Notes under the pieces: model-generated
What the model saw: the letters and a program-made list of their open reading frames with translations, nothing else
What the model was told of the DNA's origin: nothing
The model's database searches: none
Assembly: GCA_947628795.1 (NCBI GenBank)
Contig: CANRBF010000001.1
Span: 186,001-250,000, forward strand
Direction of reading: 5' to 3'
DNA from: an uncultured Monoglobus sp.
Lineage (GTDB): Bacteria; Bacillota; Clostridia; Monoglobales; Monoglobaceae
DNA: 64,000 nt
Translations under genes and position numbers: made by a program
In this document: piece by piece, positions 1 through 64,000 of the stretch
Layout: every line of letters starts with the position of its first letter
How positions within the stretch are numbered: position 1 is the stretch's first letter

Positions 1-522
1 TTTGACTATCAAAACGGGGTCGAAAAACTGACGGAGTTTTTAAATTCGGAGGGCTTTGAAGTCGAGCGCATACCCGTGGTTAAATATATGCCCGAACTTA
101 ACAGCACGAAAAATTTTCCCGACGAAACAAAGGCGGCTCTCACCGAAGCGATAAAGCCGTTCTGCGTGTGGAAAATGACTCTCGACGAGGAATATAAAGA
201 ATCGGAAGCGGGCTTTGAGAACAAAAGCTTCGGCGTAAACGCGAAATCTCGCGATGGCAAAATGAAAATCACGCTGCGCGGCAGGCTTGACTCCATAACC
301 GCGCCGGAGTTTCTCTCGGTTTACGAAAAAGCCGCGGCGGAAGATAAGCCCGAAAAAATCACGGTCGACGCGTCGGGGCTTGAATATATCTCGTCCGCCG
401 GACTGCGCGTTCTGCTTATCATGATAAAGCAGGTCGGAAACGGCAATATGACCGTTACGGGGCAGAACGAAACGGTGCAGACAATTTTCGATCAAACAGG
501 ATTCGCCGACCTTGTGTGCTGA
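1..522 (+). CDS. STAS-domain protein, C-terminal part (5' end outside window)
   Basis: The reading frame is open from the first base, so the gene starts before the window; an internal GTG/ATG would be a false start. The last ~95 residues form a STAS domain like that of anti-sigma-factor antagonists: a beta strand (KMKITLRGRLDS), the helix after APEF, then ITVDASGLEYISSAGLRVLL, where the serine in SSAGLR is at the position phosphorylated in SpoIIAA/RsbV relatives. The preceding ~75 residues are not recognised and belong to a larger N-terminal domain. In this family the role is partner switching with a kinase or anti-sigma factor in the cytoplasm. The full domain architecture, and so the pathway, cannot be read from this fragment. 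Confidence 0.75.
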   Translation, partial: FDYQNGVEKLTEFLNSEGFEVERIPVVKYMPELNSTKNFPDETKAALTEAIKPFCVWKMTLDEEYKESEAGFENKSFGVNAKSRDGKMKITLRGRLDSITAPEFLSVYEKAAAEDKPEKITVDASGLEYISSAGLRVLLIMIKQVGNGNMTVTGQNETVQTIFDQTGFADLVC

Positions 523-540
523 TACGAATATATAAGACAC

Positions 541-591
541 TGCAAAATAAACGGCGGCTGCGCGTGAGGCGTGCCGCCGATTTATTTTGCA
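541..591. terminator. Bidirectional terminator between convergent genes
   Basis: A long inverted repeat pairs 541-558 with 573-591 (17-18 base pairs with one bulge): TGCAAAATAA-CGGCGGC against its complement. It lies between the plus-strand STAS gene and the minus-strand MATE gene. The A/T-rich outer arms would give a U-rich 3' end on both strands. Confidence 0.8.
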
Positions 592-599
592 AAAAAACT

Positions 600-1991
600 T
601 TACATGCCCGGGCCGTGGGTCTTCATTCGTTTTTCGAGTTTGGTTCTGATGACCAAAAAGCAGCCCAGATGGACCAGGAAGGTCGCGAACCATGACATGG
701 GATATGATATGTACAGATTCTGTATCGTGTGAAACTGCTCCATTCGGAACACGGTGAATATCCACATTATCCTGATTCCGCACACGCCGATAAGCGATAC
801 GATCATCGGCATCAGCGAGTAACCCACTCCGCGCAGCGCGCCCACCATGACGTCCATCATTCCGGCGGTCGCCTGGGTCCTGGCTATTATATTCAGGCGG
901 TCGAGGCCCGCGCTGACGACCTCGGGATTCGAGGTGTATATTCCGACCAGCGGCTTTCCGAACACGCATACAAGATTGCCGAGCAGCAGTCCCACCACGG
1001 TCACGCAGACTTGGGCGTACACCACGGTTTTGTTTATCCTCTTCCATTTCATGGCGCCGAAGTTCTGGCTTGTGAACGTGACGGCGGCCTGATGGAACGC
1101 GTTCATCGCGATATACACGAACGACTCAAGGTTCTGCGCCGCGGCGTTTCCCGCCATTATTATCGGGCCGAACGAATTGACCGACGACTGGATAATAACG
1201 TTTGAGATCGAGAACATTATGCCTTGGAATCCCGCGGGCAGACCGATCCTGAATATCGTCAAGAGCTTATCCTTGTCTATCCTGAGGGCTTTGAGGTGAA
1301 GGCGTATCGCGCCCTTTTCGCGCATCAGGCAGCGGGTCACCATATACGCAGAAACGCACTGGGAGATAACTGTCGCCAGAGCGACGCCCGCCACATCCAT
1401 CTTGAATATGATAACAAAGACCAGATTCAGCGCCACGTTTATAACGCCCGCTGTTATCAGAAAATACAGAGGCCGCCGCGTGTCGCCTATGCCGCGCAGT
1501 ATGGCGCTGCCGAAGTTATATATCATCGTGGCGGTCATGCCCAGAAAATATATCCTGAGATACAGCACCGCAAGAGGCAACACCTCGGCGGGGGTCTGCA
1601 TGAGCTCAAGTATCCACTTGGCTCCGCCCACGCCTATCACCGTAAGTAAAATACCGCTCAGCAGGCTGAGCAGCATCGAGGTATGCACCGTTCTTGTCAG
1701 CGCCTTGACGTCCTTGGAGCCGAAAAATCTGGCTGTCATAACGTTGGTCGCCACCGACAGACCGATAAACAAATTGGTTATCAGGCCGATGATCGAGGTG
1801 TTTGAGCCCACCGCCGCCAGAGAATTGTCTCCCGCGAATTTGCCCACCACCACGATATCCATCGCGTTGAACATGAGCTGGAGCACGCCGCTTGCCATAA
1901 GGGGCGCGGAATACAGCAGCATCTTTTTGAGTATGGGGCCGCTGCACATGTCCATTTCATAGCTTTTTGTATTGGTTTTGTTCAAATTCAA
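600..1991 (-). CDS. MATE family efflux transporter
   Basis: A polytopic membrane protein of 463 residues, the normal length for MATE multidrug/Na+ or H+ antiporters, with about twelve hydrophobic segments. Diagnostic stretches include the N-terminal LYSAPLMASGVLQLMFNAMD with VVVGKFAG, and the second-half repeat beginning at FRIGLPAGFQGIMFSISNV. The start is a TTG whose TTGA overlaps the ribF stop, preceded by a purine-rich AAGAAGAG; an ATG eleven codons later is the alternative. It is translationally linked to ribF and is the last gene of the rimP-infB operon, ending at the hairpin near 541-591. The substrate cannot be deduced. Confidence 0.9.
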   Translation of the reverse strand: MNLNKTNTKSYEMDMCSGPILKKMLLYSAPLMASGVLQLMFNAMDIVVVGKFAGDNSLAAVGSNTSIIGLITNLFIGLSVATNVMTARFFGSKDVKALTRTVHTSMLLSLLSGILLTVIGVGGAKWILELMQTPAEVLPLAVLYLRIYFLGMTATMIYNFGSAILRGIGDTRRPLYFLITAGVINVALNLVFVIIFKMDVAGVALATVISQCVSAYMVTRCLMREKGAIRLHLKALRIDKDKLLTIFRIGLPAGFQGIMFSISNVIIQSSVNSFGPIIMAGNAAAQNLESFVYIAMNAFHQAAVTFTSQNFGAMKWKRINKTVVYAQVCVTVVGLLLGNLVCVFGKPLVGIYTSNPEVVSAGLDRLNIIARTQATAGMMDVMVGALRGVGYSLMPMIVSLIGVCGIRIMWIFTVFRMEQFHTIQNLYISYPMSWFATFLVHLGCFLVIRTKLEKRMKTHGPGM

Positions 1992-2935
1992 ATCTCTTCT
2001 TTCTCGAAATATTCAAGCGCGGCTTTTTTGTCGCGCTCAAGCTGAGCCTCAAGCTCCTTGACGCCGCTGAACTTGACGATCGGGCGCAGGAATTTGCGGA
2101 ACTCGATCTCTATCTCCTTGCCGTACAGATCGCCATCGTGGTCAAAAAGATACGTCTCGATGCTGGGCTCGTCGGTGCCGACCGTGGGTTTGCCGCCCAC
2201 GTTTGTTATCGCTCTGTGCCACTTGCCGCCGACCTTGGCGCGGGTTATGTACACGCCGAACTTTGGCACCACGTGAAAGTCGGGCAGCCTTATGTTGGCG
2301 GTCGGGAAGCCTATGCGGTGCCCGAGACCCGCTCCGTGCTCCACCCGGCGGGTGACCGAAAAATACCTGCCAAGATACACCGCCGCTTCCTCCATCTCGC
2401 CCGAAGCTATCAGCTGACGTATCAGCGTGCTTGACACCGGGCAGTCGAGGCTTTTGCACTCGGCTATGCGGACCTTTATGCCGTGCTTTCCGCACAGCTC
2501 TTTAAGGTTCTCGGTATTGCCCTTGCCGCGGAAGCCGTAGTGATAATTAAAGCCCGCGCACACAAACTTGGCGTCGAACTTTTCCACAAGATATTTTTCC
2601 ACAAACTCGGTGTACGGGATCTTCATGTACTCCTGCGTGAACCGCTCGGCGATCACGATATCGACGCCTCGGTCGTATAGTATCCTTAGCCGCTTTTTAA
2701 AAAGGTTCACGTTTTTTATGTCGGTGTTGGTTATCACGCTTTTTGGTATGTTGCGGAACATATACACCGCGGACTTCAGATTATTCTCTCGGGCGTATTT
2801 CACGACCGTGTCGACTATCTCAAGGTGCCCCAGGTGCATGGCGTCAAACACCCCGAGAGCGACCGCGGTGTTTTTAAGTTTTAAATTGTCAAGGTCATGT
2901 CGGTTGAACCACTCGTCCTGAGCGTAATACTCCAT
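1988..2935 (-). CDS. ribF: Bifunctional riboflavin kinase / FAD synthetase
   Basis: Converts riboflavin to FMN and then FAD in the cytosol. The 315-residue length is typical. The N-terminal adenylyltransferase domain carries the nucleotide-binding GVFDAMHLGHLE signature at about residues 28-39 (Ala where Gly is more usual) and the second motif SSTLIRQLI. The C-terminal flavokinase domain has HRIGFPTANI and TNVGGKPTVG. The gene follows truB after 12 bases and overlaps the MATE start by four, so it belongs to the rimP-nusA-infB transcription unit, its usual place in Firmicutes. The start is preceded by AAGGAG. Confidence 0.95.
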   Translation of the reverse strand: MEYYAQDEWFNRHDLDNLKLKNTAVALGVFDAMHLGHLEIVDTVVKYARENNLKSAVYMFRNIPKSVITNTDIKNVNLFKKRLRILYDRGVDIVIAERFTQEYMKIPYTEFVEKYLVEKFDAKFVCAGFNYHYGFRGKGNTENLKELCGKHGIKVRIAECKSLDCPVSSTLIRQLIASGEMEEAAVYLGRYFSVTRRVEHGAGLGHRIGFPTANIRLPDFHVVPKFGVYITRAKVGGKWHRAITNVGGKPTVGTDEPSIETYLFDHDGDLYGKEIEIEFRKFLRPIVKFSGVKELEAQLERDKKAALEYFEKEEI

Positions 2936-2947
2936 ATATAAACTCCT

Positions 2948-3847
2948 TCAGTAAAACGTTTTTAAAATCGTAAATCTGTTATTCTCGCGCTTTGAGAGCG
3001 TGAGGAAATTGTTGTTTTCATCGTATATTCTGTAAATTCCGCCTTCTTCGGTTCTATCGGGCGCGTGAACTTTGACGCCGTTTCTGACCATCGCAGCGGC
3101 CTTGGCGCCGAGCGCGACCGCTTTGTATTCCTCAAAAACCGCGTCGGTCGGCGTTAAAAACGACATGTCGCCGCTCTCATTCATTTCGGCGATCTCATCC
3201 AAAGTACAGCTTTCGGCGGCCGCGAATCTGCCGCTCCTTGTCCGCTTAAGACCCGACATATGTGCGAAGCAGCCGAGCTCCTCGCCGATATCCTCGCAGA
3301 GCGTTCGGATATATGTGCCCTTTGAGCATGAGACCCGCATAGAAAACCCGCGAACACCGACTTTCGGCTCGCAGTTTATAATTTCAATTTTGGATATCCG
3401 AACCGTCCGGGGTTTTCTTTCGACCTCAACGCCTTGCCGTGCCAGCTCGTACAGCTTTTTGCCGTTCACTTTTATCGCCGAATACATGGGCGGCACCTGG
3501 CTTATATCGCCGATAAATTTTCGCGCCGCCGCCTTTATATCGTCCTCGGTCAGCTCAAACCCGCTCATATCGGCGGTCTTTGTCGGTCGACCCGAGGAAT
3601 CCTGCGTGTCGGTGGCGCTGCCCAGAGTGACGCGCGCGATATATTCCTTATCGGAGGCGGTCAGCATATCGGCGGCTTTGGTGGCGCGCCCTACGCACAT
3701 CGGCAACACGCCCTCGGCGTCCGGGTCGAGAGTGCCGGTATGGCCGATTTTTCTCGTGCCGAGCAGCCGCCTGAGACGGTTCACCACATCGTGAGAAGTC
3801 ATGCCGGGCGGCTTATACACGTTTATTATCCCGCTCAGCTGCGCCAT
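2948..3847 (-). CDS. truB: tRNA pseudouridine-55 synthase
   Basis: Makes pseudouridine 55 in the T-loop of tRNAs. 299 residues, normal length. The N-terminus GIINVYKPPGMTSHDVVN and the catalytic motif HTGTLDPDAEGVLP, with the nucleophilic aspartate at about residue 42, are diagnostic. PPMYSAIKVNGKKLYELAR and KGTYIRTLCEDIGEELG follow in the expected order, and a C-terminal region resembling a PUA domain completes it. Its first codons overlap the end of nrnA by 13 bases, so the two are translationally coupled. The order rbfA-nrnA-truB-ribF is the classical Firmicutes one. Confidence 0.96.
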   Translation of the reverse strand: MAQLSGIINVYKPPGMTSHDVVNRLRRLLGTRKIGHTGTLDPDAEGVLPMCVGRATKAADMLTASDKEYIARVTLGSATDTQDSSGRPTKTADMSGFELTEDDIKAAARKFIGDISQVPPMYSAIKVNGKKLYELARQGVEVERKPRTVRISKIEIINCEPKVGVRGFSMRVSCSKGTYIRTLCEDIGEELGCFAHMSGLKRTRSGRFAAAESCTLDEIAEMNESGDMSFLTPTDAVFEEYKAVALGAKAAAMVRNGVKVHAPDRTEEGGIYRIYDENNNFLTLSKRENNRFTILKTFY

Positions 3848-4791
3848 CTTTTATCAAGTTCCTTTGAAAGCTCTTCCACGATCTCGTCAACGCTCTTGTC
3901 GAACACGCTGTAGCCGCTGGCGTGATGGTGTCCGCCGCCGCCGAACACAGCCGCAAGCTCCGCCACGTCAACATATTCATTTGAGCGCAGACTGATTTTG
4001 TATTCTCCGCCCATGCGCCGTCTTATGTACACTCCCACTTCAATGCCCTCAACGCTGCCCGGGATAGTCACGATCCCGGTTGCCTCCGACTCGGTTATGC
4101 CCGCGCGAGCGAGGTCCTCGTCCGAAATATAAACCACCGCGGCTCTGCCACCGCAGATAATCTTGAGCTTCTCAAGGGCGGTGCGCATCAGATCGTAATA
4201 CCCGATCGACTTGGTCGTGAACAGCGCCCGCGACATTCGCGCGAAGTCTATTCCGACATCTATCAGCGCGGCGGCCGTTCTCAAAGTATTGCCCGTCACA
4301 TTGGTATACTTGAAATTCCCCGTGTCGGTCACAAGACCGATATAAATATTCGTCGCAATATCGCGGGTGATCTCCGCTCCCATCTCCCGAAGCAGCATAT
4401 ATATCAGCTCGCAGGTAGAGGATATCGCGGTGAACACCGTGCAGCTGCAGGCGAATATCTTATGGGTGATATGGTGATCTATCGCGGCCGTGTTAGGGTG
4501 GCTCAAAAACGCGTCCTTATAAACGTCAAGCCTTTGTGAATCGGCGCAGTCAAGGGCCACCAAAAGGTCGCAGTCCTCGATCTCAAGCGAAGGGTCATCG
4601 CCTCTGACAACCAGCGCGCTCGCCTGAGCGTCGGGCAGCTCGGGCAGAAAAACCCGCGTCCGCTTGCCCATGCGATTGAGCGCGAGACTGAGCGCGTACG
4701 CGCTGCCCATCGCGTCACCGTCAGGGTGGGTATGCACGAACATACCCACCTTGGATGAATTTTCTAAAATCGGTATAAGCTGTTTAAACAT
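3835..4791 (-). CDS. nrnA: DHH phosphoesterase NrnA (oligoribonuclease / pAp phosphatase)
   Basis: Degrades 2-5 nucleotide RNA fragments and dephosphorylates 3'-phosphoadenosine 5'-phosphate in NrnA relatives. The DHH-family metal motifs appear in order: FVHTHPDGDAMGSAYALS near residue 18, LVALDCAD, the DHH core in AAIDHHITHK, and the C-terminal DHHA1 motif FGGGGHHHASGY near residue 290. Length 318 is typical. It lies between rbfA (21-base gap) and truB (overlapping), the standard position of this gene in Clostridia and Bacilli. Confidence 0.92.
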   Translation of the reverse strand: MFKQLIPILENSSKVGMFVHTHPDGDAMGSAYALSLALNRMGKRTRVFLPELPDAQASALVVRGDDPSLEIEDCDLLVALDCADSQRLDVYKDAFLSHPNTAAIDHHITHKIFACSCTVFTAISSTCELIYMLLREMGAEITRDIATNIYIGLVTDTGNFKYTNVTGNTLRTAAALIDVGIDFARMSRALFTTKSIGYYDLMRTALEKLKIICGGRAAVVYISDEDLARAGITESEATGIVTIPGSVEGIEVGVYIRRRMGGEYKISLRSNEYVDVAELAAVFGGGGHHHASGYSVFDKSVDEIVEELSKELDKRWRS

Positions 4792-4812
4792 TTAACTACC
4801 TCTCAAATCGGT

Positions 4813-5151
4813 TTACAGGTCCCGCAGAAGTTTGCTGATATGAGCGCCGTACTCTATGCTGTCATCCTCCACAAAGGTGAACTCGGGAGTCTGTCGCAGA
4901 TTCACGCGGCGGCTTATCTCTTTTCTGATATAGCCTCCCGCGCTTTTGAGCGCCGCAAACGCGTCTTTTTTGACTTTTTCATCGCCCATAACGCTGATGC
5001 CCGCTTTCGCGTACTTTAAGTCTTTAGTCACCCGCACCGATACCACCGATATCATCTGCGGTATCCTCGGGTCCTTGAGCTCGCGTATTATCGACGAAAG
5101 CTCTCTCTTTATCTCCTCGGAGACCCTGTCGGTTCTGCTGTAATTTGCCAT
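4813..5151 (-). CDS. rbfA: 30S ribosome-binding factor A
   Basis: Small KH-fold protein that helps mature the 30S subunit and 16S rRNA 5' end. 112 residues, normal length. The N-terminal RTDRVSEEIKRELSSIIRELKDPRI and the central VSVVRVTKDLKYAKAGISV-like stretch match the family, as does RRVNLRQTPEFTFVEDDSIEYG near the end. It is 19 bases downstream of infB and 21 upstream of nrnA in the same unit. Confidence 0.95.
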   Translation of the reverse strand: MANYSRTDRVSEEIKRELSSIIRELKDPRIPQMISVVSVRVTKDLKYAKAGISVMGDEKVKKDAFAALKSAGGYIRKEISRRVNLRQTPEFTFVEDDSIEYGAHISKLLRDL

Positions 5152-5170
5152 ATATTTTCCTCCGGTTTAT

Positions 5171-7438
5171 TTACTCGGGTTCCACCTGCGCCATAATATA
5201 CGCCTCAATGACATCTCCGTCCTTGATGTCGTTATAATTGCTGATGCTGAGACCGCACTCGTAACCGGCGTTTACCTCGCGGACGTCGTCCTTAAATCTC
5301 TTGAGCGAGGCGAGCTCGCCCTCGTGGATAACGATTCCGTCGCGCACCACGCGCACAAGACTGTCGCGTCTGATCTTTCCGTCGGTGACATAAGCGCCGC
5401 CGATCGTGCCGACACCCGAGACCTTGAACGTGGTCCTGATCTCCACGTGTCCGGTGATCTCCTCGCGGAACGTGGGCTCAAGCATACCTTTCATGGCCTT
5501 TTCTATATCCTCTATCGCGTCGTAGATCACGCGGTACATGCGCAGATCGACATCCGAATCCTCGGCCGCGGCGCTGGCGCCCGCCGTGGGACGAACGTTG
5601 AAGCCGACTATTATCGCGTTTGACGCGCTGGCGAGCATAACGTCGGACTCGGTTATGGCGCCCACAGCGCCGTGGATAACCGAGACGCGCACCTCGTCGT
5701 TTGAAATACGCTCAAGCGACTGCTTGACCGCCTCGACGCTGCCCTGAACGTCGGCCTTGACGATTATGTTGAGCTCCTTCATCTTGCCCGCCTCGATATG
5801 CTCAAACAGATTGTCGAGCGAGATCGCGGTATTCGCCGTCAGACGCTCCTGTTTCTCCTTGAACTTTCGGTTCTCAACGACCGCGCGGGCGCGTCTCTCG
5901 TCATTTACAACATAGAACTCGTCGCCGCCCTCGGGCACCTCCGAAAGTCCCAAGATCTCGACCGGTATCGAGGGGCCCGCCTTTTTGACCGACTTTCCCT
6001 TGTCGTTATTCATGGCGCGCACTCTGCCCATCGCAGTTCCGGCAACCACCAGATCGCCCACGCGCAAAGTTCCGTTCTGGACCAGAACGGTCGCCACCGA
6101 GCCGCGGCCCTTGTCGAGCTGCGATTCTATGACCGTACCCTTGGCCTTTCTGTCGGGGTTGGCCTTAAGCTCCTTCATTTCGGCTACCAGCAGCACCATC
6201 TCAAGCAGCTGCTTGATGTTCTGCTTTTTCTTTGCCGATATCTCGACGCAGATCGTGTCGCCGCCCCATTCCTCGGGAACCAGGTTATGCTCCATAAGCT
6301 CCTGCTTCACGCGCTCGGGGTTGGCGCCTTCTTTATCTATTTTGTTTATCGCCACGATTATCGAAACGTTCGCGGCTTTCGCGTGGTTTATCGCCTCGAC
6401 CGTCTGAGGCATGATTCCGTCGTCGGCCGCCACGACCAGTATGGCTATGTCGGTCACCAGCGCGCCCCTCGCGCGCATCGCGGTGAACGCCTCATGTCCG
6501 GGCGTGTCGAGGAAGGTTATCTTCTTATCGCCCACGCGGACGCGGTGAGCGCCGATATGCTGCGTGATTCCGCCGAACTCGCCCTCGGTCACATTGGTGT
6601 GTCTTATGGCGTCGAGCAGCGACGTCTTTCCGTGGTCGACATGGCCCATGACCACAACGACCGGAGAACGCGGCTTCAGCTGCTCGGGTGAATCCTCGAA
6701 GTCATCAAATAGTTTTTCCTCTTCGGTGAGAATTATTTCTTTTTCGTAAGTTCCGCCCATTTCCTCAACTATGAGCGAGGCGGTATCAAAGTCGATAGTC
6801 TCGTTGACCGTGGCCATGATTCCCAAAAGCATCAGCTTTTTGATGATCTCGGCGGGAGATTTTTTCATCCTGCTCGCGAGCTCGCCCGCGGTGATCTCGT
6901 TAGGTATGAGAACATGGATCGGCTCTGCTTTTTTCTTTTTCTTTTCGACCTTTTTGAAAACGTTTTCGGGCTTGCGCTTCTGTTTTGTGCTGTGCTGCTG
7001 GCGCTGCTGCTGTTTCTTTTTCTGGTTTATCTTCTGCTTCTTGTCGCCCTGTTTGACGTTTTCGGGTATAAGCTCCTCTATCTTCTCGTCGTCTATGCGG
7101 TCAAGATCGACGTTGTTGACTCTGGTGTCGACCGTTCTGGTCTTTCTGCCGATCTCGATCTCGGTCATGGGCGCGAAGTCGCGCTCCACCTCCTGAGTCT
7201 CGCCTTTGTCCTGCTTTTTGCGCAGAGGCTGCTCCTTTTTGACCTTCTTCTCTATAACCGAGAAGTTTTTCGCCATATTTTTCTGGGTGAGATACTCAAA
7301 AATCACGTCCAGCTCATACTCGTTTAAGGCGCTCATGTGATTCTTGGTCGAAACGCCGTAATCGTGCAGTATTTTCACGATATCCTTGCTCGGAAAACCG
7401 AATATCTTGGATAACTCATAAGCTCGTATTTTTTCCAT
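5171..7438 (-). CDS. infB: Translation initiation factor IF-2
   Basis: GTPase that places initiator tRNA on the ribosome. 755 residues. An IF2_N winged domain (residues 1-50) is followed by a Lys/Gln-rich linker (about 60-170), a second IF2_N domain (~170-230), the G domain with [13 protein letters not shown] at ~260-273, DTPGHEAF and NKID, and then the beta-barrel and tRNA-binding domains ending in [11 protein letters not shown]. The start overlaps the end of ylxQ by 23 bases, a conserved coupling. The gene is the centre of the nusA-infB operon. The unstructured linker is low-complexity and is expected to vary between species. Confidence 0.97.
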
Positions 7439-7772
7439 TATTTACATCAACCCTTTCTGCTAACTCTGTTATGCGATCCGCGAACCCTTTATCGGTCACC
7501 GCGGCCGTTACCGCGTATTCTCTGCCGATCGCGGCTCCGAATCTGCCGCGCCCGCAAAGAGTGATAATAGGGATCCCCCTGCTCTCGCACATATTCCTGT
7601 ATTTTTTAACGGTATTTTCCGAAGCATCGTCGCTCATCAATACCAAATGCGCCTTGTTTCTTCTCACGGCCTCGGCGGTCCTTCCGTCTCCGGCCGCCAG
7701 CTTTCCGGCTCTCATGCAGAGGCCTATGAAACCCAGCAGATTTTTAAGCCCGCGCGTTTCGGGATTATCCAT
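7416..7772 (-). CDS. ylxQ: L7Ae-family RNA-binding protein YlxQ
   Basis: Small L7Ae/L30e-type protein expected to bind kink-turn RNA; its exact role in bacteria is still vague. 118 residues. [20 protein letters not shown] near the N-terminus and [20 protein letters not shown] are the family signatures, followed by [20 protein letters not shown]. Its start overlaps ylxR by eight bases and its end overlaps infB by 23. This nusA-ylxR-ylxQ-infB placement is conserved in Firmicutes and strongly supports the call. Confidence 0.88.
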
Positions 7773-8013
7773 TATCGTCCGCCTCCGCTCTCAGTCTGTC
7801 ATATATCTCCGGCTCGATCTTCCGCCGAAAATTCCGCTCAAGGACTTTTTTTCTTTGGGCGTCGGGCAGGCAGCCGCCGCATATATACAACCCGCGGTGC
7901 TGGGCTTTCTGCGCTTTGTCCACGCGGATGCCGCCGTCCGAAGTCTCCACAATACGGATAAGCTCCCGCTTTTCAAATCGGCCCCTGCACGCCGCGCACA
8001 TTCTTATCGGCAT
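7765..8013 (-). CDS. ylxR: YlxR family RNA-binding protein (DUF448)
   Basis: 82-residue basic protein of the YlxR/DUF448 family, a putative nucleic-acid-binding protein encoded with nusA. The N-terminal MPIRMCAACRGRFEKRELIRI and the later HRGLYICGGCLPDAQRKK, each with paired cysteines, are the family motifs. The start codon shares a base with the nusA stop (TAATG), so translation is coupled. It ends inside the ylxQ start region. Confidence 0.9.
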   Translation of the reverse strand: MPIRMCAACRGRFEKRELIRIVETSDGGIRVDKAQKAQHRGLYICGGCLPDAQRKKVLERNFRRKIEPEIYDRLRAEADDNG

Positions 8014-9125
8014 TATTGATCTCTGCCGAGTATCTCGGCGACCTCGCTTTCCATGTCAGCCTCGGACGAGCTGTTATCTTCGCCCTCCTCGCCGATCTGA
8101 TCGTCGGGCAGTGAGCTGAGGTCTATCTTCCAGCCGGTGAGACGCGCCGCCAGGCGAACATTCTGACCCTCGCGGCCGATAGCGAGCGAGAGCTGGCTCT
8201 CGGGTACCACTACCTTGCACATCTTTTCATCGGGCAAAACGCTTATCGAAACGACCTCCGCCGGACTCAGCGCGTTTGACACGAACTCGGCCGGATCGTC
8301 GCTGTATCTGATTATGTCTATCTTTTCGCCGCGCAGCTCGTCGATAACGTTCTGCACTCTCATGCCCTTGGGACCTATGCAGGTGCCGACCGGATCGACG
8401 TTATTGACTGTGGACGCCACCGCGATCTTTGATCTGGAGCCCGCCTCACGGGAAATTCCCTTGAACTCGATAATGCCCTGAGCGATCTCCGGGACCTCGA
8501 GCTCAAAAAGACATCTTACCAGTCCGGGGTGAGAGCGCGAAACGACCAGATGAGCGCCCTTAACGCTGTCGGCTATCTCCACAACGAACACCTTGTAGCG
8601 CTCCCCGACCTTGTAATTGTCGTGCTTTACCTGCTCGTTTGTCATCAGCACCGACTCGGTGCCGTCTATATCCAGCATAACGTTTCTGCGGTCGATCTTT
8701 CTGACGATAGCGTTGGCGATGTTGTTCTCGCGTCCGCTGTACTCGTCGACCATTTTTTCTCTCTCGGCCTCGCGAATCCTCTGGAAAACCACCTGCCGCG
8801 CGGTCTGAGCCGCGATCCTGCCGAACGACGAGGGAGTCACCTCGAACTCAACAACGTCGCCGACCTCGTATTCGGGCTTTATGTCGCGGGCGTCCAGCAC
8901 CGATATCTCGGTCTCTCTGTCCTCCACTTCCTCAACCACATTTTTTCTCGCGTAGATCTTTATCTCGCCGTCCTCGGAATACTTTACGTTTATATCCGAG
9001 ACTGCTCCGAAATTCTTTTTGTAAGCGGAAATCAGCGCGCTGGACAGAGCGTCAAGCACAATGTCCTTGCTTATGCCTTTTTCCTCCTCGATCTCATCCA
9101 ATAAGTTAAAAAGCTCTGAACTCAT
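8013..9125 (-). CDS. nusA: Transcription termination/antitermination factor NusA
   Basis: Binds RNA polymerase and nascent RNA, controlling pausing and termination. 370 residues, the short Firmicutes form without the C-terminal acidic repeats of proteobacterial NusA. The N-terminal polymerase-binding domain begins MSSELFNLLDEIEEEKGISKD. An S1 domain follows at about 130-200. Two KH domains include SKIAVASTVNNVDPVGTCIG with GPKGMRVQNVIDEL, then LSLAIGREGQNVRLAARLTG. The tail is acidic (DDQIGEEGEDNSSSEAD). It is the second gene of the operon, 51 bases after rimP. Confidence 0.96.
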   Translation of the reverse strand: MSSELFNLLDEIEEEKGISKDIVLDALSSALISAYKKNFGAVSDINVKYSEDGEIKIYARKNVVEEVEDRETEISVLDARDIKPEYEVGDVVEFEVTPSSFGRIAAQTARQVVFQRIREAEREKMVDEYSGRENNIANAIVRKIDRRNVMLDIDGTESVLMTNEQVKHDNYKVGERYKVFVVEIADSVKGAHLVVSRSHPGLVRCLFELEVPEIAQGIIEFKGISREAGSRSKIAVASTVNNVDPVGTCIGPKGMRVQNVIDELRGEKIDIIRYSDDPAEFVSNALSPAEVVSISVLPDEKMCKVVVPESQLSLAIGREGQNVRLAARLTGWKIDLSSLPDDQIGEEGEDNSSSEADMESEVAEILGRDQ

Positions 9126-9176
9126 TTTTCTGAAACATCCTCTCTTTATTTAGTTTTGCGCGGGCGGCAAATACGC

Positions 9177-9641
9177 CTAAAAATCAAAATGAATATTGGC
9201 TCTCGCCGCGTCCGCTCTCGGTATCGTTATTTTCTCGCCGCCTGTGTCAACGGTTAAATTATTTTCATCATCTATCGAAACCAGTGTTCCGGTGAGCAGC
9301 TTGCTGCCGTTTAACGCCTTGTACAAATGAACGTCTATCGTCTCGCCGACCGCTTTTTCAAAATGCTCTCTGTGGCGCAGCCGCCGCTCTATGCCCGGAG
9401 ACGACACCTCGAGATAATAATTCTGCGGTATCGGATCGTGTTTGTCGAGTATCTCGCCGATCTTCCGCGAATAATCCTCGCATTCGTCGATGCTGATCCC
9501 GCCCGGCTTATCCAGAAATATTCTCAAAAAGCGGGCGCCGCCCTCCTTGGCGAACTCCACATCATAGATCTCAAGCCCGCTGTCCTCGGCCGGCTTCAGC
9601 GCCAGGTCATATACAATTTTTTCGGTTTTGCTCAGCTGCAT
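9177..9641 (-). CDS. rimP: Ribosome maturation factor RimP
   Basis: Needed for assembly of the 30S subunit. The start is taken at an ATG (154 residues, MQLSKTEKIV) because AAAGGTGG sits six bases before it; a GTG three codons upstream overlaps that ribosome-binding site. Motifs include AEDSGLEIYDVEFAKEGGAR, LRIFLDKPGGISIDECEDYS and YYLEVSSPGIERRLRHREHF, all typical. First gene of the rimP-nusA-infB operon; promoter at 9715-9743. Confidence 0.95.
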   Translation of the reverse strand: MQLSKTEKIVYDLALKPAEDSGLEIYDVEFAKEGGARFLRIFLDKPGGISIDECEDYSRKIGEILDKHDPIPQNYYLEVSSPGIERRLRHREHFEKAVGETIDVHLYKALNGSKLLTGTLVSIDDENNLTVDTGGEKITIPRADAARANIHFDF

Positions 9642-9659
9642 AATACCCACCTTTCAATA

Positions 9660-9689
9660 CTAAAGAGTGAGGTCTCCCTCACTCTTTAG
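9660..9689 (-). promoter_or_regulatory. Perfect 13-bp hairpin in the rimP-nusA leader
   Basis: An uninterrupted inverted repeat pairs 9660-9672 with 9677-9689 around a four-base loop (TCTC), ending 18 bases before the rimP start and 26 bases downstream of the promoter -10. In the transcript it would form a stable hairpin followed only by UAUUG, so it is not a good intrinsic terminator. A leader regulatory element or a transcript-stabilising hairpin fits better. Confidence 0.6.
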
Positions 9690-9714
9690 CCGATATTCTA
9701 CATACAACATATTT

Positions 9715-9743
9715 ATGTTACCACAAAACCCATGATTTGTCAA
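9715..9743 (-). promoter_or_regulatory. Sigma-A promoter of the rimP-nusA-infB operon
   Basis: TTGACA (9738-9743) and TAACAT (9715-9720) are separated by exactly 17 bases on the minus strand, upstream of rimP. The block TTGACAAATCATG recurs in the ylxM promoter at 23580-23608. Confidence 0.8.
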
Positions 9744-9775
9744 GGGTTTTCAAAGGATTTTTTGAAAAATCCTTC

Positions 9776-10234
9776 TTATCCGCGCTTTTCTGTCAGCTTT
9801 TTCAATTCCTCCTGGAACGTTTCTATGTCCTTGAACTGTTTGTAAACCGAGGCGAAGCGCACGTACGCCACCTCGTCGATATCGCGCAGCATTTCCATAA
9901 CCATCTCGCCTATCTTTTCACTCGAGACCTCGCGCTGAAGCGAGTTGTGGAGCCTGCTTTCGATTTCGCTCACCATGGCGTCGACAGTCTGCATCGGCAC
10001 GGGACGGCTGGCGCACGCGCTCAGTATTCCCCGCTCCAATTTGTCTCTGTCAAAGCTCTGTCTTGATTTATCTTTCTTTACAACGATTATCGGAACACTT
10101 TCCACCTTCTCGTATGTGGTGAAACGCTTGCCGCAGTTTAAGCACTCGCGCCTGCGTCTTATGGCCGTGCCGTCGTCGGTAGAGCGCGAATCCACGACCT
10201 TGCTGTCACACGAGCCGCAATACATACAACGCAT
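9776..10234 (-). CDS. nrdR: Transcriptional repressor NrdR
   Basis: Nucleotide-sensing repressor of ribonucleotide reductase genes. 152 residues, standard length. A zinc ribbon has cysteines at residues 3, 6, 31 and 34 ([11 protein letters not shown] and [12 protein letters not shown]), with the conserved [17 protein letters not shown] between. An ATP-cone domain follows ([20 protein letters not shown] to about residue 139). It is a single gene with its own promoter at 10283-10311, divergent from the coat genes. No ribonucleotide reductase gene lies in the window. Confidence 0.97.
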
Positions 10235-10282
10235 ATATATCCTCTCCCTGTCGGTATTTACTAACCGTATTTTGACACAAAC

Positions 10283-10311
10283 ATTATATATTATGAGATT
10301 AAATTTGTAAA
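10283..10311 (-). promoter_or_regulatory. Promoter of nrdR
   Basis: TTTACA (10306-10311) and TATAAT (10283-10288) with a 17-base spacer on the minus strand, about 50 bases before nrdR. Confidence 0.7.
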
Positions 10312-10405
10312 GATGTTAATTGATTTGTCACATAAACGTAAACTATTTTTAAATTTCCGGGATAATTTTTATGGTTTGGGAAAAACTGTATTCGGAGGTG
10401 ATAAT

Positions 10406-10582
10406 ATGACGACGAAAGAACTGCTTTACGTTGAGGACGCCCTCGGCCACGAAAAATTTTTCGAGACCAACTGCCGCGCGCTCGCGGGACAGATCAGCGA
10501 CCCCGAGCTTAAAAGCTACGTAAACAAACTGGTGGACCAACACAGAGAGACTTTTCAGAACTTTTACGGACTTCTGGGCTGA
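10406..10582 (+). CDS. Small spore-coat-like protein
   Basis: 58 residues starting MTTKELLYVEDALGHEKF. The ATG is chosen because GGAGGTG lies 6 bases upstream; longer upstream frames lack a ribosome-binding site. Short helical proteins of this kind occur beside CotF genes in many Clostridia and are usually annotated as spore coat proteins. The sequence is an amphipathic helical hairpin (QISDPELKSYVNKLVDQHRE). It is 30 bases from the CotF-like gene and probably cotranscribed with it. The assignment rests on resemblance and on the neighbour. Confidence 0.7.
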   Translation: MTTKELLYVEDALGHEKFFETNCRALAGQISDPELKSYVNKLVDQHRETFQNFYGLLG

Positions 10583-10612
10583 TCAAAGTAATTTTAAAAA
10601 GGAGTGAATTTT

Positions 10613-10888
10613 ATGAGCGAATCTACACAAAACAGCATGACCGACAAAGACCTGATGGAAAACATTTTGCAGCTTGAAAAGGGCGTGTGCGACCTGTTTA
10701 TGCACGGAACGATCGAGTCGTCGACCGAGGACGTGCACAAGGCTTTCTGCACCGCGCTCAACAGCTCGCTTGCGACTCAGGACACCATCTACAAAAGAAT
10801 GGCCGAAAAGGGCTGGTATCCCTCCGAGCAGGCCGAGCAGTCGAAGATCGAGGGCGTAAAGCAAAAATTCGGGCGCATGTCCGCGTAA
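10613..10888 (+). CDS. CotF family spore coat protein
   Basis: 91 residues, corresponding to the Coat_F domain, a ferritin-like helical bundle found in spore coat proteins. Seen features are MTDKDLMENILQLEKGVCDL, the central helix STEDVHKAFCTALNSSLATQ, and the closing MAEKGWYPSEQAEQSKIE, which matches the usual 'MxxKGWY.P' ending. The ATG at 10613 follows GGAGTG by six bases; a GTG nine bases earlier overlaps that site. The pair is evidence that the organism sporulates. Expression in the mother cell is likely from the family; no sporulation promoter was confirmed. Confidence 0.85.
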   Translation: MSESTQNSMTDKDLMENILQLEKGVCDLFMHGTIESSTEDVHKAFCTALNSSLATQDTIYKRMAEKGWYPSEQAEQSKIEGVKQKFGRMSA

Positions 10889-10969
10889 TCAAGAGCGACA
10901 AAATCGGAAATTTGACCAATAAAAAAAGTTCGGACACAAAATATTTGTTAAATATTCGATTGAATTAGG

Positions 10970-10998
10970 TTGACAAATCGTTTTAAAGGTTGTATAAT
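10970..10998 (+). promoter_or_regulatory. Strong consensus promoter with no open frame behind it
   Basis: TTGACA (10970-10975), 17 bases, TATAAT (10993-10998) on the plus strand. No protein gene follows on this strand before 25253. A terminator-like hairpin begins only 14 bases after the -10, and a structured segment follows at 11049-11206. Confidence 0.75.
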
Positions 10999-11011
10999 AA
11001 TTTCATGAGCA

Positions 11012-11045
11012 AAGGCGCTCACCTTTATTGGTGAGCGCCTTTTGT
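11012..11045 (+). terminator. Intrinsic terminator-like hairpin
   Basis: A 12-bp perfect stem, AAGGCGCTCACC (11012-11023) with GGTGAGCGCCTT (11030-11041), and TTGTTTT after it on the plus strand. It may end the coat operon or any minus-strand transcript arriving from 11110, although the minus side has a weak T-run. Confidence 0.75.
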
Positions 11046-11048
11046 TTT

Positions 11049-11206
11049 GGCCGTTTGGGGTTTTTAGAGAGGTTCTGTATACCGCTAAGCAGAACCGACA
11101 AATGTATTATTATACACTTTCTCCTTTACAAAACAATTACCAAACAAATATGTGCCCCTCAAACGGCCTGTATTAAAAGCGCTTCCGCCTCGGCGGAGGC
11201 GCTTTT
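11049..11206. ncRNA. Candidate structured RNA of unknown class
   Basis: GGCCGTTTGGGG (11049-11060) can pair with CCCCTCAAACGGCC (11155-11168), closing a domain that contains a 7-bp hairpin (GGTTCTG with CAGAACC, about 11081-11096) and a small TGTAT/ATACA hairpin. A GC-rich hairpin (11175-11206) follows. On the plus strand it lies behind the promoter at 10970. On the minus strand TTGTTT-16-TATAAT (11109-11136) could start a ~90-base RNA ending at the 11012 hairpin. I do not recognise the class, and the strand is undecided. Confidence 0.35.
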
Positions 11207-11211
11207 AAGCG

Positions 11212-11553
11212 TTTGTTTGAACCTGTTTGCCTCGCCCTCCGGGGAGGGAGAGGTGGATTTTCGCCGAAGGCGAAAAGACGGAGAGGGAGGCGAACCAACG
11301 CAGGGCTTTCACTCCCTCTCAGTCTGCTTCGCAGACAGCTCTCCCCCTTAAAAAGGGGGCGAGCCCAGTCCCTACGTTGACCCCTCTCAGTCACCTTCGG
11401 TGACAGCTCTCCCCAAGGGGGCGAGCCTAATATAAACCGTGAAATATTCCTAGTTCCTATTTCCTAGTCTCTACGTTCCCACCTCCGTCAGGCTACGCCT
11501 GACACCTCCTCCCGGGAGGAGGCAAGTTGGCGGATATTATCCGCCCGTTTTTT
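11212..11553. repeat. Intergenic hairpin-repeat block
   Basis: Noncoding, built from short modules that recur at 34417-34930 and 61144-61560. It holds two CTCAG-stem-AGCTC hairpins (11322-11336 and 11390-11404), two GAGGTGG-stem-ACGGAG hairpins (11258-11276, and 11489-11501 on the minus strand), the palindrome CCTCCTCCCGGGAGGAGG near 11506-11523, a TAG-heptamer run on the minus strand (11447-11475) and a GGCGGATATTATCCGCC palindrome followed by TTTTTT (11532-11554). The last part may also serve as a plus-strand terminator. Confidence 0.85.
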
Positions 11554-11556
11554 AAT

Positions 11557-12363
11557 CTAATCAAATATCTTGTAATACAGCTTCAGCCAATCGCGCACTA
11601 TGCGGCTTTGGGAATAGGTCTCTATGGCGCGCTTGTAGGCCTCAAGGGTGGTGTTGCGGAAAACTCCGCCTCTTGATATCTCATAGTGGTTGCTTTTTGA
11701 ATATTTATTGGTGTCTATCGCGTAGCCGTATGTAAAATACCTCTTTGTTTGGCTAAGCACCTCGTCGTTAAAATATCCGCCCGGATAAGAAATAGCTGTG
11801 ACGTTTTTTCCGGTCGCCTTTGCCAAGTTCGCGCAAGATTCCCTGAACTCGCTGTCAAGCTCGTCGCCGCTCATCGACGCAAGATCAACGTGGTGCGCGG
11901 TATGGCTCTGCACGCTCACATATCCGCTCTGCGCCATCTCCCTTATCTGTTTCGACGAAAGATACCCTTCTTTGTCGATATAGTCGCCAACCATAAAGAT
12001 CGTGGCCTTAAAATCATATTTTTTAAGCAGCGGGTAAAGCTCGGTGTAGCAATCCTCATATCCGTCGTCAAACGTCAAGATCACGGGCTTATGCGCGCCG
12101 TAGGCTTTCTCGTATTCATCGGCGAACAGCGTGGTGTACCCGTTTTGCTTCAAATAGTCAAACTGCTCCTCGAGCTGCGCCGGGCGGCAGTAGAGATTCT
12201 CGTCTCCCGTCCGCGGCTCCTCGGCGATACAATGATACATCAGGACCGGTATGCCCGGTTCCAGACAATACGGTATCAGAAAAGCTGCCAGCAGCGCGAC
12301 AACGATCAGGATGATTATAATTTTGCGCCGCTTTCTTTTTTTTCTTTTCCTGAATCTGTTCAT
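11557..12363 (-). CDS. Membrane-anchored polysaccharide deacetylase
   Basis: NodB-type deacetylase probably acting on peptidoglycan or another wall glycan outside the membrane. After a very basic N-terminus (RFRKRKKRKRRK) one membrane segment (IIIILIVVALLAAFLIPY) anchors it. Catalytic motifs are PVILTFDDGYEDCY (motif 1, Asp-Asp), VQSHTAHHVD (motif 2, metal-binding His) and ISYPGGYFND (motif 3). 268 residues from the chosen ATG, which has AAAGGG just upstream; a TTG five codons earlier is possible. It follows leuS across a weak hairpin at 12380-12400. Confidence 0.9.
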   Translation of the reverse strand: MNRFRKRKKRKRRKIIIILIVVALLAAFLIPYCLEPGIPVLMYHCIAEEPRTGDENLYCRPAQLEEQFDYLKQNGYTTLFADEYEKAYGAHKPVILTFDDGYEDCYTELYPLLKKYDFKATIFMVGDYIDKEGYLSSKQIREMAQSGYVSVQSHTAHHVDLASMSGDELDSEFRESCANLAKATGKNVTAISYPGGYFNDEVLSQTKRYFTYGYAIDTNKYSKSNHYEISRGGVFRNTTLEAYKRAIETYSQSRIVRDWLKLYYKIFD

Positions 12364-12379
12364 AAACCCTTTACGCAAA

Positions 12380-12400
12380 CGCCGGCAAAAGGCGCCGGCG
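12380..12400 (-). terminator. Possible terminator after leuS
   Basis: CGCCGGC (12380-12386) pairs with GCCGGCG (12394-12400), with TTTGCG following on the minus strand. The stem is GC-rich but the T-run is poor, so read-through into the deacetylase gene is plausible. Confidence 0.4.
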
Positions 12401-12419
12401 CTTGTTCTCCTCGCATTAT

Positions 12420-14897
12420 TTATTTAACGACCACATTGATCAGCTTTTTGGGCACCGCGATACATTTTATTATCTGCTTGCCCTCGGTCAGTTCTTTGAT
12501 ACGGTCGTTGCTCATTGCCAGCTCCGTCATTTCCTCGCGGGTCAAGTCGGGGCTGATCATTATCTTGTCTCTTATCTTGCCGTTGATCTGAAGCACGATC
12601 TCGATCTCGTCAACAACGAGCGCCTTCTCGTCATACTCCGGCCATTTCTCGACCGCCAGATTCGAGGTCTTGCCTATCATCTCCCACATTTCGCACGCGA
12701 TATGCGGCACAAAGGGCGAAAGCATAACGATAAGCGATGTGACAGCCTCGGAAACAACGGGCTTGTTTAAGCCGTCCTTCGGCGTGTGCTCTTTATAGTA
12801 ATACAGCGCGTTGACCATTTCCATAATTGCGCTGATCGCGGTATTGAAGCTGAATCTGTCGCAGTCGGCGGTCACCTTCTTGATTGCGCCGTGGACCGCC
12901 AGACGGAGCTTTTTCTCGTCGGCCGTTAAGCTTTCGGCGTCGGGCTTCTCGTCGGTCACGCAGTCCCTCAGGTCCTCGACCGCTCTCCACACGCGGTTCA
13001 AAAATCTGTAGGAGCCCTCGACCGCGGTATCGTTCCAGTCAAGATCGCGCTCGGGCGGAGCCGCGAACATTATAAACAGACGAGCCGTGTCGGCGCCGTA
13101 CTTATCCACGATCTCCTCGGGGCTCACAACGTTGCCAAGAGATTTTGACATCTTGGTTCCGTCTTTTAGCACCATGCCCTGCGTCAGCAGGTTCTCAAAG
13201 GGCTCGTCGCAGCTCACATAGCCGAAGTCGTGCAGCGCCTTTGTGAAGAACCTGGCGTATAACAAATGCAGTATGGCGTGCTCAACGCCGCCGATGTACT
13301 GATCTACATTCATCCAATAGTCGGTCTTGGCTTTATCAAACGGCATTTCGGTATTGTGCGGGTCGCAGTATCTCAGATAGTACCACGACGAGCAAACGAA
13401 TGTGTCCATAGTGTCGGTCTCGCGCTTGGCGGGACCGCCGCACTTGGGACAGGTGGTGTGAACGAATTCCTCGCACTCGCTGAGAGGCGACTGACCCTGG
13501 CCCGTGAACTTGACGTTCTGAGGCAGAATTACCGGAAGCTGATCGTCGGGCACCAAAACCTCGCCGCACTTGTCGCAGTACACGATCGGTATCGGCGCGC
13601 CCCAGTAACGCTGTCTGGAGATCAGCCAATCCCTCAAACGGAAGTTGACCTTGCCTCGTCCGATCCCGCGCTCCTCAAGGCGTTTGGTTATGGCCTTGAT
13701 TGCGTCTTTGTTATTCATTCCGTTAAACTCGCCCGAGTTCTCCATAATGCCCTCGGCGGCAAACGCCTCGGTCATATCCTCGGACTTCATGTTCTGACCC
13801 TCGGGCTGAATTACGATCCTTATCGGCAGATCGTACTTTTTGGCGAACTCAAAATCGCGCTGGTCATGAGCGGCAACGCCCATAACTATGCCCGTGCCGT
13901 AGTCAAGCAGCACGTAGTTAGCCAGATACAGCGGTATCTTGTCGCCCGTGAACGGGTGTATCAGATACGTTCCGCTGAACACGCCCTCTTTTTCGGTGTC
14001 TGTGGCGGAGCGCATGATCTCGCTCTGGTGCTGCACTTTTTTTATAAACGCGCGGCACTCGGCCTCGGTCTCTTTGCCGGCAATCAGCTTTTCGACCAGC
14101 GGATGCTCGGGCGCTATAACCATGTAGCTCACTCCGAATATCGTGTCGGGTCTTGTGGTGTAGACCGTCAGTGTTTCGTCGCTGCCGTCTATCTTAAAAT
14201 CGACCTCGGCGCCCTCGCTGCGGCCTATCCAGTTGGTCTGCATGGACTTTACTTTATCCGGCCAGCCGCCCAGCTTTTCGATATCGTCAAGCAGTCTCTG
14301 GGCATAGTCGGTGATCTTAAAAAACCACTGCTCCAGATCCTTTTTGCCAACCTCGCTCTTGCAGCGCTCGCACTTGCCGTTGACTACCTGCTCGTTCGCC
14401 AGCACCGTCGCACAGGACGGGCACCAGTTCACGTACGATTTCTTTTTGTACGCCAGGCCGTGCTTGTAAAGCTGCGCGAACATCCACTGTGTAAACTTGT
14501 AGTAATCGGGCTTGGCCGTGGCTACCTCGCGATCCCAATCGTAGCTGAAGCCCAGACGCTTGAGCTGCTTTCTCATGTTGTCTATGTTCGACCATGTCCA
14601 ATCCGCGGGATCCGCTCCGTGCTTGATCGCCGCGTTCTCGGCGGGCAGTCCGAAGCTGTCCCAGCCCATCGGATGCAGCACATTATAGCCCTGCATTTTT
14701 TTGTATCTGGCCACAACGTCGCCGATGGAATAATTTCTCACATGTCCCATATGCAGATTGCCCGATGGATAGGGAAACATCTCAAGCGCGTAATACTTGG
14801 GTTTGTCGGTATCCTCGGTGATGTCAAACTCTCCGGTCTCCTGCCATATCTTCTGCCATTTTTCCTCAATTGTTTTAGAATCGTACTTCAAAATCAA
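12420..14897 (-). CDS. leuS: Leucyl-tRNA synthetase
   Basis: Class I synthetase charging tRNA-Leu. 825 residues, normal for the bacterial LeuRS. The HIGH motif appears as [11 protein letters not shown] at residues ~48-58 after FPYPSG, and the KMSKS motif in [15 protein letters not shown]. The editing (CP1) domain contains [22 protein letters not shown] and [21 protein letters not shown] zinc-binding insertion has Cys pairs in [21 protein letters not shown]. It is the last gene of the run starting with the zinc-ribbon protein and nadD. No T-box leader is expected here because it lies inside an operon. Confidence 0.97.
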
Positions 14898-14916
14898 ATC
14901 CTCTTTTCTTATAAAT

Positions 14917-15273
14917 TTACGAAATTAAATCCGAGATGTCAACTTTAACGCCGTCTTTCCATATTCTCTCAAGGCCGTAGAACTCCCTTGTTTCCTCTCT
15001 GAAAATATGCACGACCGCGTCGTCGTAACCCAGAAGTATCCATTGAGCTGTGCGGTAGCCCTCCTTGTTGGTGGGGGTTATGCCGTCTTTCTCAAGCTCC
15101 TCCTCCAGATTGTCGCACAGCGCCTTGACCTGGGTGTCGGAGCCGCCTGTGACAATTATAAAATACTCGGTCATGGTGGTGAGGGCTGATATGTCGATGA
15201 CCTCGATGTCGCGGCCCTTTTTGCCGTCGAGTATTTTTACTATTTTGTTTACAACTTCATTCTTGCTGGCCAT
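14917..15273 (-). CDS. rsfS: Ribosomal silencing factor RsfS
   Basis: Binds L14 of the 50S subunit and blocks subunit joining when nutrients are short. 118 residues, typical. The family signatures are [22 protein letters not shown], then [41 protein letters not shown] and [10 protein letters not shown]. It follows the LCP gene and precedes leuS by 19 bases. The nadD-yqeK-rsfS neighbourhood is conserved across Firmicutes. Confidence 0.96.
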
Positions 15274-15314
15274 AGCCTTCTCCTTTCAATTTTATGTATT
15301 CGCGCACGCGCGTT

Positions 15315-16172
15315 TTAATGCTTGAAATTCTCGTCTATAAGCTCCTCGGTCTCGTCCTCGTCGCAAATAAAATACGAAACTCCGCCGCGGTATTCCGAAT
15401 CTCCGGGAAGCTGATATATGCCTATATTCTTTCTGCCTATCTTAAACACCCGAAGCATCAGCTGCCGCACTTCGCGGTTGTTTAGGTCGGTGGTGGTGTT
15501 TTTCATCACAGCGCCGTACAAAAACGGCGCTTTCAGCACTCCGACAGGACTCATGGTCTTTTTCATGACCGCCGAATAAAATTCCGCTTGAGCCTTATTT
15601 CGGTCTATATCGCCCATGGGGTAACCCGTGCCGTCGTCGTTCTTACGGAAGCGCATGAACATCATCGCCTTCTCGCCATTGAGCCTCTGCCGTCCGGCGT
15701 TAAGCTCGATGGTCAGGCCCTGCACGGGATCGTGGTAGTTCATGTCGATCGGCACATCTATCGTAACTCCGCCAAGAGCGTCCACTATCTCCTTGAACGC
15801 GTCAAAGGTTATCGTGGCAAAAAAATCTGTATAAAGACCCGTCACGCTCCTGACCTCATTTTTGAGCGTGTCGATGCCCGAAAAATAAGCCGAGTTGATT
15901 TTTTTGTCGTTTCTGTTGTTGCTCACCCTCGTGTCGCGGGGGATCTGCAGAATACTTACTTTGTTGTCTATCGTGTTCACCTGGACCATAAGTATAAGGT
16001 CGGTCCTGTAGCCGTCCACGTCCACGCCCGCCACCAAGATATTGGTAACGTCGGTCAGGCGCGACGGCGCGTTGTCTCCGATAAACGTCCGCCCGGCAAA
16101 AAAACCGATTACAATAAACGCTATCAGCACAACCGCCGACAATACTCTGACAAAAGGTGATTTTTTTCTCAT
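15315..16172 (-). CDS. LytR-CpsA-Psr family wall-polymer ligase
   Basis: Membrane-anchored enzyme that attaches wall teichoic acid or other anionic polymers from lipid carriers to peptidoglycan. One N-terminal membrane segment (VLSAVVLIAFIVIGFFAG) is followed by the LCP domain: NILVAGVDVDGYRTDLILM, SILQIPRDTRVSNNRNDKKI with the conserved Arg residues, FKEIVDALGGVTIDVP and GEKAMMFMRFRK. 285 residues. It sits between yqeK and rsfS, a common position in Clostridia. Which polymer it transfers is not shown here. Confidence 0.92.
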   Translation of the reverse strand: MRKKSPFVRVLSAVVLIAFIVIGFFAGRTFIGDNAPSRLTDVTNILVAGVDVDGYRTDLILMVQVNTIDNKVSILQIPRDTRVSNNRNDKKINSAYFSGIDTLKNEVRSVTGLYTDFFATITFDAFKEIVDALGGVTIDVPIDMNYHDPVQGLTIELNAGRQRLNGEKAMMFMRFRKNDDGTGYPMGDIDRNKAQAEFYSAVMKKTMSPVGVLKAPFLYGAVMKNTTTDLNNREVRQLMLRVFKIGRKNIGIYQLPGDSEYRGGVSYFICDEDETEELIDENFKH

Positions 16173-16196
16173 GATCCGTCTCCTTGGCCGCGTTTT

Positions 16197-16787
16197 TTAT
16201 CCGCGTTTCATAATCAGGTCGTTGCGGGCGTGCATCGTGTCGGGGTGGATAACCAGACCGCGCCGTATAAGGTCTTTTATCGTCTCGTCGATGCCGTGAA
16301 TGATCGCCTCGTCTATATTGTCATACGCCATTTCACGCAGCTCTTTGACCCCGTCAAAATCGCGGTTCGGCTCGATATAGTCGGCTATGTAAATTATCTT
16401 GGTCAAGAGGCGCATGCCGCCCTTTCCGGTGGTGTGGTACTTCACCGCGTCAAGGATCTCGGGGTCGTATATCCCGAACTTGCGCTGCGCGTCGCAGGCG
16501 CCCAGAGGCCCGTGGAGTATCTTCGGCATGATCCTCGACATGGAATCTACCGCCACGCCGTATTCGGTTTTGAGGATAGTTTCCATTTCATCGGGCGGAT
16601 ATTCTTTGGCGCAGTCGTGGACCAGTCCCGCAAGATACGCCTTGGCGGGATTAGCGCCGTACCTGCGCGCCAGCTTTTCCGCCTCGCCCGCCACGCCGAG
16701 CGAGTGCACGTAACGCCTTTTGCTGAGTATCTTTCTCAGCTCCGCCTTAATGTCGTCAATACCGATCGCGCTCAGTTCTTCCGCCAT
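16197..16787 (-). CDS. yqeK: HD-domain protein YqeK (diadenosine tetraphosphatase)
   Basis: Hydrolyses Ap4A in characterised YqeK relatives. 196 residues from an ATG preceded by GGAGGTGG at six bases; an ATG eight codons upstream has no such site. HD metal motifs are YVHSLGVAGEAEKLARRYG (His), then YLAGLVHDCAKEYP (His-Asp), GPLGACDAQRKFG, VKYHTTGKGGM and the later IIYIADYIEPNRDF (Asp). It begins one base after the nadD stop. Confidence 0.93.
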   Translation of the reverse strand: MAEELSAIGIDDIKAELRKILSKRRYVHSLGVAGEAEKLARRYGANPAKAYLAGLVHDCAKEYPPDEMETILKTEYGVAVDSMSRIMPKILHGPLGACDAQRKFGIYDPEILDAVKYHTTGKGGMRLLTKIIYIADYIEPNRDFDGVKELREMAYDNIDEAIIHGIDETIKDLIRRGLVIHPDTMHARNDLIMKRG

Positions 16788-16788
16788 T

Positions 16789-17415
16789 TTATCCACCTCC
16801 GTAAAGATCATATCTTTTTATATATTCAATAACGCTGTCATGCGTGAGATATCTGATCGACTCCCCCGCCGCCAGCTTCTGTCTCAGCATGGTCGACGAA
16901 ACTCCGATAAGCGGGATCGAGATTTTTTCAATCTTCGCGCCGAAGGCTTTGGTCAGCTCGCTGATTTTTTTGTCGATATCGCTTTTTTCAAAGCCCGGCC
17001 GCTCCGCCGCGGCCACCGTGCATAAATCGAAGATAACGTCGGGTCTGTACCACTTTTCCATATAATCAAGCGAGTCGGCGCCCACCAGAAAATACAGCTC
17101 CGCGTCCTTATACTCACCGCGCTTTAGCTGCGTCAGTGTGTCCGCCGTGTAGCAGGTCCCCGCGCGGCTGATCTCAATATCCGACAATTCAAAATCCGGA
17201 TTGCTTTCGATCACGGTTCTGAGCATATTAAACCTGTGGCGGCTTTGCGCCTCGCCCGGCGTGTCTTTATAGACGATCTTGCCGTTGGGAATAAAAACCA
17301 CCTTGTCAAGCTCAAGCTGCTCCAGAGCTGCCTGAGCTATCACAAAATGTCCGAAATGGGGCGGATCAAAAGTTCCGCCCATTATTCCGATTTTTTTATT
17401 TACGCCTTTTTCCAT
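16789..17415 (-). CDS. nadD: Nicotinate-nucleotide adenylyltransferase
   Basis: Forms deamido-NAD from nicotinate mononucleotide and ATP. 208 residues. The nucleotidyltransferase signature GIMGGTFDPPHFGHFVIAQ is at the N-terminus, and the C-terminal ISSTMLRQKL-type motif appears as IGVSSTMLRQKLAAGESIRY. LVGADSLDYMEKWYRPD is also typical. It is 11 bases downstream of the zinc-ribbon protein gene and 1 base upstream of yqeK. Confidence 0.96.
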   Translation of the reverse strand: MEKGVNKKIGIMGGTFDPPHFGHFVIAQAALEQLELDKVVFIPNGKIVYKDTPGEAQSRHRFNMLRTVIESNPDFELSDIEISRAGTCYTADTLTQLKRGEYKDAELYFLVGADSLDYMEKWYRPDVIFDLCTVAAAERPGFEKSDIDKKISELTKAFGAKIEKISIPLIGVSSTMLRQKLAAGESIRYLTHDSVIEYIKRYDLYGGG

Positions 17416-17426
17416 AAGCCGCCTTT

Positions 17427-19655
17427 TTAATACACAACCACTTCGGTCACGTCCGTGTCGACCGTCTTCGCCTTTTTGCCGTCATCGCGGGTGCGGAACA
17501 GCTCAAACGAAGTGGTGCCGCCGTTGCTGTTGTAGTAAACTATGTCGCCGTTATTCTTGAGTCCGTATGAGCTTACGCCCTTAACGACCTCGCGGGTCTT
17601 GCCCTTATTGCTCACGCAGTACACGTCTCCGGTCCTGGTCTCAAGGCTGTAATTCTTGGCGTATACAGTATAATTTCCGTTCTTGTCAAATGTGAACGCT
17701 CCCGCTCCGACCTCTGTGGCAAGAGCCGCGGTCTTTTCGCCGCTCCACGCGTTCAGGTTCACGAGGTTCCACGTTATATCATAACCGTCGGCATATCTGA
17801 CGATCTGACCGTCGGGAGTTATATCACAGGAATGAGCCGTGTCGCTGATCTTGGTATCGCTGCCAACAACTCCGTTGGTGATCGCAACGGAGAACAGCGC
17901 TCCGCACTCTCTCGCGATGTCGTAGCCCTGAATAAACGCGGCCTTTGTGAAGTCGTCGTTTATGTCAAACTGAACCACTCTCTTGTGATCTTCATCGTCA
18001 AGCACTGTGATGTTCTGAGCCAGCATCTGACCCTCGGTGCCCGAGAGATTCGCGTAATAATAATCAAACGCCGTGCCCTCCGCGTTGGCTTTTCTGAAAA
18101 CGACCGACTGCTCGTCGGAACTCATCGAAACCAGCTCGGTCAGGCTGTTTGAAAGTCTCTCTTTCTCGCCGCCCGCCAGACTGACGTAATAGAGCGATTG
18201 ATAGTATTCCTCGGCCTCGCCATAGGTTCCGCCCGCGTACATTCCGTCTGACGCCGCGCAGAATATGGGCTCGCATCTCGAGCCGCCGGTTATCATGACC
18301 TTCTCGTCCGAGTCAGCCTTTTCGAGATACAAATCGAAGCACTGATTATCGGTGTTGTAATTTTTGGCGTATACAACGGCTTTGCCGCTCGGGTTTGTGC
18401 CGAACACGTCGTAAACATCGGAATCAACGGCCTTTGTTCCCGTAACGACGCCCTTGTCGACCGTCGCCATATGAAGGTTGCCAACGTTGTACTCGCTGTT
18501 ATACTCGTTTATATAGAGCAGGCTGTTTGTGTTCTGTCCGAACACAAAGTGCTCGGGCATAACTCCCGGCGCCAGCTCCGAAGCGGTCTGAGTGATCGAC
18601 GACCAGAACCAAAGAGTTCCGCCGTTTCCGAACTTGTCGGCGCCGACCAGGTACATAACGCCCGTTCCGTCGTCCGAGACAAGAACTTTGGCGTACACGT
18701 CGTCGGCTATCTTGACCGTGCTCTTTCTCTTTCCGTTTTGGGTGTAGTTGAGCGTGCCCTTGCTGTTATTAAAATCAGCGTTATCTATAAAATATGTGCC
18801 TATGCCGTCGGCCGTGTATATCACTATGTCCTTCTCGCGCAAAGGCTCAAACGCCGGTTCGGGCGTGGGCGTGGCTTCCTCGTCCTCGTCGTCATCGTTT
18901 CCTCTTGACGGGGTGGCCGTGGGCTCGGTCGGCTCAATGTACTCGCTTGAAACAAAGTTGCCGCTTATCTCAAGCTCTTTGCCGTCGTACGCCGAATAAA
19001 GGGCGTTGCCCTTGGCGTAGACCGTCGGCGTCTCGGGCATCTCGACCGTGACTCTTGTCGCCATATTGACCGACGCGATAACCACCGCAATAACCAGGAC
19101 CGCCAGGATACCGCCCGCGATCAGACCGGCCTTTGGCGACGGTTTGAATTTTTTGCGGCGGCTCTTCGCAGCTCCGCTCTCGCGCGCCTTGGCCGCCCTT
19201 TCGCTTACCGTCGGCTTTGCGGCATCCTCGCCTCGTTTGGTTTCGGATTTTTCGGCGCGGGGTTTACGCTTGTCCGCACTTTCGGGTCTTGCCGACTTTC
19301 CCGATTTTCCCGATTTCATTGACGAAAATATTCCGCCCTCGGCTTTTTTCTGCTGCTTGCGCTCGCGCTTCTCTTTTCTGGCGAGACGAGCCGCCTCGAG
19401 AGCCTTTATCTTCTCGTCGTCGGACATATTGGCGAAGCTGTCGTCGTAGCGAGCCTCGCGCTTTTTGCGAAGTTCCTCGTCTATCTGATATTTATTCTCC
19501 TCGGGCGCGCTGTCCGAGAACATTTTTGAATATTCCTTATCAAAATCGTCGCCCGATTTTTTCGCCGCCGCATCCGCGCTCACCGCGGGCGCGCCGCATT
19601 TGGGGCACGTCTTAGCGCCCTCGGGGATATCGGCGCCGCATTTTCTGCATTTCAT
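17427..19655 (-). CDS. Zinc-ribbon, membrane-anchored protein with a predicted beta-propeller
   Basis: 742 residues from an ATG; the GTG seven codons upstream overlaps its AAAGGTGG site. The N-terminus is a zinc ribbon with cysteines at residues 3, 6, 17 and 20. A long charged Lys/Arg/Glu-rich region follows, then one membrane segment at about 172-200 (AGLIAGGILAVLVIAVVIA) and a Pro/Thr linker (EPTATPSRGNDDDEDEEATP). The outer ~470 residues repeat short segments of the kind 'DGTGVMYLVG', 'NNGDIVYYNSN', suggesting a propeller. Such proteins are common and uncharacterised in Clostridia. Its place directly before nadD does not reveal its role. Confidence 0.8.
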   Translation of the reverse strand: MKCRKCGADIPEGAKTCPKCGAPAVSADAAAKKSGDDFDKEYSKMFSDSAPEENKYQIDEELRKKREARYDDSFANMSDDEKIKALEAARLARKEKRERKQQKKAEGGIFSSMKSGKSGKSARPESADKRKPRAEKSETKRGEDAAKPTVSERAAKARESGAAKSRRKKFKPSPKAGLIAGGILAVLVIAVVIASVNMATRVTVEMPETPTVYAKGNALYSAYDGKELEISGNFVSSEYIEPTEPTATPSRGNDDDEDEEATPTPEPAFEPLREKDIVIYTADGIGTYFIDNADFNNSKGTLNYTQNGKRKSTVKIADDVYAKVLVSDDGTGVMYLVGADKFGNGGTLWFWSSITQTASELAPGVMPEHFVFGQNTNSLLYINEYNSEYNVGNLHMATVDKGVVTGTKAVDSDVYDVFGTNPSGKAVVYAKNYNTDNQCFDLYLEKADSDEKVMITGGSRCEPIFCAASDGMYAGGTYGEAEEYYQSLYYVSLAGGEKERLSNSLTELVSMSSDEQSVVFRKANAEGTAFDYYYANLSGTEGQMLAQNITVLDDEDHKRVVQFDINDDFTKAAFIQGYDIARECGALFSVAITNGVVGSDTKISDTAHSCDITPDGQIVRYADGYDITWNLVNLNAWSGEKTAALATEVGAGAFTFDKNGNYTVYAKNYSLETRTGDVYCVSNKGKTREVVKGVSSYGLKNNGDIVYYNSNGGTTSFELFRTRDDGKKAKTVDTDVTEVVVY

Positions 19656-19728
19656 AATCGCTTGACCACCTTTCACCGCGTTAAAAATAACGCCTGTTTT
19701 TCAGATTAATAATAGTTATATAGTAATA

Positions 19729-19757
19729 ATTTTACCACATTAAAAGACAAAAAACAA
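19729..19757 (-). promoter_or_regulatory. Promoter of the zinc-ribbon-nadD-leuS gene run
   Basis: TTGTTT (19752-19757), 17 bases, TAAAAT (19729-19734) on the minus strand, about 75 bases before the start. All following genes down to leuS are separated by 50 bases or less, so one transcript is likely. Confidence 0.65.
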
Positions 19758-19795
19758 CTGTTTTGTGAAAATTTATTAATTTTTTATTGTTTTTG

Positions 19796-20530
19796 TCACT
19801 CTTTTTTCAGTTTTTCCACCAGTTGTTTTTCGGCGTCTGTCAGGTTCGCGCGGTTCAGCATACCGCGGCGCTTTTTGAAGGTGGTCCTTATCGCCTGCTC
19901 GCGCTTCCACGCCTCGATGTTTTTGTGGTGGCCGCTGAGCAGGATCTCGGGCACGCGCTTGTCATGCCAGATCTCGGGACGGGTGTACTGCGGGAACTCG
20001 AGCAGCCCGCCGTAGTGCGACTCCTCGGAGAACGCCTCCTCAGACTTGAGCACTCCGGGCAGCAGCCGCGCCACGCAATCAACAAGCGCCATGGCCGCGA
20101 TCTCACCGCCTGTCAGCACAAAATCGCCCAATGATATTTCGGCGTCAACTATCTCGTCAAGCACCCGCTGATCCACTCCCTCATAGTGGCCGCAAAGTAT
20201 CACGATATGCTCATATTTTTTCGCTATGCGCTTTGCCATGCCCTGTCTGAGCGTTTTTCCCTGAGGCGACATATATATCGTGAACGGCTTATGATCAAGC
20301 CCGGCGGTCACGCTCTCGTACGCCAAAAATATCGGCTCGGCCTGCATTATCATACCCTGGCCGCCGCCGTAGGGATAGTGGTCGACCCGCCTGTGCTTGT
20401 TAAACGCGAAGTCTCGTATCTGCACATAATTCAGCTCAATAAGCCCGTTTGCCGCGGCTCTGCCGATTATGCTGCCCCCAAGCACCGCCTCGAACATCTC
20501 GGGAAACAGTGTCAGTATATCAAACCTCAT
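19796..20530 (-). CDS. trmD: tRNA (guanine-37-N1) methyltransferase
   Basis: Methylates G37 next to the anticodon using S-adenosylmethionine, preventing frameshifts. 244 residues. MRFDILTLFPEMFEAVLGGS at the start, VDHYPYGGGQGMIMQAEPI, and the trefoil-knot motifs VILCGHYEGVDQRVLDE and LGDFVLTGGEIAAMALVDC are diagnostic. The start overlaps the end of rimM by four bases. In most Firmicutes rplS follows trmD directly; here the next gene is the unrelated zinc-ribbon protein with its own promoter. Confidence 0.97.
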   Translation of the reverse strand: MRFDILTLFPEMFEAVLGGSIIGRAAANGLIELNYVQIRDFAFNKHRRVDHYPYGGGQGMIMQAEPIFLAYESVTAGLDHKPFTIYMSPQGKTLRQGMAKRIAKKYEHIVILCGHYEGVDQRVLDEIVDAEISLGDFVLTGGEIAAMALVDCVARLLPGVLKSEEAFSEESHYGGLLEFPQYTRPEIWHDKRVPEILLSGHHKNIEAWKREQAIRTTFKKRRGMLNRANLTDAEKQLVEKLKKE

Positions 20531-21027
20531 TCGTCGATCAAGCCTTTCATTAGGCGAACGACGATATATCCGCCCTCGATATTTGTCTCAAGCACAACAT
20601 TGTCGAGCACCGGGATCAGTATCTGCTTTTTGTTAAACGTGTTTTTGAGCGCGTACACGTCGTTGCTGCCGGTTTTTATCACGTCTCCGATCTCGCCCAG
20701 CACGCGTCCGTTTTCTTCGCGGACTTCAAGTCCCAAGATATCCGCAATGAAATACCGTCCCTCGGGCAGAGGCATGTCCTCGCGGTTTATATACACGATC
20801 TTGTTTTTGAGAAGTTCCGCCGCGTTCATGTCGTCAACGCCCTCGAGCTTGACGATCTGACAGGTTTTGTGGTACCTGTTGCGCTCTATATCATACTCTT
20901 TGCCGTCTATTATAAGATATTCAAGCTCGTCAAACACATACGGATCATCGCACCAAGGCTGTATTTTGACCTCGCCGCGTATCCCGTGAGTGTTCACAAG
21001 CTTGCCTATTTCAAGCATATCGTTCAT
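20527..21027 (-). CDS. rimM: 16S rRNA processing protein RimM
   Basis: Assembly factor for the 30S head, binding S19. 166 residues from the ATG of MNDMLEIGKLVNTHGIRGEVK, preceded by AAGGAG; a frame extending 14 codons further has no ribosome-binding site. The N-terminal motif above and the C-terminal PRC-barrel segments (YFIADILGLEVREENGRVLG, QILIPVLDNVVLETNIEGG) identify it. It lies between khpA and trmD, in the classical order. Confidence 0.95.
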   Translation of the reverse strand: MNDMLEIGKLVNTHGIRGEVKIQPWCDDPYVFDELEYLIIDGKEYDIERNRYHKTCQIVKLEGVDDMNAAELLKNKIVYINREDMPLPEGRYFIADILGLEVREENGRVLGEIGDVIKTGSNDVYALKNTFNKKQILIPVLDNVVLETNIEGGYIVVRLMKGLIDE

Positions 21028-21102
21028 AACATTCTCCTTAGATAAGCCGATCAATAAAAATTCAGACATCCGCTGCGCGCGGACATCTGAACTTGGCCGT
21101 GT

Positions 21103-21330
21103 TTAAATAATGTCAACAACCACTTTTTTGTTCACGCGGTTGCCGGCACTTTTGATTACGGTTCTTATAGCCTTGGCGATCCTGCCCTGTTTTCCGATGA
21201 CCTTGCCCATGTCGTTCTCGGCGACATGAAGCTTGAGTACGGTCAGATTTTCCTTTTCGACAACCTCGACCTCCACCGCGTCGGGCTCGCTCACCATGGA
21301 TTTGGCTATAAATGTCAGCAATTCTTTCAT
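21103..21330 (-). CDS. khpA: KH-domain RNA-binding protein KhpA
   Basis: 75-residue single KH-domain protein (YlqC/KhpA family) that binds RNA and in some Gram-positives influences cell division with KhpB. The KH core VAENDMGKVIGKQGRIAKAI carries the GxxG loop (GKQG). MKELLTFIAKSMVSEPDAVEV and the basic ending NRVNKKVVVDII are typical. It sits between rpsP and rimM as in other Firmicutes. Confidence 0.93.
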   Translation of the reverse strand: MKELLTFIAKSMVSEPDAVEVEVVEKENLTVLKLHVAENDMGKVIGKQGRIAKAIRTVIKSAGNRVNKKVVVDII

Positions 21331-21359
21331 ACTGATTCTCCTTTTGCCGTAAGCTTTAA

Positions 21360-21605
21360 CTAATCAATAATGCCTTTTTTCTTTAACAATCTCTTAACTG
21401 TGTCGGTGGGCTGAGCGCCGTTCTTGATCCACTTCTGGATCTTCTCCGCGTCAAACTCTACCGCCGCGGGCTCAACCATCGGGTTGTATGTTCCCACCTG
21501 CTCGATAAATCTGCCGTCTCTGGGAAATCTCGAGTCCGCGACTACCACACGATAGAACGGATTCTTCTTCGCGCCCATTCTTTTTAAACGAATTTTTACT
21601 GCCAT
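21360..21605 (-). CDS. rpsP: Ribosomal protein S16
   Basis: 81-residue 30S subunit protein. The whole sequence matches the family: [41 protein letters not shown] and the ending [22 protein letters not shown] site lies eight bases before the start. It follows ffh after a 96-base gap containing the end of a heptamer repeat. Confidence 0.97.
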
Positions 21606-21669
21606 TTTTTAAATCCTCCAAAAATATATATTTATTTAATTAATTTTACAAAATTATTTTCTAATCAAG

Positions 21670-21705
21670 CCTAGTCCCTAGGTCCTATTCCCTAGTCCCT
21701 ACTAC
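21670..21705 (-). repeat. TAG-heptamer repeat abutting the ffh stop codon
   Basis: On the minus strand four to five degenerate heptamers each ending in TAG follow one another (GGACTAG, GGAATAG, GACCTAG, GGACTAG), preceded by GTAG. The TAG stop codon of ffh (21702-21704) is the first TAG of this run. The same arrangement occurs at 11447, 23517, 34366, 61254 and 61412. Confidence 0.8.
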
Positions 21706-23057
21706 ATGAACATTCCCGGCGGGAAACCTCCGCGGCCCATCTTTTTCATTTTTTTGTTCATATTGCCGCCCGAGAGCTGCTTCATCATGCGCTGCATCTG
21801 GTCGAACTGTTTGAGCAGCGAGTTGACCTCCACGATCGAGACTCCGCTGCCTTTGGCGACGCGCTCCTTGCGCGAGGGAGTCAGCTTGTCTTTAAGCTCC
21901 CTCTCGTTCGGCGTCATCGACTTGATTATCGCCTCGATATGCGCCATCTTTTTCTCGTCCACCTGAGCGTTTTTTAAAACCTTGGAATTGATCCCCGGGA
22001 TCATACCCAGCACGTTCTGTATCGGGCCCATGTTTTTCATCTGTTCCATTTGGTCGAGAAAATCGGTGAACGTGAAGCGCTGCGTTCTCAGCTTTTTTTC
22101 AAGCTCCTCGGCCTTTTTCATATCAAGCGCCTGTTCCGCCTTTTCGATCAGACTAAGCATATCGCCCATTCCCAATATTCTGGAAGCCATGCGGTCGGGA
22201 TGGAACTGCTCTATATCGGTCAGTTTTTCGCCCATACCGCAGAACTTTATCGGTTTTCCGGTGACCGCGCGGACCGAAAGCGCCGCGCCGCCTCTGGTGT
22301 CGCCGTCCAGCTTGGTAAGCACCACGCCCGATATCTCAAGCTCGCTGTTGAACTTATCCGCCACGTTGACCGCGTCCTGTCCGGTCATGGCGTCGACCAC
22401 CAGAAGTATCTCGGTCGGCTCGGTTTCCGCCTCGATCTCTTTCAGCTCGTCCATGAGCTGCTCGTCGATATGAAGACGTCCGGCCGTATCTATGATAAGC
22501 ACGTCGTTAGCGTGATTTTTCGCATGCTCAAGGCCTCGGCATGCGATGCCGACCGCGTCGGTCACGCCTTCCTCGGCGTATACCGGAAGCTCCAGCTGTC
22601 CTCCGACCACCTGAAGCTGCTTGACCGCGGCGGGTCTATAGACATCGCAGGCGCAGAGCAGCGGACGCTTGCCTTGCTTTTTGAGCATACCGCCAAGCTT
22701 GGCGGCCGTTGTGGTCTTGCCGGCGCCCTGAAGGCCGGCCATCATTATAACTGTCGGGGGCTTAGGCGAGATAGTAAGCTTCTCGGCCTCGCCGCCCATG
22801 AGCTTTATAAGCTCCTCGTTTACTATTTTTATTACCTGCTGCGCCGGAGTCAGCGACTCCATTACCTCGGCTCCGCTCGCGCGCTCGGAGACATCCTTAA
22901 CAAAGTTTCTCACAACTTTGAAGTTAACATCCGCCTCAAGCAGCGCCAGCTTGACCTCGCGCATGGCGGCCTTTAAATCCTTTTCGGACACCTTGCCCTT
23001 GCCGCGCAGCTTTTTAAAAGTGTTCTGCAGCTTTTCGGATAAGCTTTCAAATGCCAT
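21702..23057 (-). CDS. ffh: Signal recognition particle protein Ffh
   Basis: GTPase of the SRP that targets nascent membrane and secreted proteins to FtsY and SecYEG. 451 residues. N and G domains contain MMAGLQGAGKTTTAAKLGG, DVYRPAAVKQLQ, IIDTAGRLHIDEQLMDEL and LTKLDGDTRGGAALS. The methionine-rich M domain (about 300-430) includes MEQMKNMGPIQNVLGMIPGI and binds the SRP RNA and signal peptides; the tail is GGFPPGMFM. It follows ylxM by 13 bases. The stop codon lies inside a repeat, so the exact C-terminus may be repeat-determined. Confidence 0.97.
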   Translation of the reverse strand: MAFESLSEKLQNTFKKLRGKGKVSEKDLKAAMREVKLALLEADVNFKVVRNFVKDVSERASGAEVMESLTPAQQVIKIVNEELIKLMGGEAEKLTISPKPPTVIMMAGLQGAGKTTTAAKLGGMLKKQGKRPLLCACDVYRPAAVKQLQVVGGQLELPVYAEEGVTDAVGIACRGLEHAKNHANDVLIIDTAGRLHIDEQLMDELKEIEAETEPTEILLVVDAMTGQDAVNVADKFNSELEISGVVLTKLDGDTRGGAALSVRAVTGKPIKFCGMGEKLTDIEQFHPDRMASRILGMGDMLSLIEKAEQALDMKKAEELEKKLRTQRFTFTDFLDQMEQMKNMGPIQNVLGMIPGINSKVLKNAQVDEKKMAHIEAIIKSMTPNERELKDKLTPSRKERVAKGSGVSIVEVNSLLKQFDQMQRMMKQLSGGNMNKKMKKMGRGGFPPGMFM

Positions 23058-23070
23058 AAATACACCTCAT

Positions 23071-23442
23071 CTATTCGTTCAGACCGTTGATCTCCTGTAT
23101 TATCATAAGTATGTCGTTTATCTTGTGTTTCATGCTGTCGGACAGATCCCTGTTTTCGGGCGACGCCTCGATCTCCTTGATTATCTGGTCTATGCGCTCA
23201 AGATCGCCGCGTATGCTTAAAAACCTTGCCGCCAGACCCAGACGGTCCTCGGCGTCGAGCAAAGCGCTCTCGGCGCGCATTATATTGTCGCGCACGCCTT
23301 GGCGGGTGATGCCCATATGAGCTCCGATCTCCGACAAGGATAGGTCCTCGTTGTAATAGAGGTCGATGCTCTCCGCCTGACGCTCGGTCAGCAGATTCCT
23401 GTAAAAATCAAACAAAAGTGAAATTTTAACATTCTTTTCCAT
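23071..23442 (-). CDS. ylxM: YlxM family DNA-binding protein
   Basis: 123 residues of the UPF0122/YlxM family, a sigma-70 region-4-like helix-turn-helix protein that may help SRP function. LLFDFYRNLLTERQAESIDLYY followed by the helix-turn-helix LSLSEIGAHMGITRQGVRDNI is diagnostic. First gene of the ylxM-ffh-rpsP-khpA-rimM-trmD operon, with a 140-base leader containing a heptamer repeat. Confidence 0.93.
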   Translation of the reverse strand: MEKNVKISLLFDFYRNLLTERQAESIDLYYNEDLSLSEIGAHMGITRQGVRDNIMRAESALLDAEDRLGLAARFLSIRGDLERIDQIIKEIEASPENRDLSDSMKHKINDILMIIQEINGLNE

Positions 23443-23516
23443 GATATAACACCCGTTTCAATGTTCCGTCCGCGCCGCGGAGATAAGCGAACGTTTTGAT
23501 CAAATTATTTCCGCGT

Positions 23517-23548
23517 ATTCGCTATTCGCTAATCACTAATCACTACGT
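23517..23548 (-). repeat. TAG-heptamer repeat in the ylxM leader
   Basis: On the minus strand ACGTAG is followed by TGATTAG, TGATTAG, CGAATAG and a last degenerate CGAATAC. It lies between the ylxM promoter and its start codon, so it is transcribed. Confidence 0.8.
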
Positions 23549-23579
23549 TGGTAAAGTCTCTTTGCTTTACAGCTTTTAT

Positions 23580-23608
23580 ATTTTAAACCATTCGGCATGA
23601 TTTGTCAA
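23580..23608 (-). promoter_or_regulatory. Promoter of the ylxM-ffh operon
   Basis: TTGACA (23603-23608), 17-base spacer, TAAAAT (23580-23585) on the minus strand. The -35 region shares TTGACAAATCATG with the rimP promoter. Confidence 0.8.
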
Positions 23609-23616
23609 GGTTTTTT

Positions 23617-23646
23617 TGCAAAAAAATTCGGGCGCCGAGCGCCCGA
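23617..23646 (-). terminator. Terminator of the 3D-domain protein gene
   Basis: TCGGGCGC (23628-23635) pairs with GCGCCCGA (23639-23646) around CGA; on the minus strand it is followed by ATTTTTTTGC. It lies 16 bases past the stop of the 23663-24700 gene. Confidence 0.85.
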
Positions 23647-23662
23647 TTTTTGTGTGTGCTGC

Positions 23663-24700
23663 TTAGTCAAGGAAGTATACGTTGACGTTTCGTCTGCCAA
23701 ACTCATAGCACTGCGATCTCGACCAGTAGAACAGATCGACTCTGTGACCCTTGATGGCTCCGCCGCAGTCGCCGGCGATGGCATATCCGTAAACATACTT
23801 ACCGTCGCAGGACTCGATATACATCTTTGTTCCGTAGGGGATGACGCTGGGGTCAACGGCGATAACGCCGTATCCCATCGGCATGCCCGTTGATGTAACG
23901 CCCGCCCAAGGACCATTGTCAGCGGGAGACGCGTCATAAGCTGTCGCCTCGAACACTTCCATTTTCGAATAATTTGTGGGACGGCTCGCGGGGATCTTTC
24001 CGATCTCGAACTCCTCCTGGGGAGAAAACTCGACGATCTCATCGACGGGATCGGCAAGAATAATATCTCCGATCCTCTCTCTGGAAACTTCCGCTCCGTC
24101 GCTGTATCTAATGCTGTATTTGATCTCTCTTTCACCGTCCGCGCCGCTCTGAACAACGACTTTCTCACCGGGGGCAAGAGACGCGTTCTCACGCTCGATA
24201 GTGTGATAAGCGATAGGCTCGGTCACGGTAACGATCTGGCTGTTGTCCTGATCGATTATTATCTCGTCGCCCGACTCGATAACATCGGTCATTCTGGGCG
24301 TAACCTGCTCTTCAGAGGCGGTTATGCCGACCTCCGCCAGAACGTCGGCCACCAGCTTTTTGGTGGTAGTGTACTGAGACGAGACACCGTTGATCGTGAT
24401 CTTAACGGGCATCGCTCTGTAGATCTCGATAACCGAATCGCCGGTAATCTTTTCATTAAGCGCAACGCTGGTCTTATCACCGCTGCCGAGCTCGATACCG
24501 TGCTTATCGAGAACCGTCTGAACGGTCGCGCCTGTCGTCTTTACAGTGATGGGCGCGTTTCCCGAATCATATATGGTAACATTGCTTGGCGTCGCGTACG
24601 CAAATCCGCTGCCTACCGCCGCGACAAGAGTCGCGCATACGGCCGCGGCAATTAAATTGTGGGCTGACAAGCTGAATCTTCTTATCAGTCGTGTAAACAT
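23663..24700 (-). CDS. Secreted G5/3D-domain cell-wall protein (YabE/Rpf-like)
   Basis: 345 residues. A signal peptide or anchor (HNLIAAAVCATLVAAVGSGFAYA) is followed by two DUF348 repeats (VTIYDSGNAPITVKTTGATV, then MPVKITINGVSSQYTTTKKLV), a G5 domain (about 165-230; EPIAYHTIERENASLAPGEK) and a C-terminal 3D domain with the aspartates in YDASPADNG, IAVDPSVIPYGTKMYIE, IAGDCGGAIKGHRVDLFY. The family contains lytic or wall-remodelling enzymes such as YabE, YocH and resuscitation-promoting factors. It is monocistronic, with promoter 24763-24791 and terminator 23617-23646. WalR-type repeats lie upstream at 25019-25046. Confidence 0.9.
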   Translation of the reverse strand: MFTRLIRRFSLSAHNLIAAAVCATLVAAVGSGFAYATPSNVTIYDSGNAPITVKTTGATVQTVLDKHGIELGSGDKTSVALNEKITGDSVIEIYRAMPVKITINGVSSQYTTTKKLVADVLAEVGITASEEQVTPRMTDVIESGDEIIIDQDNSQIVTVTEPIAYHTIERENASLAPGEKVVVQSGADGEREIKYSIRYSDGAEVSRERIGDIILADPVDEIVEFSPQEEFEIGKIPASRPTNYSKMEVFEATAYDASPADNGPWAGVTSTGMPMGYGVIAVDPSVIPYGTKMYIESCDGKYVYGYAIAGDCGGAIKGHRVDLFYWSRSQCYEFGRRNVNVYFLD

Positions 24701-24762
24701 CGAATCACCTCAAATAAAATTTTATCCGGAAAAAACCGGTAAATGTCCTTGTTACATTTGCT

Positions 24763-24791
24763 ATTATATAGTCTTTCACAAAATCCGTCAA
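24763..24791 (-). promoter_or_regulatory. Promoter of the 3D-domain gene
   Basis: TTGACG (24786-24791), 17 bases, TATAAT (24763-24768) on the minus strand. A TGTAAC element lies at the expected transcription start. Confidence 0.75.
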
Positions 24792-25018
24792 AAGTTCGAA
24801 ACCGCTTTAAATTTATTAAAATTGATTTAATATCAATATTTTCAAAAAATAAGCCCATAACTTGCGTATTCTCAATTTTTCTGTGTATTTCTTACGTTTT
24901 CGCAATATTTTTCCGACAGGTCGGCAAATTTGGTTATTGTGCTAAAAGCGGTTTTCTGTTATACTTATTTTATGGCATTATATCAGGAATTTAGCGCGAA
25001 AAAACTAATATTTTGCTT

Positions 25019-25046
25019 TGTAACAAAAATGTAACACAATTGTAAC
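25019..25046. promoter_or_regulatory. Three TGTAAC boxes at 11-bp spacing (WalR/YycF-like site)
   Basis: TGTAAC occurs at 25019, 25030 and 25041, each pair separated by five bases. The known WalR (YycF) site is TGTWAH-N5-TGTWAH, which these match. They lie between the divergent 3D-domain gene and the methyltransferase operon. The rest of the 24701-25252 gap is AT-rich and holds only promoters and the repeats at 25191. Confidence 0.6.
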
Positions 25047-25133
25047 AATGCCGGATCATATGGCTCAAAACCGCCCAAAACGCCGTGATTACGTTGGTTT
25101 ACGTCACCCGAAGCAAACAGCGCACAAACCGTT

Positions 25134-25162
25134 TTGTGAAATTTGCACAAATAATTTAAAAT
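25134..25162 (+). promoter_or_regulatory. Promoter of the trmN6-like/rsmI pair
   Basis: TTGTGA (25134-25139), 17 bases, TAAAAT (25157-25162) on the plus strand, 90 bases before the first gene. Confidence 0.6.
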
Positions 25163-25190
25163 AACATTATAAGGTTTTAACAGGCAAATA

Positions 25191-25231
25191 AAATATGAAC
25201 AAATATAAACAAATATGAACAAATTATGAAC
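25191..25231 (+). repeat. Four 10-11-base direct repeats in the leader
   Basis: AAATATGAAC, AAATATAAAC, AAATATGAAC and AAATTATGAAC follow each other directly upstream of the GGGAG ribosome-binding site. Confidence 0.85.
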
Positions 25232-25252
25232 AAGATTGGGAGATAAACAGCT

Positions 25253-26002
25253 ATGACCGAATGGTTAACCAAAGAAAACGAGCGTATCGATGACCTATAT
25301 CCGCTCGATTTGAAAATAATTCAGGACCCGACGCAGTTTTGTTTCGGGATAGACGCGGTGATCTTGGCGGATTTCGCGGCAAGATCCGTCAAAAAACGCG
25401 CGAAAGTGATGGACATGTGCGCCGGGAACGGGATAATAACGCTGCTGCTGACCCACAAATCCGAGGCGGAACGCATCACCGCCCTTGAAATTCAGGAGGA
25501 CGTGGCCGAGATGGCCGACCGTTCTATCCGCATGAACGGGCTTGAGGGCAGAGCCGAGATGATCCGCGGCGATCTGAGACAGGCCCCCGAAATATTCGGC
25601 AGGGGAGTTTTCGACAATATAGTGTGCAATCCGCCATACAAAGAGAGCGGCGGAGGCCTTCGAAGCAAAAACCCGTCCGCCGCCATAGCGCGGCACGAGA
25701 TAATGTGCAGCCTTGAGGACGTGATAAGCTCGGCCGCCGCGCTGCTTAAACCTCTCGGCAAGCTGAGCGTGATACACCGTCCCGAGCGGCTGGCCGACCT
25801 GCTTGCTTTAATGAAGCAAAACAAGATCGAGCCCAAGCGTCTGCGGGCGGTATATCCCTCATACAAAAAGGCGGCGTCGATGATCCTGGTCGAGGGCGCG
25901 AGAGGCGGCAGGCCCAAGCTTGTATGCGAGCCTCCCCTCTATATATATGAAGAAAACGGAGAATACACCGACGAGATCAATATAATATATGAAAGAAAAT
26001 AA
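25253..26002 (+). CDS. tRNA1(Val) adenine-37 N6-methyltransferase-like enzyme
   Basis: 249-residue class I SAM-dependent methyltransferase of the TrmN6/YabB group. DLYPLDLKIIQDPTQFCFGIDAV is the family N-terminus, VMDMCAGNGIITLLL is the SAM-binding motif I, and DNIVCNPPYKESGGG contains the NPPY catalytic motif for N6-adenine methylation. It is followed after ten bases by rsmI, the same partner as in many Firmicutes (yabB-yabC region). The exact tRNA substrate is taken from the family. Confidence 0.9.
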   Translation: MTEWLTKENERIDDLYPLDLKIIQDPTQFCFGIDAVILADFAARSVKKRAKVMDMCAGNGIITLLLTHKSEAERITALEIQEDVAEMADRSIRMNGLEGRAEMIRGDLRQAPEIFGRGVFDNIVCNPPYKESGGGLRSKNPSAAIARHEIMCSLEDVISSAAALLKPLGKLSVIHRPERLADLLALMKQNKIEPKRLRAVYPSYKKAASMILVEGARGGRPKLVCEPPLYIYEENGEYTDEINIIYERK

Positions 26003-26012
26003 GGAGAATATC

Positions 26013-26858
26013 ATGGAAAACAAATTCGGAAAACTGTATCTTTGCCCCACTCCCATCGGGAACCTGGGCGACATAACCGAAAGAACTCTAAAGACCCTTG
26101 AAAGCGTCGATCTTATCGCCGCCGAGGACACGAGGGTCAGCGTCAAGCTTTTGAACCGGTTCGGCATAAAAAAACCGCTCACCAGCTACTACGAGCACAA
26201 CAAACGGGAAAAAGGCAGCTATCTTTTGGACAAGCTCAAAAGCGGGGAAAATATCGCGGTGGTGACCGACGCGGGCATGCCCGGAATATCCGATCCCGGC
26301 GAGGACATCGTGCGCCTGTGCCGCGAAAACGGCATAGAAGTCGAGGCCCTGCCGGGCGCCTGCGCCTTTGTCACCGCGCTGGTCTCATCGGGTCTGCCCA
26401 CCGGAAGATTCACGTTTGAGGGATTTTTGTCGGTAAACAAAAAAAGCCGCCGCGAGCATCTGGAAAGCCTCAAAGACGAGGCACGGACCATGATATTCTA
26501 CGAGGCGCCACATAAGCTGCCCTACACCCTGCGCGATATGGCCGAGACCTTCGGCGGCGAACGTGAGATCGTTATAGCCCGGGAAATCACCAAAAAACAC
26601 GAGGAATATCTGAGCCTGACCCTTGACGAGGCGATAAGTCATTTTGAGGAAACGCCGCCCAAAGGCGAGTTTGTGCTGATCATCCGAGGCGCCGAGCAAA
26701 AATCAGAGCCCACCGCAGCCGCGGCGGACGCGGAAACGCTTATCAAAGCCTGCATGGCGGAGAACATAAAAGGCAAGTCCATAGCCAAAATAGTTTCGGA
26801 AACTTTGGGGATCCCCAAAAACCAAGCCTATGCCATGTATCTTGAGCTTAACAAATAA
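26013..26858 (+). CDS. rsmI: 16S rRNA (cytidine-1402-2'-O) methyltransferase
   Basis: Adds the ribose methyl on C1402 of 16S rRNA. 281 residues from the ATG preceded by AAGGAG; an ATG eight codons earlier lies inside the preceding gene's end. Motifs: LYLCPTPIGNLGDITERTLK, LIAAEDTRVSVKLLNRFGI, VTDAGMPGISDPGEDIV and LPGACAFVTALVSSGLPT. The C-terminal region (LIKACMAENIKGKSIAK) is the usual extra helical domain. A strong terminator follows. Confidence 0.96.
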   Translation: MENKFGKLYLCPTPIGNLGDITERTLKTLESVDLIAAEDTRVSVKLLNRFGIKKPLTSYYEHNKREKGSYLLDKLKSGENIAVVTDAGMPGISDPGEDIVRLCRENGIEVEALPGACAFVTALVSSGLPTGRFTFEGFLSVNKKSRREHLESLKDEARTMIFYEAPHKLPYTLRDMAETFGGEREIVIAREITKKHEEYLSLTLDEAISHFEETPPKGEFVLIIRGAEQKSEPTAAAADAETLIKACMAENIKGKSIAKIVSETLGIPKNQAYAMYLELNK

Positions 26859-26864
26859 AAATAA

Positions 26865-26904
26865 CCGCTTTCGTTTATGCCGAAATAAACGAAAGCGGAT
26901 TTTT
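26865..26904. terminator. Bidirectional terminator rsmI / pgeF
   Basis: CCGCTTTCGTTTA (26865-26877) pairs perfectly with TAAACGAAAGCGG (26886-26898). ATTTTTAC follows on the plus strand and TTATTTTTATT on the minus strand. It separates two convergent operons. Confidence 0.9.
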
Positions 26905-27703
26905 ACTTTATCGCGATAAACGCCACCTGACGCCCGGTATGCTCCTTGTGGGTCCTGTAGGAATAATATTTGTCGGAATTGCAGATCGTGCATTCCTCCG
27001 AGACAAATATATTCTCTGGTCTGACGCCCTCGGCGGCTATCATGTCGCGGTTCGCCGCCCACAGATCCACATGGAACTTGTCGCTTAGCTTCGGGATCCT
27101 GTATTTTTCGTCAAAATTTTCTGCCGTCGCGCGGTCGACCTCAAAGCAGCACGGGCCTATGCTCGGCCCTATCGCGGCGATGATATCGCACGGGTCGCAG
27201 CCGAATTTTTCGCGCATCAGGCGCACGGTTTTTCCCCCGATATTTTGGGCTGTGCCGCGCCATCCCGCGTGGGACGCGGCGGCGATTTTTTTCACCGGGT
27301 CGCACAGCAGCAGCGGCACGCAGTCGGCGGTGAAAATTATCAGCGCGACACCCCTCTCGGCGGTGATCAGCCCGTCGGTGTCGCGAATGTCGCTATCCAC
27401 CTGAAAAATACCCTTGCCGCAGTCGGCGCTCGTGACGATCCTTATATTATCGGTATGGGTCTGGCGGGCGCACACCGCGCGCCTTATGTCAAAGCCCATA
27501 TCCTCGGCCAGCAGCTTGTAGTTTTCAAGCACGCTTTCGGGCTCGTCGCCCACGCGGAATCCGAAGTTGAAGCCCTCGATCCTGCCGCGGCTCACTCCGC
27601 CGCTCCGCCGCGTAAAGCCGTTAAAAAAGCCCGAATCGCTCATTTTTTTGAGCGCGATGCAGCTCCTGTCGGCATTTTTTATCTCGTAAAATTCTTTGTT
27701 CAT
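26903..27703 (-). CDS. pgeF: Multicopper-oxidase-fold purine nucleoside phosphorylase/deaminase (YfiH/PgeF, LACC1 family)
   Basis: 266 residues of the YfiH/DUF152 family. Members cleave or deaminate purine nucleosides, and E. coli PgeF (YfiH) corrects peptidoglycan stems carrying L-Ser. Metal and active-site motifs are ARQTHTDNIRIVTSADCGKG, IIFTADCVPLLLCDPV and AASHAGWRGTAQNI, with the CCFEVD stretch near residue 190. It is third in the rlmB-ymdB-pgeF unit. Which activity dominates cannot be read from the sequence. Confidence 0.88.
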   Translation of the reverse strand: MNKEFYEIKNADRSCIALKKMSDSGFFNGFTRRSGGVSRGRIEGFNFGFRVGDEPESVLENYKLLAEDMGFDIRRAVCARQTHTDNIRIVTSADCGKGIFQVDSDIRDTDGLITAERGVALIIFTADCVPLLLCDPVKKIAAASHAGWRGTAQNIGGKTVRLMREKFGCDPCDIIAAIGPSIGPCCFEVDRATAENFDEKYRIPKLSDKFHVDLWAANRDMIAAEGVRPENIFVSEECTICNSDKYYSYRTHKEHTGRQVAFIAIK

Positions 27704-27704
27704 A

Positions 27705-28487
27705 TCACTGCTCTCCCTCGATGTTCACCCGATGCACAGCGGTGACTTTTTTCGTCCTGTTGTCGATGTCGAACACGCAGCCGCTGAGCCGCACCTCTCC
27801 CTCGGTCTCCTTCATGAACTTCACGCGCTTGCCCGATTTCATAAAATAGTCGAGCACTATGTCTATCTTTGTGCCGATTATCGAGTTCTTGATGCCGGTC
27901 ATGCCGAGGTCAGAGATAAAGCCCGTACCTTTCGGCAGTATCTGCTCGTCGGCGGTCTGCACGTGGGTGTGGGTACCGAACACGATCTGGGCGCGGCCGT
28001 CCAGAAAATGTCCCATCGCCAGCCGCTCGCTGGTCGCCTCGGCGTGCATATCCACGATTATAATATCGCTGTCGATTTTTTTGAGCGCAGCGTTCACCGC
28101 GTGGAACGGGCAGTCGGCGGGCGCCATATTGACCCTGCCCACTAAGTTTATGACCGCGACCGTGGCGTATCCCATGTCGATCTCCACGTATCCCCGACCC
28201 TCCATCTCGGGGGGGAAATTCAACGGCCGCACAAGGCGCCGATTTTCCTCTACGGCTATCTCGCCGTTTTTGCAGCTGAACGTGTGGTTGCCCATCGTGA
28301 TAACGTCAACGCCTCTGTCTATCAGGCGGTCGGCTATCTCCGGATTTATGCCGTTGGTCTCGGCGGCGTTCTCGGCGTTCGCCACCACAAAGTCTATGTT
28401 AAACCTGCCGCGTATCTTGTTCAGGTTGCGCTCCACATACTCCCTGCCGCTTCTTCCCACTATATCGCCTATCGCAAGTATTCTCAT
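27705..28487 (-). CDS. ymdB: YmdB family metallophosphoesterase
   Basis: 260 residues of the TIGR00282 family, cAMP/cGMP phosphodiesterases that affect biofilm and motility in Bacillus. The two-metal site is seen in MRILAIGDIVGRSGREYVE, FVVANAENAAETNGI, VITMGNHTF, IIIVDMHAEATSE and VFGTHTHVQTADEQIL. It overlaps rlmB by four bases and ends two bases before pgeF. Confidence 0.92.
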   Translation of the reverse strand: MRILAIGDIVGRSGREYVERNLNKIRGRFNIDFVVANAENAAETNGINPEIADRLIDRGVDVITMGNHTFSCKNGEIAVEENRRLVRPLNFPPEMEGRGYVEIDMGYATVAVINLVGRVNMAPADCPFHAVNAALKKIDSDIIIVDMHAEATSERLAMGHFLDGRAQIVFGTHTHVQTADEQILPKGTGFISDLGMTGIKNSIIGTKIDIVLDYFMKSGKRVKFMKETEGEVRLSGCVFDIDNRTKKVTAVHRVNIEGEQ

Positions 28488-29272
28488 AATAATCTCTCCT
28501 GTTTCTTGATTCTTTGCCGCACCGTCTCATAAAGCAAAACTCCCGCGGCAACCGACGCGTTCAGCGATTCCGCCTCTCCGAGCATCGGTATCTTGACTAA
28601 AAAATCGCAGCTCTCGCGGACGATTCGGCTCATGCCCGCACCCTCGCTGCCGACGACGATCCCCAGCGGACCCGACAGGTCGCTTTCAAAACAACTTCGC
28701 TCGGCCGAAAGATCGGTCCCGGCTATCCACAGCCCGCGCTTTTTGAGCTTTTCTATAGCGGACGTCAGATTGGTCGCCTTGGCGACAAGCGTGTACTCAA
28801 CTGCTCCCGCGCTGACCTTCGCCACCGTGGCGGTCAGCTGCGCGCTGCGGTTCTTGGGAATGATCACGCCGTGAGCTCCCGCGGCGTTGGCTGTCCTGAT
28901 TATGCTTCCCAAATTGTGGGGGTCGGTGATCCCGTCGCAGATAACCACAAAGGGCGGCTCGCCCCGCTCCTCGGCTCGGCGCAGTATATCCTCGATCTCG
29001 GCGTAGGCGTGAGCCGCCGCCAACGCAGCCACGCCCTGATGATTGGCGCCTCCGCACATTTTGTCGAGCCTGCGCGCGTCGGCAAAGTCATACCGCACGC
29101 CGCCGCTCTTGGCGAGGTTTTTGATCTTTTTTATCGCGGGATGGTTCAGCCCGTCCTGAATGTATATTCGGTCTATGGCGCGCCCGGCGCTTAAAGCCTC
29201 GATAACCGGATTCCTGCCGTATATGATATCGGTTCTGTCGCTTCCGCCCGCTCCCTCGTTACGGTTCCGCAT
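28484..29272 (-). CDS. rlmB: TrmH/RlmB family 23S rRNA 2'-O-methyltransferase
   Basis: SPOUT methyltransferase expected to methylate the ribose of G2251 in 23S rRNA. 262 residues. IIYGRNPVIEALSAGRAIDR is the N-terminal substrate-binding motif; knot motifs are DPHNLGSIIRTANAAGAHGV, GIVVGSEGAGMSRIV and ESLNASVAAGVLLYE. First gene of its operon, with promoter 29307-29335. A related TrmH enzyme with another target is possible. Confidence 0.9.
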   Translation of the reverse strand: MRNRNEGAGGSDRTDIIYGRNPVIEALSAGRAIDRIYIQDGLNHPAIKKIKNLAKSGGVRYDFADARRLDKMCGGANHQGVAALAAAHAYAEIEDILRRAEERGEPPFVVICDGITDPHNLGSIIRTANAAGAHGVIIPKNRSAQLTATVAKVSAGAVEYTLVAKATNLTSAIEKLKKRGLWIAGTDLSAERSCFESDLSGPLGIVVGSEGAGMSRIVRESCDFLVKIPMLGEAESLNASVAAGVLLYETVRQRIKKQERLL

Positions 29273-29306
29273 AATAATTACCTCTTATCTGTTATTCTAT
29301 GCACTG

Positions 29307-29335
29307 AGTATAACACAAAGTCGAAAATAATTCAA
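29307..29335 (-). promoter_or_regulatory. Promoter of rlmB-ymdB-pgeF
   Basis: TTGAAT (29330-29335), 17 bases, TATACT (29307-29312) on the minus strand. Confidence 0.7.
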
Positions 29336-29361
29336 TACGGCAAAAATTAATTTTTCATATT

Positions 29362-29384
29362 AAAACCGGCGGATACCCTCCGCC
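29362..29384 (-). terminator. Terminator of hicAB
   Basis: GGCGGA and TCCGCC (29368-29384) form a six-base stem with GGTTTTAAT after it on the minus strand, 18 bases past the hicB stop. Confidence 0.6.
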
Positions 29385-29401
29385 CGCTATAAAGTTTTCG
29401 C

Positions 29402-29737
29402 CTATCTTGAAACATATTCCCTTATCGCCTGTTCCACGGTCGAATTCAATGTTCTGTTATGAGCCGCGGCGTAGATCGCCAAACTCTTGTGAAGCGCGGG
29501 CGATATCCTGACATTGAAGCTCCCCTTGTAGGTCTTTTGCGGCTCCTCGCCGTTTTCCTCGCACATTAAAAGATAATCGTCGACCGCGTCCTCAAAATCG
29601 GCCTTGAGCTCGGAAACGCTCTCGCCCTCGTAAGAAATCAGACCGTTTATTCCGATAACTTTTCCGTATAAAATATTATCATCAGCCGAATATTCGACCG
29701 TTCCGTAATAGTCCTTATATTCTAAAATATTATTCAT
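29402..29737 (-). CDS. hicB: HicB-type antitoxin
   Basis: 111 residues. The N-terminal degraded-RNase-H-like HicB domain (YKDYYGTVEYSADDNILYGKV, GLISYEGESVSELKADFEDA, VDDYLLMCEENG) neutralises the toxin, and the C-terminal ribbon-helix-helix (GSFNVRISPALHKSLAIYAA, then NSTVEQAIREYV) binds DNA. It overlaps hicA by four bases. It should repress its own promoter at the palindrome 30029-30047. Confidence 0.93.
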   Translation of the reverse strand: MNNILEYKDYYGTVEYSADDNILYGKVIGINGLISYEGESVSELKADFEDAVDDYLLMCEENGEEPQKTYKGSFNVRISPALHKSLAIYAAAHNRTLNSTVEQAIREYVSR

Positions 29738-29985
29738 ATCAGATCCTCCTTTTCAAGAATTTCAATAATCTGCTTGATTTGATATTTAAGAAGCTCGTTC
29801 CTAGGGTGCGGCTTGTGGAGCATAATAGGAATTCCGTTTCTGACAAATTTGACTCTCGAACCGCCGGTCTTTCCCTTATTGTTCATTTTAACGCCGAGCA
29901 GTTCAAGAAGCGTCCGCATTTCTTCAAACGTGAAATCGGCCGGCATACTTTTAAGCCTTAAAATTAATTTTTCTTTCTTGCTCAT
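29734..29985 (-). CDS. hicA: HicA-type mRNA interferase toxin
   Basis: 83 residues from the second ATG (MSKKEKLILRLKSMPADFTF), which has GGAGG seven bases upstream; the first ATG is too close to that site. The dsRBD-like fold signature is GGSRVKFVRNGIPIMLHKPH with the catalytic histidine in LHKPHPRNELLKYQIKQIIE. HicA toxins cleave mRNA in the cytoplasm. The toxin gene precedes its antitoxin, the common order for HicAB. Confidence 0.92.
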   Translation of the reverse strand: MSKKEKLILRLKSMPADFTFEEMRTLLELLGVKMNNKGKTGGSRVKFVRNGIPIMLHKPHPRNELLKYQIKQIIEILEKEDLI

Positions 29986-30003
29986 TTTCATTCCTCCGCT
30001 TTT

Positions 30004-30047
30004 ATTATAACATATTTAAAAGCAAAATGCAACTAATTTTTAGTCGC
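30004..30047 (-). promoter_or_regulatory. hicAB promoter with overlapping palindromic operator
   Basis: TTGCAT (30027-30032), 17 bases, TATAAT (30004-30009) on the minus strand. GCAACTAA-TTT-TTAGTCGC (30029-30047), one mismatch from a perfect palindrome, overlaps the -35 and is the likely HicB binding site. Confidence 0.7.
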
Positions 30048-30090
30048 TTTTAGCGTTATATATGCTGCCACATTTTATAGAGCCAGAGAA

Positions 30091-30112
30091 AAGGCGCCCC
30101 GCGGGGCGCCTT
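30091..30112 (-). terminator. Terminator of the secreted Pro/Thr-rich protein gene
   Basis: AAGGCGCCCC pairs with GGGGCGCCTT; TTCTCTGG follows on the minus strand. It lies 30 bases past the stop at 30143. Confidence 0.75.
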
Positions 30113-30142
30113 GCGTATTTATTGGGAAGATTTATTTTTTTC

Positions 30143-31771
30143 TTATTTAAAGCTTATTTCTTTTGTCTCGGATAAAGGCTCTGCCGAGCTGAAATCGCTC
30201 CAAACAAAGGCTTTTATCGAGCCGATCTTCCGGGTCTGAGGCGGGATGTTGAATCCGAAAGAATAATCATAATCGGGCGCGAAATCGGCGCGCACATAGT
30301 CGATATTCAGCAGTATGCCCTCCTCGTTATATACCGCGACGAAAATATAATCCTTTGAGCTTTCGGCCTTCAGCTTTTTGAGCGTGACTTCCGCCTCAAA
30401 GCTTCCGTTTTCGGGCGGCGCCTCAAGCTTTTCGCCGGCCTGTGTGAGTATGGACAGACCGCCGATCTCATACGGATGATCCTCGGGCTTGTCGGTCGGC
30501 TGCGGCTCGGCTGTCGCCGAGGGAGACGGCGCACCGCTCGCATCCGGCTCGGCTGTCGCCGACGGCATGGGCGATGACGTCACATCCGGCGCCGCTGTCG
30601 CCGTGGGTATGGGCGATGATGTCTCATCTGGCTCATTTGTCGGTTCGGGCTCATTGCCGATATCCACTCGCTCATAGCTCGCGTTGCCGCTTGTGTCAAC
30701 GGCGCAGATCACTATGGATCTATCCGTTTTTATAGTTCCGCCGGAAGCCGAGATCGGTTTTCTCTCTGTCAGGAAAAATTCATCCGTGCCGTTGTCGGAC
30801 CTGCCTATCTGTTTAAGCTCAACATCGGCATAATCTATTCTCGCTATGCCGATATTATCCGCGGCTGTCACCTTTATTTCCGACGGTTCATTTTCGGACG
30901 CGGGTATTGTCACGTCAAAGTCGATCTCGGGCGGCTTGGTGTCGACTTGAGACGGTTTTGACAGTTCCTTCGTCACAACCGTGTATTTTCCCTCGGAATC
31001 TTCGATGAACAGCTTGTATGAGCCGGTATATTTTAAGTTATACGCGCCGTTTTCATCGGGCTTTACCTCAAGTCCGGAGTTTATGAAGCTGTCCATCAGC
31101 TTTGAGATCATATCATCGTATTGGGCGTTGCAATAGTCGGGCGGCAAAGATTCCGGCCATGAACCGGGCGGCAGCAGATAATCTTTTACGAGAGCGTAAC
31201 GCTTTATCGTCTTTCCCTTGCCGCACTCCATATTCCTGATCGAGGCCGAAGCGATCGTATCCTTTGAATAATCTCCGAAGTTTTTGAACTCAATATCCGC
31301 CATGGGACGCTCTGTTTCTATCTCGTTTATGTCAACCCTCTTTATAAACTGCGGCGCTCCGCTCGTATCGGATATCCAGCCGCAGAATATGTATGTGCCG
31401 TTTAAACAAATATCAAGGTCAAACCTGATCTTATAGCTTCCGCCATACCATTCGGACTGTTTTGTTATCAAATTTTCTTTTTCTTTGTTGTCGGCGTAAA
31501 CTTGATTTAAATCCGCGCCGCTTTCAAGCTCTTCAACTCTGAGCCACGACGCTTTTATAAAACGATCCGCGGGGTACGCGCCCGACGTCTGCGTTCCGCT
31601 GTCAAATACCGCTTGAAGCGTGAACGGGTGCATTGTGTAGACATAACCGAGGCTGCTGCCGTGCCTCACCGTGACAGAAAGACTCGGCGCGACATCTTCC
31701 GCGAACGCGAGCGGCGCCGAGGCGGCGAATATCATAAGCGCCGCCAAAATTAAACCGATAAATTTTTTCAT
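30143..31771 (-). CDS. Secreted protein with Pro/Thr linker and shared C-terminal domain
   Basis: 542 residues; function not recognised. A signal peptide (LILAALMIFAASAPLAFA) is followed by ~370 residues with two Ig-like or Fn3-like stretches (PEIDFDVTIPASENEPSEIK, then ADNIGIARIDYADV). A Pro/Thr/Ser linker comes next (about 385-430, repeating ATAEPD and SSPIP) and then a C-terminal ~100-residue domain (KDYIFVAVYNEEGILL to IKAFVWSDFSSAEPLSE). That last domain is homologous to the end of the leucine-rich-repeat protein at 61688-63445. The gene lies directly downstream of the LytTR two-component genes, behind repeated promoter modules, and may be their target. Confidence 0.8.
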   Translation of the reverse strand: MKKFIGLILAALMIFAASAPLAFAEDVAPSLSVTVRHGSSLGYVYTMHPFTLQAVFDSGTQTSGAYPADRFIKASWLRVEELESGADLNQVYADNKEKENLITKQSEWYGGSYKIRFDLDICLNGTYIFCGWISDTSGAPQFIKRVDINEIETERPMADIEFKNFGDYSKDTIASASIRNMECGKGKTIKRYALVKDYLLPPGSWPESLPPDYCNAQYDDMISKLMDSFINSGLEVKPDENGAYNLKYTGSYKLFIEDSEGKYTVVTKELSKPSQVDTKPPEIDFDVTIPASENEPSEIKVTAADNIGIARIDYADVELKQIGRSDNGTDEFFLTERKPISASGGTIKTDRSIVICAVDTSGNASYERVDIGNEPEPTNEPDETSSPIPTATAAPDVTSSPMPSATAEPDASGAPSPSATAEPQPTDKPEDHPYEIGGLSILTQAGEKLEAPPENGSFEAEVTLKKLKAESSKDYIFVAVYNEEGILLNIDYVRADFAPDYDYSFGFNIPPQTRKIGSIKAFVWSDFSSAEPLSETKEISFK

Positions 31772-31828
31772 TTTAGTTCCCTCCGTTTGTATATATTAAT
31801 TATTTATTATTAAACAAAACCTTGTGTT

Positions 31829-31858
31829 TCAAGCATAGCGCCTGCGCTTTTTTCACAA
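31829..31858 (-). repeat. Degenerate copy of the promoter module
   Basis: The plus-strand segment CAAGCATAGCGCCTGCGC plus T-run closely matches 31981-32010, but its -35 equivalent is TTGTGA with a 15-base spacer, so it may be inactive. Another, inverted copy lies at 32120-32155 (AAAAAAGCGCCATACATTGA on the plus strand). Confidence 0.6.
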
Positions 31859-31982
31859 AATAATTATAACACAAAAATAATCGAAACTTTTTTCATGTAA
31901 TAATTAGGCCGTTTCGTGTAATTTTTAAGCCGATCTATATTTTGCGGTTATCATTTTTATATAAAAAATGTCTTATGTCTCA

Positions 31983-32047
31983 AGTATAGCGCCTTGCGCT
32001 TTTTTGTCAACGGCTGTATCGTGAACTACCGTTTTATATCGTGAACT
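31983..32047 (-). promoter_or_regulatory. Activator-type promoter module B
   Basis: TTGACA (32005-32010), 16 bases, TATACT (31983-31988) on the minus strand. Six bases upstream of the -35 lie two copies of AGTTCACGATA (32017-32027 and 32037-32047) with a 20-base period. This geometry resembles promoters with paired LytTR binding sites. It should transcribe toward the secreted protein gene. Confidence 0.6.
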
Positions 32048-32185
32048 GCATATTTTACAATATCTAAAGCGCGAAGATCGGGGGCTCTCTTAGGATGTGA
32101 TATGCCTTTGATATATCTTTTGTGATTTTAAAAAAGCGCCATACATTGAGATATTCGGGGCTCGGTTACTGACCCTTATATCTCA

Positions 32186-32254
32186 AGTATGGCACCTTGT
32201 ATTTAATTTGTCAACCCGATTTGCAGCATCGGTCGTATATCTGCAACATCGGTC
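32186..32254 (-). promoter_or_regulatory. Activator-type promoter module A
   Basis: TTGACA (32209-32214), 17 bases, CATACT (32186-32191) on the minus strand. Seven bases upstream of the -35 are two copies of GACCGATGYTGCA (32222-32234 and 32242-32254), again with a 20-base period; the distal copy overlaps the histidine kinase stop codon. No open frame with a ribosome-binding site was seen between modules A and B. Confidence 0.6.
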
Positions 32255-33563
32255 AAATATTATCTTTAATTGCTTGGTAATTTATGATTATTGTGGTGTT
32301 GAAAATCTTTTTGCCGCCGTCATAGCTCCATCTGATTTTTCCGTCATAGTTTTTGAGCGCTTGCTTTATGCTGAGCACGCCTATTCCGTGGGCGGCTTTG
32401 TCTTTTTTCCGAGTGAGAAGTTTTCCGTCCTCGACCGTGGGCTCGGTGTCGGCGCTGTTGTCGACCTTTATCACGACGAACGCGCTGTTCATATCGTATA
32501 TGCTTAAAAATATTTTCTTGTTCTCGGAAAGCTTGCAGCTCTCTATCGCGTTGTCCAAAAGATTGGCGAAGATCGCGACGATATCCGCCTCGCTTATAAA
32601 TGATATGTCGATATCCTGAATGTATATTTGAAACTCGATGCCCTCGGCGCCGCACTCGTTCATTTTTTGTGACAGAAGTATATTAAGCGCCTTGTTGTTG
32701 GTATACTCTACCAAAAGGAATTCTTTGTTTTTATCCTCGATCTTATGTATAAGTGACAGCACCTCGGTTTGGTCGGCGCTCAGCATAGCCTCTATGTTGG
32801 CGCAGTATTTGTTAAAATCATGCACCATTATTTTAAGCTCATCATACTTCTCCTTTATCAGCCGATAGCTTTCAAAATCGGTCTTGTTTTTGTTCTCGAT
32901 CTCCCTGAGTCTTTTGATCTGTATATTTTTATCAATAATTCTGTCAAATACAATGTATACGATAAAATTGGCCGCGATAAGCATAAAACTTATTATTAAG
33001 AATAGCATTTCCGCTTCATAATTTAAATTAGGTCTCATGTTGTCAAACGCATATAAAAAACCGCAGGTGCATATCGGCAGCATCAACAGCAAAAGCACTT
33101 CCGCAACCTTTTCGGAATATTTTTTGCTTGATGAAAAACGCTTTAAAGTAATGACAAAAACAAAATACAGTGTTTTTGAAACAAGCGAATATAACATATC
33201 TTGCCCGAAAACAAAATAGGCGGTGGGAGTTTCGGTTATATTCACGCTTAGGATAAATTCGCCGATCAGTTCCGTAAACATCATAAACACAGTCAAAATA
33301 ATAACATTAAGTACAATTCTTCCTGGTGTTTCCGCAAAGCCCATATACAGCACAATAAATGTTATCGCTATAAAGCTGATTATATTTAATACAGGAATAT
33401 ATAAAAGGCATAAAGCGCCTATAACTATATAACCGAGAATAATTATCAAATTACTTTTTGCTCTGCTCTCTCTGTACTGCATAATTCCGTTTGAATATAA
33501 TATAAGAGAAACACACTCAATAAGCACACAAAGCTCTGTTGTAATATCATTCAGACTCATCAT
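32253..33563 (-). CDS. AgrC-like GHKL sensor histidine kinase
   Basis: 436 residues. The first ~210 contain about six or seven membrane segments, as in AgrC-type peptide sensors. A coiled linker follows, then the phosphoacceptor region MVHDFNKYCANIEAML with His near residue 247, the N-box ANLLDNAIESCKL and the G-box HGIGVLSIKQALKNYDG. Its ATG overlaps the response regulator stop (ATGA). No agrB or agrD gene is visible nearby, so the signal is unknown; it could be a peptide encoded elsewhere or a non-peptide cue. Confidence 0.9.
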   Translation of the reverse strand: MMSLNDITTELCVLIECVSLILYSNGIMQYRESRAKSNLIIILGYIVIGALCLLYIPVLNIISFIAITFIVLYMGFAETPGRIVLNVIILTVFMMFTELIGEFILSVNITETPTAYFVFGQDMLYSLVSKTLYFVFVITLKRFSSSKKYSEKVAEVLLLLMLPICTCGFLYAFDNMRPNLNYEAEMLFLIISFMLIAANFIVYIVFDRIIDKNIQIKRLREIENKNKTDFESYRLIKEKYDELKIMVHDFNKYCANIEAMLSADQTEVLSLIHKIEDKNKEFLLVEYTNNKALNILLSQKMNECGAEGIEFQIYIQDIDISFISEADIVAIFANLLDNAIESCKLSENKKIFLSIYDMNSAFVVIKVDNSADTEPTVEDGKLLTRKKDKAAHGIGVLSIKQALKNYDGKIRWSYDGGKKIFNTTIIINYQAIKDNI

Positions 33564-34285
33564 ATTTCTTTTGCCGCCTCAAAAAACCTAATGTCAAAGT
33601 CCTTGTATCTCCGTCTGGCCATCATAGCCTTGTATGCGCGGCCTCCGTAAGACATTTTGACATCGGTTTTTGTGTACCCCGTCACATATTTCAGATTTAC
33701 ATAGTAGCTCTGATGAGGCGCGGCAAAATAATTCACCTCTTTTTCTATCATTTGTTTTACAACCGAGAATATCTCCTCGGTTTCAAATTCATATTGCTTG
33801 GTTACGATTTTAGCGCGCCGTCCGCTGTTGGAAACATATATTATATCGGCTGTTTTTATTTCAACGGTCAGTTTGTTTTTAAAATTTGTCACCGATATCT
33901 TTTTCGACGCGGACGCGATGCTGTCGAGCACATAATCAATGCCCGAGCTGAGTCTTTCGGGGTTGACCGGCTTTGTGAGGTACCTTATCGCTCTGACGTC
34001 AAAGGCCTTGTCGAGATACACCGAATAGTTCGTTATGAAAAACACGAAACAATTCTCGTTTTTCTCGCGGATATTTTCGGCAAGCTCAATACCGTTCATC
34101 CCGTCCATCTCAATGTCGAAAAAAACCATATCATATATTGTGTTTGATTTCAGCATATCCCGAGGAGATCTAAACAGCTCAAGCTCAAACTCGACGCCCT
34201 TTTTTCTCAGCAGGTCCGATATCAGATCGGCCTCGCTCGCCAAGGTAACAGCCTCATCGTCGCATAACGCCGCGTTTAGTTTCAT
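33560..34285 (-). CDS. LytTR-family response regulator (AgrA-like)
   Basis: 241 residues. The receiver domain has the acidic pair in ALCDDEAVT, the phosphoacceptor Asp near residue 57 in MVFFDIEMDGMNGIELAENI, and the switch Lys in IRYLTKPVNPERL. A LytTR DNA-binding domain spans about 135-237 (KISVTNFKNKLTVEIKTADI, YFAAPHQSYYVNLKYV). LytTR regulators bind paired direct repeats upstream of -35 boxes, which matches modules A and B just downstream. Promoter at 34337-34365; the ribosome-binding site is weak. Confidence 0.92.
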   Translation of the reverse strand: MKLNAALCDDEAVTLASEADLISDLLRKKGVEFELELFRSPRDMLKSNTIYDMVFFDIEMDGMNGIELAENIREKNENCFVFFITNYSVYLDKAFDVRAIRYLTKPVNPERLSSGIDYVLDSIASASKKISVTNFKNKLTVEIKTADIIYVSNSGRRAKIVTKQYEFETEEIFSVVKQMIEKEVNYFAAPHQSYYVNLKYVTGYTKTDVKMSYGGRAYKAMMARRRYKDFDIRFFEAAKEI

Positions 34286-34336
34286 TTTTCATCACGCTTT
34301 CCGTTCAATAATTAATACCGTGTTTTTGTAATTAAT

Positions 34337-34365
34337 ATTATATACGTAAACAAAAGATTTGTCAA
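34337..34365 (-). promoter_or_regulatory. Promoter of the two-component operon
   Basis: TTGACA (34360-34365), 17 bases, TATAAT (34337-34342) on the minus strand. The -35 directly abuts a TAG-heptamer repeat. Confidence 0.8.
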
Positions 34366-34397
34366 CGTAGTGATTAGTGATTAGCGATTAGCGATTA
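34366..34397 (+). repeat. TAG-heptamer repeat
   Basis: CGTAG then TGATTAG, TGATTAG, CGATTAG, CGATTAG on the plus strand, leading into the GGATATTATCC palindrome module. Confidence 0.85.
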
Positions 34398-34416
34398 GGA
34401 TATTATCCGCCCGTTT

Positions 34417-34930
34417 GCCTCCTCCCGGGAGGAGGTGGCAGGCGTCAGCCTGACGGAGGTGGGAACGTAGGGACTAGGGAATAGGCCTCCCCCCTCAGCC
34501 GCCATTCGGCGGCAGCTCCCCCAAGGGGGCGCCTACCCTAAATTGCCTCCTCCCGGGAGGAGGTGGCAGGCGTCAGCCTGACGGAGGTGGGAACGTAGGG
34601 ACTAGAGAATAGGCCTCCCCCACTCAGCCGCCATTCGGCGGCAGCTCCCCCAAGGGGGCGCCTACCCTAAATTGCCTCCTCCCGGGAGGAGGTGGCAGGC
34701 GTCAGCCTGACGGAGGTGGGAACGTAGGGACTAGAGAATAGGCCTCCCCCACTCAGCCGCCATTCGGCGGCAGCTCCCCCAAGGGGGCGCCTACCCTAAA
34801 TTGCCTCCTCCCGGGAGGAGGTGGCAGGCGTCAGCCTGACGGAGGTGGGAACGTAGGAACTAGAAAATAGGCCTCCTCCCTCAGCCGCCATTCGGCGGCA
34901 GCTCCCCCAAGGGTGCGCCTACCCTAAATT
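34417..34930 (+). repeat. Four tandem 128-129-base hairpin-rich units
   Basis: Unit starts are at 34417, 34545, 34674 and 34803, with a partial fifth (GCCTCCCCTGCGACAG) at 34931. Each unit holds the palindrome CCTCCTCCCGGGAGGAGG, a CAGGC-GTCA-GCCTG hairpin inside GGAGGTGG...ACGGAGGTGG, the sequence ACGTAG plus one or two TAG heptamers, a GCCGCC-ATTC-GGCGGC hairpin inside CTCAG...AGCTC, and CCCCCAAGGGGG. The first three copies are nearly identical; the fourth has several substitutions. No coding frame is convincing. The gap 34286-34960 is otherwise empty. Confidence 0.92.
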
Positions 34931-34960
34931 GCCTCCCCTGCGACAGCGGTGGAAGGGGCC

Positions 34961-36874
34961 TTATTTATGCGGCAGTTTTATCACTGTAAGCGAATACGGC
35001 TTTAGGGTCAATGCGGCGCGCCTATCGAATTTTTCGGTTTTCGGCTTTATATTGTCGGGAACCTCAAAGGTGTTTTTCGCGGTCGGACTGTCGGCGCGGA
35101 GAACCGTTATATCGCCCTCCGCCGCGGCGTTAAGCTCGGCGGCTGTATTTAACTCGACTTCGATCTCGTTTGCGGCCGAATTGACAAGCTTTATTATCAA
35201 ATCTCCGTTTTCTGTCAAAGATGCGGCGGAATAAACACCCTCGCCCGACTCGCATTTTATCGCGAAAGCGCCCATGTTTTCTGCGAATAATTTCTGCACA
35301 TAATAATTCGGGGTTTTGACTATGCCCGCCTCGTCGAACCAGATCATGTCGGGCGCCCAATGACTGTGCGGAGACGCTTTTGAAAACAGAGGCGCGTATG
35401 ACGCCATGATAACGGTTTCGGCCCGCTCCAGTCCGCAGAGAAACGCCGCCTCGGAAAGAGCCGATATCATATCGTTAAAGCGCGTCTCCCCGCCCGCCTC
35501 ATACGGCTTTGCCGCGTACTCGCCCAAATACACCGGAGTTCCTCCGCCGCGATTTTGGTAAAAGTCCGCGTTCTCGAAAAACCATTCTTTGGTGTTGTAG
35601 TTATGCTCGTCCACCGCGAAGGCATACGCGGAGTTTTTAGCCGACTTTTCCTTGAGCCGCTTATGCGCCGCCTCATAGCGCGCGTCGCCAACCCGCGGGC
35701 CCGCGGAAAAGATCAAGTCTATCTTTGGATATTTTTCATGTATAGCTTTTTCAAAGGCATCGTAGCGCTCAAACCATTTGTTTGTCTCGGTCTGCCACTG
35801 CTCGTTGCCTATCGCGAGCATGCGCAGATCAAAGGGCTCCGGGTGCCCCATATCGCTTCGCAGCCCTCCCCATTTCGTGTCGGGCGCGCCGTTTGCGAAT
35901 TCTATCAGATCAAGAGCGTCGTTTAAATATTCCGAAAACTCCGGAGTGTAATTCCCGCTTTTGTCATAAAGCGGCACGGTCTCGGAGGTGTTGAACTGGC
36001 ACGCCATGCCCGCGTTTATAACCGGCAGCGGCTCGCAGCCCAGATATTCGCACAGCAAAAAATACTCGTAGAACCCTATGGCGAAGCTTTGGTTATATCC
36101 CGGCTCCTTAAAAGCCCAGCGGCTGAAATCCTGCTTTCTCCTTCGGACGGGGCCGACCGTGTGTTTCCAGCGGTAAGCGTTTTTGAGGTCATAGCCCTCG
36201 ACCGCGCAGCCGCCCGGGAACCTCAGAAATCCGGGGCGCAGTTCCTTCATGGCCTCGGCCATGTCGCGCCTGAAAAGCCCCAGGACCGCGTCGGACGGGA
36301 TAAGCGACAGCATTTTTATATCGACGCTCTCGTCTTTTGAAAGATCGGGAAACGACAGGCGCAGACGGCAGCCTTTCGCCCCGCTCTCAGCCTTGAGCGT
36401 TCCCGCCCCGTTTTCGCCGATAAGGCAGCGCGCTGAGACTTTGCCGCCCGAAACCGCCTCGAGAATTGCTTTGCCCGAATATCCGCACATGTCAGCGGCA
36501 AGCGCCGCGTTACAGTTTATGCCGCGTTTCAGCGCGAAACCGCCGAAGGCCGAGTTGACAACCGCCGCGCCGCACTCGCCGCCGCGCAGCCGCATGAAAT
36601 AAAACCCGTCCTCGTCTTTGAGATATTCGGCCGAGCCGCTCGCGATCTCCCAGCCGTACCCCGGTTCGGGTGCGGAGCCCGACAAACGCTCGCGCGTCTT
36701 TCCGTTTTCGTCGATATAAAATTCAAAAGTCGGCGTTATATGCCCGAACGAGCGGTTCTCGACAAGCTCCGCCGAAAGGCCGCCGTCGGCGGCGCAGCTT
36801 ATGTCCTCAAAAAACAGACCTATCATGTCGGGAGCGATTTTCGCGGTTTTTTCCGCGGTGATCTTGATTTTCAT
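34961..36874 (-). CDS. GH51 alpha-L-arabinofuranosidase
   Basis: 637 residues, no signal peptide, so probably cytoplasmic, acting on imported arabino-oligosaccharides. The N-terminus KIAPDMIGLFFEDISCAADG is typical of GH51. A carbohydrate-binding-like beta region follows, then the (beta/alpha)8 barrel with RPGFLRFPGGCAVEGYDL, the acid/base Glu near residue 355 in LAIGNEQWQ and the nucleophile Glu near 450 in YLGEYAAKPYE, then a C-terminal beta domain. The ATG at 36874 is chosen because GAGGT precedes it; a GTG six codons upstream is an alternative. It is a lone glycosidase, starting 20 bases after a terminator and followed by the tandem repeat array. Confidence 0.92.
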   Translation of the reverse strand: MKIKITAEKTAKIAPDMIGLFFEDISCAADGGLSAELVENRSFGHITPTFEFYIDENGKTRERLSGSAPEPGYGWEIASGSAEYLKDEDGFYFMRLRGGECGAAVVNSAFGGFALKRGINCNAALAADMCGYSGKAILEAVSGGKVSARCLIGENGAGTLKAESGAKGCRLRLSFPDLSKDESVDIKMLSLIPSDAVLGLFRRDMAEAMKELRPGFLRFPGGCAVEGYDLKNAYRWKHTVGPVRRRKQDFSRWAFKEPGYNQSFAIGFYEYFLLCEYLGCEPLPVINAGMACQFNTSETVPLYDKSGNYTPEFSEYLNDALDLIEFANGAPDTKWGGLRSDMGHPEPFDLRMLAIGNEQWQTETNKWFERYDAFEKAIHEKYPKIDLIFSAGPRVGDARYEAAHKRLKEKSAKNSAYAFAVDEHNYNTKEWFFENADFYQNRGGGTPVYLGEYAAKPYEAGGETRFNDMISALSEAAFLCGLERAETVIMASYAPLFSKASPHSHWAPDMIWFDEAGIVKTPNYYVQKLFAENMGAFAIKCESGEGVYSAASLTENGDLIIKLVNSAANEIEVELNTAAELNAAAEGDITVLRADSPTAKNTFEVPDNIKPKTEKFDRRAALTLKPYSLTVIKLPHK

Positions 36875-36894
36875 TTTATTACCTCGATTCACAA

Positions 36895-36918
36895 AAGGCT
36901 CCCCAAACGGGGAGCCTT
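36895..36918 (-). terminator. Terminator of the SLH protein gene
   Basis: AAGGCTCCCC pairs with GGGGAGCCTT around four bases; TTGTG follows on the minus strand. The hairpin ends 20 bases before the ATG of the arabinofuranosidase gene. Confidence 0.8.
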
Positions 36919-36932
36919 AAAAGTTTAATTAA

Positions 36933-38840
36933 TTATCTGCCGAGGCTGATGTAAAGGCCGTAGAGCATCTTTGCCGCCTCCGCTCTCGTGGCGGGATTTA
37001 CGGGGTTGAAGTTGCCCTGATCGTCGCCGCCGGCTATTCCGCTGTTATACAGATACGAAACCGCGTCGACCGCGTAGTCGGATATGCTGCCCGAATCGGG
37101 GAACTGATGCGCCTCGGTCGCGGGCGAATCCTGAGTTCTGTAGATTATAACGGCTATATCCTGACGGGTGATGTCGTCGCCAACGCCGAATGTGCCGTCC
37201 GGACGGCCGGTGATGATGCCGTTCGCGGCAGCAGCCGCGATATAGGGCGTATACCAATCGCCCATATCATCGCTGAATTCGGTGGTCGCGCTCTGGTCAA
37301 CCGAGTAGCCCATAACTCCGACGATCATCTTGGCGAATTGCTCACGCGTTACGTGGCTCTGGGGCTCGAATCTGCCGTCGCCCATGCCGTTTATTATTCC
37401 CAAACTGCTGAGCGCGTTGATGGAAGGGATCGCCCACTCAACATCCGCCAGATCGGTGAACGCTGACGACTGGGTACCACCGTTCTGAGCATCTGTGGGA
37501 ACTGCCGTGGCGCTTGTTCCGTCGCCCAGCACATTGCCGTAGTATGGATTGTTGTAAGTTGTGCTGCCGCTCGAACCGCTGCCGCTGTAGGTGGTGCCGG
37601 TGTAGCCGCTGTTTCCGTATACAAAGTTCGCCGAGATCAGCATAACGCCGTCTACAACGTAGTTCTCAATATTCGCCGCGCTGATCGACAGCGTGCTGCC
37701 GCTCAGGCTGACGTTTCTGTTATTGATCCTGACATTGCTCAAAGTGTAGCCGGTTGTCGAGCTGAATTTGAGCGTCAGGGCATATCCGTACGCTACATTT
37801 GTGAAGTAATCGCTCGCGTTGGCCGTCGTCGCGTTGACTGTGGCTTCAACCGCGCCCTGAAATACTACTCTTCCGCCGTGGCTTACGTTAACTTGTATCT
37901 CATAGGTGCCGTCCTGATTATTTCCGCCCATTCGCTCGATCAATTCATCGATCTGGTCGGTTATCTCGTCAAGCTCGCTCTGGATAGAGGTGACGTCGTT
38001 CCTTGAATACTCGGTCACGAGATCGTCTCTGATTAGGCCGTTGAAATACGTGTACTCATCTTTGAGCTGAGGAAGCAGGTTCTTAGCGTCGTTGATCAGA
38101 GTTCTCATCTCTCTGATATCCGCCGCATCATACGTCGACGAGTTGTTGATGTATCTCGAGGTGTATGTATTAAGGTTAGCCGTAACGTCGTTATACTGCT
38201 GCTGAGCGCTTCTGTAAAGCTGCTGGTCGCTCATCTCCGCGACTTCGGCGCAGATAACTATATCCGACGCGGGCATTTCGATATAATTATCAACACTTTC
38301 GCTGACTGTTGTTGAAATTTCATATATCGAGTCGGTATCGTACTTATAATATACCCTCGTGTAATTATAGCCTCTTGCGGCGCGGGCTTTAACTCTTACT
38401 CTCGCGCCCTTTAACGCCGAATTAGCCGCGGTTGAATTTACATATGTCTTTATAGTTGAAAGACTGTTGGGATCGACCGTGATATTATATCTGGTTCCCG
38501 CTGTTGCTGTGGGTACCGGTGTGGCCGTGGCGTTCGGATCAGCCGTGGCGTCGGGATTCGCGGAAACCTCGGGAGTCGACGTAGCATCGGGCTCTGTCGA
38601 CGTGTCGGGCTTTTCGGTCGCATCCGGGGTCGATGTCGCATCGGGCTCGTCCGAAGGCTCGGGTGTTACATCAACATCGGGCGTATCGGTCGGCTCAGCC
38701 GTCGCCGCGGTGTCCTCGTCGTCCGCTGCGGCCGTGAGCGCGCCTATATTGTTAGCGGCCGCTGCATTCGCAATAACCGGCACCGTTGAAAGCACCATGC
38801 AAAGCGCTACAAACAGTGCTAAATTCTTCAAGTATTTCAT
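36933..38840 (-). CDS. S-layer-homology domain surface protein
   Basis: 635 residues, secreted (LALFVALCMVLSTVPVIANA). A Pro/Thr/Asp linker at about 45-115 repeats TSTPDATEKPD-like units. The middle region (about 115-450) is a beta-rich segment, a helical stretch (LYRSAQQQYNDVTANLNTYT) and another beta-rich segment that I do not recognise. Three SLH domains follow (about 455-632): VEWAIPSINALSSLGIINGM, WYTPYIAAAAANGIITGRPD and YAVDAVSYLYNSGIAGGDDQ, each with a TR(E/Q/A) tail. SLH domains bind pyruvylated secondary wall polymers, so it is anchored at the cell surface. Confidence 0.9.
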   Translation of the reverse strand: MKYLKNLALFVALCMVLSTVPVIANAAAANNIGALTAAADDEDTAATAEPTDTPDVDVTPEPSDEPDATSTPDATEKPDTSTEPDATSTPEVSANPDATADPNATATPVPTATAGTRYNITVDPNSLSTIKTYVNSTAANSALKGARVRVKARAARGYNYTRVYYKYDTDSIYEISTTVSESVDNYIEMPASDIVICAEVAEMSDQQLYRSAQQQYNDVTANLNTYTSRYINNSSTYDAADIREMRTLINDAKNLLPQLKDEYTYFNGLIRDDLVTEYSRNDVTSIQSELDEITDQIDELIERMGGNNQDGTYEIQVNVSHGGRVVFQGAVEATVNATTANASDYFTNVAYGYALTLKFSSTTGYTLSNVRINNRNVSLSGSTLSISAANIENYVVDGVMLISANFVYGNSGYTGTTYSGSGSSGSTTYNNPYYGNVLGDGTSATAVPTDAQNGGTQSSAFTDLADVEWAIPSINALSSLGIINGMGDGRFEPQSHVTREQFAKMIVGVMGYSVDQSATTEFSDDMGDWYTPYIAAAAANGIITGRPDGTFGVGDDITRQDIAVIIYRTQDSPATEAHQFPDSGSISDYAVDAVSYLYNSGIAGGDDQGNFNPVNPATRAEAAKMLYGLYISLGR

Positions 38841-38885
38841 TTTAATTCCTCCATAATATTAAAATTTATCGTATGTTTTGTTTTG

Positions 38886-38927
38886 TCATACTTTTTATGT
38901 TGTATCATACTTTTTGTCATAAGTCAA
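38886..38927 (-). promoter_or_regulatory. Promoter with overlapping direct repeats, SLH gene
   Basis: TTGACT (38922-38927), 17 bases, TACAAC (38899-38904) on the minus strand. AAAAAGTATGA occurs twice (38886-38896 and 38905-38915), overlapping spacer and -10 with a 19-base period, possibly a regulator site. Confidence 0.55.
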
Positions 38928-38979
38928 GCGATTTTGAAAATTGTTAAAAATTGTTACCTAAAAGAAACAATCGTCATTT

Positions 38980-40032
38980 TTAACCGAACGCTCCGGTGAT
39001 AATACGTATTATATCGTTCCATGTGGCGTAAAGCATCAATCCCATCAGAAGCACAAATCCCGCAAAGTGAACATAGCCCTCCTTGTCTCTGGGCACGGGC
39101 TTTCTGAAAATTATCTCGATCAGAACAAACAGTATTCTGCCTCCGTCCAGAGCCGGCAGCGGCAAAAGGTTCATAACGCCGATGTTGACCGCCAAAAATC
39201 CGGCGAAAAATATAAAATCCATAAATCCCGAGCGCGCGACCGTGCTCATGGCGGACACCACGCCCACGGGGCCGGACAGGTCCGAAACGCCCGCCTCGCC
39301 CTTAAACAGCATGCCGAGCGACACGAACACCAACTTTACCATCCAGACAGTCTGGAAAAAGCTCTCATGCAGCACGGTTAAAAGATTGACCGGGCTTTGC
39401 TTGATCGTGAATCCCACCAGATAATACGGGCTGCCGTCCTCGAGGGTAGTTTGCATCGGAGTAAATTTTTCGGTATATTTTTTTCCGCCGCGCTTAAACT
39501 CAAGCTCGCATTCTCCGCTTCCGCTGTACATTCCCAGCTCAAACGAAAGGTCGCGTCTGATGTTGACGCGCGTGCCGTTTATGCCCACGACTTTGTCGCC
39601 CGGCTGCAGGAACCGCGCCGCGTCGCTCTCGGGCTCCACGCTCTCGATCGTGGTCGAGGGGATAAATCCGTTCTGTCCCGCCGAGCTCGCGACGATTATC
39701 GTGACTATCACAAAGCCCAGCAGCAGGTTCATGGCCGCGCCCGCCGCCAGAACTATCATCCTCTGCCACGGCTTTTTGTTGTTAAACGCGCGCGGGTCGT
39801 CGTTTTCCTCATCCTCGCCCTCCATCGCGCAGAATCCGCCCATAGGAACGGCTCTGATCGAATAAAGCGTCTCTTTTCCCTGCTTTTTGTATATGGCGGG
39901 GCCCATGCCGATGGCGAACTCGTTGACCTTTACTCCGAAGATCCTCGCCGCGATAAAGTGCCCGAACTCGTGGACAAAAATTATCACGCCGAAAACCACT
40001 ATCGCCGCCAGTATGGTTAAAACTGTTGACAT
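38980..40032 (-). CDS. rseP: RIP metalloprotease RseP/RasP (site-2 protease)
   Basis: Intramembrane zinc protease that cleaves anti-sigma factors and leftover signal peptides. 350 residues. The HEXXH site is in VIIFVHEFGHFIAARIFGVK near residue 20, a PDZ domain spans about 120-200 (DAARFLQPGDKVVGINGTRV), and the second metal motif is NLLPLPALDGGRILFVLIE. Four membrane segments fit the family. It overlaps dxr by 16 bases and ends the pyrH-frr-uppS-cdsA-dxr-rseP order. Confidence 0.96.
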   Translation of the reverse strand: MSTVLTILAAIVVFGVIIFVHEFGHFIAARIFGVKVNEFAIGMGPAIYKKQGKETLYSIRAVPMGGFCAMEGEDEENDDPRAFNNKKPWQRMIVLAAGAAMNLLLGFVIVTIIVASSAGQNGFIPSTTIESVEPESDAARFLQPGDKVVGINGTRVNIRRDLSFELGMYSGSGECELEFKRGGKKYTEKFTPMQTTLEDGSPYYLVGFTIKQSPVNLLTVLHESFFQTVWMVKLVFVSLGMLFKGEAGVSDLSGPVGVVSAMSTVARSGFMDFIFFAGFLAVNIGVMNLLPLPALDGGRILFVLIEIIFRKPVPRDKEGYVHFAGFVLLMGLMLYATWNDIIRIITGAFG

Positions 40033-41192
40033 ATTATCCGCACCTCTCTGTCAGTCTCTATTATATCCTCAATTCTCGGATCGTCTTTCGGCTCGATCAT
40101 ATCCATGGCCTTTTCCACAAAATCGGCTATCTCGGTGAATCCGATATCGCCTCTTAAAAATTTAGCCACCGCCGCCTCGTTTGCGGCGTTCATGATCGTC
40201 GGCATCGTGCCGCCCTCCGCTCCCGCGCGGACGGCCAGATCAAGGCATCTGAACGTCTTTCTGTCGGGCTCAAAAAATGTCATCCTGCCCAGCTCCTTGA
40301 ACGAGACCTCGCTGTCGGGCGAAGGCAGACGATCCGGGTATGTGAAGGCGTACTGTATCGGATGCTTCATCGAGGGCAGCGACAGCTGCGCGATTATGCT
40401 CTTGTCCACGAACTCGACCATCGAGTGGATTATGCTCTCGCGGTGGATAACGACCTCAATATCGTCAAGGCCCACGCCGAACAGCCACTTTGCCTCAAGC
40501 ACCTCAAGACCTTTGTTCATCATGGTTGCGCTGTCTATCGTTATTTTGGCGCCCATATCCCAGTTGGGATGCTTGAGCGCGTCGGATTTTTTGACGTTTT
40601 GAAGCTCATCGGCCGTCATGCCGAAAAACGGGCCGCCGCTGGCGGTGAGCAGAATTTTTTTGATCTCGGAGCGGGCGCCGCCCCGAAGGCTCTGAAAAAT
40701 CGCGGAATGCTCGCTGTCGACCGGCAGCAGGCGCACTCCGTGCTCCCTGACCTCGTCCATAAACAAGCCGCCCGCGGTGACCAGCGTTTCTTTATTCGCG
40801 AGAGCTATGTCTTTGCCGCGCCTTATCGCCTCGATCGTGGGTACCAGACCGGCAAATCCCACGATCGCCGAAAGCACCATATCCGCCCCGCTTTCCGCGG
40901 CGGCCTCGATCAGTCCCTCGTCTCCGGCCAAAACTCTGACGTCGGTGTCGGCCAGCCTGACCTTGAGCTCGGCTGCCGCCTTCTCGTCGTGGAGCGCCAC
41001 CGTTTTCGGCTTATATTTCCGCGCCTGCTTTTCGATCAGTTTTGCGTTATGCCCCGCCGCCAACGCGGTTATCTCTATGTCCTTGATACCGCGAAGGTCG
41101 TCAGCCACCTCAAGGGCTTGAGTTCCGATCGAGCCGGTCGAGCCCAGGACCGCGACCTTGAGCGGCGCCCGGCTTTTGTCTGTCATACTCAT
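40017..41192 (-). CDS. dxr: 1-deoxy-D-xylulose 5-phosphate reductoisomerase
   Basis: Second enzyme of the MEP isoprenoid pathway, forming MEP with NADPH. 391 residues. NADPH-binding KVAVLGSTGSIGTQALEVAD at the N-terminus; substrate and metal motifs include ALANKETLVTAGGLFM, LLPVDSEHSAIFQ and ATMMNKGLEVLEAKWLFG. Supplies isoprenoids to the undecaprenyl synthase encoded upstream. The start has GGAGTG eight bases before it. Confidence 0.96.
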   Translation of the reverse strand: MSMTDKSRAPLKVAVLGSTGSIGTQALEVADDLRGIKDIEITALAAGHNAKLIEKQARKYKPKTVALHDEKAAAELKVRLADTDVRVLAGDEGLIEAAAESGADMVLSAIVGFAGLVPTIEAIRRGKDIALANKETLVTAGGLFMDEVREHGVRLLPVDSEHSAIFQSLRGGARSEIKKILLTASGGPFFGMTADELQNVKKSDALKHPNWDMGAKITIDSATMMNKGLEVLEAKWLFGVGLDDIEVVIHRESIIHSMVEFVDKSIIAQLSLPSMKHPIQYAFTYPDRLPSPDSEVSFKELGRMTFFEPDRKTFRCLDLAVRAGAEGGTMPTIMNAANEAAVAKFLRGDIGFTEIADFVEKAMDMIEPKDDPRIEDIIETDREVRIICQQF

Positions 41193-41279
41193 TATATCTA
41201 CACTCCAAAAATTAATTCCAAAAAATTAAACGGCAAAACGGTTCGGACAAATCCCCCCGCTTTGCCGCAGCTGTACGTT

Positions 41280-42134
41280 TTAAAAAAACATGTTGATCTG
41301 CGAGGCGAACAGATATATGACCGGCGCCACCAGCACAATGCTGTCGCATCTGTCGAGCATTCCCCCGTGGCCCGGAAAAAGATTTCCGAAATCCTTGATC
41401 CCGAACTGCCTCTTTATAAGCGACGCCGTCAGATCGCCCACCTGCGCCGCCAGCGCCGAGATAAGACCCAGCGCGAAGGTCAGAGCGCAGCTCATTTCGG
41501 CGTTGATGATATCCGCGAAAAACAGATTTATTATCAGCGCGAACAGCAGAAAGCTCAAACCGCAGATAATCGTGCCTCCGACCGCTCCCTCCACGGTCTT
41601 TTTGGGGCTGATCTCGGGGCACAGCTTGTGCCGCCCGAAAAGTTTGCCCGAAAAAAACGCTCCGCTGTCGGTCATGAACGAGCCGACGAACACCAGCCAT
41701 GTCAACACTTTTCCGAATTCGAGCTGCCTGATAAACAGCACGTTTGAAAGCAAAAACGGGATATATATAAGTCCCATGATCAGCATCGCTATATCCGTTA
41801 ACCTGATCCTTTTGTGGCTGAAAAGCATCATCAGAAACAGAACGAGCAGATACAAAAACGCGCAGGTCATGATCATTATCGGCTCCGGAAACGCGCAAAA
41901 CGGCAAAACGGCCGTTCCGATAAATCCGACTATGCACAGCGGCATTTGCCGCCTGAGAAGCCCCACGGCTCCGTAATACTCAAATGTGCCGATAAGAGAA
42001 CACAAAATCGCCGCCGCCAGCATGACCCACACCGGCGCCAGCAAAATCATGATTATGACCGGGATCCCGACAGCCGCGGTCAAGACCCTAAGCTTCAGGC
42101 TCGGTTTTGATTTAGATGTTGATTCGGATCCCAT
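41280..42134 (-). CDS. cdsA: Phosphatidate cytidylyltransferase
   Basis: Makes CDP-diacylglycerol for phospholipid synthesis. 284 residues with about seven or eight membrane segments. The signature region is FVGSFMTDSGAFFSGKLFG followed by PEISPKKTVEGAVGGTIICG, and the C-terminal CDP-alcohol motif is FPGHGGMLDRCDSIVLVAP with its paired aspartates (S-x8-G-x3-K-R-x4-K-D-x5-PGHGGxxDRxD pattern). It lies between uppS and dxr as usual. Confidence 0.95.
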   Translation of the reverse strand: MGSESTSKSKPSLKLRVLTAAVGIPVIIMILLAPVWVMLAAAILCSLIGTFEYYGAVGLLRRQMPLCIVGFIGTAVLPFCAFPEPIMIMTCAFLYLLVLFLMMLFSHKRIRLTDIAMLIMGLIYIPFLLSNVLFIRQLEFGKVLTWLVFVGSFMTDSGAFFSGKLFGRHKLCPEISPKKTVEGAVGGTIICGLSFLLFALIINLFFADIINAEMSCALTFALGLISALAAQVGDLTASLIKRQFGIKDFGNLFPGHGGMLDRCDSIVLVAPVIYLFASQINMFF

Positions 42135-42171
42135 ACGAGAGCTCCCCCAATGCTTTCATTTTTCGCGTATC

Positions 42172-42924
42172 TCACACGTTTCCGAAACGCCTGTCGCGGC
42201 TTTGGAAATCAATGATCGCACGCTCCATATCCTTTTCTTTAAAGTCGGGCCAGCATATGTCGCTGTACCAGAACTCGGCGTACGCCGCCTGCCACAGCAG
42301 GAAATTCGACAGCCGCTTCTCGCCGCTGGGACGTATTATCAGATCGACCTCGGGCAGATCCGCGGTGTACATCAGACCGCCGAGGTATTTTTCGTCTATG
42401 TCCTCGGGGCTTATTTTTCCGCTTTTCACGTCCTCGGCCGCCAGACGCGCGGCCCGCGCGATCTCGCTTCTGCCGCCGTAGTTCAGAGCGATATTAAGCA
42501 CCATGCCGTCACCGCTCGCGGTGACTTCCTCGGCATGGACTATCGCTTTTTTTATTTTGTCGGAAAGAGGCGCCGTGTCTCCGCTGATCTTCAGCTTCAT
42601 GCTGCGGTTTTTGAACTTTTCCTCAACAGTCAGCAAATAGCCGTAGAGCAGCTCCATCAGCGCGTCTATCTCGCTTTGGGGCCTGCTCCAGTTCTCGGTG
42701 GAAAAAGCGTACACCGTCAGCGCCTTGACGCCGATCGAGCCGCAATAGTCGCATATCGCCTCCAGGTTATCGGCGCCGGCCTTGTGGCCCACGCTCCGCG
42801 GCAGACCCTTGCGCCTCGCCCAGCGCCCGTTGCCGTCCATTATCACGCCTATATGCGCCGGAACGCGGCTAAGATCAAGCTCGGCCCGCTCCGGCTCCTT
42901 GGCGCTTTTTCGAAACAGTTTCAT
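42172..42924 (-). CDS. uppS: Undecaprenyl diphosphate synthase
   Basis: cis-Prenyltransferase producing the C55 lipid carrier for peptidoglycan and wall polymers. 250 residues. HIGVIMDGNGRWARRKGLPR has the catalytic Asp, YAFSTENWSRPQSEIDALM and the C-terminal VDLIIRPSGEKRLSNFLLWQ follow, as in all family members. Ten bases after frr. Confidence 0.96.
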   Translation of the reverse strand: MKLFRKSAKEPERAELDLSRVPAHIGVIMDGNGRWARRKGLPRSVGHKAGADNLEAICDYCGSIGVKALTVYAFSTENWSRPQSEIDALMELLYGYLLTVEEKFKNRSMKLKISGDTAPLSDKIKKAIVHAEEVTASGDGMVLNIALNYGGRSEIARAARLAAEDVKSGKISPEDIDEKYLGGLMYTADLPEVDLIIRPSGEKRLSNFLLWQAAYAEFWYSDICWPDFKEKDMERAIIDFQSRDRRFGNV

Positions 42925-42933
42925 AAATTTTTA

Positions 42934-43476
42934 TTATACTTCGGCGATCTCGGTCTCTTTTTCCTTTACGATCTCGTCGATCTTTTTAACAAACTTATTG
43001 GTAAGCTTCTGGATATCGTCCTCGAGATCGGCCAGACCGTCCTCGGTTACCTCTCCGGCCTTTTTCTGCTTTTTAAAGCGCTCTATGGCGTCGCGTCTCA
43101 CGCCGCGGACGGCCACCTTGGCCTCCTCGCCGCGCTTTGATACCTGCTTTACCAGCTCTTTTCTTCTCTCGCCGTCAAGAGGCGGGAACACCAGACGGAT
43201 AACCTTGCCGTCGTTGTTGGGATGAATACCGATATCGGACGCGTTGATCGCGCGCTCTATCGCCTTGAGCAGCGTGGCGTCCCAGGGCTGGATTATTATC
43301 ATTCTCGCCTCGGGTACCGATATAGTGCCCACCTGCGCCAGTGGCGTGGGAGCGCCGTAATACTCAACGGTCACCTTGTCGAGTATCGCGGGATTCGCTC
43401 TGCCCGCGCGGATACGCGACAAATCTCTCTCCAAAGCCTCAATGGCCTTTCCCATTCTTCTTTCGGATTCCTGCAT
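42934..43476 (-). CDS. frr: Ribosome recycling factor
   Basis: Releases ribosomes from mRNA after termination, together with EF-G. 180 residues, standard length. The helical N-terminus RMGKAIEALERDLSRIRAGR, then EYYGAPTPLAQVGTISVPEA, NNDGKVIRLVFPPLDGERRK and the C-terminal helix are diagnostic. It follows pyrH by about 57 bases. Confidence 0.97.
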   Translation of the reverse strand: MQESERRMGKAIEALERDLSRIRAGRANPAILDKVTVEYYGAPTPLAQVGTISVPEARMIIIQPWDATLLKAIERAINASDIGIHPNNDGKVIRLVFPPLDGERRKELVKQVSKRGEEAKVAVRGVRRDAIERFKKQKKAGEVTEDGLADLEDDIQKLTNKFVKKIDEIVKEKETEIAEV

Positions 43477-43533
43477 AACAATCTTCCTTTCTTTTTTTAT
43501 TTCCTGATTTTTATATCTTATTATATTTCGGTC

Positions 43534-44238
43534 TTACGAAACGACAGTGCCGATATTGTCGCCGCACAGCACATTCACTATGTTCTCGGGATCATCAAGT
43601 CCGAACACCAGCAGCGGAATGTTGTTGTCCATGCACAGCGTCGCCGCGGTGGTGTCCATAACGCCCAATCCCTTGTTGAGCACGTCCATAAATGTCAGCT
43701 TATCAAACTTCTTGGCGCTTGGGTTAATATTCGGGTCGCTGTCGTACACGCCGTCGATCTTTTTGGCGAGAAGTATGACCTCGGCTCCGATCTCGGCCGC
43801 TCGAAGCGCCGCCGCCGTGTCCGTCGAGAAGAACGGGTTTCCGGTTCCGCAGCCGAATATCACGACTCTGCCTCGGGTCAGATGAGCGCCCGCGCGAAGC
43901 CTTATGTACGGCTCGGCGATCTGACGCATCTCTATCGCGGTCTGGACCCTGGCCTCAACTCCGAGCCTCTCGAGCGCGTCGAGCATCGCCAAACAGTTTA
44001 TCACCGTCGCAAGCATACCCATATGATCGGCTCTTGAGCGGTCCATTCCCTCTCCGTCGCGGCCCCTCCAGAAGTTGCCGCCGCCTATCACGATACCGAT
44101 CTCGCAGCCCATATCGTGGCAGCGCTTTATCTGCTTTGCTATGGACTCGATCGTCTCGTGGTCAAGTCCGAATCCGTTGTGTCCCGACATGGCCTCGCCG
44201 CTGATCTTGATCATTATCCTCTTATACTTAGGTGTCAT
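43534..44238 (-). CDS. pyrH: UMP kinase
   Basis: Phosphorylates UMP to UDP. 234 residues from the ATG preceded by AAAGGAG; a frame extending upstream lacks a site. Motifs: [60 protein letters not shown] and [20 protein letters not shown]. Usually rpsB and tsf precede pyrH; here a short membrane protein gene does. Confidence 0.96.
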
Positions 44239-44280
44239 ATCCGTTCTCCTTTCGGGATATATTAAATCGGACGCCAATAA

Positions 44281-44736
44281 TTAATTGTCGTCCATATTCA
44301 TTTCATCGTCATTTCTGCTTCTCGACGCGTTTGAAGTGCTCGAAGTATCCGTATCCGCGTCATCGCCGTCGACGTCTCTGATAAAGCTGTCCTCGTCATT
44401 GAGATAGTTATCGTAGCTGTAGCTGCTCGACGACGAGGAGCTCGATGATGAGCCGCTCTTTTTCTTGTAGCTTTCAAGCTCCGACTCCACAACGTCCAGC
44501 TGATCCTGAAGCAGCTTGGCGTCACTCTTGAGCTTGACGTTTTCTTCCGTCAAGGTGCGCACCTGCTCGTCTCTCTGCTCGATCGGATTCACAATCATAT
44601 TGAACGACAGAACAAACGCCGCCAGAAAAAGTGAAATATTGAGCAGAATAATGCCTATGACAAGCATAGGTCTGCTGCCCCGCTCGGGTCTTCTCTTGTA
44701 CCCGTAATTCTGATTATCGGAATAATTGTTGCTCAT
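44281..44736 (-). CDS. Hypothetical single-pass membrane protein with Ser run and acidic tail
   Basis: 151 residues, not recognised. A basic N-terminus is followed by one membrane segment (PMLVIGIILLNISLFLAAFV), a coiled-coil-like stretch (EQRDEQVRTLTEENVKLKSD, about 55-92), a run of ten serines and a tail rich in Asp, Ser and Asn. The layout (short inside part, helix outside) resembles small division or envelope scaffolds, but nothing more can be said. It lies 42 bases before pyrH and is probably in the same transcript. Confidence 0.7.
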   Translation of the reverse strand: MSNNYSDNQNYGYKRRPERGSRPMLVIGIILLNISLFLAAFVLSFNMIVNPIEQRDEQVRTLTEENVKLKSDAKLLQDQLDVVESELESYKKKSGSSSSSSSSSSYSYDNYLNDEDSFIRDVDGDDADTDTSSTSNASRSRNDDEMNMDDN

Positions 44737-44797
44737 CTGATTTTCCTTTCATGATCTATATTTTTGTTTTTATCAACTCAGCCGATCGCGCGTTCCG

Positions 44798-45307
44798 CTA
44801 TTTCATCAGCCACTGGCCGAAAGCCCCCAGGTTCAGCACTCCGGTCACAAGCAGCGTCATGATCGCGCCGCTCGTCATGATGCCGAGCAGCACCGCGGGC
44901 AGCGCGTATTTCGCCCTCATATCCAAAAGGCCCGCTATCATCGAGCCGGTCCACGCGCCCGTAGTCGGGAACGGGATCGAAACAAACACGTATATCGCCA
45001 CAGCGGCAGCGCCCGCGCTTTTTCTGGATATGTCGCCCGCCTTGCGGTGGGTCCTGTTTTCAAGCCAGCGCGCGAATTTGCCCAGAAGCTTGGTTTTCTT
45101 GAGCCACTTAATAAGCGGCCTGAACGCTATTAATATAAACGGCACGGGCAAAAAATTCCCGATAATCGAAATGCCGTATATTTTTAATATATTTATAAAT
45201 GTCTGGTCTACCTGAGACAAGCCGTATATCATAGAACCTCTGATCTCCGACACAGGCATAACAGACAGCAAAAACGTTGTTATATATGTGGTAAGTGTTT
45301 CCGTCAT
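44798..45307 (-). CDS. Small multi-drug export family membrane protein (COG2426)
   Basis: 169 residues, start taken at the ATG with GGAGG six bases upstream. Sequence features match the COG2426 family: FLLSVMPVSEIRGSMIYGLS, a central GNFLPVPFILIAFRPLIKWL, FVSIPFPTTGAWTGSMIAGL and LLGIMTSGAIMTLLVTGVL. The family name 'small multi-drug export' is an annotation convention with little experimental support. About four to five membrane segments. It begins the run leading into pyrH, with promoter 45369-45397. Confidence 0.8.
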   Translation of the reverse strand: MTETLTTYITTFLLSVMPVSEIRGSMIYGLSQVDQTFINILKIYGISIIGNFLPVPFILIAFRPLIKWLKKTKLLGKFARWLENRTHRKAGDISRKSAGAAAVAIYVFVSIPFPTTGAWTGSMIAGLLDMRAKYALPAVLLGIMTSGAIMTLLVTGVLNLGAFGQWLMK

Positions 45308-45368
45308 TCTGTTCCTCCGTGGTTTTATCAAACAAACCGCGTTCGTTCGGTTCATTACATTAAAAAAT

Positions 45369-45397
45369 ATTATACCATGAAAAACGCTTCATAGCAA
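45369..45397 (-). promoter_or_regulatory. Promoter of the 45307-38980 gene run
   Basis: TTGCTA (45392-45397), 17 bases, TATAAT (45369-45374) on the minus strand. Confidence 0.7.
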
Positions 45398-45443
45398 GAT
45401 ATTTTATGTAAACAATTATTGAATTTTTGAAAATTCTGTCTTT

Positions 45444-47066
45444 TTATCCGCGCGGAGCCCGCGGCGGTCTCCTTGAAGGCGAATTTCGGCGTCGTCTTTC
45501 GGCGATTTTTATGTTCTTTCTGATGTTCACGATCATATACGCGATAAACAGAACCAGCGCGACAATCAGCACAATTATCAAGATCCTGATAAACAGAATA
45601 CTCCACAGGAAGCTGAAGAACTGCATCAAAAATCCCAGCGGGTGGCGCTTTACCCCCGCATCCGCGATGAGACGTCCGCTGCCCACAACGCTGCCTTGGT
45701 ACATAACCTCGACCGTGCCTATCTCGTCTCCCTGATTTACGGGAGCCACCAGATATTCGGGGATCCTCGGCTCAACGCTCAGTTCGTCCTCGTTGGCGTC
45801 CTCGGGTATGGTCACTAGAATGTCGCCGTCGGTCGAAAGAGTCGTGTGATCGGTTCCCGAACCGAAACGAACTCTTATCTCGCTGACCATGTCGCCCCTT
45901 GTGACGGCGGTAACGGCCTTATAGTTGTCAAGCGCGTATTTCAGCAGATTCTTAGAGTCATAATGCCGATCGTCCTCATCGGCGCCGTTCATAACTACGC
46001 CGATAACCTCAAGCGCGCCCTTTTGTCCGGCGGACACCAGACAGTAGCCCGCCTCGGATGTGTGGCCGGTCTTTACGCCTATTGCGTTTTCGTAATAATA
46101 ATTCGGATATTTGAGCGTGGACAAAAGTCCGTTTGTGCTGATAAATGTTCTTTGCGTCGTTTTGTCGGTGGCCGGTATAATTACTCTCGGCATCGCCGCA
46201 AGCTCGCGGAAGGTATTGTTTTTCATGGCCTCAAGGGTAAGCGTCGCGAGGTCCGCGGCGGTGGTGTAATGCTCGGGATCGTGCAGGCCGTGCGCGTTGA
46301 CAAAATGCGTGCCGCTCATACCGAGCTCGGCGGCGCGGTCGTTCATACGCTGCACGAACGTCGGGATATCGCCGCACACGATTATTGCAAGAGCCTGCGC
46401 CGCGTCGTTTCCCGACTCGACCATCAATCCCTGGAGCAGCTGCTCCACCGTGATCGTCTCGCCCTCCTTGAGCAGCATGCTGGAACCGTCTGCCGGAAGA
46501 TCGACCAGCATTTCGGGCATGACCAGAAACGCGGCGTGAAGATTGAGCTCTCCTCTGTCTATTGCCTCAAGCGTCAGCAGCGCCGTCATGATTTTGGTGG
46601 TGCTGGCGGGATATACGCGCTTGTCCTTTTCCTGCTCAAACATGACCTCGCCGTTTGTGGCGTTTACAAGCACCGCGGTCTGGTTCGCGTCCATCACGGG
46701 GCGTCCGTTTTCGTCAACTCTCGGATCGCGCGTGGGAGAGGGCTCCGTCTCGTTTTCATCCGAGGTCTTATCCTCGCTGTCCTCATCGGTGTTGTCCGCG
46801 TTCTTTTTCGGAGATTTTGTAGCCGAGGGCTTGTCCTCCGATCCCGAATCGGTATCGGACGACGAGCTTTTACCCCGGATCGTGCCGCGCTCGTCATTTC
46901 TCGAGGAGCCGTTATCCTCCGTGGTTTCGGTGTCAGACTGCGAGGTCTCATCGTCGGGCGCCGCCAAAACGCTTATCGGCGCAGCGCATAGCGATACGCA
47001 CATCAAAAACACGGTCAGCGCCGACAAAAATCTTTTTATAATATTATCCGAAAAAATATTTCTCAC
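45444..47066 (-). CDS. dacF: D-alanyl-D-alanine carboxypeptidase (DacF/PBP5 type) with acidic insert
   Basis: Trims the terminal D-Ala of peptidoglycan stems outside the membrane. 540 residues, longer than usual (~390). A signal peptide is followed by a disordered acidic Ser/Thr/Glu/Asp region (about 35-120). The peptidase domain has SxxK near residue 155 (PASTTKIMTALLTLE), SxN near 218 (MVESGNDAAQALAI) and KTG near 334 (GVKTGHTSEAGYCLVS). A PBP5 C-terminal beta domain follows (VRFGSGTDHTTLSTDGDILV). A transmembrane helix and a basic tail close it; usually the anchor is only an amphipathic helix. tsaB overlaps its start by four bases. Confidence 0.9.
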   Translation of the reverse strand: MRNIFSDNIIKRFLSALTVFLMCVSLCAAPISVLAAPDDETSQSDTETTEDNGSSRNDERGTIRGKSSSSDTDSGSEDKPSATKSPKKNADNTDEDSEDKTSDENETEPSPTRDPRVDENGRPVMDANQTAVLVNATNGEVMFEQEKDKRVYPASTTKIMTALLTLEAIDRGELNLHAAFLVMPEMLVDLPADGSSMLLKEGETITVEQLLQGLMVESGNDAAQALAIIVCGDIPTFVQRMNDRAAELGMSGTHFVNAHGLHDPEHYTTAADLATLTLEAMKNNTFRELAAMPRVIIPATDKTTQRTFISTNGLLSTLKYPNYYYENAIGVKTGHTSEAGYCLVSAGQKGALEVIGVVMNGADEDDRHYDSKNLLKYALDNYKAVTAVTRGDMVSEIRVRFGSGTDHTTLSTDGDILVTIPEDANEDELSVEPRIPEYLVAPVNQGDEIGTVEVMYQGSVVGSGRLIADAGVKRHPLGFLMQFFSFLWSILFIRILIIVLIVALVLFIAYMIVNIRKNIKIAERRRRNSPSRRPPRAPRG

Positions 47067-47758
47067 TTTAAAAGTCTCTCCTTTCTTTCCCTCTCGGCCT
47101 GGGAAAGCCTTATGTAATTCGGGGTGAGCTCGCCGCAGCTTATCGTCTCTCCGCGCTTCAGCATTTCTCCCGCGAGGAACGCCGCTGACGCCGCGGAATT
47201 AAGAAGCGCGTTGGGCGGCGCGAAGCTCGCCCGCTCTCCCATGCGCGATTCGATCTCGGAACGGTACGGGAAAACTCCGTCGCCCAGAAAAAGCGCTTTT
47301 TCCCCCTCGAGCTCATCAAGCAGATCCTTGAGCGCCAGCGCTCTGTCATCCGTAAGACGCCTCAGACTGCCGTCACCCGCAAACAGCGCGTTATACACCT
47401 GGTTTCGGCGCGCGTCCATGATAGGACAGATCACGCCGTCAAAATAACGCGCGTTGTTCGCCAGCGCCTCAAGCGTAGACACCGCGGCGCAGACCGCTCC
47501 CGAGCCGCGCGCCATGGCTTTTATCGCGGCTGTTCCGATCCTGACACCTGTAAACGAGCCGGGACCCGCGGCCGCCGCGTAGCAGTCGATATCCGACGGC
47601 GCTATATCCAGATGCCCAAGCATCTGCTCGATCAGCGGCATTATTTTCTGAGAGTGGGTCTTGCCGCTGTTTATCGTAAACTCACCGATTATTTTCTCAC
47701 CGTCGTACACGGCCGCCGAAGCGGGCATGCAGCAGGTGTCGATTCCGAGTGTCAGCAT
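47063..47758 (-). CDS. tsaB: tRNA t6A37 modification subunit TsaB
   Basis: Partner of TsaD and TsaE in making threonylcarbamoyl-adenosine at tRNA position 37. 231 residues. MLTLGIDTCCMPASAAVYDG, KTHSQKIMPLIEQMLGHL and AAAGPGSFTGVRIGTAAIKA are the diagnostic ASKHA-fold stretches. It overlaps tsaE by seven bases upstream and dacF by four downstream. tsaD is not in the window. Confidence 0.95.
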   Translation of the reverse strand: MLTLGIDTCCMPASAAVYDGEKIIGEFTINSGKTHSQKIMPLIEQMLGHLDIAPSDIDCYAAAAGPGSFTGVRIGTAAIKAMARGSGAVCAAVSTLEALANNARYFDGVICPIMDARRNQVYNALFAGDGSLRRLTDDRALALKDLLDELEGEKALFLGDGVFPYRSEIESRMGERASFAPPNALLNSAASAAFLAGEMLKRGETISCGELTPNYIRLSQAERERKERLLK

Positions 47759-48168
47759 ATTTTTATCTCCCTGAAATTCTCTCCCATAGCGGGGTCTTTG
47801 GAAATCTCAACGCGGATCGCTTCTGCGGGAAGCATGTCCGCTATGTTGTCCGCCCATTCGATCAAGCATACTCCGTCCCCGAACAAGTACTCGTCGAGCC
47901 ACAGACGTGTGTCGTCGTCCGGGTCTTCAATTCTGTATACGTCGAAATGATAGACGGGGAGGCTCCCGTCATAATGATTCACAAGAGTGTAGGTGGGGCT
48001 CGTGACGGTCTCCGCGCCGAAACGAGCGGCAACGCCTTTTACAAAAGCCGTCTTTCCGGCGCCCAACGGGCCGATCAGAGCCACGATCGAGCCGGGGCCG
48101 AGCCGCTCGGCAAACCGCAGAGCGACGCTTTCGGTCTCCTCCGGAGAGGCGGTTCTAAATATTTCCAT
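47752..48168 (-). CDS. tsaE: tRNA t6A37 modification ATPase TsaE
   Basis: P-loop ATPase that drives the TsaBD complex. 138 residues, normal. Walker A is LIGPLGAGKTAFVKGVAARF; SPTYTLVNHYDGSLPVYHFD and RLWLDEYLFGDGVCLIEWAD are also characteristic. First gene of the tsaE-tsaB-dacF unit with its own promoter. Confidence 0.96.
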   Translation of the reverse strand: MEIFRTASPEETESVALRFAERLGPGSIVALIGPLGAGKTAFVKGVAARFGAETVTSPTYTLVNHYDGSLPVYHFDVYRIEDPDDDTRLWLDEYLFGDGVCLIEWADNIADMLPAEAIRVEISKDPAMGENFREIKIC

Positions 48169-48209
48169 AAGATAATTTACCTCTGTACAAAAATTTACCG
48201 TTTTTATAT

Positions 48210-48238
48210 ATTATATTTGCAATACGCGATAAAGTCAA
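48210..48238 (-). promoter_or_regulatory. Promoter of tsaE-tsaB-dacF
   Basis: TTGACT (48233-48238), 17 bases, TATAAT (48210-48215) on the minus strand. Confidence 0.75.
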
Positions 48239-48248
48239 TAAGAAACTA

Positions 48249-48277
48249 TTGAATATTTTAAAAAAATGAATTATAAT
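48249..48277 (+). promoter_or_regulatory. Promoter of the dCMP deaminase-addA operon
   Basis: TTGAAT (48249-48254), 17 bases, TATAAT (48272-48277). It is divergent from the tsaE promoter with only ten bases between the -35 boxes. A CCGCCGC/GCGGCGG hairpin (48302-48322) lies in the leader just before the GAGGAGGT ribosome-binding site. Confidence 0.7.
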
Positions 48278-48338
48278 ATTGCTGTTGACAAAATTCGAAA
48301 TCCGCCGCGAAGGTTGCGGCGGCCGAGGAGGTTAGATC

Positions 48339-48827
48339 ATGAAAAGGGTCGATAAGGAAAACTATTATCTTGACATCGCCGAGACTGTGATCGAGCGCGG
48401 GACCTGCCTGCGCCGCAACTTTGGCGCGATCGTAGTCAGAAACGACGAGATCATATCCACAGGCTATACCGGGGCGCCGAGAGGACGGGAAAACTGCTCC
48501 GACCTGGGCTACTGCATGAGAGACAAGCTGGGCATCCCCCGCGGCGAAAGATACGAGATGTGCCGCAGCGTGCACGCCGAGGCGAACTGCGTTATAAGCG
48601 CCGCCAGGCGCGACACTATCGGCGGAACTCTGTATCTTGTGGGCAAGGACGCCAAAACGGGAGAACTGGTCGAAAACGCCAACTGCTGCGCCATGTGCAA
48701 ACGGCTTGTTATCAACTCGGGCATAGAGAAGGTCGTCGTGCGCCGCACCCACGCGGAGTACGAGGTCATACCGGTCAAGAGCTGGATAGAGAACGACGAG
48801 ACTCTCGAGGGAGTTTTGGGATATTAA
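48339..48827 (+). CDS. Deoxycytidylate deaminase family protein
   Basis: Zinc enzyme expected to deaminate dCMP to dUMP for thymidylate synthesis (ComEB relatives). 162 residues. KENYYLDIAETVIERGTCLR and FGAIVVRNDEIISTGYTGAP match the family. The zinc ligands are in RSVHAEANCVISAARR (His-Ala-Glu) and the Cys pair of NANCCAMCKRLVINSGIE. The usual Pro before the first Cys is replaced (NCCAMC), a variant that may be lineage-wide. It heads an operon with addA 45 bases downstream. Confidence 0.88.
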   Translation: MKRVDKENYYLDIAETVIERGTCLRRNFGAIVVRNDEIISTGYTGAPRGRENCSDLGYCMRDKLGIPRGERYEMCRSVHAEANCVISAARRDTIGGTLYLVGKDAKTGELVENANCCAMCKRLVINSGIEKVVVRRTHAEYEVIPVKSWIENDETLEGVLGY

Positions 48828-48871
48828 AACATAATAAAAACCGAATCGCTGAATAAAAAACGGAGGAAAAT

Positions 48872-51800
48872 ATGAACTGGACCGAAGCGCAGACTGGCGT
48901 TATCGAATACGACGGAAAAAAGAATATTCTTGTGTCCGCGGCGGCGGGCAGCGGCAAGACAGCCGTGCTTGTGGAGCGGATCATACGCAGGATACTTGAT
49001 GAAAAAGATCCGCTTTCGGTGGACGAGATACTTGTGCTTACCTTCACCAACGCGGCCGCAGCTGAGATGAAAAGCAAAATATCCGCGGCCGTTGAGAAAC
49101 GGCTCCGCGATGATCCGACCAACAAGCATCTGGCGGCTCAGACCATGAAGCTGGGCGCCGCCGATATCTCGACGATCCACGCCTTCGCGAAAAAAATTCT
49201 GACCAACAATATACATAAGACAAACCTTCCGGCGGGATTTTCGGTCATGGACGACAGCGAGAGCGCGATCCTGCTCGGCGAGGCGCTTGACGACTGTCTT
49301 GAGCGCTACTATGCCCGCATTGACAAACTGACATCCTTTTCGGACCTCACGCTCGGACACGGCGGGATCAAAAACGACAACAATCTGCGCCGCATTATAA
49401 CCGATCTGCGCAAGTTTGCCCGCACTCTGGCAAGTCCCGAAAACTGGCTGAACCGCTCGGTGAACATGTACAAGCGCGCATATAAGACCGGGTCAATAAG
49501 CGGCACCCCCTGGGAAACCGCTTACGCGGACGGAATACGCGAGATGATCGACGACTGCGCCAACATGTATCGGGTCATGCTCGATATTCTCGAAAAAGCT
49601 TTCCCGGAGGGCCACAGGATTATAGCGTTTTACGCCGACGAGGCGGCAAGATTCGCGGAGCTTAAAGACTTTGACACGATCGACGAGTTTCTCGGCAAAA
49701 AAAGCCGCATGACATTCAATAAGGCGCTGACTCTCACGAAAGCAGAAAAAAGCGACCCGTGTCTCGCGGCGGCCAATAAGTCCGCTTCCGAGATCCGAAA
49801 AATGATAAAAAAACTGTTCAATGAACACGCGCTGCTCAAATACGGCGGCGAGGAAGCTGTCGCGAAAACGATCTCCGAGCTTTGGCCGCGCATGAGAACG
49901 CTGAAAAATATCACCCTGATGCTGATGCGCAGGTACCGCCGCCTTAAATTAAAGCGCGGCGCCCTGGATTTCGGAGATCTTGAGCACTATCTGATAGAGC
50001 TGATAATGAACCGTGACGGGACCCCAAAAGAGCTTTGCGCCGTGCTCGGCGGCAGATACAAGGAAATATATGTTGACGAGTACCAGGACACCAACAATAT
50101 CCAAGACACTATTTTCCGCCTGCTGTCCGGAGGCAGGGGAAACATATTTATGGTGGGCGACATCAAGCAAAGCATATACCGCTTTCGCGCCGCTTCGCCC
50201 GCCCTGTTTATTGAAAAATACGAAAGTTACCTGGGCGGCGGAAACGGAGAGCTGCGCGTGCTGTCCGACAATTTCCGCAGCCGCGAATCGGTGATAAGGC
50301 CAGTGAACGAGCTTTTTGAAAATATCATGTACAAAAAAACCGCGGGCATAGACTACACCGAAAGCGAAAAGCTGAAGGCGGGCGCGGAATATCCGGAGCC
50401 GAACGACAAAGACGCTTACGCCGCGGAAATTATCATGACCGACGTTATGGTGAGAAACGCCGAGAATGATCGGCTCGTGACCTCTCCCGACAAGACCGAG
50501 CTCGAGGCGGAATCAATAGCGGCCCGCATCGCCCGTCTGGTCTATGACGAAAAGCTTCCGATATACGACCGCTCTCTCGGAACAACGCGTCCCGTTGAGT
50601 TCGGCGACATCGCGGTGCTGATGAGAAGCACAAAAAGCGCGGCTCCCGTTTACGAAAAAGTGTTCCGCGAGTACGGTATTCCGACCGTTTCCGAAACGGG
50701 CGGTTTTTTGGCGTCGGTCGAGATAGGTACCGCGCTGGCATTTTTAAACATAATAGACAACCCGATCCAGGATATACCGCTGCTGACGGTTATGCGCAGC
50801 CCGATATTCGGCTTCACAGCCGACGAGCTCGCGGAAATACGCGCAAACTGCAAAGGCGGCAGCTTTTATGACGCGGTCCGCGAAGCGAAGGACGATCCCA
50901 AAGCCGCCGATTTTTTGAAAACGCTTGACGAGCTCAGAGCCTGCTCGGCTTATATGGGCATAAACGAGCTGATATATAAAATATGCTTCGAGCTTGATTA
51001 TATCACGATCGCGGAGGGCATGAAGGGCGGCGCGGTCAGACGCGCCAATCTGGAACTGCTGCTCAAAACGGCCGCCGACTTTGAAAGCAAAGGACTGAGC
51101 GGCCTGTTTGAGTTTATGAAATATCTGGACAAAACGGCCGAGAGAGGCGAGCTTCGGCAGGCTCTCGCCGTCGGTGAAAGCGGCTCCGCGGTGCTTATCA
51201 CCACAATACACAAATCAAAGGGGCTTGAATATCCGGTGGTCGTTTTGGCAAACACTGCTCACAAATCAAACGACCAAAGCGCGATCGCTCTCAACGAAAA
51301 GCTTGGGATCGGACTGCCTTATGTTGACGTTGAGCGAAGACTGAGATACGCGTCGCTTCCCAACACCCTTATCAAGCATTATAACGCCAAAGAGGAAAAC
51401 GCCGAGGAAATGCGTCTGCTCTATGTTGGGCTGACGCGGGCCAAGGAAAAATTGATAATTTCATGCACCAACGGCGGACAGTCCAAAGTCTGGATGAACC
51501 CGATCATCGCTCTCGACGGACGAGTTATGCGGAGGCAGATCGAGGCGACGACCGTGTTCCGCGACTGGATAGTTTTCGGATTTATGAACAACATAAATCT
51601 TGAAAACATGCGGAACCTGATGGTCACAGACGTTTCGGACGCGCGCTTGAGCGGAAACGCGCCGATCAAAATGACATATATACCGATAGACCGAGTCAAA
51701 AAAACCAAAAGTGAAAAAACCGAGATAAAGGAGCTGGCGCGGCCCGAGGCGGCGCCCGTTATAGACCCGGAAAAGCTTGAGCAAATACTCGACTATAAAT

Positions 51801-52483
51801 ACCCCGGCGAAGAGCTGACAAGGATCCCGCTCAAGCTGACGGTGAGCGAACTGAAAAACAGGCTGCGCGAGAACGCTGTCGAGGAGGAATGGGAATACAC
51901 GCCGCGGCTGATGAGCGCCGCGGACAGAACGTTCCACTCGGCGGACGAGGGAAACGCGGCCGAGATCGGCACCATTACCCATTTCGCCCTTCAGCACATT
52001 GACCCTGCAAGAACAAGCACTCCCGAGGAAACCGAGGCTCAGCTCAGAGAGCTTGCGAAGCGTGGCGTTATCACGGAAAACCAGCTTAAAAGCGTCCGCG
52101 CGGATCGCATATCGGCTCTGTTTGAGTCCGAAACGGGCGCGCTGATAAGAAACGCGGCAGAAAACGGAGGGCTGATGCGCGAATTCAAAATGCTGTTTCC
52201 GGTCAAGGCGGCCGAAATATACAAAGAGCTTGAGAACACGACCGGCGGCGAAGCGGAAATAATCATACAGGGAGTGGCGGACTGCGTGTGCGTAAACGGC
52301 GGCGAGGCGGTGCTGATAGACTATAAGACCGACCGCTGCGGAGCGGAGCAGGCCGCGGAAAAAGCCGAGAGCTACCGAGTTCAAATAGACTGCTACACAA
52401 GAGGGATCGAGGAGATCCTTGGCGTTAAGGTAAAGAAAAGGATCGTCTACTTCTTAACTCCCGGCGCGGCGGTCAGCATATAA
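48872..52483 (+). CDS. addA: ATP-dependent helicase/nuclease subunit A
   Basis: Helicase-nuclease that processes double-strand DNA ends for recombination. 1203 residues, standard. UvrD-type motifs: Walker A near residue 23 (VSAAAGSGKTAVLVERIIRR), VLTFTNAAAAEMKSKI, the DEYQDTNNIQ box, GDIKQSIYRFRAASP, and motif VI near LYVGLTRAKEKLIIS. The C-terminal RecB-type nuclease has VLIDYKTDR near residue 1148. addB normally precedes addA; here a dCMP deaminase gene does and addB is not in the window. Confidence 0.95.
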   Translation: MNWTEAQTGVIEYDGKKNILVSAAAGSGKTAVLVERIIRRILDEKDPLSVDEILVLTFTNAAAAEMKSKISAAVEKRLRDDPTNKHLAAQTMKLGAADISTIHAFAKKILTNNIHKTNLPAGFSVMDDSESAILLGEALDDCLERYYARIDKLTSFSDLTLGHGGIKNDNNLRRIITDLRKFARTLASPENWLNRSVNMYKRAYKTGSISGTPWETAYADGIREMIDDCANMYRVMLDILEKAFPEGHRIIAFYADEAARFAELKDFDTIDEFLGKKSRMTFNKALTLTKAEKSDPCLAAANKSASEIRKMIKKLFNEHALLKYGGEEAVAKTISELWPRMRTLKNITLMLMRRYRRLKLKRGALDFGDLEHYLIELIMNRDGTPKELCAVLGGRYKEIYVDEYQDTNNIQDTIFRLLSGGRGNIFMVGDIKQSIYRFRAASPALFIEKYESYLGGGNGELRVLSDNFRSRESVIRPVNELFENIMYKKTAGIDYTESEKLKAGAEYPEPNDKDAYAAEIIMTDVMVRNAENDRLVTSPDKTELEAESIAARIARLVYDEKLPIYDRSLGTTRPVEFGDIAVLMRSTKSAAPVYEKVFREYGIPTVSETGGFLASVEIGTALAFLNIIDNPIQDIPLLTVMRSPIFGFTADELAEIRANCKGGSFYDAVREAKDDPKAADFLKTLDELRACSAYMGINELIYKICFELDYITIAEGMKGGAVRRANLELLLKTAADFESKGLSGLFEFMKYLDKTAERGELRQALAVGESGSAVLITTIHKSKGLEYPVVVLANTAHKSNDQSAIALNEKLGIGLPYVDVERRLRYASLPNTLIKHYNAKEENAEEMRLLYVGLTRAKEKLIISCTNGGQSKVWMNPIIALDGRVMRRQIEATTVFRDWIVFGFMNNINLENMRNLMVTDVSDARLSGNAPIKMTYIPIDRVKKTKSEKTEIKELARPEAAPVIDPEKLEQILDYKYPGEELTRIPLKLTVSELKNRLRENAVEEEWEYTPRLMSAADRTFHSADEGNAAEIGTITHFALQHIDPARTSTPEETEAQLRELAKRGVITENQLKSVRADRISALFESETGALIRNAAENGGLMREFKMLFPVKAAEIYKELENTTGGEAEIIIQGVADCVCVNGGEAVLIDYKTDRCGAEQAAEKAESYRVQIDCYTRGIEEILGVKVKKRIVYFLTPGAAVSI

Positions 52484-52497
52484 GGAGGACGAACGAC

Positions 52498-53610
52498 ATG
52501 AGGGGACTGATCTTATCAATAACCGCGGGACAGGGACATAACCAGACCGCAAAGGTCATCAACGAGGAATTTAAAAAACGCGGCATCGACACGGAGTATC
52601 TCGATGTTTATAAATACATCAACCCGCTGCTCTCGGATTCCATAAACCGGATATATCTGATGTCCACAAAAAATATTCCGAAAATTTACGGCGGTATGTA
52701 CCGCCTGGCGGAAAAAAGAAATATTCAGCCCAAAGTGGGCGTGCGCGGCATGACAAAGCTGACAAACTCTGTGCTGTCGCGCAGCCTTATCAAGCTGATA
52801 TCCGAAAAAAAGCCCGATTTTATAATCTGCACCCATATTTTCGCCGCTCTGCTTGTGACGTACATCTCGTCGATCGAGCTGCTCAAGGCGAAAACGATCG
52901 GCATTGTGACCGACTTTACCGTCCATCCCTATTGGGAGGACTCGTATCTGGATTATTACATCCTGCCCGACAAACGGCTGACTATCCAGGGAATGAAAAA
53001 GGGCTTTCCCGAAAATAGGCTTCTGCCGCTGGGCATACCCATTAATCCCAAATTCGCGGTAAAGCGCGGCAAGGACGAGGCCAAGCGTGAGCTGGGCATC
53101 AAAACCGAGCGCAACGTGCTGGTAATGAGCGGAAGCATGGGCTTTGGCGACATAATAAGCGAAATAATCCAGCTCGACAAGCTTGATATCGACTTCGAGA
53201 TAGTGACGATCTGCGGCAGGAACAAAAAACTCAAAGCGCGCATCGACGGCCTCAAAACCAAAAAGAGAATATACAACCACGGCTTCACCGACAAAGTCGA
53301 TCTGTTTATGGACGCCTGCGACTGCATAATCACAAAGCCCGGCGGACTGACAACAAGCGAGGCACTGGCAAAGGAAATACCCATGCTGATGAACAACCCT
53401 ATCCCCGGGCAGGAGGATCGGAACGTGGAATTTTTGCTGAACGCCGGAGCGGCCATGAAGATCAGCCGCACCAATCCGCTCGACGAGGCGGTATATCAGA
53501 TGTTCATAAACGACGAGCACCGACGCCTGATGCAGGAAAACATGCGGCTGCTGGCAAAGCCCGACGCAGCCCGCGACCTGGTCGATTTTGTTATAAAAGA
53601 AATAAAATAA
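52498..53610 (+). CDS. MGDG-synthase/UgtP family glycosyltransferase
   Basis: 370 residues. The N-terminal monogalactosyldiacylglycerol-synthase domain begins LILSITAGQGHNQTAKVINE and contains DVYKYINPLLSDSINRIYL and PDFIICTHIFAALLVTYIS. The C-terminal GT28 domain binds the UDP-sugar (MSGSMGFGDIISEI, ITKPGGLTTSEALAKEIPML, NPIPGQEDRNVEFLLNAGAA). Relatives make diglucosyl- or galactosyl-diacylglycerol, the glycolipid anchor of lipoteichoic acid, at the membrane. The gene starts 14 bases after addA, so it is cotranscribed, and a large palindrome follows it. Confidence 0.88.
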   Translation: MRGLILSITAGQGHNQTAKVINEEFKKRGIDTEYLDVYKYINPLLSDSINRIYLMSTKNIPKIYGGMYRLAEKRNIQPKVGVRGMTKLTNSVLSRSLIKLISEKKPDFIICTHIFAALLVTYISSIELLKAKTIGIVTDFTVHPYWEDSYLDYYILPDKRLTIQGMKKGFPENRLLPLGIPINPKFAVKRGKDEAKRELGIKTERNVLVMSGSMGFGDIISEIIQLDKLDIDFEIVTICGRNKKLKARIDGLKTKKRIYNHGFTDKVDLFMDACDCIITKPGGLTTSEALAKEIPMLMNNPIPGQEDRNVEFLLNAGAAMKISRTNPLDEAVYQMFINDEHRRLMQENMRLLAKPDAARDLVDFVIKEIK

Positions 53611-53650
53611 GCGCTCGCGTTTTTGGGAAAGAGGAGGGAACCCGAAGCAG

Positions 53651-53681
53651 GCTCGCTTTTCCGCTCCGCGGAAAAGCGAGC
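53651..53681. terminator. Large palindrome between convergent genes, likely terminator
   Basis: A 14-bp perfect stem (GCTCGCTTTTCCGC, 53651-53664, with 53668-53681) and a TCC loop. An outer imperfect pair, GGGAACCC...GGGATTCCC (about 53636-53697), surrounds it. T-runs after the stem are poor, but the position suits termination on both strands. Confidence 0.6.
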
Positions 53682-53704
53682 AAGCGCAGGGATTCCCGAC
53701 GACG

Positions 53705-56254
53705 TTACCATATCTTTAATCTGTCTTCTTCGGCGCGGTACATGGCGCAGCCGGGCCGCATGTGATACAGGTCGAGAAATTCCTTGAAGTTCGAAAGCAC
53801 CATGTTCACCCTGACGCGATCCGGCGAGTGCACATCGGTTGACAGCAGCATTTTTGCGTACTCGTCGGTGCAGACCACGCGGTATGTTCTGGCGTAAGTC
53901 TTAAACAGCTCGTCAAGATTCGGATTGTCCGCGCCCGCGATATCGAGTATGCACGCCATTGCGCCTATATCCGCTATGTTCTCGCTGAGCGTCAGATTTC
54001 CGTCAACAAAGCTGCCGGGCATAACCTCAATTTTTCCGTATTCACTGACAAATTTGCGGCATATTTCGTTGAAGGCCGTATAGTCCTCGGCAAGCCACCA
54101 GTCGCGATAATTTCCGTTTTTGTCAAACTGAGAGCCCACGTTATCAAAAGCGTGGGTAATTTCATGAGCGATAACGCTGCCTATGCCGCCCAAATTGGTC
54201 TCAAAAGACGCGTTGGGGCTGTAGTACGGCGCTTGAAGCATGCCTGCGGGGATCACTATGCAGTTGCCCGCGCGGTCGTAATAGGCGTTGACCGACTGCG
54301 GCACAAGGCTCCATGCGCCCTTGTCAGCCGATATGCCGCTGTTTATCAGCTCGTTATTTTTTTCGCTTTGCATTTTGTTGTAATCTATCACATATTCCAT
54401 CAGATTTCCGCCGTCCTCGATGCTGCGGACCTTGAAATCATTGTTCACGTAACCTTGTAAATAGTCCGGATATCCGATATGCACCGATATGGACTCAAGC
54501 TTATCCTTGGCGACCTCCTTGGTGGAGCCGTTCATCCACTCGAGGTTGTCGATTCGCTTTTCAAAAGTTTTGATAATAAGATTCGCCAGATCTTCGATTT
54601 CCTTTTTGGAATCGGCGGAAAAATATCTTTCGATATACTTTTCACCCAGTTCCAGTCCCATAAGAGACTGCGTTATGGTCACGGCGTAGGCGGAGGGTGA
54701 AACCGCGGAGCTCGTGCCGCTTATCGCGTTTATATAATTTCTGTAGGCCTCAAACATCTGCGCGTTGAGGTACAGCGCCGAGCAATCCAGAAGCGCCGCC
54801 TTGAGATATTGTTTAAGCGCGTCAAGATTTCGGGATTTAAGCTCGGAATTGATCGCCTTCGCCAGATCCTTGTCAAAAACGATAACATTATCGGCGGAGT
54901 CATAACCCAAATTTTTTATATAATTCGTTATATTTATGTTCGAAAAAAGCTGATTAAGCTCTTTTTCGGAGCAAACGTTATATATGATCTCCGGCTTGTC
55001 CCAGAGAGAGTCGTCCATCGTGGCCTCGCCCAGACGTATGCATATTTCGGAAGCGGCTTCGGCGTTCTTCGCGGCCTCGTGCGCCGATTGACCCGACGCC
55101 ATAAACAGATTTTGAATATAAATGCGATACGCCGACTCAACGCTCTCGTAGTCACCGCTTTTTATCACGCCGGGTTCTATTCCGGTATAACACGCCTCAA
55201 AGCTGACGCGGTTTTGAGTGGAATCCGAAAAATCGGAGTTGATCCTGATAGGGATAAGCGAATGAAAGCCCGCCTTTTCAAGCTTGGCAAGAGCGCGCGG
55301 CAGGTCGCTTATATTCTCTATATCGTCGATCAGCTCAAGATAAGGCTTGATCGGCTCGATACCCACGCTTTCGCGGTATTTTTCATTGGCGGCCGCCAGA
55401 TATATATCGAGTATCTTCTGCTCGTTTGTGCCTCTCGCGGGCACGTTTCCCACATAATAGTCTGTTATTATCTCGCCTATGATACTTTGGATACGATAGG
55501 CGTTATTCTGGGAAAGCTGCTCCACATTGGACCATTTTGCGTAGCCCTCGGGCAAAGTTGTCTCGGCAAGCCACTGACCGTTGACATACTGATAGTAGTC
55601 GTTTTTATAAAGCTCGCCTCCGGGCAGCGCCGCGCGGAACGCAAGCAGCCGATCGTACACCAGAGTTATCTGCTCATAGAGCATATAATCATACGAGCCT
55701 AAAGTTCCGTCGCCGTAACCGTACACCAGTCCCGCGTTTTTGAGCCGCTCTATATCCTGCTCCGCCCACTCTGGAACATCGGTGAAGAAGTCGGTGCCGT
55801 CGCCCAGATCGGTGGGCAGATCGTTGCGCGCCAGAATACGGCTGACTATCGCGAAGCTTTCGACGCGGGTCACATAGTCATTCGGATGCAGCATGCCGTC
55901 GTCGGAGCCGTTCACCGCGCCCAGAGCCACAGCCAGACCCATCGAGCGGCGGCTGTCGGCGTCAAGCGCCTCGTAATCCGAGAACACCGTGAGGTCTGCG
56001 GGCATGACCGCCTTGAGCTCGTCGCCCAAACCTTCGATCAGGATATCCACCGCCTGCGCGCGGGTCACATAATCATCGGGATTGGGCTTCGGTTCGGGCT
56101 TTTCGGCGGCTTCTTCCGCGGCATCCTCCACCGGATCGGGCGCCTGTCCGGGCAGGACCACCGGAATTATCTCGTCATCCGCCCAAACGGGAAAAGGAGC
56201 CGAGAAACATACAAAAAGTATAATTGCCATAAGCAACGACGACAACTTTTTCAT
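53705..56254 (-). CDS. SLH-domain / M13 (neprilysin-type) metallopeptidase fusion
   Basis: 849 residues, secreted (LLMAIILFVCFSAPFPVWA). After a Glu/Pro linker come SLH-type repeats at about 60-235 (DYVTRAQAVDILIEGLGDEL, DYVTRVESFAIVSRILARND, WAEQDIERLKNAGLVYGYGD). The rest is a full M13 peptidase: KNDYYQYVNGQWLAETTLPE, the zinc site HEITHAFD near residue 696, the third ligand in LSENIADIGAM and the DVHSPDRVRVN ending motif. M13 enzymes cut short peptides outside the cell. The SLH region should fix it to the wall. Start at an ATG preceded by TAGGAG; a TTG three codons upstream is possible. It follows leuA with a 53-base gap and may share its transcript. Confidence 0.88.
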   Translation of the reverse strand: MKKLSSLLMAIILFVCFSAPFPVWADDEIIPVVLPGQAPDPVEDAAEEAAEKPEPKPNPDDYVTRAQAVDILIEGLGDELKAVMPADLTVFSDYEALDADSRRSMGLAVALGAVNGSDDGMLHPNDYVTRVESFAIVSRILARNDLPTDLGDGTDFFTDVPEWAEQDIERLKNAGLVYGYGDGTLGSYDYMLYEQITLVYDRLLAFRAALPGGELYKNDYYQYVNGQWLAETTLPEGYAKWSNVEQLSQNNAYRIQSIIGEIITDYYVGNVPARGTNEQKILDIYLAAANEKYRESVGIEPIKPYLELIDDIENISDLPRALAKLEKAGFHSLIPIRINSDFSDSTQNRVSFEACYTGIEPGVIKSGDYESVESAYRIYIQNLFMASGQSAHEAAKNAEAASEICIRLGEATMDDSLWDKPEIIYNVCSEKELNQLFSNINITNYIKNLGYDSADNVIVFDKDLAKAINSELKSRNLDALKQYLKAALLDCSALYLNAQMFEAYRNYINAISGTSSAVSPSAYAVTITQSLMGLELGEKYIERYFSADSKKEIEDLANLIIKTFEKRIDNLEWMNGSTKEVAKDKLESISVHIGYPDYLQGYVNNDFKVRSIEDGGNLMEYVIDYNKMQSEKNNELINSGISADKGAWSLVPQSVNAYYDRAGNCIVIPAGMLQAPYYSPNASFETNLGGIGSVIAHEITHAFDNVGSQFDKNGNYRDWWLAEDYTAFNEICRKFVSEYGKIEVMPGSFVDGNLTLSENIADIGAMACILDIAGADNPNLDELFKTYARTYRVVCTDEYAKMLLSTDVHSPDRVRVNMVLSNFKEFLDLYHMRPGCAMYRAEEDRLKIW

Positions 56255-56307
56255 GCTTCTCAACTCCTAAAACGTTCTATATTCAATTTACGCGTTTTTC
56301 ATAAATC

Positions 56308-57984
56308 CTAATCCAAATTGCCCTTTTGTTGATAAATTCTGTTTATCGCGCTGATAAGGGCTATAATCGACGCGTTGATAATATCGTTGTGGATACCGAC
56401 GCCCCAGGTCACATTTCCGTAAGGGTCGGAAAGTCCGATATAGGCGCAGGCCTGCGAGTTCGAGCCTGTGCTTATCGCGTGCTCCTCGTAAGTCTCGATG
56501 GTATACTTTCCGTGAAGCACATCGCCGAACGCGTTTGTCACAGCGTCCAGACGGCCGTTGCCCTGACCGGTGAGAGTTTCGGTCTTTCCGTCCTCCTCAA
56601 GAGTGATGTGGGCTATAATTCCGTCCTTCTGCTCGAAGTGCGCCTCTATCATCTTGATCTTTGTCTCTATGTTTATGTAATTCTCCCTGAAGATATTCAC
56701 GATCTCATCGGGCTGCAGCTCCTTGTGCAGATGGTCGGACACGTCTTTAACCATATATCCGAAGTCCTCGCGCATCTTTTTGGGAATATTGAATCCGAAG
56801 CGCTGCTCCATCAGATAACCTATGCCGCCCTTTCCGGACTGGCTGTTTATCCTGATAACGTCGCCCTCGTATTCTCTGCCCAGATCCTTGGGGTCTATGG
56901 GGAGATAGGGCACCGTCCAATAGTTCTCGTGCCTTTCATCTCTGTACTTCATGCCCTTGGCGATCGCGTCCTGATGCGAGCCCGAGAACGCCGCGAACAC
57001 CAGCTTGCCTCCGTAGGGCTGTCTGGGGTCAACGTGCATTCCGGTGAGCCGCTCGTAGTGCTCGACCACGTCCTGTATATCGGAAAAGTCAAGCCCGGGA
57101 TCAACGCCGTGGGTGTACATATTGAGCGCCAAAGTTACTATGTCCACGTTTCCGGTCCTCTCGCCGTTTCCGAACAAGGTTCCCTCAACGCGGTCGGCGC
57201 CGGCCAAAAGACCCAACTCTGTGTCGGCCACGCCCGTGCCTCTGTCGTTGTGGGGGTGGAGCGACAGCACCACGTTCTCGCGGTACCTCATGTTCTCGCT
57301 CATATACTCGATCTGCGAGGCGTAAACATGGGGCAGCGACATCTGCACCGTCACGGGAAGATTGATTATTACCTTGCGGTCGGGAGTGGGCTTCCACACG
57401 TCGAGCACCGCGTTGCATACCTCAAGGGCGTATTCGGGCTCGGTGCCCGTGAAGCTCTCGGGGCTGTACTCAAAGCGGTAGTCCGCGCCCTCCTCCTCGG
57501 TCAGCTTTTTAAGCAGCTTGGCTCCGTCCACCGCGATCTGCTTTATCTCGTCTCTTGACATTCTGAACACCTGTTTGCGCTGGGCCAGAGAAGTCGAGTT
57601 ATACACGTGAACGATTGCGTTTTTGGCGCCTCTCAGCGCCTCGAAGGTCTTTTTGATTATATGCTCTCTCGCCTGAGTCAGAACCTGAATGGTAACATCG
57701 TCGGGGATCAGATTATCCTCGATCAGCCTGCGAAGAAAGAGGTACTCCGTCTCGGACGCGGCGGGAAATCCCACTTCGATTTCCTTAAAGCCTATCTTGC
57801 ATAGATATATGAAAAACTCCAGCTTTTCTTCAAGGCTCATAGGCACCACCAAAGCCTGGTTTCCGTCTCTTAGGTCGACGCTGCACCAGATGGGCGCTTT
57901 TTCGATAGCGTCTTTCTCGACCCACTTCATTGATTTCACGGGCGGCATAAAGTAGCCCTTTTTGTACTTATTAAAGTTTTTCAT
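56308..57984 (-). CDS. leuA: 2-isopropylmalate synthase
   Basis: First committed step of leucine synthesis: condensation of acetyl-CoA with 2-ketoisovalerate. 558 residues, the longer LeuA type. The start is MKNFNKYKKGYFMPPVKSMK after a GGAGGAGG site. The TIM barrel has APIWCSVDLRDGNQALVVPM, metal ligands in SLHPHNDRGTGVADTELGLL and GNGERTGNVDIVTLALNMY. The C-terminal regulatory domain (about 430-555) would bind leucine for feedback inhibition. No other leu or ilv gene is adjacent, so it stands apart from a leu operon. Confidence 0.96.
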   Translation of the reverse strand: MKNFNKYKKGYFMPPVKSMKWVEKDAIEKAPIWCSVDLRDGNQALVVPMSLEEKLEFFIYLCKIGFKEIEVGFPAASETEYLFLRRLIEDNLIPDDVTIQVLTQAREHIIKKTFEALRGAKNAIVHVYNSTSLAQRKQVFRMSRDEIKQIAVDGAKLLKKLTEEEGADYRFEYSPESFTGTEPEYALEVCNAVLDVWKPTPDRKVIINLPVTVQMSLPHVYASQIEYMSENMRYRENVVLSLHPHNDRGTGVADTELGLLAGADRVEGTLFGNGERTGNVDIVTLALNMYTHGVDPGLDFSDIQDVVEHYERLTGMHVDPRQPYGGKLVFAAFSGSHQDAIAKGMKYRDERHENYWTVPYLPIDPKDLGREYEGDVIRINSQSGKGGIGYLMEQRFGFNIPKKMREDFGYMVKDVSDHLHKELQPDEIVNIFRENYINIETKIKMIEAHFEQKDGIIAHITLEEDGKTETLTGQGNGRLDAVTNAFGDVLHGKYTIETYEEHAISTGSNSQACAYIGLSDPYGNVTWGVGIHNDIINASIIALISAINRIYQQKGNLD

Positions 57985-58068
57985 GTCAAACCTCCTCCTT
58001 TCAAAGATTTTTAAACAAATTATGTGATAATGAAAACTCTAACTATCGCTGTTACCCGATAGAATTCA

Positions 58069-58097
58069 ATTATAGCATATTAAAAATTTTTTTGCAA
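58069..58097 (-). promoter_or_regulatory. Promoter of leuA
   Basis: TTGCAA (58092-58097), 17 bases, TATAAT (58069-58074) on the minus strand. The ~80-base leader has only a short CTATCG/CGATAG hairpin, too small for a T-box. Confidence 0.65.
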
Positions 58098-58228
58098 GAC
58101 GATTTTATATTAATATCTCAGTTTTTTCAAGTTTGGATAAATATGCAAATTTTGTGATATTTTATGGTTCTTTTGATAGATATTACACAAAATGAAAAAC
58201 TCCCGTAATACAAATGTAACCTGTTTTG

Positions 58229-58237
58229 TGATATAAT
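58229..58237 (+). promoter_or_regulatory. Extended -10 promoter of ftsK
   Basis: TGATATAAT (58229-58237) is an extended -10 element; the -35 is weak. A TGTAAC box lies at 58215-58220. Confidence 0.5.
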
Positions 58238-58275
58238 TTATTCTGAATAATAACGCCTTTAAAGGAGAAATCATA

Positions 58276-61143
58276 ATGGCGGCAAAAACAAAATCGACCA
58301 AAAAACCAAAACCGAAAAAAACGACGGCAAAAAAACAAAAAAGCGGCACATCACGCGGTGCCGCGAGAGCGGCCGCAAGGACCGAAAAACCGGTCGCTGT
58401 CAAAAAACCTGTAAAGCGCATGTCGGGCGAGGTGCAGGGTATTCTGCTTATCACGGCGGCGCTGCTGCTGGTGTGCGCGTTTTTCGTGCCCGCCTCGGGG
58501 ATCGTGGGCGAGTTTATCAAAAACGTGTGCTACGGTCTGTTCGGCGCCGCGTCGTCGGTGTTTTTCGTGTATTTTATATTGGCGGGCATCAACTCGTTCC
58601 GCCTCAAGGAAAACGAGAGCGCGGCTTATAAGTGGGTCGTTCTGCTCGGACTGATGATCTGCTCGGGCGTGATCTTCGCCCTTGTGAAGCACGACACCTC
58701 GTTTACGGACGGCGGCTTTATATCAAATCTCCGCGCGCTCTACGAAAACGGAGTGGACGGGATAGGCGGCGGCATAATCAGCGGCTTTATATGCAAGGTA
58801 CTGACGCTGCTCATCGGATACATGGGCGCGTGGGTCTGCGCCTGCGCCCTGACGCTGGTGCTGTTTATAATATTGACCGGGATCTCGGTTGAGAAAATAT
58901 TCAGGGGCATAGGCGGATTTTTCGCGAAAATACGCGAAAGCTTCCGCAGACGCATGGAACGCGAGATCGAATTTGATCCCGAAGACCCGCCCCACACCAC
59001 CGAAAAAGCCGACAAGCGGCCCTCCACCCTAAAGCTTATGAGAGAGCGGCGCGCCGCGAAAAAAGAGGCGAAGCGCCTCAGACGAGAAGCGCGAAACAAC
59101 GTTGATCAGACGCTTTCGAAACCCAAACCGCGTTCCGAAAAGCCGAATATTCCGGAAACACCCACCAAGCCGCAGCGGTTCGTTATCCGCGAGGACGAGG
59201 AAAAGAGCGCCGATCTCGGCGATGCGGAGCGACCGAAATTCAGACTTGAAGACCTGCCCTTTGACATAGACGGAATAAAGAGCGGCACCATAGAACCCGA
59301 AACGGACGACGACGGCCCGTTTGACGATATTGACGTGCCCGCTTTTCTGGATAAATCCGAGACGGGCGCGCTGACCGATATACCGCCGAAGGACGGCTCC
59401 GCCAAGCCAAAACCCGAATCGGACGGCGACGACTTTGAGCCGCCGAGTGACGCGGCTATGGAGGACAAGCTGGACCCGCTGACAAAAGCGGCTTTAGACA
59501 GCGGCGCGCCCCTTGACGAGGCTGTGACCCGCGGCAGAAAAATGGCGCTCGATAACAGCGAGCCTCAGAAGGACGCATCCGAGGCGGACAAGATCGCCGC
59601 CGAGATCGGAAAAACGGAAGCGCTTAACACGCCGGTTTACTATCACTACAGCCTGCCGCCCATCGACCTTTTGGCCGAGCCGCGGCACAGGCGCAAAACC
59701 AAGGACGAGATTAAGCGCGAGCTTGAGGAAAAGGCCAACCGCCTGCTTGACACCCTAAACAGCTTTAAGGTCGAGGCGCAGATAATAAACATAACGCAGG
59801 GGCCGTCGGTAACCCGCTTTGAGCTGCAGCCCGGAAAGGGCGTCAAGGTCTCAAAGATCACCGGTCTCTCCGACGACATAGCGCTGAGCCTGGCGGCGTC
59901 GGGAGTCAGGATCGAGGCGCCCATTCCCGGAAAGTCGGCGATAGGCATCGAGATACCCAACACCGAGCGGCAGTCCGTGCCGATACGCGAGGTCATCGAC
60001 ACGCCCGAATTTAAAAACAAAAAATCAAAGACCGCGGTGGCGCTGGGCAAGGACATCAGCGGCAGCTGCGTCGTGGCGGACATAGCGGACTTTCCGCACA
60101 TACTCATCGCCGGAGCCACGGGCTCGGGAAAATCGGTCTGCATAAACTCGCTTATCACAAGTATTTTGTACAAGGCGAAACCCAACGAGATAAAGATGAT
60201 AATGGTAGACCCCAAAATGGTCGAGCTGGGCGTATACAACGGAATACCGCACCTTCTTATCCCGGTCGTGACCGACCCGAAGCATGCGGCGGGCGCCCTC
60301 AACTGGGCTGTTATCGAGATGCAGAACCGCTACGCGCTGCTCAAAGACAATAAGGTAAGGAACCTTGACGGCTACAACAAGCTGATGGAAGAAAATGGGG
60401 AACCCGACGCCAAGCTGCCCGAAATTGTGATAATCATAGACGAGCTGGCCGACCTTATGAGCGTGGCAAAAAGCGAGGTCGAGGAAGCTATAAACCGCCT
60501 TGCGGCGCTGGCGAGAGCCGCCGGAATGTATCTGGTCATCGCGACCCAGAGACCGTCGGTCAACGTTATAACCGGCGTTATCAAGGCGAACATACCCTCG
60601 CGTATCGCGTTCGCGGTGTCGCAGCAGGTGGACAGCCGCACGATAATCGACTCGGCGGGCGCCGAAAAGCTTTTGGGAATGGGCGACATGCTCTATTATC
60701 CCAGAGGGGAACTGAAACCTATACGCGTGCAGGGCAACTATGTGTCAGACAACGAGATCGAGGCACTTGTCAATTACATCAAGGACCAGTACGAGGCCGA
60801 ATACGACGAAGAACTGATCGAGGAGATCGAAAAAGAGCATGAAAAAGTCGCGGCTGATCTTGAAAACGCATCGCCCCGCGAGACCCCGGGCTCGGACAGC
60901 GGTCCGCTCTCCAAGACCGACGATATGTTTCTGGAGGCTGTCGAGCTGGTACTCGAGAACGGTCAGGCGTCGGTCGCCATGTTCCAGCGAAAATTCAAAA
61001 TGGGCTATCAGCGCGCCGCCAAGCTGATCGACCAGATGGAAGAGCGCAAAATAATAGGCCCCTACGAGGGCACCAAACCCCGCCAGGTCCTGATAACCCG
61101 CCAAGAACTGAACGAAATGAAATTCAACCGGGACAACACATAA
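58276..61143 (+). CDS. ftsK: DNA translocase FtsK/SpoIIIE
   Basis: Membrane-anchored motor that pumps chromosomal DNA through the septum at division or sporulation. 955 residues. A basic N-terminus is followed by four membrane segments (about 50-220), a charged linker rich in Pro, Glu and Asp (about 230-440), the alpha/beta motor with Walker A near residue 615 (LIAGATGSGKSVCINSLITS) and Walker B (PEIVIIIDELADLMSV), and the gamma winged helix that reads polar DNA motifs (YQRAAKLIDQMEERKIIGPY). The ribosome-binding site is AAAGGAG. Whether it works as FtsK, SpoIIIE or both is unresolved. Confidence 0.94.
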   Translation: MAAKTKSTKKPKPKKTTAKKQKSGTSRGAARAAARTEKPVAVKKPVKRMSGEVQGILLITAALLLVCAFFVPASGIVGEFIKNVCYGLFGAASSVFFVYFILAGINSFRLKENESAAYKWVVLLGLMICSGVIFALVKHDTSFTDGGFISNLRALYENGVDGIGGGIISGFICKVLTLLIGYMGAWVCACALTLVLFIILTGISVEKIFRGIGGFFAKIRESFRRRMEREIEFDPEDPPHTTEKADKRPSTLKLMRERRAAKKEAKRLRREARNNVDQTLSKPKPRSEKPNIPETPTKPQRFVIREDEEKSADLGDAERPKFRLEDLPFDIDGIKSGTIEPETDDDGPFDDIDVPAFLDKSETGALTDIPPKDGSAKPKPESDGDDFEPPSDAAMEDKLDPLTKAALDSGAPLDEAVTRGRKMALDNSEPQKDASEADKIAAEIGKTEALNTPVYYHYSLPPIDLLAEPRHRRKTKDEIKRELEEKANRLLDTLNSFKVEAQIINITQGPSVTRFELQPGKGVKVSKITGLSDDIALSLAASGVRIEAPIPGKSAIGIEIPNTERQSVPIREVIDTPEFKNKKSKTAVALGKDISGSCVVADIADFPHILIAGATGSGKSVCINSLITSILYKAKPNEIKMIMVDPKMVELGVYNGIPHLLIPVVTDPKHAAGALNWAVIEMQNRYALLKDNKVRNLDGYNKLMEENGEPDAKLPEIVIIIDELADLMSVAKSEVEEAINRLAALARAAGMYLVIATQRPSVNVITGVIKANIPSRIAFAVSQQVDSRTIIDSAGAEKLLGMGDMLYYPRGELKPIRVQGNYVSDNEIEALVNYIKDQYEAEYDEELIEEIEKEHEKVAADLENASPRETPGSDSGPLSKTDDMFLEAVELVLENGQASVAMFQRKFKMGYQRAAKLIDQMEERKIIGPYEGTKPRQVLITRQELNEMKFNRDNT

Positions 61144-61560
61144 AAACGCCGTTTGCCTCGCCCCTTGGGGATAATCAGCAAGGGGCGCCTATTTAAAGCC
61201 TCCTCCCGGGAGGAGGTGTCTTTTCGCCAAAGGCGAAAAGACGGAGGTGGGAATGTAGCGATTAGTGATTAGCAAATAGAAATTAGAATAATAGTATACA
61301 AAACGCCGTAGGGGCGGACGCCCTCGACGTCCCGCGGGCGGATATTATCCGCCCGTTTGCCTCCTCCCGGGAGGAGGTGGCTGCGGCTTGCCGCAGACGG
61401 AGGTGGGAACGTAGTGATTAGTAATTAGCGAATAGTGATTAGAATTCCCCCCCTCAGTCGGGCAAAGCCCGCCAGCTCCCCCAAGGGGGCGCCTAACGGA
61501 CAGCCGATCCCCCTACAACCATAGCACGCAAAACGCCGTAGGGGCGGACGACCTCGCATA
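61144..61560 (+). repeat. Intergenic hairpin-repeat block
   Basis: Noncoding. It holds two CCTCCTCCCGGGAGGAGG palindromes (about 61199-61216 and 61361-61378), two GAGGTG-stem-ACGGAGGTGGGA hairpins with different stems (61220-61240 and 61381-61396), two TAG-heptamer runs (about 61254-61293 and 61412-61440), a CTCAG-stem-AGCTC hairpin (61457-61473), CCCCCAAGGGGG, and two copies of CGCCGTAGGGGCGGACG (61304 and 61531). 61561-61687 shows no convincing gene. Confidence 0.88.
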
Positions 61561-61687
61561 TCCTAGAGGATTTTATGATTTGCGGCATTGCTTATGTTTG
61601 CAAGCGGAATACTTTTGCCAAACGAACCCGCTTCGCGGCTCCGGCCACAGCCGCCCGCCCTTTTGGATCTAATTGGGAATTATTTTT

Positions 61688-63445
61688 TTACAAACTCATT
61701 TCGGCGATTTCTGCCAGCGGCTTCATGCCGTTCATGTCGCTCCACAGCATTACTTTTATATTCGCGTTTTGCAAATTTTCACTGAAAAACATTACCTCGC
61801 CGAAATTATAATAATTCTGCATTTCGATCAGCGCGCCGTTTTTGTTATACACCGCCAAAATAACCTGCGCGTCAAAATCATCGCAATTATTGACCTTTGC
61901 GGTAACAATATAATCCAAAACTTCGGTTATCTCAACCGATGGCGCATTCGGATCCGCGGTCGGCTTTGCCGTTGGTATGGACGTAGGTCTTTGCGTAGGA
62001 ATAGGCTTTTGAGTCGGTGTAGGCTTTGGCGTAGGTGTAGGGTCAGGTGTTGGCGTCACCTCACCCGGCATAGGCGAGTTATAATGAATAGTGGCGTTTA
62101 ATAACGGCTTGTTTGAAACATACATGTCTCCACCATCGAATCCTTCATACATATTTATTTCAATTTTTTCCCAGTCTTGTTTTGTTCCTTCATAATACAC
62201 ATCAGAAAGATTACGGCAATATGAAAAAGCGGCACCCATTACTTTGTTTACACTTTTAGGTATTGTAATTTCGCAAAGATTTTCACAATTACAAAACGCA
62301 TATTCTCCTATTTCTGTAACCCCTTCAGGTATGATTATGCTGCCCAGTTTGGAACAACTGTTGAATATGCTCCACGGTATAACAGTGATTCCTTTACCTA
62401 AAAAAATTCTTTCTAAATCTTTGCACATGTAAAACGTTTGCGACCCTAATTCTATCACGCTGTCGGGAATATTAACCTCTTTCAGCGCAGATTCCGAAAA
62501 AGCGTAGTCGCCAATACTCTCCACGCCATTAAAGATTTTGATACTCTGCAAATTCTTACAACTATAAAATGCATATTGATTAATTCTTTTTACATTTTGC
62601 GGAATAACAACATTTGACAAATTACATTTTTCAAAAGCGGTTACGTCAATTTCTTCAACGCTGTTTGGTATTGTATATTCGCTTTCCTTTTTTCCTGTCG
62701 GATATTGGAGTAATTTGCTTTTATATTTATCAAACAAAACGCCATTATCGGATGAATAAGTCAGATTGCCGCTTTCAACATCAATGTTCGGCAAAAATTC
62801 GCATTCTCTAAATGCGCCGAAGCCTATACTTGTAACACCGCTCGGAACCTTAACAGACGTTATTCCTGTGCCATAGAAAGCCCCTTCACCAATAGTTTTG
62901 GTATTGTTTGGAATATTAACTTTTATTAAATTTGAATCAAGCATAAAAGAATTTTTGCCAATGGTAACGGTACTATCGGGAAGATGTACTTCTTTTAGAT
63001 TATTACATTTCGAAAAAGCATCATCGCCAATTTCTGTTACGCCTTCGAAAATTTTAATATCAACTAATCCGCTACTCCAAAACGCGCCGTTTCCAATCTT
63101 TAAAATGCCGTATTCAATTATTGCATTTTGCAGTGAGTTAATACCCGAAAATGTGTAACTTCCAATATATGTTATTCCTGATTTTACGATAACAGTTTTA
63201 ACCCATACTCCCGCTTTAACACTTACTCCAAGTCCCCATGGTCGTTGACTCGGCGAAAAATAATCCGCCATCTCTCCCGTGCCGCTGATCGTCAGAGTGC
63301 CTTCGCTGTCAAGCGTCCATTTCACGTTATCGCCTTGCGCGCCGCAATTGCCGCTGTCGACTATTGTTGCCGCATTTACGGGCATAAACGTCAGCAGCGC
63401 GCAAAGCATTGTTAATACCAAACTTAAACATAAAATCCTTTTCAT
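61688..63445 (-). CDS. Secreted BspA-type leucine-rich-repeat protein
   Basis: 585 residues from the ATG preceded by CAGGAGGT; an upstream extension of the frame lies in the leader. A signal peptide (ILCLSLVLTMLCALLTFMPV) precedes a short domain (GNCGAQGDNVKWTLDSEGTL, typical of BspA-like proteins). About 15 LRR_5 repeats follow (about 80-440), with LKEVHLPDSTVTIGKNSFML and ITIPKSVNKVMGAAFSYCRN as examples. Then come a Pro/Thr linker (TPTPDPTPTPKPTPTQKPIP) and the C-terminal domain (QVILAVYNKNGALIEM, IKVMLWSDMNGMKPLAE) shared with the 30143-31771 protein. Such proteins usually bind host or polysaccharide ligands. Nothing anchors it visibly, so the last domain may do so. Confidence 0.88.
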   Translation of the reverse strand: MKRILCLSLVLTMLCALLTFMPVNAATIVDSGNCGAQGDNVKWTLDSEGTLTISGTGEMADYFSPSQRPWGLGVSVKAGVWVKTVIVKSGITYIGSYTFSGINSLQNAIIEYGILKIGNGAFWSSGLVDIKIFEGVTEIGDDAFSKCNNLKEVHLPDSTVTIGKNSFMLDSNLIKVNIPNNTKTIGEGAFYGTGITSVKVPSGVTSIGFGAFRECEFLPNIDVESGNLTYSSDNGVLFDKYKSKLLQYPTGKKESEYTIPNSVEEIDVTAFEKCNLSNVVIPQNVKRINQYAFYSCKNLQSIKIFNGVESIGDYAFSESALKEVNIPDSVIELGSQTFYMCKDLERIFLGKGITVIPWSIFNSCSKLGSIIIPEGVTEIGEYAFCNCENLCEITIPKSVNKVMGAAFSYCRNLSDVYYEGTKQDWEKIEINMYEGFDGGDMYVSNKPLLNATIHYNSPMPGEVTPTPDPTPTPKPTPTQKPIPTQRPTSIPTAKPTADPNAPSVEITEVLDYIVTAKVNNCDDFDAQVILAVYNKNGALIEMQNYYNFGEVMFFSENLQNANIKVMLWSDMNGMKPLAEIAEMSL

Positions 63446-63461
63446 AAAAATGTACCTCCTG

Positions 63462-63634
63462 AAAATAAAAAGTGTGTGGTCGCAAACGGAACCACACACG
63501 AAAAATGTTTAGCTCCGATTGCTGCCACGCAAATTATTTCACTCTTTAATAAGGATGCGAAAATAGAGCGTACATTTTTACACAATGAAAAATGCACCCT
63601 TAATATAAAGAGTAAAATATTTAATTTACGTGGC
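63462..63634 (-). promoter_or_regulatory. Structured leader ending in an intrinsic terminator
   Basis: Read on the minus strand after the promoter at 63641: arms 63621-63634 and 63524-63536 (GCCACGTAAATTA / TAATTTGCGTGGC) close a ~110-base domain whose next segments (TTTTACTCTTTA / TAAAGAGTGAAA) and central hairpin also pair. A 9-bp stem, GTGTGTGGT...ACCACACAC (63472-63499), and TTTTTATTTT follow, directly before the GGAGG site of the LRR gene. This is the layout of an attenuator or riboswitch. No known class was recognised. Confidence 0.6.
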
Positions 63635-63640
63635 AAATTC

Positions 63641-63669
63641 ATTCTATCATATTATTTCCAAAAGGTCAA
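63641..63669 (-). promoter_or_regulatory. Promoter of the LRR gene leader
   Basis: TTGACC (63664-63669), 17 bases, TAGAAT (63641-63646) on the minus strand. Confidence 0.65.
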
Positions 63670-63760
63670 TTAAAAATATTAAAAACATAAAAATTAGCAA
63701 GTATATCTGCACTTGCCGACAAATATTTTATCTGTTGCGAGACTTAGCCGCCGTAATTAT

Positions 63761-63799
63761 TCAAAAAAAATAAACAACGGCACAGCCGAAGCTGTGCCG
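63761..63799 (-). terminator. Terminator of the PIN-domain gene
   Basis: CGGCACAGC (63778-63786) pairs with GCTGTGCCG (63791-63799) around a TTCG loop (minus strand), followed by TTGTTTATTTTTTTT. A strong Rho-independent terminator. Confidence 0.92.
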
Positions 63800-63820
63800 C
63801 CAAAAATCAAAACTTTACTT

Positions 63821-64000
63821 TTATACAATATCGTTTATTATAATATCCATCATTTCTCTCGGAGTAACCACAAAAGATTTATTCGGAAAGTGCTTTATAT
63901 TTCCGGTTACCAAATATGCGTTTTCAGTTTTTCTGCTTTCCATAACAACTTCATAAAATACCCTATCGCTTGGGTCGGGAAACTCAACATCTGTTTCAAC
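63821..64000 (-). CDS. PIN-domain toxin-like protein, C-terminal end (5' end outside window)
   Basis: Only the last 59 residues lie in the window: VETDVEFPDPSDRVFYEVVM, then AYLVTGNIKHFPNKSFVVTP and EMMDIIINDIV. The 'DPsDRvFyEv...LVTGNiKHFP...VvTPrEm' pattern is that of the COG1569 PIN family, putative toxin components of toxin-antitoxin pairs. PIN domains are metal-dependent RNases. The catalytic acidic residues upstream and any antitoxin gene are outside the window. Confidence 0.8.
   Translation of the reverse strand, partial: VETDVEFPDPSDRVFYEVVMESRKTENAYLVTGNIKHFPNKSFVVTPREMMDIIINDIV

Follow-up and report, generated by a model that had tools for sequence, protein, structure and literature searches.

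The window, by which the whole 64,000-nucleotide stretch of the Monoglobus sp. genome under analysis is meant, contains three intergenic blocks of hairpins, and all of the hairpins listed for these blocks in a preliminary description were found in place in its sequence (Table 1). They had been assigned to two separate frames, CTCAG...AGCTC and GGAGGTG...ACGGAG. This division was not upheld; there is instead a single module read from opposite strands, the second frame reading CTCCGT...CACCTCC on the other strand (the B-form of the module) and CTCAG...CAGCTC constituting the A-form. The module runs in the order F (pyrimidines), CTC[A/C]G, a variable hairpin of 11-30 nt (hp1), CA[G/C]CTC, P (pyrimidines), a loop, and Q (purines) with GAG[C/G]. 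In both forms the frame is followed by a second hairpin (hp2), made up of the pyrimidine arm P, a short loop and the purine arm Q, which ends in GAGC in the A-form and in GAGG in the B-form. The frame bases change jointly, with CTC[A]G accompanied by CA[G]CTC and GAG[C] (n = 236), CTC[C]G accompanied by CA[C]CTC and GAG[G] (n = 92), and any other combination almost absent (n = 2). On the purine-rich strand, the complement of the CTCAG frame, the module reads 5'-GGCTCGCCCC-tt-GGGGAGAGC-TG-[hp1]-C-TGAGAGGGG-3'. Some details of the preliminary description required correction: at 11258 the frame is GAGAGGTGG...GACGGAGAG and not GGAGGTG...ACGGAG; the GTCGGGC/GCCCGCC stem at 61457 is present with one T·C mismatch, which is G·A on the purine-rich strand; and the hairpins of the 34.4 kb block belong to a 129-bp unit that is present there in four tandem copies, not in one.

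Table 1. Modules and associated repeat arrays in the window.
Feature	Position	Strand	Details	Basis
B-form module	11229..11289	-	hp1 TTTTCGCC/GGCGAAAA; hp2 11229-11254, hp1 11255-11280, putative third strand ~11281-11289	
A-form module	11312..11365	+	hp1 GTCTGC/GCAGAC; hp2 CTCTCCCCC...GGGGGCGAG	
A-form module	11380..11427	+	hp1 GTCACC/GGTGAC	
Array of ~7-nt units	11448..11475	unstranded	CTAGTYC-type; adjoins B module	sequence
B-form module	11478..11523	+	hp1 GTCAGGC/GCCTGAC; hp2 CCTCCTCCCGGGAGGAGG	
Four tandem composites, B(-)-spacer-A(+)	34415..34956	unstranded	period 128-129 bp; A hp1 GCCGCC/GGCGGC, B hp1 CAGGC/GCCTG	
B-form module	61198..61247	-	hp1 CTTTTCGCC/GGCGAAAAG; hp2 CCTCCTCCCGGGAGGAGG	
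Array of 7-nt units	61254..61285	unstranded	GNGATTA; adjoins 61198 module	sequence
B-form module	61359..61408	-	hp1 CTGCGGC/GCCGCAG	
7-nt-unit spacer	61409..61444	unstranded	within composite 61359-61494	sequence
A-form module	61447..61494	+	hp1 GTCGGGC/GCCCGCC; hp2 CTCCCCCAAGGGGGCG	

Modules pair head to head in the (-,+) orientation, with their F sides inward and about 45 bp apart, as in the composite formed by the modules at 11229-11289 and 11312-11365. The median gap in such pairs was 43-52 bp in the window's genus, in a wide set of organisms and in Caulobacter, and 38 bp in Bifidobacterium (three pairs). An A-form was joined to a B-form in 22/22 pairs of the window's own genome, 4/4 of the genus, 26/30 of the wide set and 6/7 of Caulobacter, and in 0/3 of Bifidobacterium, where the three pairs seen joined A with A. 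The composite spacer in the window's genus is often an array of ~7-nt units. Heptamer arrays (GNGATTA / ACTAGGG) were observed as composite spacers at 61254-61285 and 61409-61444 of the window and in the region L069, and ~7-nt arrays also occurred at sites in relatives without a full module; they may represent a separate heptamer repeat used as an insertion context. Because further short repeats (AAAACGCCGTAGGGGCGGACGACCTCG, GGGCGGATATTATCCGCCC) intersperse with the modules, at 61284-61356 and 61514-61556 of the window and at many other intergenic sites, the intergenic regions of the genus are mosaics of several repeat families. Another G/C-rich palindromic repeat, CCCCTTCCACCGC...GCGGT CCCCCTCCCCC...GGGGAGGC, was seen on the minus strand at 29000-29120 and in regions L042, L075, L076 and L087, with 5 copies in the portion of the window's genome that was read. 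It resembles the module in its pyrimidine flank, hairpin and pyrimidine-purine hairpin, and its flank mirrors hp2 poorly.

The window's genome comprises 2.35 Mb in 25 contigs, of which 1.23 Mb was read for full modules, defined as the core or frame with a paired hp1 and a paired hp2, and the same sequence reversed was used as a control. The pattern CTCAGN{8,30}AGCTC occurred 247 times in the genome compared with 66 times for the reversed pattern, CCTCAGN{10,26}CAGCTCCC occurred 65 times compared with 0, and about 116 full modules were found in the 1.23 Mb compared with 1 in the reversed sequence; the hairpins are far above chance. Their intergenic location, claimed previously, was confirmed, with only 9 of the 116 module midpoints lying inside ORFs although ORFs make up 86% of the sequence. 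No copies of the 129-bp unit were found in plasmid and phage sequences.

Beyond this genome, a scan of named genomes located the frame in Clostridia, Bifidobacterium and Caulobacterales and sporadically in other phyla; several hundred chance matches were estimated for such a collection, and single matches therefore prove little. More informative are genome-wide counts, which, given against the reversed control, were 342 vs 31 in B. callimiconis, 180 vs 22 in Caulobacter vibrioides T5M6, 52 vs 0 in an Epulopiscium MAG, 48 vs 0 in a Prevotella MAG, 43 vs 1 in a Riflebacteria MAG and 26 vs 1 in Daejeonella lutea. No clear excess was seen in a Bacteroidales MAG (46 vs 45), a Zoogloeaceae MAG (2 vs 2) or B. 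saimiriisciurei (45 vs 37). When 299 genomes of the window's phylum were sampled evenly, the strict pattern was present in 12, and clear paired modules were found only in the window's genome and in one other (G128). The distribution is wide but patchy, and the taxa represented by MAGs only call for caution. Within the window's genus, some genomes held no copies and others more than 50. One complete single-contig genome of the genus (G008) held 0 strict copies compared with 65 in the window's genome, and the two form a natural comparison pair for seeking a required host factor.

The proposal that the stems co-vary while pairing is kept was borne out above an arm-shuffle null in the window's genome, in one Bifidobacterium genome and across phyla. 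The 116 copies in the window's genome carried 49 distinct hp1 cores with a Watson-Crick fraction of 0.92 (0.80 after arm shuffling), and across organisms and phyla this fraction was also 0.92 (0.60 after shuffling). In B. callimiconis, 78 distinct cores were present among 100 listed copies, 94.5% of the inner pairs were Watson-Crick as opposed to 58.5±2.6% after arm shuffling, and two to four Watson-Crick types were found at most inner pair positions. The stems can accordingly be called hypervariable, the term used originally, without reservation in Bifidobacterium callimiconis, but only in part in the window's genome, where they come from a limited allele set, many cores are common to several copies and free variation in the commonest A-form, of 13 nt, is mainly confined to two pairs. 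The copies are not merely identical recent duplicates. A recurrent sub-form of hp1, GTC-TC-AC-loop-GT-TC-GAC, was observed to keep a symmetric internal TC/TC mismatch across different phyla (L353 region; Bifidobacterium and Clostridia copies).

What the earlier reading overlooked is a further co-variation, in which each base of flank F, lying upstream of CTC[A/C]G, changes together with its counterpart in hp2. F mirrors the pyrimidine arm P, with an identity of 262/362 vs 178±7 in a first cross-organism sample. The relationship was expressed as a triplet rule, in which P=C requires F=C and P=T requires F=T or A, and was evaluated against permutation. In counts that ignore kinship, the rule was obeyed in 640/664 pooled cells (465±8 when permuted), P=C being matched by F=C in 529/543 cells and P=T by F=T or A in 111/115; as the cells share descent, a Fisher p-value exaggerates the significance. 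It held in Clostridia alone (225/232 vs 155±6), in Bifidobacterium alone (143/148 vs 109±6), in the window's genus alone (181/188 vs 152±3) and inside the single B. callimiconis genome (164/168 vs 123±6), which contains two mirror subtypes; the Alphaproteobacteria, in which nearly all F and P bases are C, were compatible with it, though with little power to discriminate. Since the rule recurs in separate clades and in several F/P subtypes (AATCC/CCTTT, AACCC/CCCTT, ACTCC/CCTCG, CCCAC/CTCCT, CTCCC/CCCTC and GCCCC/CCCCA), the comparison of sequences argues that it is not an accident inherited once. On the complementary strand the rule translates into G·GC, A·AT and T·AT, the code of the class II purine-motif intrastrand triplex described for BoxC/PIT/TM_ECO (PMC4666352), and the sequence has the order that broadly defines PIT/TM motifs, namely pyrimidine, purine and third strand on one DNA strand with class II triplets. 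A pyrimidine-motif triplex on the CTCAG strand was rejected as the worse model, since the 44 cells with F=A at P=T would be mismatches there and fit only the T·AT of the purine motif. The hairpins of the original description are real, and their constant-looking flank behaves as a third strand co-varying with the second hairpin, which makes the unit a putative triplex motif and not a plain hairpin.

Two further features, both independent of the triplet code, bear on which strand folds. Triloops on the CTCAG strand were TNC rather than GNA in a summed ratio of 272:4 (62:0 in the window's genome, 26:0 in the genus, 123:3 in the wide set, 17:1 in B. callimiconis and 44:0 in Caulobacter), and the purine-rich strand therefore carries C-GNA-G. 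In works cited by PMC6479982 (Hirao 1994, Yoshizawa 1997), d(C-GNA-G) is described as an extraordinarily stable DNA mini-hairpin. Stem mismatches were G·A or G·T on the purine-rich strand, as opposed to on the other strand, in a ratio of 100:4. Loops, mismatches and triplet code all point to purine-rich single-stranded DNA.

It is quite probable that the modules fold as a class II intrastrand triplex on the purine-rich strand, with the variable hp1 as loop 2 and with REPIN-like A/B composites. When single-stranded during replication, repair or supercoiling, the purine-rich strand would fold on itself: the pyrimidine-purine hairpin hp2 would form, hp1 would close via a GNA loop, usually as the d(C-GNA-G) mini-hairpin, and the flank, returning through hp1, would lie in the major groove of hp2 as an antiparallel third strand next to the purine arm. 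In this fold hp1 would stand in for the short second loop of the BoxC/PIT/TM motifs. Because hp1 would need only to be a hairpin bridging the arms, pairing alone would matter and its sequence could drift freely; new hp1 cassettes would probably be supplied by block exchange between copies. A-form and B-form modules facing each other would then make up a REPIN-like composite repeat, and the fold may be the substrate of a trans-acting enzyme, a roadblock or a tolerated recombination by-product. We infer that the triplex also forms in vivo, that recognition is of the structure itself and that the copies spread as selfish repeats through a trans-acting or recombination process. For the E. coli TM_ECO motif, folding into a triplex was observed in vitro, and in vivo DMS footprinting gave no clear sign of a stable triplex (PMC4666352). 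The broader proposal, that these are selfish or domesticated DNA elements of several phyla whose replication or recognition proceeds via an in vivo triplex read by an enzyme other than a REP transposase, is put forward tentatively, as a serious possibility.

Turnover was compared at seven orthologous intergenic sites, with flanks in relatives that were 91-95% identical at six sites and 84-95% at the seventh. It proved to be fast, the differences consisting of block swaps, tandem expansion and collapse to a single hp2 hairpin; no target-site duplication and no clean insertion or clean empty site was found at the seven sites. At 11.3 kb, one relative (G002) retains a lone hp2 hairpin, apparently the product of a collapse, and at 34.4 kb it has one composite with other stems, compared with four in the window's genome. 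In the 61.2 kb half-unit, hp1 is TTTTCGCC/GGCGAAAA in the window's genome and G002, and CTGCGG/CCGCAG in another relative (G004) whose flanks are almost unchanged; hp1 changes here as a block. Recombination between half-units is a possible cause, because the window's genome has two of them at this site. We infer that modules move. The replacement of a whole hp1 cassette between close species also lends weight to the best-surviving alternative, in which pairing is kept by mutation and not by selection, polymerase stalling with template switching, or gene conversion between copies, swaps whole stems and complementarity is automatic, as does the occurrence of the stem TCGGGC with both TTT and AAA loops, as loop inversion would give. 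However, copying yields inverted or direct repeats and not mirror repeats, leaving the match between F and P unexplained, and it cannot give the polarity of GNA loops and mismatches. As an account of the module this alternative is rather unlikely, but mutational stem replacement may well explain the diversification of hp1 alongside the triplex reading.

Modules favoured the gaps between convergent genes (35 vs ~22 expected) and were scarce between divergent genes (9 vs ~23 expected). Such a placement would suit transcription terminators or RNA attenuators, with the CTCAG strand transcribed and hp1 and hp2 acting as RNA hairpins at gene ends, and a T run does follow 12/115 copies in the window's genome. 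The T run is missing after most copies, however, the polarity of loops and mismatches favours the purine-rich strand, the inverted pairs put structure on both strands, and no family was matched in an Rfam 15 scan of the window at gathering thresholds. Furthermore, RNA is said to be unable to adopt purine-motif triplexes (PMC4666352), and this explanation is considered improbable.

The likeness to REP/BIME elements, also suggested previously, extends to the inverted, BIME/REPIN-like pairs but not to a linked REP-type Y1 transposase. Classic REP/BIME elements (REPINs) owe their mobility to a RAYT, a REP-associated Y1 tyrosine transposase that recognises hairpin and flank. They resemble the modules in being short, palindromic, intergenic and numerous, in favouring convergent gene ends, in pairing head to head at a nearly constant distance, in forming tandem arrays and in turning over as mosaics. 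The Pfam family Y1_Tnp (PF01797), however, was absent from the window's genome (G000) and from G002, G004, G005, G009, G010 and G011, and a renewed search found none in 13/15 genomes, including B. callimiconis and C. vibrioides T5M6; it is missing from most copy-rich genomes, relatives and distant ones alike. Plain REPs, moreover, need no third co-varying strand, whereas the modules have a triplex third strand and a free hp1 sequence. A RAYT-driven origin is thus largely refuted and very unlikely, and the module is not a REP in the membership sense. Least credible of all is a G-quadruplex or H-DNA built from the G tracts with hp1 incidental. G-rich tracts are indeed present and a G4 was considered for TM_ECO by Holder et al. 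(PMC4666352), but many subtypes break the tracts (AAAGGGAG, GGAGGAGG), always symmetrically in F and hp2, and a quadruplex would need neither mirror co-variation nor a T·AT code.

To return to the triplex, the best reading of the sequences is that the modules would be an hp1-carrying variant, with fast turnover, of the BoxC/PIT/TM_ECO intrastrand triplex repeats (Holder et al. 2015; PMC4666352). Common to both are the pyrimidine-purine-third strand order, a G/C-rich class II code of ~8-9 triplets, the G·A mismatch CTCGCCCC/GGGGAGAG, an intergenic location and a copy number that differs strongly between relatives; inverted pairs join type A with type B, as E. coli TM pairs always do (PMC4666352), the Bifidobacterium pairs excepted. 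In contrast to the 3 nt of TM_ECO, loop 2 of the module is a co-varying hairpin of 11-30 nt with a GNA apex, too long for the published ITxF search, which allows loops of 1-6 nt, and whereas the reported range of TM_ECO is proteobacterial (PMC4666352), the module spans several phyla. The strict TM_ECO/BoxC consensus, CCCTCNCCC-N3-6-GGGNGAGGG-N3-GGGNGAGGG, had 0 matches in all DNA examined. Caulobacter CIR elements (Chen & Shapiro 2003), as described in PMC2229807, are likewise alphaproteobacterial intergenic units of ~110 bp with two inverted-repeat arms and a linker, and bear GANTC at the loop of one arm. Identity with CIR was rejected, GANTC being present in 0/10 of the Caulobacter composites examined.

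Small mobile hairpins in which stems vary and pairing is kept include the mitochondrial double-hairpin elements and GC clusters and the cyanobacterial small dispersed repeats, some of which are associated with heptamer arrays. We know of no third-strand co-variation in these mitochondrial and cyanobacterial repeats. What is new in the modules is threefold: a hairpin in the place of loop 2, a range that extends over phyla and co-variation among three strands. The structure is real and looks selected, and the family is apparently undescribed, as no named family with the module's frame was found in the largely open-access literature searched.

It has long been asked whether DNA triplexes arise in cells and have a role there. 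If this reading is true, the triplet co-variation would, to our knowledge, be the first case in which comparing sequences has given evidence of a functional DNA triplex. Gut and environmental bacteria carry the modules in abundance, and no mobiliser of them is known. Evolution would here be keeping a third strand matched to its duplex by a triplet code, both inside single genomes and in several lineages that are not related, with natural variants that make the question testable. The co-varying bases of the module appear to be evidence that DNA triplexes matter in living cells, and that the purine-rich strand is selected to fold.
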